Source of the DNA: Thermoplasmata archaeon
GTDB lineage: Archaea; Thermoplasmatota; Thermoplasmata; Lutacidiplasmatales; UBA184
Length of the DNA: 35,754 bases
NCBI GenBank assembly: GCA_022750125.1
Contig: JAKIWH010000003.1
Coordinates: forward strand, 5,655 to 41,408
Direction: 5' to 3'
Both the position numbers and the translations under genes were made by a program. Below the pieces are notes generated by a model. The model ran no database searches. It was given only the letters and a program-made list of their open reading frames with translations, and had not been told where the DNA came from. Positions 1 to 35,754 of this stretch are shown in pieces; within the stretch, counting starts at the first letter, position 1, and every line of letters begins with the position of its first letter.

Positions 1-1238
1 ATCGCGTTCTCCCGGACCCCAAAGTGGAGGTTCCGACCGCACTCCCCCTCGAAAGAGAAATCCCCGACCCCCTCGAGGTGGGTTTTCGTGGAGGGCGTGA
101 GGTCGGCGGAGCCCCCTAGGAACCCAGGAAGGCTCGCGGCGATCGCCTGCATCACTTTCGCCGATGCGTCCCGGGTCGCAAGCTCGGGGGAACCTGCCGG
201 GAACGTGGGAAGCGAGGCGTCCCATCGCTCGGGGAGCCGTCCGTCCAGGAGCCGCGCGAGTTCTTGAGCGGGCTCGGGGTACTCGGCCGCGTACCGAAGC
301 CAGAGCTCCCGCCAGCCTCCTTCGGCGGCCGTTCCCCGCTCTCGGCACCGGGCCCGATACGCCTCCGCCTCGGGAGGGATCAGGAACGGAGGTGCCACGG
401 GCCACCCTAGTTTCTCCTTCGTGGCCCGGGTCGCGTCTGGGCCGAGCGGCTCCCCGTGCGCGTCCTTCGTGTCCTGTTTCGGGCTGCCGTAGCCGATATG
501 AGTCCGGACCCGAATCAGCTGAGGACGGTCGGGGTGCTGCCGGGCGGTCCGCAGCGCCGCTTCGAGAGCCCCAAGGTCGTTGCCGTCCTCGACGTGCGAG
601 ACCCGCCAGCCGTACGCCTCGAACCTCTTCCCTACGTCTTCCGTGAACGACCATCGCGTCGGGCCCTCGAGCGAGACGTGGTTGTCGTCGTAGAGGTACA
701 CGAGCTTGCCCACCTTGAGCGTGCCCGCGAAGGAGGCGGCCTCCGAGCTGATCCCCTCCATGAGGTCCCCGTCGGAGCAGAGGCCGTACGTCCAGTGATC
801 GACGACCGGGTAACCCGCGCGATTGAAACGGCTCTCGAGATACCGCTCCGCGAGCGCCATCCCGATCCCCATCGCGAACCCCTGGCCGAGCGGGCCGGTC
901 GTAGCTTCCACCCCGGCGGTCAGGCCATGTTCGGGGTGACCGGGCGTCCGGCTCCCGAACTGACGGAATCGCTCGAGTTCGTCGAGCGGAAGGTCGTAGC
1001 CGGAGAGGTGGAGGAGGGAGTAGAGGAGCGCGGACCCGTGGCCCGCGGAGAGGACGAACCTGTCGCGGTTGGCCCACTGGGGATTCTGCGGGTTGAATCG
1101 GAGGAATCGGTCCCAGAGCACGTACGCCATCGGTGCTGCGCCGAGCGGAAGCCCCGGGTGGCCCGATTTCGCCTTCTCCACCATGTCGACAGAAAGGAAG
1201 CGGAGGGTGTCGACGACACGTTGGTCGGCGTCGCTCAC
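1..1238 (-). CDS. tkt: Transketolase, bacterial-type single chain (C-terminus cut by window edge)
   Basis: Thiamine-diphosphate enzyme that moves two-carbon ketol units between sugar phosphates in the non-oxidative pentose phosphate pathway. About 412 codons are visible, starting at a GTG. Family motifs read in one frame: [10 protein letters not shown] near the N-terminus, [22 protein letters not shown], the diphosphate motif SDGDLMEG with DDNHVSLEG after it, and then the pyrimidine-binding domain with [12 protein letters not shown] and LHFGVREN at the window edge. The frame was checked at the start, near 870 and near 110. Many archaea encode transketolase as two half-genes; here the chain runs straight from the PP domain into the Pyr domain, so it is the full-length form, perhaps acquired from bacteria (inference). 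The start overlaps the stop of an upstream small ORF by GTGA. Confidence 0.93.
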
Positions 1239-1471
1239 GGTTCGCCCCGCACTGCGTCGCGGACGAGCGCGGCCCGATCTAAGACGCCGACGCCCGGACC
1301 GTGTAGGATTCGGAGGACGCAGAACCCCCGCGTCCACGCGCCACGATCCACCTTGAACGTGGACCCGCCGGCGCTAGCCTTCTCAGATCGAACGCGCTCC
1401 TTCGGTGGCTGAGGATGAAGGCGCCGGAGCGTCGCTGACATCATGAACCCGATCCGAGTCACACTGGCCAC
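1235..1471 (-). CDS. Possible small upstream protein, 78 aa, coupled to transketolase
   Basis: A GTG-started ORF whose TGA overlaps the transketolase GTG in a GTGA junction, the arrangement used by genuine gene pairs elsewhere in this window. Third-position GC is fairly high in its second half. A TATA-like TTATCC lies about 37 bases upstream of its start and no good promoter is seen directly before transketolase. An alternative ATG lies at 1444. The protein is basic, has no recognisable domain and may be spurious; the transketolase mRNA could simply have a long leader. Confidence 0.3.
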
Positions 1472-1505
1472 AGCCTCGGAACTTGAGATGAGACAGAGCC
1501 CGAAC

Positions 1506-1512
1506 GGATAAC
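1506..1512 (-). promoter_or_regulatory. TATA-like box upstream of the small ORF and transketolase
   Basis: On the minus strand this reads GTTATCC. Predicted transcription start is near 1483, about 12 bases before the GTG at 1471. The match is modest and the assignment tentative. Confidence 0.25.
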
Positions 1513-1672
1513 GGTTCGGTGACTCAGGCGCCGAGCAGGCTTGCGGGGGCGCCGGCTGACGTTGCCACCAGTTCTGCCGGGATAACTTCGCCCCGAAGGA
1601 TTGCTACCGCGGCCCCCGGGACGGCTCGGAGAGACCCGTGCAGCGATGCGCGGTGTCCCGACAAGCGTACTT

Positions 1673-2215
1673 TCAGGGCGTGGTGCCGCCGGCCGATGCG
1701 GTAGGGGAGACGATCCGCCGAGAATCACCCGATCCCGACGCACCAGGGCTTTCCGCGATTCGGGGCAGGAAGAATTCCCAGCTGTCGAGGTGGCCTTGGC
1801 GCTGCTCCACCCCTTGGGGAGAGTCCGCGTAGGGACCCTGGCGAACGAACAACGTCGCACCCCTCGCCTCCCGCGGCTCGATCGTGACCTTGACGACGCA
1901 CACTAGGTTTGGCTCATGCTTCCACCGCCAGCTGAAGGCAATCTCCGTCGAGGGAACGAGAGAGAGATACTCGCCTTCGAGCTCCCATCCCCCCTCGGGC
2001 CACGAAAATCGGTACCTCCCACCTACGCGAAGATCGAGTTCTGCTACCGGGGGCCACCAGCGGGTTAGGAGCTCCGGCCGGGTCCAGCGGTCGAAGACGG
2101 CCACCGGCCGAATCCGTGGATAGTCCGCCCGAAGGAGAAGGAAGCTCGGCTCGGGCGACACCACCGCGAGCTTGAACGCGGGCGCTGGCGACGGACCTCG
2201 CTCCTTTGGCAACAT
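1673..2215 (-). CDS. SRPBCC / AHSA1-type ligand-binding domain protein
   Basis: About 180 aa. The pattern FDRWTRPELLTRWW, followed by LRVGGRYRFSW, the strand EIAFSWRW and the C-terminal helix SWEFFLPRI, is the usual layout of Activator-of-Hsp90-like START-fold (CalC/AHSA1) proteins, which enclose a hydrophobic ligand. The ligand is unknown. The ATG at 2215 is used here, but GTG codons at 2164 or 2161 sit closer to where the fold normally begins and may be the true start. A basic, low-complexity tail of about 30 residues follows the final helix. It is divergent from the TfoX-like gene, with 114 bases between them and no convincing TATA box. A second, unrelated-looking member of the superfamily lies at 24321-24767. 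Confidence 0.7.
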   Translation of the reverse strand: MLPKERGPSPAPAFKLAVVSPEPSFLLLRADYPRIRPVAVFDRWTRPELLTRWWPPVAELDLRVGGRYRFSWPEGGWELEGEYLSLVPSTEIAFSWRWKHEPNLVCVVKVTIEPREARGATLFVRQGPYADSPQGVEQRQGHLDSWEFFLPRIAESPGASGSGDSRRIVSPTASAGGTTP

Positions 2216-2329
2216 CACCCGGATCCGAGAGCTCTCCCCGAGAGTACTTCTCTCTCCCCCTAGAAGAACTCGTCGACCCGAACGGTCCGGGAAGATGAGT
2301 TGAAAAGCCCTCGCAAGGTGCCCTCTTCG

Positions 2330-2716
2330 ATGCCGGCGATGAAGATGCCTGGGGCCGATCCCGCAGCGATCGCGAAGTTCGAAGCGCTGCGGCCCAGGAG
2401 GCCCGATGTGATCGTCAAGAAGGTGTTCGGTCACCCGGCGGCCTTCGTGAGGGGCAACATGTTCATGGGAGTCTTCGGCGAGCAGGTGTTCGTCCGGCTC
2501 TCCGAGCCTGCGCTCGCAGAGCTTGGGAAACACCCAGGGGTCCGGTTCTTCGAACCGATGCCTGGGAGAGCGATGCGCGGGTACGCTGTCCTCCCCGCCA
2601 CCCTCCTCGCCAAACCGCGGGCGGCGGGAGCCTGGGTGCAGAAATCGTTCGAGTTCGCCTCGAGCCTGCCGCCCAAGGGCACTGGCCCCAAGAAGGCCAC
2701 GAAAAAAGTCGCCTGA
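2330..2716 (+). CDS. TfoX N-terminal domain-like protein
   Basis: About 128 aa from the ATG at 2330, which has AAGGTG nine bases upstream; a TTG at 2300 gives a longer reading. The core KKVFGHPAAFVRGNMFMGVF, then VFVRLSE and FEPMPGRAMRGYAVLP, matches the stand-alone TfoX_N family (PF04993). These are small alpha/beta proteins related to the N-terminal half of the competence regulator TfoX/Sxy. Single-domain members are widespread in soil organisms and their role is not established, so competence should not be assumed. The C-terminus is lysine-rich. It is monocistronic as far as can be seen: the next 480 bases downstream hold only minus-strand gene remnants. Confidence 0.75.
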   Translation: MPAMKMPGADPAAIAKFEALRPRRPDVIVKKVFGHPAAFVRGNMFMGVFGEQVFVRLSEPALAELGKHPGVRFFEPMPGRAMRGYAVLPATLLAKPRAAGAWVQKSFEFASSLPPKGTGPKKATKKVA

Positions 2717-2726
2717 ACGTCTTCGC

Positions 2727-2930
2727 TCAGAGGGGCTTTTCGGCATGGCTCCGACTACGACGCCAGTGCCAAACTACGGCGCCTACCGCGATAACCGCGA
2801 GTCCGACTGCCCCGACTCCCACTTCCGCGAGAGTTCCCCCGGTCAGCGAGGAACTCGTAGGGTGAGGGGTGCCCCCCGTCACCGTGAGCCGGACTTGAGC
2901 ACTCGCTCCGCGTCCGTTGTTGTCGTTCGG
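2727..2930 (-). pseudogene. C-terminal anchor remnant of an Ig-like surface protein
   Basis: A 67-codon open stretch without a start codon, running from just after an in-frame TAG (2931-2933) to a TGA at 2727. It begins DNNGRGASAQVRLTVTG, the last strand of an Ig/PKD-like repeat. A Thr/Ser-rich linker follows, then a transmembrane helix of about 20 residues (roughly 2780-2825) and a short basic tail WHWRRSRS. This is the usual end of the secreted, C-terminally anchored proteins of this genome style; compare the end of the 17237-21277 gene. Nothing upstream continues the protein; instead there is a transposase-like fragment. I read it as the surviving 3' end of a destroyed gene. Every codon was checked from the sequence. 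Confidence 0.6.
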
Positions 2931-2944
2931 CTAGCCTCGCCCCG

Positions 2945-3121
2945 TTAACCTCGAGATGGAGATCGGCCGCTGGTACGGGTGGATAGCCTCCTGACGGTGG
3001 GCCGCTGGGCGGAGGCGAGGTTTACCTGCGCCCGTTTCAGTTCGACGAGCTCTTTCGAAGGACGGGCCGCGGTCCGGAGTCGGTTGCCTTCCTCGCCCGA
3101 GATCCCCCGGACCCGATGCAC
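2945..3121 (-). pseudogene. Probable IS630-family transposase N-terminal remnant
   Basis: The minus-strand frame ending in TAA at 2945 contains GISGEEGNRLRTAARPSKEL and VELKRAQVNLASAQ, which resemble the N-terminal helix-turn-helix lead of IS630-type transposases (acidic helix, then a helix with RAQ-x-x-LASAQG). The similarity stops after that point; a frameshift into the neighbouring frame may prolong it. No catalytic DDE domain and no terminal inverted repeats were found, so this is at most a scar. The call rests on remembered family patterns and is weak. Confidence 0.3.
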
Positions 3122-3199
3122 GGTGCTGGGGTTGGGAGCCCACGCCGGCACCCGCCTTTGGAGTCGGAAAGAACCCACGCTTCCTTCCTAGACGAGCCA

Positions 3200-3895
3200 C
3201 TAGGTAGTGACCTCGACCCGGCCCGGCCCCCTATCGAGGCGATCCACTGCCGTTGGTCTCCATGCGCGCGCAACGACAAGCGCCCCGAGCGGGACCGCAA
3301 GCAGGTACACCCAGAGCCCAGTGTAGGTGCCGGAGAGCACCGCCGGCGCCAGCGTTCGAACAGGGTTCAGGGAGCTACCGGTTAACGGTCCGATGAGGAA
3401 GGTGGAGACCCCGACCACGAGGGGGGGAAGGCTCACTCTCCATCGGTGTCGCCCTTCACCTTCGTCCGAAAGGATGAACACCGACCCCACTAGGGCGGCG
3501 GTGAAACCGAGTTCTAACCCGAAGGCCAGCGCGACCCCACCGTCGGAAGGAACTGTGGCGCCGAGGCGATCCGTACGACCGAGAAGTCCGAGGACCGTCG
3601 CGCTGCCGAGAAAGGCTCCCGAGAGTTGGCCCGCGAGATAGGCAGGGGCCTCCCGCCAAGCGACCCGTCCGCTCGCGGCGAGAGCGAGCGTGACGGCGGG
3701 ATTTAGATGGGCACCGGAGACATGGATGAAGAGCAGTATCGGCAGCAGTACCGCGAGGAACCATGCCGCGGCCAACTCCCACTGCGGCAGACCCCCGGCT
3801 CGGGCTCCCCACACGATGGACCCGGTCCCGATTCCCACGAGGAGCGCGGTGCCCGCGGCCTCCGCCAAGCAGCGGCCGAGTAGACCCGCTCTCAC
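3200..3895 (-). CDS. MIP-family channel (aquaglyceroporin-like), likely arsenite or solute exit
   Basis: 231 aa with the six-helix, two-half-helix pattern of major intrinsic proteins. The first pore motif is a standard NPA (HLNPAVT, residues 65-67). The second is NPV (SSLNPVR, 177-179), followed by Arg180, the selectivity-filter arginine. The GTG start overlaps the stop of the arsenate-reductase gene by GTGA, so the two are almost certainly translated together. In Sinorhizobium meliloti a MIP channel, AqpS, replaces the arsenite pump in an ars operon: the reductase makes As(III) inside and the channel lets it leave down its gradient. The same division of labour is inferred here from the pairing. 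Transport of glycerol, water or another metalloid cannot be excluded. Confidence 0.88.
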   Translation of the reverse strand: MRAGLLGRCLAEAAGTALLVGIGTGSIVWGARAGGLPQWELAAAWFLAVLLPILLFIHVSGAHLNPAVTLALAASGRVAWREAPAYLAGQLSGAFLGSATVLGLLGRTDRLGATVPSDGGVALAFGLELGFTAALVGSVFILSDEGEGRHRWRVSLPPLVVGVSTFLIGPLTGSSLNPVRTLAPAVLSGTYTGLWVYLLAVPLGALVVARAWRPTAVDRLDRGPGRVEVTT

Positions 3896-4338
3896 TGGGT
3901 GCGGAGTTCGAGAGCCCTAAGTCGGCGATCCCTCAACACGAGCTCCGTTCTCAGTACCTGCATCCTGCTCCGAATCTCGTCCCGGACTCCACGCGCCCCG
4001 GCATCATCGAGTCGGGCCGGGTCAGGCAGCTCCCAGTCGCTCATTTTCAGGGCCTTGAGGTTCGCGGGGCAGCTCGCGTCGTCCAGGCAGCCCATCGAGA
4101 TCCGGACGGTAGCCGCTTCGATCATCTCCGGGGTGGCGAGTTGGGGCGCGTGGGCCGGTAGGGTCAGCCCGATTTCGGCCAGAAGCGTTCTGGTCCGAGG
4201 GTGCGGTTCCGTCGCCGGCCGAGTTCCCCCCGACGTCGCCCGCCAGCCGGGCGCTGGATGGGCGTTGAAGATTGCTTCCGCCATTAGGGATCGGCCCGCG
4301 TTCTCGACGCAAACGAACAGCACCGTCCGTTCGTTCAT
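3892..4338 (-). CDS. arsC: Arsenate reductase, low-molecular-weight phosphatase fold, thioredoxin-coupled type
   Basis: 148 aa. The phosphatase loop C-x5-R is CVENAGRS (Cys10 to Arg16). Two further cysteines, Cys84 and Cys90 in GCLDDASC, sit where the redox pair Cys82/Cys89 of Staphylococcus pI258 ArsC is found. WELPDP (102-107) supplies the Asp-Pro general acid region, and the chain ends with the usual GVRDEI helix. This triad distinguishes arsenate reductases from plain tyrosine phosphatases: Cys10 attacks arsenate and the disulfide is passed to Cys84/Cys90 for reduction by thioredoxin. It is co-transcribed with the MIP channel and divergent from an HxlR-type regulator. The ATG at 4338 is preceded by a purine-rich GAGGGAGTGAGG. 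Function as a phosphatase remains possible but less likely. Confidence 0.88.
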   Translation of the reverse strand: MNERTVLFVCVENAGRSLMAEAIFNAHPAPGWRATSGGTRPATEPHPRTRTLLAEIGLTLPAHAPQLATPEMIEAATVRISMGCLDDASCPANLKALKMSDWELPDPARLDDAGARGVRDEIRSRMQVLRTELVLRDRRLRALELRTQ

Positions 4339-4428
4339 GCGCGCGCCTCACTCCCTCGGGTCGCCGCTCCTGGGGAGTACGGTTCCGGAGTGCGGAGCCA
4401 TCCCCCCGGAGCTGGCAGGCATGCTACT

Positions 4429-4447
4429 CACTTCAAAGTCTGAAGTG
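4429..4447. promoter_or_regulatory. Candidate operator: 19-bp inverted repeat before the HxlR gene
   Basis: CACTTCA, five bases, then TGAAGTG: perfect 7-bp arms. It ends two bases before the TTAAG box of the HxlR-family gene and lies in the shared space with the arsC-MIP operon. A dimeric winged-helix protein could bind here and block TBP/TFB at its own promoter. This is a sequence observation; binding is inferred. Confidence 0.55.
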
Positions 4448-4449
4448 CT

Positions 4450-4455
4450 CTTAAG
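4450..4455 (+). promoter_or_regulatory. TATA-like box of the HxlR-family gene
   Basis: CTTAAG centred about 26 bases before the ATG at 4479, which predicts a leaderless transcript. Confidence 0.5.
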
Positions 4456-4478
4456 CGACCGCTACGTACGGAGAAAGC

Positions 4479-4799
4479 ATGCCCCGGGGGCTATCGCTGG
4501 TCTGCCCCTGCCCTCCGGCCGGCCTGGTCGACGTGGTGGGCAAGAAATGGGCGGTCTGCGTAGTCACTCTCTTGGGGCATCACGGCGCCCTCAGGTTCGC
4601 GCCGATACAGAGGTCGCTCCCAGCCGTTAGCCCAGCCACACTCACCTCCACGCTCCGTTCGTTGGAGCGAGAGCACTTGGTCGCTCGAGTCCGAATCTCG
4701 ACCGACGGGCGCGCGACAGGGGCGTACGCGCTGACCGAGCGCGGGGAAGCCCTCTATCGGAGCCTTGTTCCCTTCGCCTCCTGGCTCAGGGCAGCCTAG
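4479..4799 (+). CDS. HxlR-family winged-helix regulator
   Basis: 106 aa, a normal size for the family. It has the conserved N-terminal Cys-Pro (Cys9, with a second Cys11), DVVGKKWAVCVV in helix 1-2 (Cys27), LRFAPIQRSLPAVSPATLTS as the helix-turn-helix, LRSLEREHLVARV, and the wing followed by ALTERGEALY. Family members are dimeric repressors or activators, and several sense oxidants or electrophiles through the N-terminal cysteine. Because it is divergent from arsC-MIP, the simplest idea is that it controls that operon and itself through the 4429-4447 inverted repeat. Three cysteines near the DNA-binding domain would suit As(III) or thiol-stress sensing, but that is a guess. Transcript predicted leaderless. 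Confidence 0.85.
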   Translation: MPRGLSLVCPCPPAGLVDVVGKKWAVCVVTLLGHHGALRFAPIQRSLPAVSPATLTSTLRSLEREHLVARVRISTDGRATGAYALTERGEALYRSLVPFASWLRAA

Positions 4800-4956
4800 C
4801 ACCTCGCCCAGGTGGTCCGGGATGGGCGGACCAATTTCGCAACGCGAGTCGACTCCCGGCTTGGGGTCGTAGGAGCACGAAGACGCCCCGGACGCAAGAA
4901 AAGTTCGTACCCTTCGTACGCAGGGAGGATTACGCTCCCAGGCTCCCTGCCACCGG

Positions 4957-5652
4957 ATGGAACCTGAGAACGCTGGCATCGCGCTTTCCTTGCTTCTTCT
5001 CTGCGCCGTCCTGGGATTCCTATCTATCCGTGGGCTAGTTCGCGCTGCCAAGGTCCGCTCTCGCCACCAGCTCATGTTTGGCAGCGGACTCGGCCTTGGC
5101 ACGGCGGCCGTTGCCATTGAGGTTCTCGCGTACGTGGGGATTGTGAACACGCCGATGCTGCAAGCGTACGTGTTCTTCTCCGCGGCGATCGTGGGGATCC
5201 TGTCGCTGGGATCCGCCGCGTCGCTGAGGCCGGGGCGATTCGAGGACGTCTACTCCGCATTCATCCTCGCGGGCTGCGCGATCGTCGGTTTCGTGAGTTT
5301 CACTACTCCGGTACCTGTGTCGATCGTTCGGAGCGGAGTGATCTCAGGCAATCCGCCTCTCCTGCTGCTCCTCCTCTCTTCCCTCGTGACGGTGCCCGCG
5401 ACGGTGGTGTTGCTCACGGCCTCGGTGCTTCACCTCCGTCGCCACTTCCATGCCCGAGGGCTGATGATGGTCGCTGGGGCCTCCATCCTCGGCGCGGGCG
5501 GTGCCTTCTACATCGCCTCCTTCCCGGTGGCGCTCTACTATGCTGAATTTTTGGGAATCCTGATGCTTTTCCTTGGGCTCGTGGATCTCTCGCGGTTCTC
5601 GCTGCGTGCCTCTGCGCCCGCAACCACTGCCGCGCCCAGCGCCTCTCGGTAG
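4957..5652 (+). CDS. Seven-helix integral membrane protein of unknown function
   Basis: 231 aa with about seven hydrophobic segments (roughly residues 7-27, 39-62, 68-90, 98-119, 134-158, 165-187 and 190-212), a short N-terminus and a small-residue-rich C-terminal tail. Charged residues are few and lie in the loops, such as RAAKVRSRHQ after helix 1 and LRRHFHARG after helix 5. I do not recognise the family. The last helix has no lysine suitable for a retinal Schiff base, so it is not an ordinary microbial rhodopsin. Upstream there are two copies of TTCGTAC (4904-4910 and 4913-4919) and a GGAGG at 4924. It converges on msrB with a 53-base gap that can form a hairpin. Confidence 0.75.
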   Translation: MEPENAGIALSLLLLCAVLGFLSIRGLVRAAKVRSRHQLMFGSGLGLGTAAVAIEVLAYVGIVNTPMLQAYVFFSAAIVGILSLGSAASLRPGRFEDVYSAFILAGCAIVGFVSFTTPVPVSIVRSGVISGNPPLLLLLLSSLVTVPATVVLLTASVLHLRRHFHARGLMMVAGASILGAGGAFYIASFPVALYYAEFLGILMLFLGLVDLSRFSLRASAPATTAAPSASR

Positions 5653-5666
5653 CTTACCTGAATGTT

Positions 5667-5682
5667 GCGCCTGGGGAGGCGC
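5667..5682. terminator. Hairpin between convergent genes
   Basis: GCGCCT-GGGG-AGGCGC, a perfect 6-bp stem with a 4-base loop, lies between the ends of the membrane-protein gene and msrB. There is no T-run after it on either strand, so a terminator role is only suggested by position. Confidence 0.25.
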
Positions 5683-5705
5683 GCGTAGCCCGTCGCCGGG
5701 CGGTG

Positions 5706-6119
5706 CTAGGCACTCGCTGATTCAGCGCTGCCCGTTGCCGGCGCTGAATCGGGGCGGAACACCATCGAGATCGAGTTTACGCAGTGGCGCGTGTTCTTGG
5801 GCGTCATTCGCTCGCCCTCGAAGACGTGGCCAAGATGGGCGCCGCAGCGGGCACATTGAATCTCGACCCGGTGCCCGTCGGCGTCCGCCAGACGCCGGAC
5901 AGCGCCTGGAAGCTCATCGTCAAAGCTGGGCCAGCCACAGCCAGAGTCGAACTTCGCTTCGGACCGGAAGAGCGGGGCATCGCACCGCTTGCACACGTAG
6001 AGACCTGGACGAAACTGGTGGTCGTACTCTCCCGAGAACGCCGGCTCGGTCCCCTTCCGAAGGATGACGGCCTCCTCGCTCCGAGAGAGCTTCCGCAACG
6101 GAACGGTGGGTTGCGCCAT
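5706..6119 (-). CDS. msrB: Peptide methionine-R-sulfoxide reductase
   Basis: 137 aa. Repairs the R epimer of methionine sulfoxide in proteins in the cytoplasm, using thioredoxin. The zinc-binding pairs CKRC (Cys43, Cys46) and CARC (Cys89, Cys92) are both present. GCGWPSF carries Cys61, and the catalytic cysteine is Cys113 in [11 protein letters not shown], the normal position of RxCxNS. The start is secure: a minus-strand CATATT lies about 26 bases before the ATG at 6119, so the mRNA is probably leaderless and the gene monocistronic. The final 15 residues form a small-residue tail outside the domain. Confidence 0.95.
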
Positions 6120-6140
6120 GCGAGTGGGAGGGGGGAGGGG

Positions 6141-6146
6141 AATATG
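6141..6146 (-). promoter_or_regulatory. TATA box of msrB
   Basis: The minus strand reads CATATT in an otherwise GC-rich stretch, centred about 25 bases before the msrB ATG. Confidence 0.5.
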
Positions 6147-6170
6147 AGAGTCCGGGCGAGCGCGGTTTGC

Positions 6171-6662
6171 TTACCAGCTCATCACCGGGCGCAGTCGCCG
6201 CCCGTTGGTCGGTGGCAAGACAAACTCGCGGCGAGGAACCTTGCCCTCCGTCGACAGGAGGACCGGCGACCGTGGACTCGGGGAGGGGCGGGACGAGGGG
6301 TGGATCATCCCCACCGCTCGAGGCCGGCGCTGCCGAATGAACCGGGGTTGCCCGCGGCGCGGCTCGTTCACGAGGCGCCGGAGCGAGACGCCAACGAGGT
6401 CCGGTTCCGCCTCGAGGCCAACCTCGGCCAGAGCCGTGGGCACCACGTCCACCAGGCTCGCGGTGCGACGGCCGATGGTCCCCTGCATGGGCTCGTCGGG
6501 GAAGTTCACAAAAAGCGGAACTTGAGCTCCGGGTTCTCGCGAGTTGGGGCGCTCGAGTTGGGAGGGGAGCTGCGAGAACGCGAGTTCCTCCCAGTTCGAT
6601 TCTAGTAGTCTACGCACGAGGTGGGCGTGGTCGTGTACTGGCCGCGGAGGTTCGGGCATCAC
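6171..6662 (-). pseudogene. Decayed sulfatase / alkaline-phosphatase superfamily gene, C-terminal part
   Basis: An open frame of 163 codons. Its middle, AQVPLFVNFPDEP and then RRTASLVDVVPTALAEVGLE with DLVGVSLRRLV, is the characteristic late segment of sulfatase-family hydrolases, where a VPL-x-V strand is followed by SLVD-x-x-PT-x-L and GxSL. The catalytic N-terminal half, including the nucleophile motif and metal-binding aspartates, is absent, and upstream frames do not restore it. No promoter is seen. It therefore looks like the leftover 3' part of a gene; an intact distant member of the family lies at 15555-17015. A short stand-alone protein cannot be fully excluded. Confidence 0.45.
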
Positions 6663-6797
6663 TGGAACTCACGTGTGGACTCTTGGGTGCCTGACGCTTG
6701 GAAGCGGTCGGTGGGCGTACATAATGGGTGGGCGCGACGGGAAACTGGCGGAGGGCTCGCGTCGCGCTCCGAGTCCTGATTCGGCCCGTACGCACGG

Positions 6798-6803
6798 TTT
6801 ATC
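6798..6803 (+). promoter_or_regulatory. TATA-like box of the glycan operon
   Basis: TTTATC centred about 27 bases before the GTG at 6828; predicts a leaderless mRNA. A second T/A-rich stretch, TACATAAT, lies at 6717-6724 and could be an alternative promoter. Confidence 0.45.
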
Positions 6804-6827
6804 GGACCTTGGCTCGTCGTAAGGACC

Positions 6828-7661
6828 GTGGGGGACCCGGACGCCGCGCGCAAAGGAGCGGCCGCGGGTCCCGCGGGGCGTTCCGTCAGCGCCGTGATCC
6901 CCACCAAGAACGCGGGTCGTACACTCCTCGGCTGCCTAGCCTCCCTCGCGGAGCAGACTCATCCGATCAGCGAGATCATCGTCGTGGACAGCCTCTCCAC
7001 GGATGAGACGCCGAGGATCGCCTGCACGCGAGCCCGACTGATCAGTCGGCGCTGCGGTATGACGATGGGACGTCTCCTCGGCGCAGAGGCCTCGAAGGGC
7101 GACTACGTTCTGAGCCTCGACGCCGACCAGCTGCTCGACCCGCGCGCGGTCGAGCAGGCACTTGCCACGGGACGACCCGCCGTCGCGCTCGGCGAGCAGA
7201 GCACGGGTTCTGGAGTGGTTGCGTGGCTCAACGAGATCGACCGCCGCGGGATCGAGGGGAGCTGGCAAGCGAACCTCGACCCGCTGCGAGGCTCGATCCG
7301 CCCCCGGTTCTTTCGACGGGATCTCCTCCTCCGGGCGTTACGAGCGATTCCAGCAGAGCTCGTTGAGATCGAGCCCGCACCGTACTCGGAGGACAGCCTC
7401 ATCTACCTTCACACAGGCTTACAGCCTGAGGAGGTCGGCTACGTGCCTCGCGCCCTCCGGCATGTCGAAGCTCCGCTCCTCGCCTACTTGCGGAAGTGGC
7501 GGGGCTACGGGATCTCCGCGCAAGTCTATCGAGGGACTCAGTGGGAGGGCCTCGTCAATCGCCGCGGGAAACGAGGGGGGTCGCTCGGGATCCGCGCCGC
7601 CGCGATCCCCGCCCTGCTCCTCAAGGCCGTCCCGTTCGCGATAGGCTACAACTCTGGGTAA
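6828..7661 (+). CDS. Family 2 glycosyltransferase (GT-A fold)
   Basis: 277 aa, starting at GTG. SAVIPTKNAGRTLLGCLASL opens the nucleotide-sugar fold, IIVVDSLSTDET supplies the ribose/uracil-binding aspartate, and SLDADQLL is the DxD-type metal site. After about residue 195 it has the acceptor-side region seen in GT2 enzymes that build surface glycans, ending in a weakly hydrophobic segment (IPALLLKAVPFAIGY) that may touch the membrane. It is a cytoplasmic enzyme that transfers a sugar from a nucleotide donor, probably to a lipid-linked acceptor; donor and acceptor are unknown. First gene of the plus-strand glycan operon, 18 bases before the GT-C-like protein. Confidence 0.9.
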   Translation: MGDPDAARKGAAAGPAGRSVSAVIPTKNAGRTLLGCLASLAEQTHPISEIIVVDSLSTDETPRIACTRARLISRRCGMTMGRLLGAEASKGDYVLSLDADQLLDPRAVEQALATGRPAVALGEQSTGSGVVAWLNEIDRRGIEGSWQANLDPLRGSIRPRFFRRDLLLRALRAIPAELVEIEPAPYSEDSLIYLHTGLQPEEVGYVPRALRHVEAPLLAYLRKWRGYGISAQVYRGTQWEGLVNRRGKRGGSLGIRAAAIPALLLKAVPFAIGYNSG

Positions 7662-7679
7662 CCGGGGCGAACGACAGGC

Positions 7680-10600
7680 ATGGATGCTCCCAACTCGGCC
7701 GATACGCGAGAACCCAGCCCGCCGGTCGAACCTCGGGTCCTCGCGTTCGGCCGTCAGCTCCTCGCGCTAGCCCGACGGGCGGCCCGGAGAGCCGGCGGTT
7801 GGCTACAGACCCGCGAAGGTCGCGTCTTTCTCGGGTTCGCCGCGGTCGCGACGTTCATCACCCTGGTGAACTTCCGGGGACTCTTCACGGTACACTTCAT
7901 CGATAACTCCTGGCCGCAGGACCCGAGCGGCCAGCTCCGCTCTCTCGTCTACGCCTGGGGACCCGACCGGTTGGGCTACCTCAACCTACTCGGGCCGATC
8001 GCGATACCTAGCACCACCTTCGCAGCGGGGTTACAGCTGCTAGGAGCGCCGTCCGGAGTTCAGGAGATCCTGCTCCTGGTTCTCCTCCTGACGGTGGCCC
8101 TCTACTTCACTTACCGGCTGCTGGCTCGGTATGTTCTTCGGCAGGTCGAGCCGGAGCTTCGACAGCTCCTCGCCGTTGTCGGCGCGCTTCTCCTCGTGAC
8201 CAGCTTCTACGTTCAAACCGTCTACTGGTGGGACTTCCTGCCGGATGGATTCCTCCTTCTTGCGGCGGGGTCGGTCCTCCTCTACTACGCGACAGCAGCC
8301 CTTTCCGACGTGCTTGGTCAGCATCCCCAGCCGCGGGGCCGGCTCGTACTGCTGGCCGTCGCTTCGACCCTTGCGTTTAGCGTGAACATTCCGTTCAACC
8401 TCTCGCTCCTCTTTCTCGTATTCACCCTCCCGGCCCTCGCGGTGATCGCGGCTGGGCGCGCGAAATTCAGGGTCGGCCCGTGGCTCCGGTTCGAGGTTCT
8501 GCTCGCGGCTCTCGTCGCTCTCACCTCGCTCTGGTGGCTCCTTCCCTCTGCCGAGTTCGCCACCATCGCGCCGGCGTACGTCACGACCCAGTCGGTCGCC
8601 ATCGACAGCCATGCGATCTTCGTAAGCAGTACGAGCGGTATCGACCTCGTAGGCCTCCTCGAAGGACAGCTCGGCTACCCGCTCTACAACGCGGGCCACT
8701 TCGGGCTCACTTCGGCGATCCACGCCGACCTCGGCGTTCCCCTCTCCGTCCTCTTCCTGGGTGTGCTCGCGGGTGGCCTCCTGCTCTGGAAACGTCGCGA
8801 GCACCTTGCGCTCACGCTCGCGACGGGACTCATGCTCTTCCTTGCGCTCTTCGTCACCGGGGTGAACTCGCCGTTCTACCCCGTAGTCTTCGGCTTCCTG
8901 TTCCAGTCGCCGCTCCTCCTCACGTCGCTCCGGACGCCGTTCGTGGCGTTCGGGCTCGCCTTCGAGGAGTTTTGGGTCTGCGCGATGTGTCTCGGTGCGA
9001 GTTCCTGCTACGGATGGCTGCGCGGTCAACTTGATCGGCCCGTCGGCGAAGTCGCGGCGTCGCCGCCGACACACCGCTCGATCCGCGCGCTCCGGTCCCG
9101 GGCGCCACGTCTTCTCGGTCCAGTGCTGATCGGCCTCCTACTGCTTGTTCCGGCCGCAACGCTCGCTCCGGGCGCCTGGGCGGGAGACGCCGTTCCCGTT
9201 GCGCCGTACCAGGCCCGCATGGAGGTGGCCCCGTACGAGGCCTCGGTTGCCTCCTTCCTTCGCGGGCACCTCGACGGTCGAGTAGCCATGCTGTACCCTG
9301 GGGGGTTCCTCGAGCAGAATTGGACCCACGGGTACGACGGCTACGACGTGCTTCCTTCCCTGCTCCCCGGGGAGCTCCTGATCGACAACTACCGGGAGGG
9401 GTTTGTGGCCACCAACAACTCCCTGCTCACTCTCGCGTACTCGACCCTCGACAACGGCAATCCTCGTTCGGCCGGATTCGGCACTCTCCTCGCCCGGCTG
9501 GGCGTCGCCTACCTCGTCGTTGAGGGGGACGTCGGAGGAAACTTCCCGTTCGGACAGAGCACGCCTCCGAACTACGCGGCGCTGCTCGGGTCGTTGAACG
9601 CCTCGGTGAACCTGAGCCTCGCGGCGACCTTTGGCCCCGACTACGTCTACGGCGTCGCCTCCCCGCGGGGACTTGTCTCCCTCGTCGACTCGACGGTCTC
9701 CGAAGCGGGGCTCGTCCAGGCCGAGGTCCAGCCGAGCCTGGACCTCACCCGAGCCTACTTCAACGCAACACGAATCGTGACCACCTCGGTTCCGTTTCCG
9801 CCGGTCGCCGCCCGCTGGCAGAACGGTATCAACTTCACGGCGGCTCCCGGGGACAAGATTCGGATCGCCGCTTCGGACGCAGAGCAGGCTCCGCCGCTGC
9901 CGGGTCCGATCACCCTCGTGAACGGCTACCCGCTCGACCTGAATGTTTCCGCCGGCGACACGCTCCTACTCAACTTCTCGACGAACGCGGCTACGGCGAT
10001 CTCCGTTTCCCTGATCGTCGCTCCCACGCTCACGGGACTTCCGCTTGGATCGGTGTACGCGGCCACGTATTCGGTGGGCGCCCCTGCCGACAACCTCGGA
10101 ACCGGCGACGCGGCGCTCGTACCGGCCTACGGGGCCAACCACTTCGTGAGTCCGGGCCATTTCACGCTGCTCTCCGACGACCTCGCCGCGACGCTACGTG
10201 GAGTGTCGAACCCCACCATCCACTTCCTCGCGATCACCCTCTGGCCCGTGAATCCGGACGGCTCCGGAAACCGCGGTGCTCCGGTTGCCGCTTGGCCCGG
10301 GAGCCAATCCGTCCAGATCTCGAGCCTCGAGCTCGGAACCAATCTGTTCCTCGGGCCGGCCCTGCTCCCTGCAGACCCGTTCGCGGGGGGATGGGCTTCC
10401 GGGACGAGTCCGGTCGACCTCCTTCCCGCAGTTACCGTCGGGCTTCGGACGAACAGCTCCCTAGCTCCGCCGCACACGCTCTTTGAGACCGGGGTGAACG
10501 GTTCGGTTGGGATGGTCTTCGGTCCCTCCGCCAAGTCGAACTGGTCCTCGCACCCGCTCGGTCCCCCCTTCGCTCCTTACGGGCCGCCGACGTACTTCTC

Positions 10601-11501
10601 CGCCAATTCCCTCGGCGTGAACGTTAGCCGCACGCCGTTTCTCACGCTCAACCTTACGAGTGCTCGGGACACAGCATTCGCGGTCGCGGTCGTGCCGGAC
10701 AGGAATCTCTCCTCCCTCTCCTCCAGCAGCTTCGCTCGCGACACCTTCTTCCTCGGCGGGGTAGGGAGCACGGCGGGGGAAGGAGATCCGCTCCTGACCC
10801 CGACCTACGGGACGCGCCACTACGACTCGAACGGGAGCTGGCTCCGCTTCACCGAGGTGCTCTCAACGCTGCTCCCAGGCGCGAGCCCGTTCGTAAACCA
10901 CCTCCTCTTCGAGCTGTTCTACGTTTCCCCCAACGGGAGCGGCGTCCGCGGCCTATCACCGGAAGCCTGGCCCGGCACCCAGACGCTGCTCCTCGGTTCC
11001 GCGGAAGCCAGTCCATACCTCGTCGACGGTAGCCCGCCGACCGGACCGCTTCCTTCGCTCATGGGGATCCCGTTCGCGGCAGCCGTACCGGGAGGACTTC
11101 CGCTCGACGCCGCGAGTCTCGCAGGGCCTCCAGCGAGCTTCGATCGGAACGTGAGCCTCACCTACAGCTATCCCTCGCCGACGAACTTCAAGGTCCGCCT
11201 CTCGACGACCGACCCGAGCTCCCCGAAGCTGGAGGTGCTGGTCGAGCTCGCGCAGACGTACTTCGGCGGCTGGCAACTGGAGAACCTGCACGGGATCGTT
11301 TCGTGGAGCCAGGTGCGCCTCGACGGCGCCCTCGATGGTTTCCTGGTCGAGCTCGCGCCGGGTGCCGTGACGGCGAGCTTCGACATCACCTTCCTTCCGC
11401 AGACGCTCTACACGGTCTCGCTCGTGCTGGGACTGCTCGTCCCCGCCTCGATCGGCGTGTACCAGTGGCTCGTCCCCCTCGTCCGGAGGCGGCTCCGTTG
11501 A
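7680..11501 (+). CDS. Giant GT-C-like membrane glycosyltransferase with large extracellular domain
   Basis: 1273 aa. A basic N-terminal segment is followed by about ten membrane helices between residues 48 and 500. The first outside loop carries the acidic motif DNSWPQDP (Asp75, Asp81), the usual place for the catalytic acid of GT-C enzymes that use polyprenyl-phosphate sugars. A long outside portion (about 500-1240) is rich in N-x-S/T, and the chain ends with one more helix and a basic tail. The segment with YREGFVATNNS and GVAYLVVEGD resembles the post-membrane region of AftD-like (DUF3367) and YfhO-type proteins. Two related beta-rich modules follow, each with a YGxxH motif and then GSGxRG and AWPGxQ. 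Likely role: adding sugars to a surface glycan outside the membrane. The family assignment is from pattern, not alignment. Confidence 0.75.
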   Translation: MDAPNSADTREPSPPVEPRVLAFGRQLLALARRAARRAGGWLQTREGRVFLGFAAVATFITLVNFRGLFTVHFIDNSWPQDPSGQLRSLVYAWGPDRLGYLNLLGPIAIPSTTFAAGLQLLGAPSGVQEILLLVLLLTVALYFTYRLLARYVLRQVEPELRQLLAVVGALLLVTSFYVQTVYWWDFLPDGFLLLAAGSVLLYYATAALSDVLGQHPQPRGRLVLLAVASTLAFSVNIPFNLSLLFLVFTLPALAVIAAGRAKFRVGPWLRFEVLLAALVALTSLWWLLPSAEFATIAPAYVTTQSVAIDSHAIFVSSTSGIDLVGLLEGQLGYPLYNAGHFGLTSAIHADLGVPLSVLFLGVLAGGLLLWKRREHLALTLATGLMLFLALFVTGVNSPFYPVVFGFLFQSPLLLTSLRTPFVAFGLAFEEFWVCAMCLGASSCYGWLRGQLDRPVGEVAASPPTHRSIRALRSRAPRLLGPVLIGLLLLVPAATLAPGAWAGDAVPVAPYQARMEVAPYEASVASFLRGHLDGRVAMLYPGGFLEQNWTHGYDGYDVLPSLLPGELLIDNYREGFVATNNSLLTLAYSTLDNGNPRSAGFGTLLARLGVAYLVVEGDVGGNFPFGQSTPPNYAALLGSLNASVNLSLAATFGPDYVYGVASPRGLVSLVDSTVSEAGLVQAEVQPSLDLTRAYFNATRIVTTSVPFPPVAARWQNGINFTAAPGDKIRIAASDAEQAPPLPGPITLVNGYPLDLNVSAGDTLLLNFSTNAATAISVSLIVAPTLTGLPLGSVYAATYSVGAPADNLGTGDAALVPAYGANHFVSPGHFTLLSDDLAATLRGVSNPTIHFLAITLWPVNPDGSGNRGAPVAAWPGSQSVQISSLELGTNLFLGPALLPADPFAGGWASGTSPVDLLPAVTVGLRTNSSLAPPHTLFETGVNGSVGMVFGPSAKSNWSSHPLGPPFAPYGPPTYFSANSLGVNVSRTPFLTLNLTSARDTAFAVAVVPDRNLSSLSSSSFARDTFFLGGVGSTAGEGDPLLTPTYGTRHYDSNGSWLRFTEVLSTLLPGASPFVNHLLFELFYVSPNGSGVRGLSPEAWPGTQTLLLGSAEASPYLVDGSPPTGPLPSLMGIPFAAAVPGGLPLDAASLAGPPASFDRNVSLTYSYPSPTNFKVRLSTTDPSSPKLEVLVELAQTYFGGWQLENLHGIVSWSQVRLDGALDGFLVELAPGAVTASFDITFLPQTLYTVSLVLGLLVPASIGVYQWLVPLVRRRLR
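10119..10986 (+). repeat. Internal module duplication in the GT-C-like protein
   Basis: The coding segments around 10119-10310 (PAYGANHF, later NPDGSGNRG and AWPGSQS) and 10799-10986 (PTYGTRHY, later SPNGSGVRG and AWPGTQT) are diverged copies about 680 bases apart. They mark two homologous beta-rich extracellular domains in tandem. Confidence 0.6.
11485..11489 (+). promoter_or_regulatory. Ribosome binding site that fixes the GT4 start
   Basis: GGAGG lies eight bases before a TTG at 11498 that overlaps the preceding stop as TTGA. This places the start of the next gene here, not at the far upstream ATG at 11303 inside the previous gene. Confidence 0.65.
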
Positions 11502-12751
11502 GGGACGGAAGCGGATCCAAGCCACGACTTCTCGTCCTGTACCCTGCGGGCCTCCCCCACTACGCGGACCGTGAGCTCCTCGCACTGCTGCCTCGGTTCG
11601 ACACGACCTTCGTGGTGCCCGAGGATTCGTCCCGTGAGCAGTTTACGACCCCTCCCGCGCTCATCCTTCCCGCACGGTACCGCCGCGTCCCCGGTCTCGC
11701 CCCGTTCAACGCGACCGTCGCCGGGGGACTCCCCGACCTCGAAACACTGATCGACAGGACCGAGCCCGACCTTGTCGCGACGTACGAACTCTTCAGCGCT
11801 CTAACCCACCAAGTGACGAAGACTCCCCACAGGTCCAGATTCTTCCACCTCGTCGTGAGCTACGAAACGACCCGCGCACCGGACGGAGCCTGGGGTCACT
11901 ACCCGCTCGCTCGGCGCTGGGCGAAGGACGCGGTCCGGCACGCCGACCTCCTCCTCGTCCACACCGAGCGCGCTCGGGATGCGCTTCGCGAGTTCGGAGC
12001 CCCTCCCGAAAAGCTCTGGCTCAATCCCCCCGGCATCTACGTCCGTGACTCGGTACCGGCCCGAGGCGCTCCTCGGGTACCAGGTCCCCTGCGGGCGCTC
12101 TTCGTGGGCGGACTTCGTCGAAACAAGGGGGTGCTGAGCCTCCTGGCAGCGATCCGGGAGCTCGCCTCGGTGCACGCGGAGTTTCGGTTCGTGGGCGACG
12201 GACCGCTCGAGGGAAAGCTACGAGCTGCGGCACGAGCCGATCCGAGAATCCTCGTGGAGGGACGGCTCAGCGAGACGGAGAAGCAGGTTCGCCTCGACAC
12301 CGCGGACCTCTTCGTGTATCCGAGCGAGGACCTGCGCCTCGGACCGTGGATCCGCTGGGAGGAGCAGACGGCCACGAGCGTCCTTGAGGCGATGGAAGCC
12401 GGACTTCCGGCCCTCGGAACCTCGTCCGGCGCGCTCCCCGAGATCATCGGAGACCCCACGATGGTCGTCCCCCAGCACTCCCCGGCGGCGCTCGCCGGTC
12501 GCCTCCGGGAGCTCCTATCGGATCCTCCCGAGCTCGGACGGCGGGGGCGCGGTTGCCGGGAGCGGGCCCGCACCAGGTTCAACCTCCGGCTCGCCGCTGT
12601 TCGGGCGGACGAGGAGCTCTTCCGGAGGTGGGGGACTGCCCGTTCGGCTCCGCGAGGTCGAGAAGCGGCGCCCTCCCCGGACCCGGGGCCCGCGGTTCCC
12701 CGCGCCACGACGGGGGGCCACCGACGCGCCGAGCTGACGGAGCAGGAATGA
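11498..12751 (+). CDS. Family 4 glycosyltransferase (GT-B fold)
   Basis: 417 aa from a TTG start with a good GGAGG. The N-terminal Rossmann half starts KPRLLVLYPAGLPHY. The donor-binding half has LFVGGLRRNKGVLSLLAAI, FRFVGDGPLEGKL, VEGRLSETEKQ and DLFVYPSED. A Glu-rich E-x7-E-type motif follows in WEEQTATSVLEAMEAGLPAL, with SSGALPEII after it. These are the normal marks of retaining GT4 enzymes that use nucleotide sugars in the cytoplasm. After about residue 385 the chain is an unstructured, Pro/Arg-rich tail. It overlaps the stop of the GT-C-like gene by four bases and its own stop overlaps the next ATG by four, so the operon is tightly coupled. Confidence 0.9.
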   Translation: MRDGSGSKPRLLVLYPAGLPHYADRELLALLPRFDTTFVVPEDSSREQFTTPPALILPARYRRVPGLAPFNATVAGGLPDLETLIDRTEPDLVATYELFSALTHQVTKTPHRSRFFHLVVSYETTRAPDGAWGHYPLARRWAKDAVRHADLLLVHTERARDALREFGAPPEKLWLNPPGIYVRDSVPARGAPRVPGPLRALFVGGLRRNKGVLSLLAAIRELASVHAEFRFVGDGPLEGKLRAAARADPRILVEGRLSETEKQVRLDTADLFVYPSEDLRLGPWIRWEEQTATSVLEAMEAGLPALGTSSGALPEIIGDPTMVVPQHSPAALAGRLRELLSDPPELGRRGRGCRERARTRFNLRLAAVRADEELFRRWGTARSAPRGREAAPSPDPGPAVPRATTGGHRRAELTEQE

Positions 12752-13473
12752 GAGACGCCGAGGCGATGGCCTATCGTCTACTCCACGAGACCGGCCTTCT
12801 CCGCCCCGCAACGCGGCTTCTCGCCTCCCCGGCCCTCTGGCGAGCGAGCGGGCTCCTCGAGGCTGCCGCGCTGTTTGCGACCGGCGGTTCGGCGGGTAGC
12901 ATCCAGGAGTACGTTCAGAGCATGGAGGCACGATGGACTCCCTTCGGGCGGTGGTTCACCGACGCTCCCCGCGTCCTCGACTTTGGAACGGGCCTAGGCG
13001 GAAACCTGCTCGGACTCCGTGCCCGTGTCGGGAGCGGGCTCGGGATTGACGTCAATCCGTTCTACATCACCCGCGCCCGTCGGCTCGCCGAGAGGTACGG
13101 TGCCCGTCAGCTGCGTTTCGAAGCGTACGATGGGGTCCACCTTCCGCTCGAGCCCCCGTACGACGTCATCCTCTCCACGGGCACGTTCGAGCGACTTTCC
13201 AAGCCGGCGGTGAGGCGGTACGCGGGACTCCTAGCGGCCGCGCTCGCCCCTCGGGGACGTTTCATCGCGTACTTCCTGACCACGAGCGCGCGGGAGCGGG
13301 GGTTCGGGAGGCTCCTCGGCCAGGAATCGTACGTCTTCTGGGAGGAGTCGGAGCTCGATTCGCTCGTCCGGTCGAGCGGGCTCAAGCTCGAGGAGCGGAT
13401 CGCCCGGTTCCCGACGAGCGGGGACGTGCTGGTGATGCGTCCCGCCGGCTCAGGCCCGCACGCGGCGCCGTAG
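12748..13473 (+). CDS. SAM-dependent methyltransferase, class I
   Basis: 241 aa. Start ATG overlaps the upstream TGA (ATGA), with GGAG just upstream. Motif I is VLDFGTGLGGNLLGL, the acidic end of strand 2 is GLGIDVNPFYI, then YDVILSTGTFERL for motif II and a post-motif APRGRFIAYFL. It resembles methyltransferases found in glycan clusters, so methylation of a sugar or of the glycan end is the likely role (inferred from the operon). The N-terminal 70 residues are helical and may dock to a partner. The last 24 bases overlap the 3' end of the convergent methyltransferase gene. Confidence 0.88.
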   Translation: MRDAEAMAYRLLHETGLLRPATRLLASPALWRASGLLEAAALFATGGSAGSIQEYVQSMEARWTPFGRWFTDAPRVLDFGTGLGGNLLGLRARVGSGLGIDVNPFYITRARRLAERYGARQLRFEAYDGVHLPLEPPYDVILSTGTFERLSKPAVRRYAGLLAAALAPRGRFIAYFLTTSARERGFGRLLGQESYVFWEESELDSLVRSSGLKLEERIARFPTSGDVLVMRPAGSGPHAAP

Positions 13474-14223
13474 AAGGCCACGCCGCCCGGGGGTGAGCCC
13501 GCCGACCGCCTCCAAGGCGACGCCGGTCGCAAAGGTGCTGAACGCTGAGTTCCAGGTCACGTCGTCGGCGTAGAGGAACCCTCCCGCACAGAGGTGCGGC
13601 CAGGCCGCCTCAAACTCGAACCGCATCGTTTCCATCGAGTGCTCGCTGTCGTGGAAAAAGAGCCCGACCTCGCCGAGTCGTGCGAGGAGCCCGGGGAGGA
13701 GCTCGTCGCTCCGTCCGAGCTGGAGCTCCCAACTGGGTCGGAGCTCCTCCGGAACGAGCCACCCCGGTGCGAGCTCCTTCGGAAGGAACACGCGCTCGCG
13801 CCGGCCGTCGCTGTTGAGGTAGCCTCCCGCGCTCCGGCTCGGGAGGTCGATCGAGTAGAGCCGCCCCGAGCCGTTTCTCCGAAGTGCCTCAAGAATGATC
13901 GTCGAGGAGAGTCCGGAGGCCACGCCGGTCTCTACCACGACGTGAGGGCGCGCGCTCCGTACGAGCAGATAGATCTCCTGGTTCGCGAGGCTTGGCCCCC
14001 AGCCGGTCAAGAGCCTCTCCGCGAGACTCGCACCCTTGAGCCCGGCCCCCATTCGAGCCGGGTCGCCGGAGTACGCCTGCGCGAGGCGGTTCGCGAGCGA
14101 GCGAAACAGCTCGCTGCCCCGAGCAAACTCTCGCAGATGCTCGCGCTGGCGGGCGCGGTCGATGCCCAGGACCGATTCGTAGAAGCTGGAACGTCCGAGA
14201 TATCCCGCGAGCCTCCCTCCCAT
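13450..14223 (-). CDS. SAM-dependent methyltransferase, CmcI / Methyltransf_24-like
   Basis: 257 aa. The ATG at 14223 is preceded on its strand by GGGAGG about six bases upstream. VVVETGVASGLSSTIILEAL is motif I, LYSIDLPS carries the acidic residue of strand 2, and GLFFHDSEHSMETMRFEFE is the metal-linked HDxxH-type segment typical of CmcI-like O-methyltransferases from glycan and antibiotic clusters. GGFLYADDVTWN follows. It is the last gene of the three-gene minus operon, 14 bases after the GT4. Likely methylates a hydroxyl of the surface glycan; the substrate is unknown. Confidence 0.85.
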   Translation of the reverse strand: MGGRLAGYLGRSSFYESVLGIDRARQREHLREFARGSELFRSLANRLAQAYSGDPARMGAGLKGASLAERLLTGWGPSLANQEIYLLVRSARPHVVVETGVASGLSSTIILEALRRNGSGRLYSIDLPSRSAGGYLNSDGRRERVFLPKELAPGWLVPEELRPSWELQLGRSDELLPGLLARLGEVGLFFHDSEHSMETMRFEFEAAWPHLCAGGFLYADDVTWNSAFSTFATGVALEAVGGLTPGRRGLLRRRVRA

Positions 14224-14237
14224 GAAACCTCCCGGAG

Positions 14238-15509
14238 CTACGTGGCGGCGGGGGCCGGCTCCACCCCTGCCACCCGCCGAAACTCCGACTCGAGTCGATC
14301 GACGATCTCCTCCCAACGGTACTGGGCGGCTCGGAGCCTGCCTGCGATCCCGAGCCTTCGACAGAGCTCCGTGTCCTCGAGCAGCCGTGAGAGCTGGTCG
14401 GCGAGCCTCTGGCGATCCCCCACGGGGTAGTAGAGTCCCTCGACTCCGTCGTCCACGAACTCCGAAACCCCGAACACTTCCGGGTACTTGGGTACGGCAA
14501 CAACGGCGGGAAGGCCGTGAGCGAGTCCTTCGAGGGCGGCGAGCGAGAATCCCTCGCGCTCGGAGGGGAGGACGAGGACCCGACTCGACCGCAGGGTCTC
14601 GTTGCGGAACGCGGGAGAGGCGAAACCCGGGAGCTCCACCTGGGACTCCAGGCCAAGGCGTCGAACCAGCTTCCGGCTCGGTTCGAGCCGTGGACCCGAG
14701 CCGAGCAGCACCGCGCGACCGACCCAACCGTGCTGCGCTCGAAGGAGGCCTAGCGCGCCGATGAAGTCCTCCGGCCGTTTCTCCCGGACCATTCGACCCA
14801 CATACGCGAAGTCGAACCGGGGCTCTGCGACGGGCGCGGCGGTGCGGCCGGTGGACGCGACGGGAGTCTCCGGGGCGAGAGGGATCACGCTCAACCGACC
14901 GGGGTCCGCGCCGAAGTTCCTCTCAAGACTCTGGGCCGTCACTCGCGAGATGGCGATCACCCAATCCGAATCGCGGACGCCCTTTCGCAGGAGGCGGGCG
15001 ATCACGTGGGTCATCGAGGAGCCGAGCGGTCCCCGCCAGTAGGGGTAATCGAGCCACGCCTCGCATACATCGATGGCGAGAACGCATCCCAACTCCCTCG
15101 CCCAACGATCGACGCTCCGAAGGTGGAGGTAGGGGATCGCCTCAACGATCACGAGGTCCGGCTTCCAGGCCACGAGCCCTGGGGGCGGATGGCGGAGCGC
15201 GAGAGCGAACCGGAGCCCGTGGAGGAGACTTCGTTGGCCCGAGTGCTGGGCTTGGAAGGTCAGAGACGAACACCGAACGAACTGTACACCCTCCCGCTGG
15301 ACCGAGGCCACCGGCAGCGATGTGTACACTCGGACGTCGTGGGACACGGCGAGGCCCTGAGCGAGCGCGAGAACGCGGTGCTCGTATCCGCCGGTGAACC
15401 ATGGCTCACATTTGTCCACGATGAACGCCATTCGGAGCTTCCGATCGGCGAAGAGGGGTGGGGAGCCTCGATAGCGAGAGACCTTCGGACCAGCGGCGCC
15501 CCCGATCAC
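14238..15509 (-). CDS. Family 4 glycosyltransferase (GT-B fold), minus operon
   Basis: 423 aa from the GTG at 15509; an ATG at 15431 (MAFIVDKCEPWFTGGYEHRV) is where the fold actually begins and may be the true start. GGYEHRVLALA is the N-terminal acceptor-domain motif, FAYVGRMVREKRPEDFI begins the donor domain, then LLGSGPRLE, VELPGFA, and the catalytic ExxxxxxxE region SEREGFSLAALEGLAHGLPAV, followed by VDDGVEGLYYPVGD. Cytoplasmic retaining glycosyltransferase. It differs in sequence from the GT4 at 11498, so the two are not a recent duplication. It lies between the sulfatase-fold gene (45-base gap) and the methyltransferase (14-base gap). Confidence 0.92.
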   Translation of the reverse strand: MIGGAAGPKVSRYRGSPPLFADRKLRMAFIVDKCEPWFTGGYEHRVLALAQGLAVSHDVRVYTSLPVASVQREGVQFVRCSSLTFQAQHSGQRSLLHGLRFALALRHPPPGLVAWKPDLVIVEAIPYLHLRSVDRWARELGCVLAIDVCEAWLDYPYWRGPLGSSMTHVIARLLRKGVRDSDWVIAISRVTAQSLERNFGADPGRLSVIPLAPETPVASTGRTAAPVAEPRFDFAYVGRMVREKRPEDFIGALGLLRAQHGWVGRAVLLGSGPRLEPSRKLVRRLGLESQVELPGFASPAFRNETLRSSRVLVLPSEREGFSLAALEGLAHGLPAVVAVPKYPEVFGVSEFVDDGVEGLYYPVGDRQRLADQLSRLLEDTELCRRLGIAGRLRAAQYRWEEIVDRLESEFRRVAGVEPAPAAT

Positions 15510-15554
15510 TAGCGTGCCTCTACCACCGCTCGGATGGGACGGCCCACAGGGTCG

Positions 15555-17015
15555 CTAGGAGTACCCCCACGCAGCAAGATGTTCCTCAATCGGGGTGATC
15601 GACTTAGGTTCACGCTGGAGGAAAGGAAGCTCGGAGGGTCCCTCTCGCATCGGAGCCGGGAACAATCGGGCGGCCAACTGGACCGCCTCTTCCCCCACCA
15701 CGATCTCGCGCGGGGGCCGGTCGTGGTCTCCGTTGCCGCTCCAGCGGCCGAGGGTGCCGGTGTCCAGATCGAGTACCGCCTTTCCCTCCTGATCGTAGCG
15801 GGCAACCAGGCGGTGGTTCCACGAGGCAGACATGAACCTCATCGCAAATACGGAGTTCACCTCGTGCGCAGGACTGCCTTCGCAGAACACGGCGGGAGCT
15901 TCTCGCGAGGTCCTCCCGTTCGGGGAGATTCGCTCGCCAGATCCCTCGAACGGTGGTTCGCCCACGGCGAGTGCCAAGGACCAGTCCGAGATCGAGCAGA
16001 GGCTCGTCCAACGGTCCGAGCGTCCCCGCAGCCGCATCGTGTCGGGCAAGCGAGCGAGGAGGGGGACGCGTGCCACAGCGTCGCTCACACCTCCGGAATG
16101 AAACACGTTCCCCTCCTCCCCGAACTGCTGCCCATGGTCGGAGGTGACGAACACTGCGCTCTCTCCGAGGAGGCCGGTCCGCTCCAGCGCACCGAGTATC
16201 AAGCCCACCTTCCGGTCGGCCCGGGCGATCTCGAGGACATAGGCCTGCTCGAGCCGCTCGAGCGCGGCGCGCCGCGAGCGCTCGGAGGTCTGAAGGAGCA
16301 GACTCGCAGGAAGCAGCCCCAGCAGTTCGGAAGGGCGGAGTGGGGGAAGTCCGGGGCCGCGTAGGGTGTAGGGTTCGTGGGCATCGACGCAGTTGAGCAG
16401 GAGGTGAAACGGGCGGTCGCGAGGGCGGCCCGAGATCCACCGGCACGCTTCTTCCACCAGGGTCGGGGCGGTCAATCGTTCCTTGAGCTGCAACCGTTCC
16501 CGGTGGACGAGGAAACCTACGGGCAGCGCCAACGCCGCCCTTCTTCCTTTGAAGAGCCGCGCAAGCGCGTCCATTACGCTCGCTTTCGCCGTGCCGGGGA
16601 TTGGGAGGCCCGTGGCAAGACCGCTCACCTCTCCGACCGAGTTGCCGCTCGTCCGGCAGTACTCGTACCCCTCGGCGAGGCCAGAGTCGCTACTCAGGTG
16701 GGCCTGTTCGGTGAAGAGTGCCGTGGAGAATCCGGACGCGCGGAGCCGCTCGGCGAGGAGCGGCACCGTCGCCCGGGAGCGTCGCTGGACGCTCCTTACC
16801 CTGTGCGAGCTCGGATACAGGCCCGAGAGGAGCGACATGTGCGAAGGGAGGGTCCAATTGGCAGCGGCGACGGCGTGCGTGAACTCCATCCCCTCCGTAC
16901 GGAGGCGGTCGAGCGCGGGGGTGGACGGGGGGCTCACCCCGTCCCTGCTCTCGAGGTTCTTCTGGCGGACGCAATCGAGTACGATGACGACGATGTTGGG
17001 TGTACCCGAGCGCAT
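15555..17015 (-). CDS. Sulfatase-fold hydrolase lacking the formylglycine motif
   Basis: 486 aa. NIVVIVLDCVR gives the first metal site, FVTSDHGQQFGEEG the second, and RVPLLARLP the late strand of the alkaline-phosphatase superfamily. Where true sulfatases have C/S-x-P-S/A-R, modified to formylglycine, this protein has NWTLPSH, with Thr55 at the nucleophile position. Archaeal homologues of this kind are usually labelled sulfatase, but phosphodiester hydrolysis or phospho-group transfer to a glycan is just as possible. There is no signal peptide, so it acts in the cytoplasm or at its inner face. First gene of the minus glycan operon, with a TATA-like TTCATATG and a GGAGGG before the ATG. Confidence 0.82.
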   Translation of the reverse strand: MRSGTPNIVVIVLDCVRQKNLESRDGVSPPSTPALDRLRTEGMEFTHAVAAANWTLPSHMSLLSGLYPSSHRVRSVQRRSRATVPLLAERLRASGFSTALFTEQAHLSSDSGLAEGYEYCRTSGNSVGEVSGLATGLPIPGTAKASVMDALARLFKGRRAALALPVGFLVHRERLQLKERLTAPTLVEEACRWISGRPRDRPFHLLLNCVDAHEPYTLRGPGLPPLRPSELLGLLPASLLLQTSERSRRAALERLEQAYVLEIARADRKVGLILGALERTGLLGESAVFVTSDHGQQFGEEGNVFHSGGVSDAVARVPLLARLPDTMRLRGRSDRWTSLCSISDWSLALAVGEPPFEGSGERISPNGRTSREAPAVFCEGSPAHEVNSVFAMRFMSASWNHRLVARYDQEGKAVLDLDTGTLGRWSGNGDHDRPPREIVVGEEAVQLAARLFPAPMREGPSELPFLQREPKSITPIEEHLAAWGYS

Positions 17016-17047
17016 TGCCCTCCATCGGTATGGATGCCGGCTCCCCC

Positions 17048-17055
17048 CATATGAA
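17048..17055 (-). promoter_or_regulatory. TATA-like box of the minus glycan operon
   Basis: The minus strand reads TTCATATG. Predicted transcription start is near 17025, about ten bases before the ATG at 17015. Confidence 0.45.
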
Positions 17056-17177
17056 CCGGAGCCCCTGCTCGGAGCGGAGCGAAGGGAGGTGAGGGCAGGA
17101 AGACCCTCCGCCCCGCCTTTCGGCCCCTTTGCCGCAGATTCGGCGGGTTTCTCACCCTCGGAACTCGACGAACAGGA

Positions 17178-17183
17178 TTATCT
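17178..17183 (+). promoter_or_regulatory. TATA-like box of the giant surface protein gene
   Basis: TTATCT, with a predicted transcription start near 17206 and a leader of about 30 bases to the GTG at 17237. It would exclude the longer reading from a TTG at 17129. Confidence 0.35.
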
Positions 17184-17236
17184 CCCCCACCGTCCAAATC
17201 TCACACAGGCCAACCAAGTTTTGGGGGTGTACACAG

Positions 17237-20200
17237 GTGCTGGCGGGAGCCCGCTCCGCCAAGCCACTTGCGAGCTGGGCCGGGTCGCTCGCAATGCTTG
17301 CGCTGCTAAGTGCGTCGCTGTGGGGATCCGGGGGGACCCCCGTTGGGATCCCTCTGGCCAGTCCGATTGCCGCCGGATTGAGCGGTGGACACGCCCAAGC
17401 GTCGATCCCAAGCCCTCCGCACCTCCCGTCGCCGGCGAGTCGTTCCAGCCCCTCCCAGAGTGTAACCCCGCTTCTCCCACGCCCGTTCAGCGGGCAGGGA
17501 TCGATCCCGTCGGTGAACGCGTCGCTCGTTCTGTTCAACGGGACCGTCGTTGCAGGTCTCGGGCGGGCCGTGCCCAACGATGCGCCAAGCGCCATCGCGA
17601 CGGACCCATCCGCGTCCCGGCTCTATGTGGCGGACCAGAACTCGAACCTCGTCAGCGTGGTGAATCTCACGAGCGGCAAGGTGCTCGGGACCCTCGCCTT
17701 CCCGAGCGGGGGGCCGCTCTCCTCGCTTGCTGTCGACAGTCGGAGCAACGAGCTGTACGGGATCGACCCCACGAAGGGGTACCTGGATGCGGTAAACCTG
17801 AGCGGAAACCATTCCACCGCGGCGCAGATCGCGCTGAGCTCTCCGGAAGAGCTCCTCTACGATCCCGCCTCGGGGGAGGTGTTCGTCACTTCGGGGTCCC
17901 CGAACCAGCTCCTCGTGTACAACGGGACCAACCACACGCTACTGAGTTCGTTCTCCACGACCGGAACTCCGGCCGGCATCGCCCTCGATGGAACTGGCCC
18001 GTTCGCGTACGTGGCAGCCTCTTCCTCGAATTCGGTCGACCGAATCGACCTACTGAACGGCTCCGTTCAGAGCCTCCCGGTCGGCACGGATCCGACCGGG
18101 GTTGCGGTCTCGACCGCCAACCACACGCTCTTCGTCACGAACGCGGGCTCCGACAACGTAAGCCTCCTGAATCTGACCACGCTCGCCTCCCGCACGGTCG
18201 CGGTGGGAACCTCGCCGGAGGCCGTACTCTACGACAGCGCGACCGAAAGGGTGTATGTCGCCAATTCGGGAGGGGACAACGTGAGCGTGTTCAACTCCAC
18301 CAGCACCGCTCGGCCCGCCTCGCTCGCCGTCGGTGACTTCCCGGACTACCTGGCCGTGGACCTCCCTCGCGCCGAGCTCTACGTCTCCGCAAGCTCACGG
18401 TACAACATTACCGGCGTGAACACCACGAGCGGAAACGTGTCGCGGGAGATCTCCGTCGGAAACGTTCCCACGTTGGTCAGTTGGAACCCCGGCAGCAGCA
18501 CACTGCTGGTGAGCGACGCCTTGTCGCGATGGGGCTACGAAGTGAACGGAAGCAGCCTCTCGGCGCACGCAGTGCCGATAGCGGGCACCCACGACCTGTC
18601 GAGCGCCGTCGCCCCCTCGATCGGAAAACTGTTCCTCGCGTCCGCCGTCGACAACCGAATCTGGTCTCTCTTTCTTTCGAACGGTAGCGTAGCCACCTCC
18701 GCAGCGCTGCCGTACGGGCCTGTCTCGCTCGCCTACGACCCGGGGACGGAACGGCTGTTCGCCGCGGACCCGACCGCCTCGAGCGTCGCCGTGTTCGATG
18801 CCGGCACCCTGACCGAGCTGGGCGCGATCCAGTTCCCTACCCCGGCGCTGAACGTCTCCCTCTCGGGGATGGCGGTCGACCCTTCCACCGAGCAGCTCTA
18901 CGTGGGCGAGCACGCCGCGGGGAGAGTTGCGGTCCTCAACACCACCACCCTTCGTTTCGTAACGAACCTGAGCATCGCGAGCCCTTCCGCCCTCACCTTT
19001 GTCTTCACCTCGAACCGCGTTGCGGTCGCGTCGGGCACCAACCTCGTGTTCGTGAACGCGTTGAACCGGGCAACCCTCGCGAGCGTCCGACTCGGCTCCC
19101 CGGCGGGCTCCGTGAGCCTTTCGCCTTCGACCGGTGATCTCTACGTCGCCTCCACGAGCAACGACTCGATCGAGATCGTGCAACCGAACCCCGCCGTCGC
19201 GCGAGGAAACATCTCCCTCGCCGCGGTGGCCGGAACTCCGGGGCTCGACGCCGCGAGCGGCACGCTCTGGATACCCGAACCCTCGCTCGGTGTGATCGCC
19301 GGAGCGCCTCTCGGGGGGAAGAACCCGCTCTGGATCCGAAACCTGAGCGCGACGGTCTCGTCGATTCCCGTCGACCTCTCGATGAATTTCACGGCGGACG
19401 TGGCGGGTGGGGTCGCGCCGTACCGGTACCTGTACATCGGCCTCCCGTCCGGGTGCGCGCCGCTCAACCGCTCGCGGTTGCCCTGCTCCCCCGACCTCGC
19501 GGGCAACTACACCGTCCGGCTCGAGGTGAAGGACGCGACCGGAAACTCGACCAACGCGACCGTCTCGCTGAACGTGAGCGCCCTCCCGACCGTGCTCATC
19601 CAGGGGTTCTCGGCGGTGCCTCCGCGGCTCGACCTGGGAGCATCGACCGTTCTGCACGTCCTCGCGTCGACCAACTTGGGCACGATCAACTTCGCGTACA
19701 CCGGGCTCCCGCCAGGATGCAGCTCTTCCAACACTCCGACTCTACCGTGCACCCCCACCACGACCGGCAATTTCACCCCCCACGTCACGGTCACGGGCAT
19801 CCTCGGGATCCAGGCGAACACGTCGCTCCTCCTCTCCGTCTATCCGTATCCCGGGATCGCCTCCTTCCAATCGACGCTCACCCACCTTGACGCCGGCGAG
19901 ACCACCGTACTGTCGGTCGTTCCCACGGGGGGCGACGGACCTTTTGCCCTCGCCTACACGGGCCTTCCCTCGGGCTGCGTTACCTCGAACTCGACGAGCC
20001 TGAGCTGCCGACCCTCTGGTGCGGGGAACTTCACGGTCCAGGTGACCGCCTCGGATTCCGCGGGCGGGCAGGCGAACGCCTCTCTGCAGATGGTCGTGAC
20101 TCCCGCGACGGTGATCGGCTCCTTCGAGGCTAGCCCCGGCGCGGCCGACGTGGGCGAAACGGTCGCCTTCACTGCGCAGGCGGGCGGGGGAGCCGGATTC

Positions 20201-21277
20201 CTTGCGTTCAGCTACGCGGGGTTGCCGCCGGGATGTGTGGGGGCGAATCTGAGCGCGATCACCTGCGTCCCCTCCCAGCCCGGCAACTTTACAGTCACGC
20301 TCTCCGTGAAGGACTCCCTCGCTCCTGCCGTCCAAAGATCGCTTGAGCTCCCGGTCGCCGCTCGGCCCCAGGTTTCGAGCTTCGCCGCCTCCCCGAGGTT
20401 CGTCGAGACGGGCGGTGTGGTGACCCTGAACGTCCTCACGACGGGCGGGACAGGGCTCCTGGTGTACAGCTACGTGGGACTGCCGGCTAGCTGTGGGGTG
20501 CCCAGCACACCCTCCGTAGTGTGCCAGGTGACGCAGGCGGGAACGTTCACCGCGAGCGTAACGGTGGTCGACGGCGCGAAAGTCTCGACCACCGCCTCTA
20601 CGAGCTTCGAAGTGCTCCTCCCTGGGACCGTCCATCCGACCATCCAGTCGTTCGTGGCCACTTCCACGAGGATCACCGTCGGCCAAGCGACGATCCTGAC
20701 CGTTCAAGTTTCGAACACCTCGGCGTGGTTTGGGTACGCGTATTCGGGACTTCCCACCGGGTGCGGCTCGTTGAACGAGAGCGTGCTCTCCTGCACCCCC
20801 ACGGGACCGGGATCGTTCACCGTCACGGTCCTCGTTTCGAGCCCGTACGGTGGCTCGGCGCGGCAAGCCCTCAATCTGACGATTCTCCCCTCGGCCTCCC
20901 TGGGAGGAACTTCGGCTTCCCGCCCGTCGGGACCTCCCCTCTTCTCCCTCGTCCTGGCAGGGGCGCTCGGGCTGTTTGCGGTCCTTCTTGCCATGCTCTA
21001 CCGACAGCAGCGCCGTCGTACGGCTCGCGAGGTTCGCGCGGCCCCGCCTCCCCCTCCCTTCGCGGCCTTGGCGGAGCCCGCCCCCTCCCCTCCGCCCCTC
21101 GAGGAGCCGGCAGCTGTGGTCGAGGAGCCTACTCCCGTGGCGACGGAACCTGCCGAGGCAGCCAACATCGACCCGCTGGCCGAGCTCCAGCTGGAGCTGG
21201 ATCTCCTCACGAAGGAGCTGAGCGACCGCGAGCAGCAGGGGGAGTCGGCTCTCGACCGTCAGAACGAGAACGAGTAA
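17237..21277 (+). CDS. Giant surface protein: YVTN-type propeller, six Ig-like repeats, C-terminal anchor
   Basis: About 1346 aa. The GTG at 17237 has GGGGGTG eight bases upstream and gives a clean signal peptide (basic head, then AGSLAMLALLSASLWG). After a Ser/Pro-rich linker come many 40-45-residue blades of the SRLYVADQNSNLVSVVNLTS type, with YDPATE/LFVTN-like strands, i.e. one or two beta-propellers of the YVTN/YncE kind (to about 19320). Six Ig/PKD-like repeats follow, each with a GLPxGC...C-P pair of cysteines. A membrane helix (LFSLVLAGALGLFAVLLAML) and RQQRRR stop-transfer lead into a cytoplasmic tail: Pro/Glu-rich, then an acidic amphipathic helix. N-x-S/T sequons are abundant. Probable role: cell-surface or adhesion protein, N-glycosylated; ligand unknown. 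Confidence 0.88.
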   Translation: MLAGARSAKPLASWAGSLAMLALLSASLWGSGGTPVGIPLASPIAAGLSGGHAQASIPSPPHLPSPASRSSPSQSVTPLLPRPFSGQGSIPSVNASLVLFNGTVVAGLGRAVPNDAPSAIATDPSASRLYVADQNSNLVSVVNLTSGKVLGTLAFPSGGPLSSLAVDSRSNELYGIDPTKGYLDAVNLSGNHSTAAQIALSSPEELLYDPASGEVFVTSGSPNQLLVYNGTNHTLLSSFSTTGTPAGIALDGTGPFAYVAASSSNSVDRIDLLNGSVQSLPVGTDPTGVAVSTANHTLFVTNAGSDNVSLLNLTTLASRTVAVGTSPEAVLYDSATERVYVANSGGDNVSVFNSTSTARPASLAVGDFPDYLAVDLPRAELYVSASSRYNITGVNTTSGNVSREISVGNVPTLVSWNPGSSTLLVSDALSRWGYEVNGSSLSAHAVPIAGTHDLSSAVAPSIGKLFLASAVDNRIWSLFLSNGSVATSAALPYGPVSLAYDPGTERLFAADPTASSVAVFDAGTLTELGAIQFPTPALNVSLSGMAVDPSTEQLYVGEHAAGRVAVLNTTTLRFVTNLSIASPSALTFVFTSNRVAVASGTNLVFVNALNRATLASVRLGSPAGSVSLSPSTGDLYVASTSNDSIEIVQPNPAVARGNISLAAVAGTPGLDAASGTLWIPEPSLGVIAGAPLGGKNPLWIRNLSATVSSIPVDLSMNFTADVAGGVAPYRYLYIGLPSGCAPLNRSRLPCSPDLAGNYTVRLEVKDATGNSTNATVSLNVSALPTVLIQGFSAVPPRLDLGASTVLHVLASTNLGTINFAYTGLPPGCSSSNTPTLPCTPTTTGNFTPHVTVTGILGIQANTSLLLSVYPYPGIASFQSTLTHLDAGETTVLSVVPTGGDGPFALAYTGLPSGCVTSNSTSLSCRPSGAGNFTVQVTASDSAGGQANASLQMVVTPATVIGSFEASPGAADVGETVAFTAQAGGGAGFLAFSYAGLPPGCVGANLSAITCVPSQPGNFTVTLSVKDSLAPAVQRSLELPVAARPQVSSFAASPRFVETGGVVTLNVLTTGGTGLLVYSYVGLPASCGVPSTPSVVCQVTQAGTFTASVTVVDGAKVSTTASTSFEVLLPGTVHPTIQSFVATSTRITVGQATILTVQVSNTSAWFGYAYSGLPTGCGSLNESVLSCTPTGPGSFTVTVLVSSPYGGSARQALNLTILPSASLGGTSASRPSGPPLFSLVLAGALGLFAVLLAMLYRQQRRRTAREVRAAPPPPPFAALAEPAPSPPPLEEPAAVVEEPTPVATEPAEAANIDPLAELQLELDLLTKELSDREQQGESALDRQNENE
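19355..20890 (+). repeat. Six tandem Ig-like repeats of about 255-265 bases
   Basis: The GLPxGC motif of successive repeats is encoded near 19440, 19700, 19960, 20220, 20478 and 20748. Each unit has a start like S-F-x-A-S-P, a Y-x-Y-x-GLP strand, a first Cys, then C-x-P and a final G-x-F-T-V-x-V-T-V strand. Repeat five reads GLPASC and VVCQV, so its second Cys-Pro is altered. The copies are diverged at DNA level, which argues for an old expansion. Confidence 0.8.
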
Positions 21278-21399
21278 TCCTACCCCGAGCCGCGGATGGA
21301 GTCCCGAGTCGCTCCTCAGATTCTTCCAAGCCAGCGAGACGGTCCCGCCCGGCAATCCAAATGTAGTCGACCGCGTTCCTGCCGCGGAGCGTGCCCAGC

Positions 21400-21849
21400 A
21401 TGGTGGTAGATTTTGAGTTCAGGAAGAGCCCGGCGCTTCGACTCGCGACGTTCGCGTGGAAAGGGTCCTGGAACGAGAAGCGGATTCGCTCGGAGTTCGA
21501 GAAGCTGGACCGATGGGCGAAGAAGCGCGGCATCCGCACCGGCAAGTGGGTGTTCATGGAACCGTCCTCGCGACACTGGAAGGTGGGTATCGAGGTCAAA
21601 GGCAAGAGCCGAGGGGAAGGGGCGATCCGCCTGACGACGCTGCCCGCGAGCAAGGTCGCCTGCGTCGTCTACGACCCGGACAAGGTCTCCCCCCGCGTCG
21701 TGTACCACGGTCTCACCGACTGGCTCCGCTGGAGGCGCAAGGAGGGCGACATCAAGGGCGTCGGCGCCTACCGCGAAGTGTACGACGGCAACCCTTGGAC
21801 GAACGCCCGTGCTTGGGCGAACTCCTGTGTCCAGGTCGTAGTCCGTTAG
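21400..21849 (+). CDS. GyrI-like small-molecule-binding protein
   Basis: 149 aa from the ATG at 21400; a GTG at 21391 is an alternative, possibly leaderless, because CAAATGTAG lies about 30 bases upstream of it. A WKGSWNEKRI stretch, then FEKLDRWAKKRGI, RTGKWVFMEP and a C-terminal YREVYDGNPW segment, matches the stand-alone SHS2-fold domain of GyrI / AraC-effector-binding proteins. There is no DNA-binding domain. Such single-domain proteins bind or hydrolyse hydrophobic, often cationic compounds; no specific ligand can be named. It lies downstream of the surface-protein gene but has its own likely promoter. Confidence 0.72.
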   Translation: MVVDFEFRKSPALRLATFAWKGSWNEKRIRSEFEKLDRWAKKRGIRTGKWVFMEPSSRHWKVGIEVKGKSRGEGAIRLTTLPASKVACVVYDPDKVSPRVVYHGLTDWLRWRRKEGDIKGVGAYREVYDGNPWTNARAWANSCVQVVVR

Positions 21850-22057
21850 GTCCCGGGTCGACGGACGTCTACTCACGAAGCGAGCGAGGACCGGGACTCC
21901 CGACCGGCCCCAGGGAAGGGCTGCGACCCGGACCGGGCCCAATCGGGCCTGGCACGAGGCACACCGCTTCCCGAAGGGGGCCTCTGGGAAGGTGCGAGCT
22001 TCGTGGTTGCGAGAACATGCGGCGCGATGCGGTTGCAAGGAAGCAGAGAGTTACGGC

Positions 22058-22576
22058 GTGCGCATTGGTAAGGCGCAGGTAGGCGGTCGGGAACGCGCAC
22101 CGCCTCGACGTGCAGCCCAACCTAAACCAGCTCCCGCGAGCCTGCCCGCCCCCTCTCCGGGAACGCCATCCTTGCGGGAGTCGAGGGACTTGATCGAGAA
22201 CGTTGAAGAAGGATTCGACGAGGCGACCCTCCATCTCCTGCGGGAGCCAAGCTACGCCAACTGGTCGTCCGGCCCGGTCCTGCCCATCCCGCTCGATGAC
22301 CTGGCCGCGGGCGAACTCGGGTGGTTCCGAAAACTTGAGGGACCGAAGGGACGCGTGCTCGTGGAGTACCACCTGCTCCCCCGATCGGGGCGCGCGAGTT
22401 CGCCGAGAGCACCCCTGCGCCGCGATCGGAGCGGTGAGCTCGCGCTCCATCGGGTGATCCCGGGCAGCCCTCCCGGAACTCTCGTCGTGCGGGCCGCCAC
22501 GCCAGCCGAGCCTCGCTGGGTCCGGGCCCTGCTCGACGACCTCTCCGGGAAGCTCAGCGCCTCGGAAGAGGAGTAG
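22058..22576 (+). CDS. Hypothetical protein, start uncertain
   Basis: Up to 172 aa from the GTG at 22058. The part from about 22200 onwards (FDEATLHLLREPSYANW, LPIPLDDLAAGELGWF, VLVEYHLLP, PRWVRALLDDL) has the high third-position GC and helix/strand alternation of real coding sequence in this genome. The first third is Pro/Arg-rich and may not be translated; other in-frame starts are a GTG at 21992 and TTG codons near 22171-22190. No family recognised. The 200 bases before it hold no clear promoter, RNA gene or remnant, only a short GGCCC-AATC-GGGCC hairpin at about 21937-21950. Confidence 0.5.
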   Translation: MRIGKAQVGGRERAPPRRAAQPKPAPASLPAPSPGTPSLRESRDLIENVEEGFDEATLHLLREPSYANWSSGPVLPIPLDDLAAGELGWFRKLEGPKGRVLVEYHLLPRSGRASSPRAPLRRDRSGELALHRVIPGSPPGTLVVRAATPAEPRWVRALLDDLSGKLSASEEE

Positions 22577-22646
22577 GCCCAGCCGCAGGCGGGCGCCGGC
22601 CCCCCGGCCGCGGCCCGCGGCCAAGGGCAATCCGACCAGTACTACT

Positions 22647-22658
22647 CTTTTGGAAAAG
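22647..22658. promoter_or_regulatory. Small dyad upstream of the nickel operon
   Basis: CTTTT-GG-AAAAG, a perfect 5-bp dyad ending nine bases before the hoxN TATA box. It lies where an archaeal repressor or activator could act, and NikR is encoded in the same operon. It is not the classical GTATGA-N16-TCATAC site, so the link to NikR is only positional. Confidence 0.25.
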
Positions 22659-22666
22659 CGCATACG

Positions 22667-22674
22667 CTTAAATT
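22667..22674 (+). promoter_or_regulatory. TATA box of hoxN-nikR
   Basis: CTTAAATT in a GC-rich setting. Predicted transcription start falls on or next to the GTG at 22696, which favours that start over the GTG at 22684. Confidence 0.55.
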
Positions 22675-22695
22675 CCTCGGCCGGTGGGAGTCCTC

Positions 22696-23802
22696 GTGGC
22701 GTCCGACCAGGGGCCGGCCCTCTCGCCGGGCGATGCTCACCTCTCCTCCAGGGAACGGCAGCTCCTCATCGGACTCTACACCGCAATCTTCGCCGTGACG
22801 ATCGCCGGATTCGTGGCGGCGTTCGCGTACCTGCCGCACCAGTTCGCGGGGGGCGTGGCGGGCGGCGGGCTCATCTTTTCCGGTCTCGCCATCACGGCGT
22901 ACGTCCTTGGTCTCCGCCACGGCTTCGACGCGGACCACATCGCGGCCATCGACAACACCACCCGGAAGCTCCTCAACGACGGTCAGCGCCCGCTCACGGT
23001 CGGGACCTGGTTCTCGCTCGGTCACTCGACGATCGTCTGCGGCATGGTCGCCGTGTTCGTAGTGGCGACCGAGACCGCCCGCACCTACTACCACGCGCTC
23101 GCCTCCACCGGGGCGGTCGTCGGCACGCTCGTCTCGGGAACGTTCCTCTTCGTGATCGGGCTCGTGAACGTACTGATCGTGCTCGACGTCTACCGGCTCT
23201 TCAAGGGATTGCGGGACCGGGAGCTCGACCAGAAGGGACTCGACGAACAGATGGAGAGGCGGGGGTTCCTCTACCGCTACTTTTCGGGACTCTTCCGGGT
23301 GGTCCGTCGGCCGCGCGACATCTATCCCATTGGCGTCCTTTTCGGACTCGGGTTCGACACCGCGACCGAGGTGGTGCTCAGCGCCTTCAGCGTGGGGTTC
23401 GCCGTCTCCACGGCCGTACCCTTCTGGGCGGTCATGCTCCTTCCGCTCCTCTTCACGTGCGGGATGGTGCTCTCCGACACGACGGACGGGTTCGCGATGC
23501 GCTACGCCTACGGCTGGGCGTTCCTGAAGCCGATCCGGAAAGTGTACTACAACCTCACCCTCACGGTGATCTCGGTCCTTGTGGCGTTCGCGATCGGTGG
23601 CGTCGAGCTTCTCCAGGTGTTGTCGCAGGAGCTCGGCTGGAGCGGCCCCTTCTGGTCGGTGGTCCAGAACCTCAACTTCGAAACGGTGGGGATCGGGATC
23701 GTGGTCCTCTTCCTGGCCGCCTGGGGGATCGCCATGGCGATCTACCGGTACAAGCGGTACGAGGAGATCGGGTTCGGTCCCGCCCCGGCGACGGGACCGT
23801 GA
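22696..23802 (+). CDS. hoxN: High-affinity nickel/cobalt permease (NiCoT, HoxN/NixA family)
   Basis: About 368 aa with eight predicted membrane helices. The signature of helix 2, RHGFDADHI (residues 74-82), binds the metal; FSLGHSTIV, LGFDTATE and GMVLSDTTDG are the other conserved family motifs. It imports Ni2+ (or Co2+) across the cytoplasmic membrane at low external concentration without ATP. The stop overlaps the GTG of nikR (GTGA), so transporter and sensor are made together. The leaderless start at 22696 is chosen from the TATA position; GTG 22684 would add four residues. No nickel enzyme is encoded in the window, so the metal's destination (urease, hydrogenase, SOD or other) is unknown. 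Confidence 0.95.
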   Translation: MASDQGPALSPGDAHLSSRERQLLIGLYTAIFAVTIAGFVAAFAYLPHQFAGGVAGGGLIFSGLAITAYVLGLRHGFDADHIAAIDNTTRKLLNDGQRPLTVGTWFSLGHSTIVCGMVAVFVVATETARTYYHALASTGAVVGTLVSGTFLFVIGLVNVLIVLDVYRLFKGLRDRELDQKGLDEQMERRGFLYRYFSGLFRVVRRPRDIYPIGVLFGLGFDTATEVVLSAFSVGFAVSTAVPFWAVMLLPLLFTCGMVLSDTTDGFAMRYAYGWAFLKPIRKVYYNLTLTVISVLVAFAIGGVELLQVLSQELGWSGPFWSVVQNLNFETVGIGIVVLFLAAWGIAMAIYRYKRYEEIGFGPAPATGP

Positions 23803-24287
23803 CGGGCCACGTCGTCCGGACGGCGGTCTCCCTCGAGCCCGCCGTGCTCGCGGCCCTCGACCGGTGGGTTCGGCAACGGAATTCGGCGAGCCGCTCGGAG
23901 GCGATCCGGTTCCTGGTTCGGAAGGAACTCTCGGAGGGCCGCCTGGGGGAACCCGACTCCGACGCCGTCGGGACGGTCATGGTCCTCTACGACCACCGCT
24001 CGCCCACCGTTCAGCGGAGGCTCACCGCGGCGCAGCACAAGTGGGGCGAGCACATCCGATCCTCGAGCCACGTTCACCTCGAAGGGGACGTCTGCCTCGA
24101 GGTGATGGTCATCGTCGGCCAGCGGAGCGAGCTCGAGCGCGCCGCCGAGGACCTTCGGGGCGTGAAGGGCGTGAGTCAGGGGGACTACCTGCTCGCGACG
24201 CCGGGGATCGCGGGGGGCCACTCCGGGCACCGTCACCCCCACGCTCACCGAACAAATCTTCGTCGAAGGCGCGGTGGCCCACCTTAG
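23799..24287 (+). CDS. nikR: Nickel-responsive regulator NikR with His-rich tail
   Basis: 162 aa. The ribbon-helix-helix N-terminus (VVRTAVSLEPAVLAALDRWV, then SRSEAIRFLVRKEL) binds DNA as a dimer. The ACT-like C-terminal domain carries His80, His91, His93 and Cys99, exactly four residues on from the E. coli high-affinity ligands His76, His87, His89 and Cys95. All nickel ligands are therefore present. Expected role: with Ni2+ bound it represses hoxN-nikR. Beyond the usual end of the family there is an extension of about 25 residues, HSGHRHPHAHR and then a run of arginines, which could be a low-affinity metal store or non-specific DNA clamp. It is read from the GTG inside the hoxN stop; a longer frame through hoxN is spurious. 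Confidence 0.94.
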   Translation: MTGHVVRTAVSLEPAVLAALDRWVRQRNSASRSEAIRFLVRKELSEGRLGEPDSDAVGTVMVLYDHRSPTVQRRLTAAQHKWGEHIRSSSHVHLEGDVCLEVMVIVGQRSELERAAEDLRGVKGVSQGDYLLATPGIAGGHSGHRHPHAHRTNLRRRRGGPP

Positions 24288-24320
24288 GAGCTGCGGCGAG
24301 GGCCGCTGCTGACTTGGGCG

Positions 24321-24767
24321 CTAGGATTCGAGCAGCGGTCGAAGCTTGACGAGGGCGCTGTCCCAGCTCTGCTGTTGCCAGGCGCGGGCCGCGGTCCATC
24401 GGTCTCCCTCTCCCCACCCCAAGTGCTCGAGATGGAGCCGGCTTCGGGAGGGGCCGAGGGGCTGAAACCGCACGAAGAGCGTCGTGGGAAGCGGGGTTGC
24501 GTTCATGACGTCGGCAAACTCCGGCGGCCCGCGCCAGTCGGTCCTGAGGGAGTACTCTTCCTCGAGGGACTGAATCCGGCAGCCGAGGGTGCTGTTCCCC
24601 TCGGGGTGCTCGGGGTCCCAGAACAGTTCGTAGGCGCCCCCTTCCTCGAGGACGATGTTCGCCTTGGAACACAGCCACTTGGCAATGCGGTCCTGATCGG
24701 TGAACGCGGCCCAGAGGTCCTCCACCGGCGCCGCGAACTCGAGGTCGATCACAATGGACGGCATCAT
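24321..24767 (-). CDS. SRPBCC / AHSA1-like protein
   Basis: 148 aa, the normal length of a single START-like domain. MPSIVIDLEFAAPVEDLWAA with TDQDRIAKWL is the N-terminal strand and helix, followed by EEGGAYELFWDPEHPEG, TTLFVRFQPLGPSRSRLHLE and a C-terminal helix RAWQQQSWDSALVKL. It encloses a hydrophobic ligand in the family; the ligand here is unknown. It follows the 25239-24808 gene on the same strand with a 40-base gap and converges on nikR, leaving 33 bases. A weak CCTAAG about 25 bases before the start could give it its own promoter. Confidence 0.8.
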   Translation of the reverse strand: MMPSIVIDLEFAAPVEDLWAAFTDQDRIAKWLCSKANIVLEEGGAYELFWDPEHPEGNSTLGCRIQSLEEEYSLRTDWRGPPEFADVMNATPLPTTLFVRFQPLGPSRSRLHLEHLGWGEGDRWTAARAWQQQSWDSALVKLRPLLES

Positions 24768-24807
24768 CGTCGGGAGCCGCGGAGCGGCTTAGGAGTTTGC
24801 GTGCCGT

Positions 24808-25239
24808 CTAGGGCGGTCCGGGTCCGACACCCAGCTCGACGCGAAGGGCGGCGCAGAGCGATTCCATCTCGAGGAGCACTCGCGCCTTGGCCCAGAGATG
24901 GACCGAAGCATTCTCGGCCACGAACGATGCGATCTCGACCGGGGTCACGCCCTCCCTCGAGTCGGGGGCGATCGTCGGTTCGAGCTGCGCGCGGGTTCCG
25001 ACCGGGCTCACGAGCAGGTAGAGGTGGCCCCAATGGACGGCGCCGGTCCCGGGGGTACGGCGAAGCAGCGCCCGCTTCCACGCGAACGCGCCGTCGCGGT
25101 CCACGGCCACCTCCCACCAGGGGGAAGCGTACACCTCCTCTCGGCCGGGGGAGCGAAGAGTTCTCTCGAGAACCGAATCCAGCCGGTCCCTGAACGCACG
25201 GGCGTACGCTCCGAGATCGGTCGCAGTATCCCCCGACAA
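24808..25239 (-). CDS. Conserved-looking hypothetical protein, 143 aa
   Basis: Starts at a TTG, with an in-frame TAG shortly upstream, so no longer version exists. A CGATATCG box is centred about 30 bases before the start. The sequence alternates strands and helices: YARAFRDRLDSVLERTL, then PWWEVAVDRDGAFAWKRALL, GHLYLLVSPVGTRAQLEPTI and a long C-terminal helix FVAENASVHLWAKARVLLEM. No membrane segment or known motif is recognised. The Pro/Gly-rich last residues look unstructured. Coding is supported by codon bias and promoter, not by family. Confidence 0.6.
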   Translation of the reverse strand: MSGDTATDLGAYARAFRDRLDSVLERTLRSPGREEVYASPWWEVAVDRDGAFAWKRALLRRTPGTGAVHWGHLYLLVSPVGTRAQLEPTIAPDSREGVTPVEIASFVAENASVHLWAKARVLLEMESLCAALRVELGVGPGPP

Positions 25240-25265
25240 CGTGGGAACCGTGAGCTAGCTCCCCC

Positions 25266-25273
25266 CGATATCG
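25266..25273 (-). promoter_or_regulatory. TATA-like box of the 143-aa protein gene
   Basis: The palindrome CGATATCG, about 30 bases before the TTG at 25239 on the minus strand. Confidence 0.35.
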
Positions 25274-25309
25274 GCTCCCGAGCTGGTGGCTGAGGAACGG
25301 CGACCGAAC

Positions 25310-25316
25310 GCTTATC
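25310..25316 (+). promoter_or_regulatory. TATA-like box of the DUF1684 gene
   Basis: GCTTATC centred about 28 bases before the ATG at 25342; predicts a leaderless transcript. It is divergent from the box at 25266. Confidence 0.45.
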
Positions 25317-25341
25317 CCCCCCTTCGATTCGGGCCGGGCCG

Positions 25342-26064
25342 ATGCCGGGGCCGCAGGAGTACATCCGCTCGGTGGAAGAGGAGCGGAGGCAGAAGGACGG
25401 GTTCATGGCGCACCACCCCGAGTCTCCCTTCGTCGACGCTGCGGTAGCCGGGTTCGCGGGCCTGCGGTACTTTCCCATCGATCCGGAGTATCGGGTCCCC
25501 GCGAAGCTCGAGCGCCGGGGGCGCGCCGCGGAAGCGTTTCTGCGGACCAACCGGGACGGCCAGATGGAGTGCCGGTACGTCGGGGATCTCCGGTTCCGGC
25601 TCGGGGGAGAGCCGCTCCGGCTACGAGTCTACTTTGCGGGGGAGCAGGTCGGACCGAGGGTGTTCGTGCCGTTCCGCGACGCCACCTGCGGGAAGGAGAG
25701 CTACGGCCCGGGCCGGTATCTCACGCTCGAGCTCACGCCCGACGACAAGTACGACCTCGACTTCAATCTCGCCTTCAACCCCTACTGTGCCTACACCGAC
25801 AGCTACGAGTGCGGCTTTCCGCCGGCCGAGAACGACCTACCGGTGCCCGTGCCCGCCGGGGAGCGGGCCTGGTCCGACGCACGCAATCCCGCGGGGCCGA
25901 GCTCGGCGATCGCGGAGATGACCGAACGGGCCCTCGATGCAAAAGATCCCGAGCGAAAGAAACCGGTGTCGCGTACGACCCCACGGCTTGCGCGTACCGG
26001 TGCGCGGCGAACGCCCGCGGTCAAGCCACGCACGTCGCGCGCGCGACCCGTGAAGAAGAAGTAG
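25342..26064 (+). CDS. DUF1684 family protein with a basic tail
   Basis: 240 aa. The conserved family core is clear: FPIDPEYRVPAKL, LYFAGEQ-like strand RLRVYFAGEQ, FRDATCGKESYGPGRYLTLE, and the hallmark YDLDFNLAFNPYCAYTDSYE with CGFPPAENDLPVPVPAGE. The core ends near residue 177. The remaining 60 residues are a low-complexity tail rich in Lys, Arg, Pro and Thr, ending KKK, which is not part of the family and suggests binding to nucleic acid or the membrane surface. The biochemical function of DUF1684 is unknown. It is cytoplasmic, with no signal peptide, has its own TATA box and is not in an operon. Confidence 0.85.
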   Translation: MPGPQEYIRSVEEERRQKDGFMAHHPESPFVDAAVAGFAGLRYFPIDPEYRVPAKLERRGRAAEAFLRTNRDGQMECRYVGDLRFRLGGEPLRLRVYFAGEQVGPRVFVPFRDATCGKESYGPGRYLTLELTPDDKYDLDFNLAFNPYCAYTDSYECGFPPAENDLPVPVPAGERAWSDARNPAGPSSAIAEMTERALDAKDPERKKPVSRTTPRLARTGARRTPAVKPRTSRARPVKKK

Positions 26065-26079
26065 CCGCCGTGGGCCGCC

Positions 26080-26343
26080 CTAGCGGTGGGCGGTGTGGTG
26101 GGGCTTGGGCTCGAACCCGGTCGCAAGGTAGCGGTCGATCGCCTTCGCCCGCTCCCCCTCTCCAGCGCGTCGGAGCAACTGCGCGAACTCCACCAGGGCA
26201 CGAGCCTCCTCGGGCCGGTCGCCGCGAGATCGGATAGACGCGAGCAGCCGCTGGGATTCGACGAACGCGAGGTCGATGGCGCCTGCCGTTAGGGCGGCGT
26301 CGCGACGCTGAGCGAGCTCGATCTCCGCCTGGGATCTCGACAT
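26080..26343 (-). CDS. Small helical protein, 87 aa, unknown
   Basis: Strong ribosome site: GGAGGAG (26344-26350) directly before the ATG. The protein is almost entirely helical, with two Ala/Leu/Arg-rich helix pairs (AEIELAQRRDAALTAG, FVESQRLLASIRSRG, then EEARALVEFAQLLRRAG, ERAKAIDRYLATG), a spacing like a TPR or similar helical hairpin. It ends PKPHHTAHR. It lies 36 bases after the ABC transporter operon on the same strand and may be its last gene. No function can be assigned. Confidence 0.6.
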   Translation of the reverse strand: MSRSQAEIELAQRRDAALTAGAIDLAFVESQRLLASIRSRGDRPEEARALVEFAQLLRRAGEGERAKAIDRYLATGFEPKPHHTAHR

Positions 26344-26379
26344 CTCCTCCCTTTCGCCCTACCCGAGAAAGCGTCCCCG

Positions 26380-27195
26380 CTAGAAACGGACGATGCTCCC
26401 CGTACGGAGCGCCTGGCGCTCGAACACTCCCCAGAGTCCCATGGCAAGGCCGAGCGTGATGGCGGTCGACAGGACGAGGGCGCCCCACAACGGCAGGAGC
26501 GTCATGAGGCCCGCGCCCGCGGCGGTGGCACGGATCGCCGAGATACCCCAGGTAAGGGGGAGCAGGTAGCCCAACCACACGAGCGGGAGCGGCAGGAAGC
26601 TCACCGGGAAGTTCGCACCCGAGAGGAGGAGTCCGATGAAGAGGAAGATGTTCCCAAGGATGATCGAGGTGCGCAGGAAAAGGGCGACCCCTCCGAGCAG
26701 GAGGCCGAACCCCACCATCGAGACCGAAAGCAGTCCGACCGAGATCGCGATGGGACCGGTCGACCCGGCCGCGAACGGGACGTGGAACAGGAACGCTGCG
26801 TAGAGCAAGCCCACCGCGAGCGTGGCGACCGAGGCGAGGATGGGGAGGAGTCCCCGACCGAGGTAGAGGGCGGCGCGGTTCGTCGGGGAGACGAGGAGGT
26901 GTTCCATGGTGCCTTGATGCTTCTCCGAGTCGGTCGTCTGGCAGACGCTGAAGATGCTCGAGTAGGTCACCGGGGCGATCGCGTTCCCGAGCACGACGAA
27001 AGCGACCGGCGCCGACGGGTTGCCGGCGAGCTGGGCCACCACCGCGAAGAAGAGCATCTGGGTGAACGGGACGATGAGGACGGTCCCGAGCACGTAATCG
27101 ATCCGCATGAACCCGAGCGTGGTCCGCGGAGCGAACACCGCGTTGGTCCAGAGGACGCGAAGAAGGTTCGGCGTTCTCGTGACGGGGGCGGCCAC
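26380..27195 (-). CDS. ABC-2 type exporter permease (second subunit)
   Basis: 271 aa from a GTG two bases after the preceding stop, with GGAG upstream. Six membrane helices in the ABC-2 pattern. The conserved cytoplasmic stretch between helices 2 and 3, TDSEKHQGTMEHLLVSPTNR, is the ABC-2 signature for contact with the ATPase. The typical GLLLSGANFPVSFLPLPLVW re-entrant region and PLTWGISAIR follow. It pairs with the permease at 27198-27998 to form a heterodimeric channel. Substrate unknown; relatives export drugs, lipids, polysaccharide or sodium. Confidence 0.88.
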   Translation of the reverse strand: MAAPVTRTPNLLRVLWTNAVFAPRTTLGFMRIDYVLGTVLIVPFTQMLFFAVVAQLAGNPSAPVAFVVLGNAIAPVTYSSIFSVCQTTDSEKHQGTMEHLLVSPTNRAALYLGRGLLPILASVATLAVGLLYAAFLFHVPFAAGSTGPIAISVGLLSVSMVGFGLLLGGVALFLRTSIILGNIFLFIGLLLSGANFPVSFLPLPLVWLGYLLPLTWGISAIRATAAGAGLMTLLPLWGALVLSTAITLGLAMGLWGVFERQALRTGSIVRF

Positions 27196-27197
27196 GG

Positions 27198-27998
27198 TCA
27201 GTACTCCTGCAGATTGCCGACGGTGAGCACGTGCTGTTCCACGCGGTGGTAGACGGAGCCTGCGGCCGCGAGGTAGACGAGCATCGTCCCGAGGGCCCCG
27301 AGCAGGTCTACCGTGAACCCCCAGCTGAATCCAGTGTAGCCCGGGAGGGCGGCGTAGCGGAGCGCGTCGAGCGCCCAAGTGGGCGGTAGGAGCAGCGCAA
27401 TGGGGCTCGTCCAGAACGGAAGCAGGACGACCGGGAACATCGAACCCGTGATGATGTAGAACCCGAACTCCCCAAAGTTGTTGATGAACCCGGCGTAGCG
27501 GGTGTACACGTAGACCGCGGAGAGGACGAGCCCGACGCTCGCGAGGGTGACGAGGACGAAGGCGAATAGGAGCACGAACTCGAGCGGCGCTCGGAGCGGG
27601 AGCGGGTGGGGGTAGGCGAACGAGACGACCGCGAACACCACGAGGCCGCCAACGAGCCCCGTGACGGCGTTCACCACGATCCGGCCGAACACCACCCAGA
27701 GGTACGAGGTGGGGGTCGAGAGGGTCGGCTCGAGCGTGCCGAGCTCCCGGTCCTGGCCGGTCGCCCAGCCGGCACCGTAGAGCGTCTGGCCCCACATCGA
27801 CATCATCCCGGCGCCGAGGATCGCGTACAGGACGAGCGTCGCGCCCGACCCCCGATACAACTCGAAGGCGGCGAACCCAAAGATCACGGGAGCGATCGTC
27901 GCCGGGATCACCCACTGGGGGTCGGCGAGGAACAGCAGGAGAGAGAGGCGGACGGAGGCGAGGAACGCCCGCGGGCGCGACGGCTCTACCTTCCCCAT
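27198..27998 (-). CDS. ABC-2 type exporter permease (first subunit)
   Basis: 266 aa, six membrane helices. The contact loop is TGQDRELGTLEPTLSTPTSY, and the re-entrant segment FGFYIITGSMFPVVLLPFW with LPPTWALDALRYA is the ABC-2 hallmark. The ATG overlaps the last base of the ATPase stop (TGATG). Together with the neighbouring permease and the ATPase it forms a complete three-gene exporter. Both permeases clearly belong to one family but are diverged, so the channel is asymmetric. Confidence 0.88.
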   Translation of the reverse strand: MGKVEPSRPRAFLASVRLSLLLFLADPQWVIPATIAPVIFGFAAFELYRGSGATLVLYAILGAGMMSMWGQTLYGAGWATGQDRELGTLEPTLSTPTSYLWVVFGRIVVNAVTGLVGGLVVFAVVSFAYPHPLPLRAPLEFVLLFAFVLVTLASVGLVLSAVYVYTRYAGFINNFGEFGFYIITGSMFPVVLLPFWTSPIALLLPPTWALDALRYAALPGYTGFSWGFTVDLLGALGTMLVYLAAAGSVYHRVEQHVLTVGNLQEY

Positions 27999-28978
27999 CA
28001 GTTCGGTTCCTCTTCGACGAGGTCGAGGTAGATGTCCTCGAGCGCGGTGCGTCGCTCGCGCACCTCGAGTTCGGGGTGGCCCGGGAGCGCTTTCGCGACC
28101 CGGTCGAGTTCGAGCTCGGGACTCCGGACCCGGAGCGTGATGCGCAGGCGCGGGCCAAACTCCTCGGTGACGAGGCGAGAAACGCCCGGCAGCGCCTTCA
28201 CCCGGGCGAGCTCGGCGTCCTCGAACCCGTACCCGTCGATCTCGAACGTCCGGTCCCCGCCCACGAGGTGCCGGAGGCCCGCCACCGTGTCCGAGGCGAC
28301 GATCTTCCCTTTCGAGATAACAGCGATCCGCTGGCAGAGCTCCTCCGCCTCGAACATGTAGTGCGTGGTGAGGAAGATCGTCACGCCTTCGGCGAGCAAC
28401 GCGCGCACGAACTTCCGTGTTTCCCGCGCGCTCTTCGGGTCGAGCCCGATCGTCGGTTCGTCGAGGAAGAGGAGCTCCGGTTGGTGGAGCAAGCCCCGAG
28501 CGAGGTGGAGCTTCTGCTTCATCCCCCGGGAATACTCCTCGACACGTTGATCGCCGGCCGCGCCGAGCCCCACGCGCTCGAGCATGTCCGAGATCCGTCC
28601 CTCGCGCTCCCCGCGAGGGATCCCGTACAGGTCCGCAAAGTACCGGAGGTTCTCTCGACCGCTGACCCGGTAGTAGAGTCCCCGCTCCCCACCCAGAACG
28701 AGTCCGATTCGAGGCCGAAGCCGCTGCGCGTCCCGAACGACGTCGAGCCCGAGTACGCGAGCCGAGCCGGACGTGGGGATGAGCAGGGTGGAGAGGACCT
28801 TCGCGAGCGTAGTCTTACCCGCGCCGTTGGGGCCGAGCAGGCCGAACAGTTCGCCCGGAGCGATCTCGAGGTCCACACCCCGCAGAGCCTCGGTCCGAGT
28901 AACCTCGCTGAAGAGGAAGCCCTTCCGGGAAGAGTACACCCGGGTGAGCTGCCGGACGGAGATGGCGGAGTCGACCAT
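27998..28978 (-). CDS. ABC-2 exporter ATP-binding subunit
   Basis: About 326 aa. Walker A is GPNGAGKTT, the Q-loop region is IGLVLGGERGLYYRV, the signature is YSRGMKQKLHLARGLL, Walker B with catalytic Glu is LLFLDEP, and the switch His is in LTTHYMFEAEEL. After residue 230 there is a small regulatory domain of the type seen in drug and lipid exporters (DrrA-like). The ATG at 28978 is preferred over the one at 29008 because a GGATTATGG box sits about 30 bases upstream of it. First gene of the exporter operon, divergent from the 2-oxoacid dehydrogenase operon. Confidence 0.92.
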   Translation of the reverse strand: MVDSAISVRQLTRVYSSRKGFLFSEVTRTEALRGVDLEIAPGELFGLLGPNGAGKTTLAKVLSTLLIPTSGSARVLGLDVVRDAQRLRPRIGLVLGGERGLYYRVSGRENLRYFADLYGIPRGEREGRISDMLERVGLGAAGDQRVEEYSRGMKQKLHLARGLLHQPELLFLDEPTIGLDPKSARETRKFVRALLAEGVTIFLTTHYMFEAEELCQRIAVISKGKIVASDTVAGLRHLVGGDRTFEIDGYGFEDAELARVKALPGVSRLVTEEFGPRLRITLRVRSPELELDRVAKALPGHPELEVRERRTALEDIYLDLVEEEPN

Positions 28979-29004
28979 GGGAACGAAGCTCGAGGGGGCG
29001 CCGA

Positions 29005-29013
29005 CCATAATCC
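29005..29013 (-). promoter_or_regulatory. TATA-like box of the ABC operon
   Basis: The minus strand reads GGATTATGG; predicted start of transcription near 28984, a few bases before the ATG at 28978. It overlaps the alternative ATG at 29008. Confidence 0.35.
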
Positions 29014-29105
29014 TTCGCGTGGGGAGGCACTGAAACGGTCGCGCGGGGCATCGCGTGGAGCCTCAACTGGAGGCCCCGGTCCGAACCGTCTCCGGACGAA
29101 TCCTC

Positions 29106-29131
29106 CGACGGAAAAACCACCTTTTCCGTCG
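29106..29131. promoter_or_regulatory. Perfect 10-bp inverted repeat between the ABC and dehydrogenase operons
   Basis: CGACGGAAAA, six bases ACCACC, then TTTTCCGTCG. It ends 26 bases before the TATA box of the E1-alpha gene. Its position, symmetry and A/T core fit an operator. An RNA hairpin role is unlikely, because no gene is expected to be transcribed through it. Confidence 0.6.
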
Positions 29132-29157
29132 CCCGGAACCGCGCGCGTCGGGGCACC

Positions 29158-29165
29158 TTTATATC
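29158..29165 (+). promoter_or_regulatory. TATA box of the 2-oxoacid dehydrogenase operon
   Basis: TTTATATC, the best TATA match in the window. Predicted transcription start is about 29188, right at a GTG (29190) and 11 bases before the ATG at 29199. It shows that the longer reading from 29055 is not translated. Confidence 0.75.
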
Positions 29166-29198
29166 GCAACCCTCGCTCGCCCGCGCCGGGTGGCTTCG

Positions 29199-30281
29199 AT
29201 GGCGGAAGCGCGACCGGCGCCGACCGAGACGCCCACCGCTCCGACCGACGAACCGCCGCTCTCCGACGTACTTTCCGCCTACCGAATGATGGTGGTCGCG
29301 CGGGTGATGGACGAGCGGTGCCTCACCCTACAGCGTCAAGGGAGGATCGGCTTCTACGTCCCGTTGCAGGGCCAGGAGGCCGCGCAGGTGGCCTGCGGCT
29401 GGGCCTTGAACGACGAGGACTGGATCTTTCCGGCGTACCGCGAAATGGGGATTGCGCTCGCCCGCGGCATCCCGCTCGCGCTCCTCATGAACCAGTTCTT
29501 CGGGAATTCCGGAGATGAGCTCAAAGGTCGGCAGATGCCGAACCATTACGGATTCCGCCGGTTCCGGTTCGTTACCGCTTCGAGCCCGGTCGGGACACAG
29601 ATCTCGCACGCCGTGGGTGCGGCCATGGCCGCGCGGATGAGGAAGGATCCCATCGTCACGGTGAGCTTCTTCGGGGATGGAACGACGAGCTCGAACGACT
29701 TCCACGCGGGCCTCAACTTCGCTGGAGTTTTCCAAGCACCGACGATCTTCTTCTGCCAGAACAACCAGTGGGCGATCTCGCTGCCGCGGGAGAAGCAGAC
29801 CCGGAGCGCCACGCTCGCCGAGAAAGCGCTCGCGTACGGGTTCCCGGGCGTCGTGGTCGATGGGATGGACTTCCGCGCCGTGTACCGTGCCGTCGCCGAG
29901 GCGCGCGCGCGTGCCATCGCGGGAGACGGCCCTACTCTCATCGAAGCGCAAGTGTACCGCCTCGGTCCGCACTCCACCTCGGACGACCCGCGACGGTACC
30001 GATCCGATGCCGAGCTCGCGGAGTGGAAGGAGAAGGACCCCGTAGCCCGGCTGAAGCACGAGCTTCGGGCGTCGGAGGCGCTCACCGAGGAGAACGACCA
30101 GGCGATCTGGGAAGCGGCGAAGCAGGAGGTGGCCCGTGCGGTCGAGGCCGCCGAGAAGCTCCCCGCGGTCGACCCGCTCACCCTATTCGACGACGTCTAC
30201 GCGACGCGCACCCCGGCGCTCGAGCGCCAGCGCGAGGAGCTTGCCCGCGAGCTCGCCGGGGCAGCAGGAACTTCGCCGTGA
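29199..30281 (+). CDS. 2-oxoacid dehydrogenase E1 component, alpha subunit (first copy)
   Basis: 360 aa from the ATG; a leaderless GTG at 29190 would add three residues. With E1-beta it decarboxylates a 2-oxoacid on thiamine diphosphate and acylates the lipoyl arm of E2. RQGRIGFYVPLQGQEA opens the domain, FPAYREMG (80-84) has the Tyr-Arg that contacts the diphosphate, and GDG...NN (159-161, 188-189) is the cofactor motif. GPHSTSDDPRRYR is the regulatory loop that is phosphorylated in eukaryotic homologues. Pattern suggests the branched-chain/acetoin/pyruvate E1-alpha group; substrate not decidable. The TGA overlaps the E1-beta GTG by four bases. Confidence 0.92.
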   Translation: MAEARPAPTETPTAPTDEPPLSDVLSAYRMMVVARVMDERCLTLQRQGRIGFYVPLQGQEAAQVACGWALNDEDWIFPAYREMGIALARGIPLALLMNQFFGNSGDELKGRQMPNHYGFRRFRFVTASSPVGTQISHAVGAAMAARMRKDPIVTVSFFGDGTTSSNDFHAGLNFAGVFQAPTIFFCQNNQWAISLPREKQTRSATLAEKALAYGFPGVVVDGMDFRAVYRAVAEARARAIAGDGPTLIEAQVYRLGPHSTSDDPRRYRSDAELAEWKEKDPVARLKHELRASEALTEENDQAIWEAAKQEVARAVEAAEKLPAVDPLTLFDDVYATRTPALERQREELARELAGAAGTSP

Positions 30282-31255
30282 CCGAGCTCACGCTCGTCCA
30301 GGCCGTGAATCGTGGCCTCCAGCAGGCGATGCACGACGACGGCGACGTGATCCTCCTCGGCGAGGACATCGGACTCAACGGCGGCGTCTTCCGCGCTACG
30401 GACGGTCTCCAGAAGGAGTTCGGGGCCGAGCGGGTGATCGATACGCCGCTCTCGGAGACCGGCATTGTCGGCACCGCGATCGGGATGGCGCTCTACGGGC
30501 TCAAGCCCGTGCCCGAGATCCAATTCCAGGATTTCATCTACCCGGCGTTCGACCAGATCGTGAGCGAGCTTGCAAAGTTCCGGTACCGGTCGGGAGGCCA
30601 GTACCCGTGCCACGTCGTCATCCGCGCTCCGTACGGCGGGGGCGTGAAGGGAGGCCTCTACCATTCCCAGAGCGCGGAGGCGTACTTTGCCCACACCGCG
30701 GGGCTCAAGGTGGTCATCCCCTCCACCCCCGCCGATGCGAAAGGGCTCCTCCTCAGCTCTATCCACGACGAGGACCCAGTGCTCTTCTTCGAGCCAAAAC
30801 GAATCTACCGGGCGGTCTCGGGCGAGGTGCCCGAGGGGGACTACCGCGTTCCCCTGGGCGAGGCGCGGATCGCACGCGAGGGGAGCGACCTCTCGGTGTT
30901 CGCCTACGGCGCGATGGTCCATCCGGCGCTGCAGGCTGCCGAGTCGCTCGCCGAGAGCGGACCTAGCGTCGAAGTCGTCGACCTCAGGACACTGGCTCCC
31001 CTCGACGAAAAGACGGTCCTCGCCTCGGTCGAAAAGACCGGGCGGGCGGTCATCGTCCACGAAGCGCCCCGCTTCTGCGGGTACGGCGCGGAGCTCGGCT
31101 CGCTGTTCGCCGAGAAGGCGCTCTTCTCGCTCAAGGCGCCGGTCGTCCGGGTGACCGGATTCGACACGCCGTTCCCCTACGCGCTCGAGCACCTCTACCT
31201 CCCGAACGCGCCCCGGATCCTTCACGCCATCCGCGAGACGATGGCGGCGGGCTAG
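30278..31255 (+). CDS. 2-oxoacid dehydrogenase E1 component, beta subunit
   Basis: 325 aa, starting at the GTG inside the E1-alpha stop (GTGA). LTLVQAVNRGLQQAMHDDG, ILLGEDIGLNGGVFRAT and DTPLSETGIVGTAIGMAL form the pyrimidine-binding domain, including the Glu that activates thiamine diphosphate (in LSETG). EIQFQDFIYPAFDQIVSE, RAPYGGGVKGGLYHSQS and then the C-terminal domain (VEVVDLRTLAPLDE, IVHEAPRFCGYGAE) follow family order. It is the only beta subunit in the operon, although two alpha subunits are present. Length is typical. Confidence 0.95.
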   Translation: MTELTLVQAVNRGLQQAMHDDGDVILLGEDIGLNGGVFRATDGLQKEFGAERVIDTPLSETGIVGTAIGMALYGLKPVPEIQFQDFIYPAFDQIVSELAKFRYRSGGQYPCHVVIRAPYGGGVKGGLYHSQSAEAYFAHTAGLKVVIPSTPADAKGLLLSSIHDEDPVLFFEPKRIYRAVSGEVPEGDYRVPLGEARIAREGSDLSVFAYGAMVHPALQAAESLAESGPSVEVVDLRTLAPLDEKTVLASVEKTGRAVIVHEAPRFCGYGAELGSLFAEKALFSLKAPVVRVTGFDTPFPYALEHLYLPNAPRILHAIRETMAAG

Positions 31256-31263
31256 GGGTAGCT

Positions 31264-32625
31264 GTGCCGTTCGAGTTCCGGCTCCCGGATATCGGGGAAG
31301 GGGTCGCCGAAGGGGAGGTCGTGAAGTGGTTCGTCAAGGAAGGCGACACCATCGCCGAGGATGCGCCGCTCGTCTCGGTACTGACCGACAAGGCGAACGT
31401 CGAGATCCCCTCGCCCCGCGCCGGCACGATACGAACGCTCCACGCCAAGGAGGGAGAGAAAGTGAAGGTCGGCGGGCTCCTCGTAACTATCGACACGAAG
31501 GACGGAGATGCTCCCGCAGCCCAAGCACGTCCGCCCGAGGCAACGGAAGCTAGCGCTGCCCCAACCGCCTCCCCCGCTCCCACGCCGCCGGCAAGGCCGA
31601 CCGGGGGCCGGGTGCTCGCAAGCCCGCACGTTCGGAGGCTCGCCTCGGAGAAGGGGATCGATCTTGGTCAGATCACCGGAACGGGACCGCAGGGCCGCAT
31701 TACCGAAGCGGATCTTACCGCGGCCACGAAAGTGCCAGAGGCGGCCGAGGCGAGTGCACCCGCCGACGGCGCTCCGGCGGCCACCGAAGCGGACGCGGCC
31801 GGTTCGGATCCCTCGAACCCACCGCCGATCTCGACCGGCGAGGAAACCGCCGTGGCGGGCGCTCCGGCAAAGTCCCCTGCATCTACTCCCGACGCTCCGC
31901 ACGGGCGCCCACCGGACCCAGAGATCGAGCGGGTGCCCATCCGTGGACTCCGGCGGGTCATCGCGGAGCACATGACCGAGGCAACGCACCGCGCGGCCCA
32001 CTTCACCTACGTCGAGGAGGTCGACGCCACCGAGCTCGTCCGGACTCGGGATCGGATGGCGATGCACCTCGAGGAGAAGGGCGTGAAACTCTCGTACCTT
32101 CCTCTCATCCTGAAGGCGATCGTGGCCGGGCTCCGCGAGCACCCCCGGATGAACGCGACGATGGACGACGAGGCGAACGAGCTCCTCGTCCATCACCGGT
32201 TCAACATGGGGATCGCGACCGCCACCCCCGACGGACTCCTCGTCCCGGTGGTGCGCGACGTCGACCGGAAGAGCGTTGCCGAGCTCGCCCGCGAGATCCA
32301 GCAGCTCTCCGAGCGCGCCCGCGCCGGGAAGCTCGCCCGCGCCGAGCTCACGGGAAGCAGCTTCACGATCACGAGCTTGGGCGCGCTGGGCGGCGTCCTC
32401 GCCACCCCCATCCTCAACTATCCGGAGGTAGCGATCCTGGGGGTCCACCGGATCGTCCGTCGCCCGATCTACCGCGAGGACGGCACGCTCGCTCCCGCGC
32501 ACCTGATGAACCTCTCCGTCTCCCTCGACCACCGGGTGCTCGACGGGATCGAGGGCGCACAGTTCCTCGCCGTCGTGAAACGCCACCTCGAGGACCCGCA
32601 CCTCCTGTTCGCGTACCTGGTATGA
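31264..32625 (+). CDS. 2-oxoacid dehydrogenase E2, lipoyl acyltransferase
   Basis: 453 aa from a GTG. One lipoyl domain (1-78) with the modified lysine Lys43 in LTDKANVEIPSP; an Ala/Pro-rich linker; the peripheral-subunit-binding domain (about 117-151: ASPHVRRLASEKGIDL, GTGPQGRI) that holds E1 or E3; a second flexible linker; then the catalytic domain (222-453) with DHRVLDG (His423) as acyltransferase site. It forms the multimeric core that passes the acyl group to CoA. The chain ends HLLFAYLV. The ATGA overlap with the next gene, the second E1-alpha, shows that the latter belongs to the same operon. Confidence 0.95.
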   Translation: MPFEFRLPDIGEGVAEGEVVKWFVKEGDTIAEDAPLVSVLTDKANVEIPSPRAGTIRTLHAKEGEKVKVGGLLVTIDTKDGDAPAAQARPPEATEASAAPTASPAPTPPARPTGGRVLASPHVRRLASEKGIDLGQITGTGPQGRITEADLTAATKVPEAAEASAPADGAPAATEADAAGSDPSNPPPISTGEETAVAGAPAKSPASTPDAPHGRPPDPEIERVPIRGLRRVIAEHMTEATHRAAHFTYVEEVDATELVRTRDRMAMHLEEKGVKLSYLPLILKAIVAGLREHPRMNATMDDEANELLVHHRFNMGIATATPDGLLVPVVRDVDRKSVAELAREIQQLSERARAGKLARAELTGSSFTITSLGALGGVLATPILNYPEVAILGVHRIVRRPIYREDGTLAPAHLMNLSVSLDHRVLDGIEGAQFLAVVKRHLEDPHLLFAYLV

Positions 32626-33677
32626 CCGCCGAACCGGTCGCGCTGCCCTACGACCGGCCGGCGCTCGCGCAGGCGCTGGGCGCCGACTACGAGGAACGGC
32701 TCCTCGCGGCCCATCACTGGATGACCCTCGCCCGCGAGCTCGACAGCCGGATGCTCGGCCTCCAGCGGCAGGGACGGATCGGGTTCTACGGCCCCGCGAC
32801 CGGGCAGGAGGCGGTGAGCGTCGCCGCGGGGCTCGCGAGCCGTCCCGAGGATTGGATCATCCCCGGACTGCGCGAGCAGCTCATCGCGCTCGTTCGGGGT
32901 CACTCGCTCGCCCGGTACGTGCACCACCTCTTTGCGAACGACCGCGATCCGGCCCGGGGCCGGCAGATGCCCTGCCATCCCACCGCGCGCGAGGTGAAGT
33001 ACGTCTCGATGTCGAGCGTGGTCGGGACGCAGATCACCCACGCGGTAGGGATCGCCTACGGCCTCAAGCTTCGGAAGGACACGGGGGTGGCGCTCGCCTT
33101 CTTCGGGGACGGGGCCACGAGCGCGAACGATTTCCACGCCGGCCTCAACTTCGCGGCCGTGCTCGGGCTGCCCGTGCTCTTCTGCCTCACGAACAACCAG
33201 TGGGCGATCTCGGTCCCCGTCGAGCGGCAAACGCACGTGAAGGAGCTCGCGATGAAGGGGGGCGCCTACGGCATCCCGAGCCGCCGCGTCGACGGCACCG
33301 ACTTCGTCGCCTGCTACGCAACCTTCGCGGAAGGGCTCGAGGCGGCGCGGGCGAGCCCGGGACCGCTGCTCGCGGAGTTCCTCCTCTACCGCATGACGCC
33401 GCACTCGAGCTCGGACGACCCGAGCCGCTACCAGGCTCCCGACTGGATGGCGCAGGCGCTCGCGCACGACCCCGTCCGCAGGATGGAGGAGCTGCTCACC
33501 CGACTCGGGATCCTTTCCGACGCCGCACGGACCTCGGTGCGCGAAGAGGCCGCGCGGCTCGTGAAGGAGGCCGTGAACGAGGCGGAGTCGGTGGGGACCC
33601 CCACGCCGGAATCGATGCTGACCGATGTGCTCGCGACGGCTCCGTCCCCGGTCGCGCCCCGCTCGGAGCCGGCCTAG
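32622..33677 (+). CDS. Second E1-alpha subunit, divergent paralogue
   Basis: 351 aa. ATG overlaps the E2 stop (ATGA). It has the E1-alpha fold throughout: RQGRIGFYGPATGQEA, RDPARGRQMPCHPTARE, VVGTQITHAVG, GDG...NN (162-164, 191-192) and TPHSSSDDPSRYQ. So it keeps the thiamine-diphosphate and metal motif. It differs clearly from the first copy; in particular the Tyr-Arg of the first copy (FPAYREMG) is Leu-Arg here (GLREQL, 83-87). The segment ANDRDPARGRQMP is like branched-chain E1-alpha of Pseudomonas. No second beta subunit is present, so it must share E1-beta, be regulatory, or pair with a beta encoded elsewhere. Confidence 0.9.
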   Translation: MTAEPVALPYDRPALAQALGADYEERLLAAHHWMTLARELDSRMLGLQRQGRIGFYGPATGQEAVSVAAGLASRPEDWIIPGLREQLIALVRGHSLARYVHHLFANDRDPARGRQMPCHPTAREVKYVSMSSVVGTQITHAVGIAYGLKLRKDTGVALAFFGDGATSANDFHAGLNFAAVLGLPVLFCLTNNQWAISVPVERQTHVKELAMKGGAYGIPSRRVDGTDFVACYATFAEGLEAARASPGPLLAEFLLYRMTPHSSSDDPSRYQAPDWMAQALAHDPVRRMEELLTRLGILSDAARTSVREEAARLVKEAVNEAESVGTPTPESMLTDVLATAPSPVAPRSEPA

Positions 33678-33679
33678 CG

Positions 33680-35104
33680 ATGGCCGGGACGTACGCCCGC
33701 GAGACCGAGACGCTCGTGATCGGCGGCGGTCCGGGCGGCTACATGGCCGCGATCCGGCTCGGCCAGCTCGGTCGGAAGGTGCTGCTCGTCGAGCGCGCCG
33801 AGATCGGGGGCGAGTGCCTCAACCGCGGCTGCATCCCGTCCAAAGCGCTGCTTCACGCGGGAGGACTGTTCCGAAGCCTTCGCGCCGACGGCGAGTTCCT
33901 GGGCATCCGGTCGACCGGGCTCGAGTTTGACCTCGCCGCGACCCAGCGGGGCAAGAAGGCGATCGTCGAGAAGGAACGGCAGGGCGTGAAGCTGCTCCTC
34001 AAGAGCGCGGGCGCGACGGTGCTCCCCGGTGAGGCCCGGTTCACCGGACCTCGGACGGCGGAGCTCGTCGGACCGGACGGGGGCCGGGAGCGCGTGGATT
34101 TCCAGAACGCGGTGGTCGCGACCGGTGCGATTCCCATCGAGCTTCCCGGGTTCGAGGTGGACGGCGACCGGGTGATGAACGCTGCCCAGCTCCTCGACCT
34201 CGAGACGCTCCCGCACTCCCTCCTGGTGCTCGGCGGAGGCGTGAGCGGCTGCGAGTTGGGCCAATTCTACGCGGAGGTCGGTGTCGCGGTCACGATCGTG
34301 GAACTACTTCCGAACCTGCTCCCGGGTCTCGAACCGGACCTCTCGGCGGAGCTCACCCGCGCGCTTACGGCGCTCGGGGTGACGGTACGGACCGGGACTC
34401 GGGCCACCCGGCTCGAACGCGACGCGAACGGTGTCCGGCTCACCGTGGACGGAGGCGCGGGCGAAGAGACGCTCGCGGCGGACCGGCTCTTCGTGACGAT
34501 CGGCAAGCGCGCGGACACCGCGCGACTCGGCTGCGAGGAGGCCGGGCTCGAGCGCGACCCGAGAACGGGATTCCTCGCCGTGAACGACCGGCAGCAGACG
34601 AACGTGCCGCACATCTACGCCGTGGGGGACGCCTGCCGCGCGCCCATGCTCGCCCACAAGGCGTACCGTGAGGGGGTCGTGGCGGCCGAAGTGATCGCGG
34701 GCCGCCCCACCCGCTTCCAGTTCCAGACGATCCCCTCCGTCGTGTTCACGACCCCGGAGCTCGCGACCGTCGGCCTCACCCGCGCGGAAGCGGAGCGGCA
34801 GGGCCGGGCGCCGCGCGAAGTGAAGTTCCCCTACGCCGCGCTCGGCCGCGCGCACGCGGCCCACGCGACCACCGGCTGGACCAAGATCGTGGCCGAGGAA
34901 TCGACGGGCCTTCTGCTCGGCGTCCACGCCGCGGGAGAAGGAGCCGGGGAGTTCGTCACCGAGGCGGGGCTCGCCCTCGAAATGGGTGCGACCGTCCGCG
35001 ACCTAGCCGGTACCATCCATCCGCATCCGACCTTCTCCGAGAGCCTCCAGGAAGCGGCGTTCCTCTGGCTCAACGAGCCGATGCACGTCGTACGACGGAA
35101 GTAG
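33680..35104 (+). CDS. lpdA: Dihydrolipoyl dehydrogenase (E3)
   Basis: 474 aa; ATG two bases after the previous stop. FAD site GGGPGGYMAA (15-24), redox-active disulfide in GGECLNRGCIPSKALLH (Cys46, Cys51), NAD site VLGGGVSGCELGQFYAEVG, second FAD contact YAVGDACRAPMLAHKAYREG, and the catalytic His-Glu in HPHPTFSES. It reoxidises the dihydrolipoyl arm of E2 and makes NADH. The residue before the first cysteine is Glu where many enzymes have Thr. Operon position after E1, E2 and the second E1-alpha completes the complex. Confidence 0.96.
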   Translation: MAGTYARETETLVIGGGPGGYMAAIRLGQLGRKVLLVERAEIGGECLNRGCIPSKALLHAGGLFRSLRADGEFLGIRSTGLEFDLAATQRGKKAIVEKERQGVKLLLKSAGATVLPGEARFTGPRTAELVGPDGGRERVDFQNAVVATGAIPIELPGFEVDGDRVMNAAQLLDLETLPHSLLVLGGGVSGCELGQFYAEVGVAVTIVELLPNLLPGLEPDLSAELTRALTALGVTVRTGTRATRLERDANGVRLTVDGGAGEETLAADRLFVTIGKRADTARLGCEEAGLERDPRTGFLAVNDRQQTNVPHIYAVGDACRAPMLAHKAYREGVVAAEVIAGRPTRFQFQTIPSVVFTTPELATVGLTRAEAERQGRAPREVKFPYAALGRAHAAHATTGWTKIVAEESTGLLLGVHAAGEGAGEFVTEAGLALEMGATVRDLAGTIHPHPTFSESLQEAAFLWLNEPMHVVRRK

Positions 35105-35105
35105 C

Positions 35106-35754
35106 ATGCTCGAGGTCCGGGAGTGGGGGGTCCGACCGTACCCCGAGTCGCTCGCGGAGATGCGGGCCCTTCGCGCCGCGCGCCGTCGAGGAGAGATCCC
35201 CGATACGCTCCTTCTCGTCGAGCACCCGGCGGTGATCACCGTGGGGGTACAAGGGGCGGAGCTCGAGAGCTTGCCCGCGGGGATCCCGGTCGTCCAGGTG
35301 GAACGCGGGGGCCACAGCACGTACCACGGTCCGGGCCAACTGGTGGGCTATCCTATCGTCGACCTCGACGCACGGGGACGCAACGTTCGCGGGTTTGTCG
35401 GCTCGCTCGAAACGCTGATCGTGGCGGCCCTCGCCGAGCTCGGGCTCCCGGCGGGCACCGTGGCGGGCCAGCGCGGGGTATGGGTGGACGGGGAACGGAA
35501 GATCGCCTCCGTCGGTATCGCGGTCGAAGAGTGGGTGAGTTTCCATGGGTTCGCCCTGAACGTAGACCCTGACCTCTCCGTGTTCGCGGCGTTCCAGCCG
35601 TGCGGTCTGGATGGCCGGCGGATGACGTCGGTAGCAAGGGAGCTCGGTCACCCCGTATCGGTCGAGGAGCTCCGGCTCCCCGTCCGTCGTGCGTTCCTGC
35701 GCGAGTTTGGGGAGCGCGCTTCCCCGCTCGCCGAGCCGGGCCCGCCCCCGACGG
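35106..35754 (+). CDS. lipB: Octanoyl-[carrier protein]:protein N-octanoyltransferase (C-terminus cut by window edge)
   Basis: About 216 codons visible, with no stop before the window end. The ATG lies one base after the E3 stop. ERGGHSTYHGPGQLVGYPIV is the signature of LipB. The catalytic pair is present: Lys132 (ERKIASVGI) and Cys166 (FQPCGLDG). LipB moves an octanoyl group from acyl carrier protein to the target lysine, after which LipA inserts sulfur. Placed last in the dehydrogenase operon, it would prime Lys43 of E2. LipB is common in bacteria; most studied archaea use LplA-type ligases or other systems, so its presence here is notable. lipA may follow outside the window. Confidence 0.95.
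   Translation, partial: MLEVREWGVRPYPESLAEMRALRAARRRGEIPDTLLLVEHPAVITVGVQGAELESLPAGIPVVQVERGGHSTYHGPGQLVGYPIVDLDARGRNVRGFVGSLETLIVAALAELGLPAGTVAGQRGVWVDGERKIASVGIAVEEWVSFHGFALNVDPDLSVFAAFQPCGLDGRRMTSVARELGHPVSVEELRLPVRRAFLREFGERASPLAEPGPPPT

Follow-up and report, generated by a model that had tools for sequence, protein, structure and literature searches.

An arsC-channel operon beside a divergent HxlR gene in the archaeal order Lutacidiplasmatales

The locus and its genes

The window studied here, a stretch of 35,754 nucleotides, belongs to a soil archaeon of the order Lutacidiplasmatales whose genome is available as a 1.89 Mb draft, 87% complete. Between positions 3200 and 4799 it carries a compact unit of two genes on the minus strand, arsC and a MIP channel gene, and a divergent HxlR gene on the plus strand. 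All three genes are intact. The original prediction had proposed this gene set at these positions, and both the open reading frames and the matches to PF00230, PF01451 and PF01638, all well over their curated cut-offs, agree with it. The prediction missed the operator, the CPC...C cysteines of HxlR and the microprotein of the relatives, which are the strongest features of the locus. The features are the following:

3200 to 3895, minus strand: MIP (aquaglyceroporin-like) channel, proposed arsenite exit pore (PF00230, E 5.9e-36)
3892 to 3895, minus strand: GTGA overlap of the ArsC TGA stop and the MIP GTG start, read from the sequence; presumed translational coupling
3892 to 4338, minus strand: ArsC-like arsenate reductase with a low-molecular-weight (LMW) phosphatase fold and C10, C84 and C90 (PF01451, E 1.1e-15)
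4348 to 4422, minus strand: 24-codon ORF MPASSGGMAPHSGTVLPRSGDPRE, cysteine-free, in the microprotein slot (comparison with 26 relatives)
4429 to 4447, no strand assigned: operator palindrome CACTTCA-AAGTC-TGAAGTG, proposed HxlR site (conservation and genome uniqueness)
4450 to 4455, no strand assigned: CTTAAG, an AT-rich TATA-like box beside the operator (ATAAG or TTAAG at this place in nearly all relatives)
4461 to 4469, plus strand: GCTACGTAC, conserved element that follows the TATA-like box and precedes the HxlR start (seen in most of the HxlR upstream regions aligned)
4479 to 4799, plus strand: HxlR-family regulator with a CPC...C triad of C9, C11 and C27 (PF01638, E 1.5e-15)

The ArsC of the window scores 58.5 bits against PF01451 (cut-off 23.2), has the C-x5-R loop of the LMW phosphatases (C10, R16), and finds its best solved relatives in the arsenate reductases 3t38 and 1y1l. 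Its cysteines lie at positions 10, 84 and 90 and nowhere else, as expected for the three redox cysteines first ascribed to it; among 60 ArsCs of the family, C10, N13, R16, S17, C84 and D106-P107 are invariant and C90 is present in 59. The description "thioredoxin-type ArsC" holds for this cysteine triad, but not for membership in the curated families, as the protein falls far below the TIGR02691 equivalog (39.0 bits, cut-off 174.3) and the NF010053 subfamily (49.2 bits, cut-off 215). It may function like the pI258-type thioredoxin-coupled reductase, yet from outside that curated family. The genome holds one LMWPc gene and three thioredoxins above cut-off. At the 3' end of arsC, the predicted fusion of the channel start to the ArsC stop by GTGA was found at 3892 to 3895, and the two genes overlap likewise in about three quarters of 33 related loci; such an overlap would be expected to couple their translation.

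The channel scores 124.8 bits against PF00230 (cut-off 25) and aligns to GlpF and OsNIP2;1. With the GlpF filter positions mapped by alignment, its selectivity filter reads W45-T165-S174-R180, and this W-T-S-R filter is identical across 32 ars-linked MIPs, bar one S to T, while paralogous MIPs carry other residues at these positions. Its two boxes are NPA and NPV, the second being NPA in the other MIPs. In a tree with 20 other MIPs of the family, the ars-linked channels make up one side of a branch with an SH-aLRT of 99, although long branches meet at the base and the deep rooting is unsure. One further MIP is encoded in the genome. We propose this channel as the arsenite exit pore; it would be permeable to arsenite, and the flow would probably be outward.

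This channel is the only exporter of the operon. With regard to the pump and the ArsR regulator that the original prediction took to be replaced here, profile searches of the 87% complete genome gave no match to ACR3/SBF or to ArsB, and no ArsM above cut-off; ArsR-type domains, by contrast, do occur elsewhere in the genome, none of them adjoining arsC. Since the genome is 87% complete, the absence of a pump could reflect an assembly gap.

Some other features of the window were noted. A minus-strand ORF at 1673 to 2746 resembles, by eye, the AHSA1/SRPBCC domain in its C-terminal half. An MsrB gene lies at 5706 to 6119 and is also found at the related loci L052 and L061, 1.4 to 2.8 kb from the ars operon, which may be chance. 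An arsenic link through the glycosyltransferase gene at 6828 to 7661 was discarded, its match to the arsenosugar model TIGR04283 reaching 41.5 bits against a cut-off of 182.

The regulator, its operator and a microprotein of the relatives

The HxlR of the window scores 57.3 bits against PF01638 (cut-off 20.8). The statement that the regulator is HxlR rather than ArsR was therefore correct for this locus, and the ArsR regulator of AqpS-type ars operons is not found here, HxlR being in its place; ArsR does appear in other loci of the family. In an alignment of 14 sequences the ars-linked HxlRs have in common LxCPCPPxG...GKKWAxCV, with C9, C11 and C27 invariant. This triad is absent from the four other HxlRs with recovered frames in the genome of the window. 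A scan of the genomes of 84,980 species with conserved HxlR stretches returned 45 loci, 40 of which adjoin a divergent ArsC and five of which have no adjacent ArsC. Since the scan patterns include the motif, finding it in the matches carries no independent weight, unlike the linkage to ArsC. All 45 loci are archaeal, apart from two short contigs whose bins carry a bacterial label, presumably through misbinning. Named relatives that the HxlR alignment brought up are metagenome-assembled genomes of Thermoplasmata, among them Candidatus Lutacidiplasma silvani of the order Lutacidiplasmatales, which suggests the same order for the window. At L082, from another family of the class, an HxlR (6516 to 6881) divergent to ArsC has the CxC without the third cysteine and is possibly an intermediate.

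Upstream of 40 of the 45 HxlR genes compared lies TTCA-N5-TGAA, beside an ATAAG or TTAAG box. The 17-base core of the operator has a single site in the genome of the window, against none for a reversed-pattern control. Across 26 genomes the exact core is confined to HxlR-type ars loci, with one copy at each; the ArsR-type genomes do not have it, nor do a few HxlR-type genomes in which the site is imperfect. Read towards ArsC, the operator follows the AT-rich box and precedes the expected start of transcription; the TATA-like box is probably common to both divergent promoters. TACGTA is not found upstream of the ArsR-type loci, and the palindromes around the TATA box of those loci differ from the HxlR operator. 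Upstream of ArsR (for example at L049, L061 and L118), ATGTYGA/TCNACAT half-sites flank an ATATAT box and are likely the ArsR operator. The position and uniqueness of the palindrome are consistent with repression by HxlR from this site, and As(III) is the candidate signal.

Another reading of the regulator accepts the operon as one for arsenic and makes HxlR a sensor of oxidative or electrophile stress (quinones, aldehydes, disulfide stress), to which arsenic would speak indirectly. The predicted structure of the window HxlR matches QsrR, T. volcanium HxlR and YodB, so that its nearest solved structures include the quinone and thiol-stress sensors QsrR and YodB, and in the alignment the N-terminal cysteine of QsrR is the counterpart of C9. 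A winged-helix fold and an N-terminal cysteine are indeed what it has in common with QsrR, YodB and B. subtilis HxlR (HxlR/DUF24; PDB 4hqe/4hqm, 5hs7, 7bzd). It differs from them in its three CPC...C cysteines and its linkage to arsenic genes: C11 and C27 are conserved in the ars-linked members as well, and none of the paralogues that could be read has them. The Cys11-x-Lys13 motif for formaldehyde in B. subtilis HxlR (PMC7835342) is found neither in the window (C9-P-C11) nor in the aligned ars-linked members, which have Cys-x-Cys instead. The exact operator core, occurring only at ars loci, is a better fit to a dedicated metalloid switch than to a stress regulon. We did not draw on the AlphaFold geometry of the CPC site, which is too uncertain for this purpose (the region is poorly placed, with a pLDDT of about 50). 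On balance, we regard a stress-sensing HxlR as unlikely.

A cysteine-rich microprotein of 22 to 42 residues, 5 to 15 of which are Cys (22 to 38%), is encoded in the interval from the operator to ArsC at 26 of the 45 named HxlR loci (among L144 to L188). In all but one locus it starts 12 to 18 nt after the operator, mostly 15, and it shows either the recurrent motif CDPxxCPPGCCDxCC or long runs of cysteine, as exemplified by L185 (MPETCCEAAKCCAKADCCDPATGCPPGCCDGCCFM), L170 and L187. In about 100 regions read on both strands, Cys-rich ORFs occur almost only upstream of ArsC on the same strand, the exceptions being two unrelated ones more than 2 kb away. Scans of the microproteins against Pfam and NCBIfam placed them in no family and gave no metallothionein match at E up to 1; the sole profile match was keratin-type and sub-threshold. 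Ordinary gene callers would miss a family of such small size.

We disfavour the view that the microprotein is a mere CAG repeat, because of a bias to synonymous TGT codons and a start whose spacing from the operator hardly varies. Its cysteine codons are TGC and TGT, and variation inside the runs is mostly synonymous: the codons other than TGC are mostly TGT (16), and the rest include four that differ by a single change at the first base and none by a single change at the second. The TGYSMNCCNGGNTGYTGY DNA motif was rejected as a specific marker by itself, as a reversed control matches equally often; its position is specific, with eight of nine matches in 26 genomes at ars loci and the ninth outside a cysteine-rich frame. 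An association of the microprotein with the channel (14 of 18 MIP loci against 2 of 13 ACR3 loci, Fisher p 0.001) was set aside, since phylogenetically independent pairs are too few to support it. In L152, where HxlR occurs with ACR3, the slot holds an Rdx/SelW-like protein ending in CC (PF10262, E 4e-7), and in L150 a protein divergent from HxlR, also ending in CC and similar by eye to that of L152, occupies it. In the relatives that have it, the microprotein may hold arsenite until exit.

In the window itself the microprotein is absent and its slot has only the cysteine-free ORF of 24 codons, possibly a decayed remnant. This raises the question of whether the copy in the window is a worn-down arsenic module, without microprotein and ArsM, that may function poorly. 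Relatives with frames split by a frame change (MIP in L044, ArsC in L054 and L128), whether from assembly error or decay, would fit such a view. We nevertheless think it highly unlikely, as the three genes are intact, the catalytic and filter residues are kept, the operator is perfect, and many intact HxlR-type loci lack the microprotein as well.

Exchange of pump and channel in related loci

ArsC was searched for in 300 genomes of the class, and about 95 surrounding regions were annotated with profiles derived from these same loci; in the family of the window (Lutacidiplasmatales) there are 60 loci whose ArsC is full-length. These are assembled from interchangeable parts, namely HxlR or ArsR, then ArsM in some, then ArsC, and finally MIP or ACR3. 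The slot after ArsC holds MIP in 32 loci, ACR3 in 25, neither in three and both in none, and the regulator is a divergent HxlR in 32 and an in-line ArsR in 22. The representative ACR3 scores 382 bits (curated cut-off 282.8), the representative ArsM passes its NCBIfam cut-off, and the ArsR is above the cut-off for the metalloregulator ArsR/SmtB family. The presence of ACR3, ArsM and ArsR in homologous neighbourhoods bears out the original reading of the locus as an arsenic module. There are also HxlR loci with ACR3 in place of MIP, which give the regulator a link to arsenic that does not depend on the channel.

The proposal that a channel stands in the place of a pump is likewise supported by these loci, where the same slot holds either one. 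The clearest case is a pair of loci, L052 and L061, that are about 93% identical on both sides; identity ends at the end of arsC and resumes past the exporter, which is ACR3 at L052 and MIP at L061, a clean swap. The ArsC tree implies at least 10 changes of the exporter label and 14 of the regulator label, figures that are approximate because this is a quick tree with many weak branches. Recurrence in 32 of 60 family loci rules out chance adjacency of ArsC and MIP, and no MIP was found beside ArsC in the 26 relatives of the class examined outside the family. ACR3 is present in 26 of 81 family genomes. In one genome, G248, an ars-linked MIP and a partial ACR3 are both present, at different loci, so that the exclusion of MIP and ACR3 holds per operon and not strictly per genome.

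Highly improbable, too, is a reading in which the channel serves housekeeping or uptake (of water, glycerol or other metalloid acids), ArsC acts as a protein phosphatase and the relatives carry their arsenic genes incidentally: MIPs are bidirectional, GlpF-like proteins import arsenite (PMC6205960) and LMW phosphatases and ArsC have a common fold, but MIP and ACR3 exchange in one slot, even between near-identical regions, the ars-linked MIPs have a dedicated clade and filter, and the reductase cysteines C84 and C90, unneeded by phosphatases, are conserved.

Proposed function and relation to known systems

Starting from the gene identities, the operon structure, the exchange with ACR3, the unique operator and the conserved cysteines, we consider it likely that the locus is a two-gene operon for arsenate reduction and arsenite exit, under an HxlR released by arsenite and with a channel in place of a pump. 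Arsenate enters cells by phosphate uptake. ArsC would reduce it to arsenite by way of C10, C84 and C90, with electrons probably from thioredoxin, and the co-translated channel, standing in for the ACR3 of close relatives, would let neutral As(OH)3 out down its gradient. Exit would continue while the concentration inside exceeds that outside, reduction building the gradient. HxlR, bound to the palindrome between the divergent genes, would repress them until arsenite on the thiols of C9, C11 and C27 frees the DNA. A passive channel lets external arsenite in too. The exit-channel model predicts resistance to arsenate together with sensitivity to arsenite. This combination has been reported for S. 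meliloti and Frankia (PMC6205960, PMC4531530). Against the operon reading stand the sub-cut-off ArsC, the poorly modelled CPC region, the five HxlR loci without ArsC, G248, the incomplete genome and the entry of external arsenite.

The core of the arrangement has bacterial counterparts, and 18 MIPs are sole transporters of bacterial ars operons (PMC4435449). As originally suggested, the locus resembles the S. meliloti AqpS ars operon (Yang et al. 2005, as reviewed in PMC6205960 and PMC4435449), where an aquaglyceroporin also takes the place of the pump and arsenite made by ArsC exits through it. That operon is bacterial, and no HxlR, HxlR operator or Cys-rich microprotein is reported for it. 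The Frankia neighbourhood aqpS-arsR-arsC2-cadI (PMC4531530) likewise places a channel beside a thioredoxin-type LMW ArsC, and differs in its ArsR regulator, its cadI and its actinobacterial host. Channel and reductase are physically joined in the AqpS-ArsC fusion of Salinispora tropica (Wu et al. 2010, cited in PMC6205960), which is a single polypeptide, whereas the window has two genes with a 4-base overlap. Closer at hand, the ArsR-ArsM-ArsC-ACR3 operons of sister genomes (for example L048 and L051) have a homologous ArsC and the same slot order, but an ACR3 pump for the channel and, for HxlR, an ArsR with palindromes of its own.

The claim that the set had not been described in archaea stands in so far as we found no archaeal report, but the combination of a channel with an LMW ArsC had already been reported in bacteria (PMC4531530, PMC4435449, PMC6205960). 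Our search of open-licence papers, which is weak evidence on such a point, found no HxlR regulator of arsenic genes, no archaeal arrangement of this kind and no such microprotein, and arsenic is nowhere mentioned in the paper describing the order Lutacidiplasmatales (PMC9287336). What is apparently new is the control by HxlR, the occurrence in archaea and the Cys-rich microprotein, while the core is a variant of known bacterial channel-ArsC operons.

The arrangement recurs across the archaeal order Lutacidiplasmatales. We tentatively put forward a broader idea, which we find quite possible without leaning towards it: the HxlRs of this order may have acquired, separately from ArsR, a three-thiol switch for arsenite, and at most loci with HxlR and channel the operon may start with a new, genetically encoded family of phytochelatin-like Cys microproteins that buffer arsenite, or hand it over, beside a passive channel. 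A second regulator family may thus have evolved arsenite sensing, with a potential use in biosensors, and an unannotated family of cysteine microproteins is brought to light. Finally, the exchange of pump and channel in place provides matched pairs that make arsenate resistance through a passive channel directly testable.
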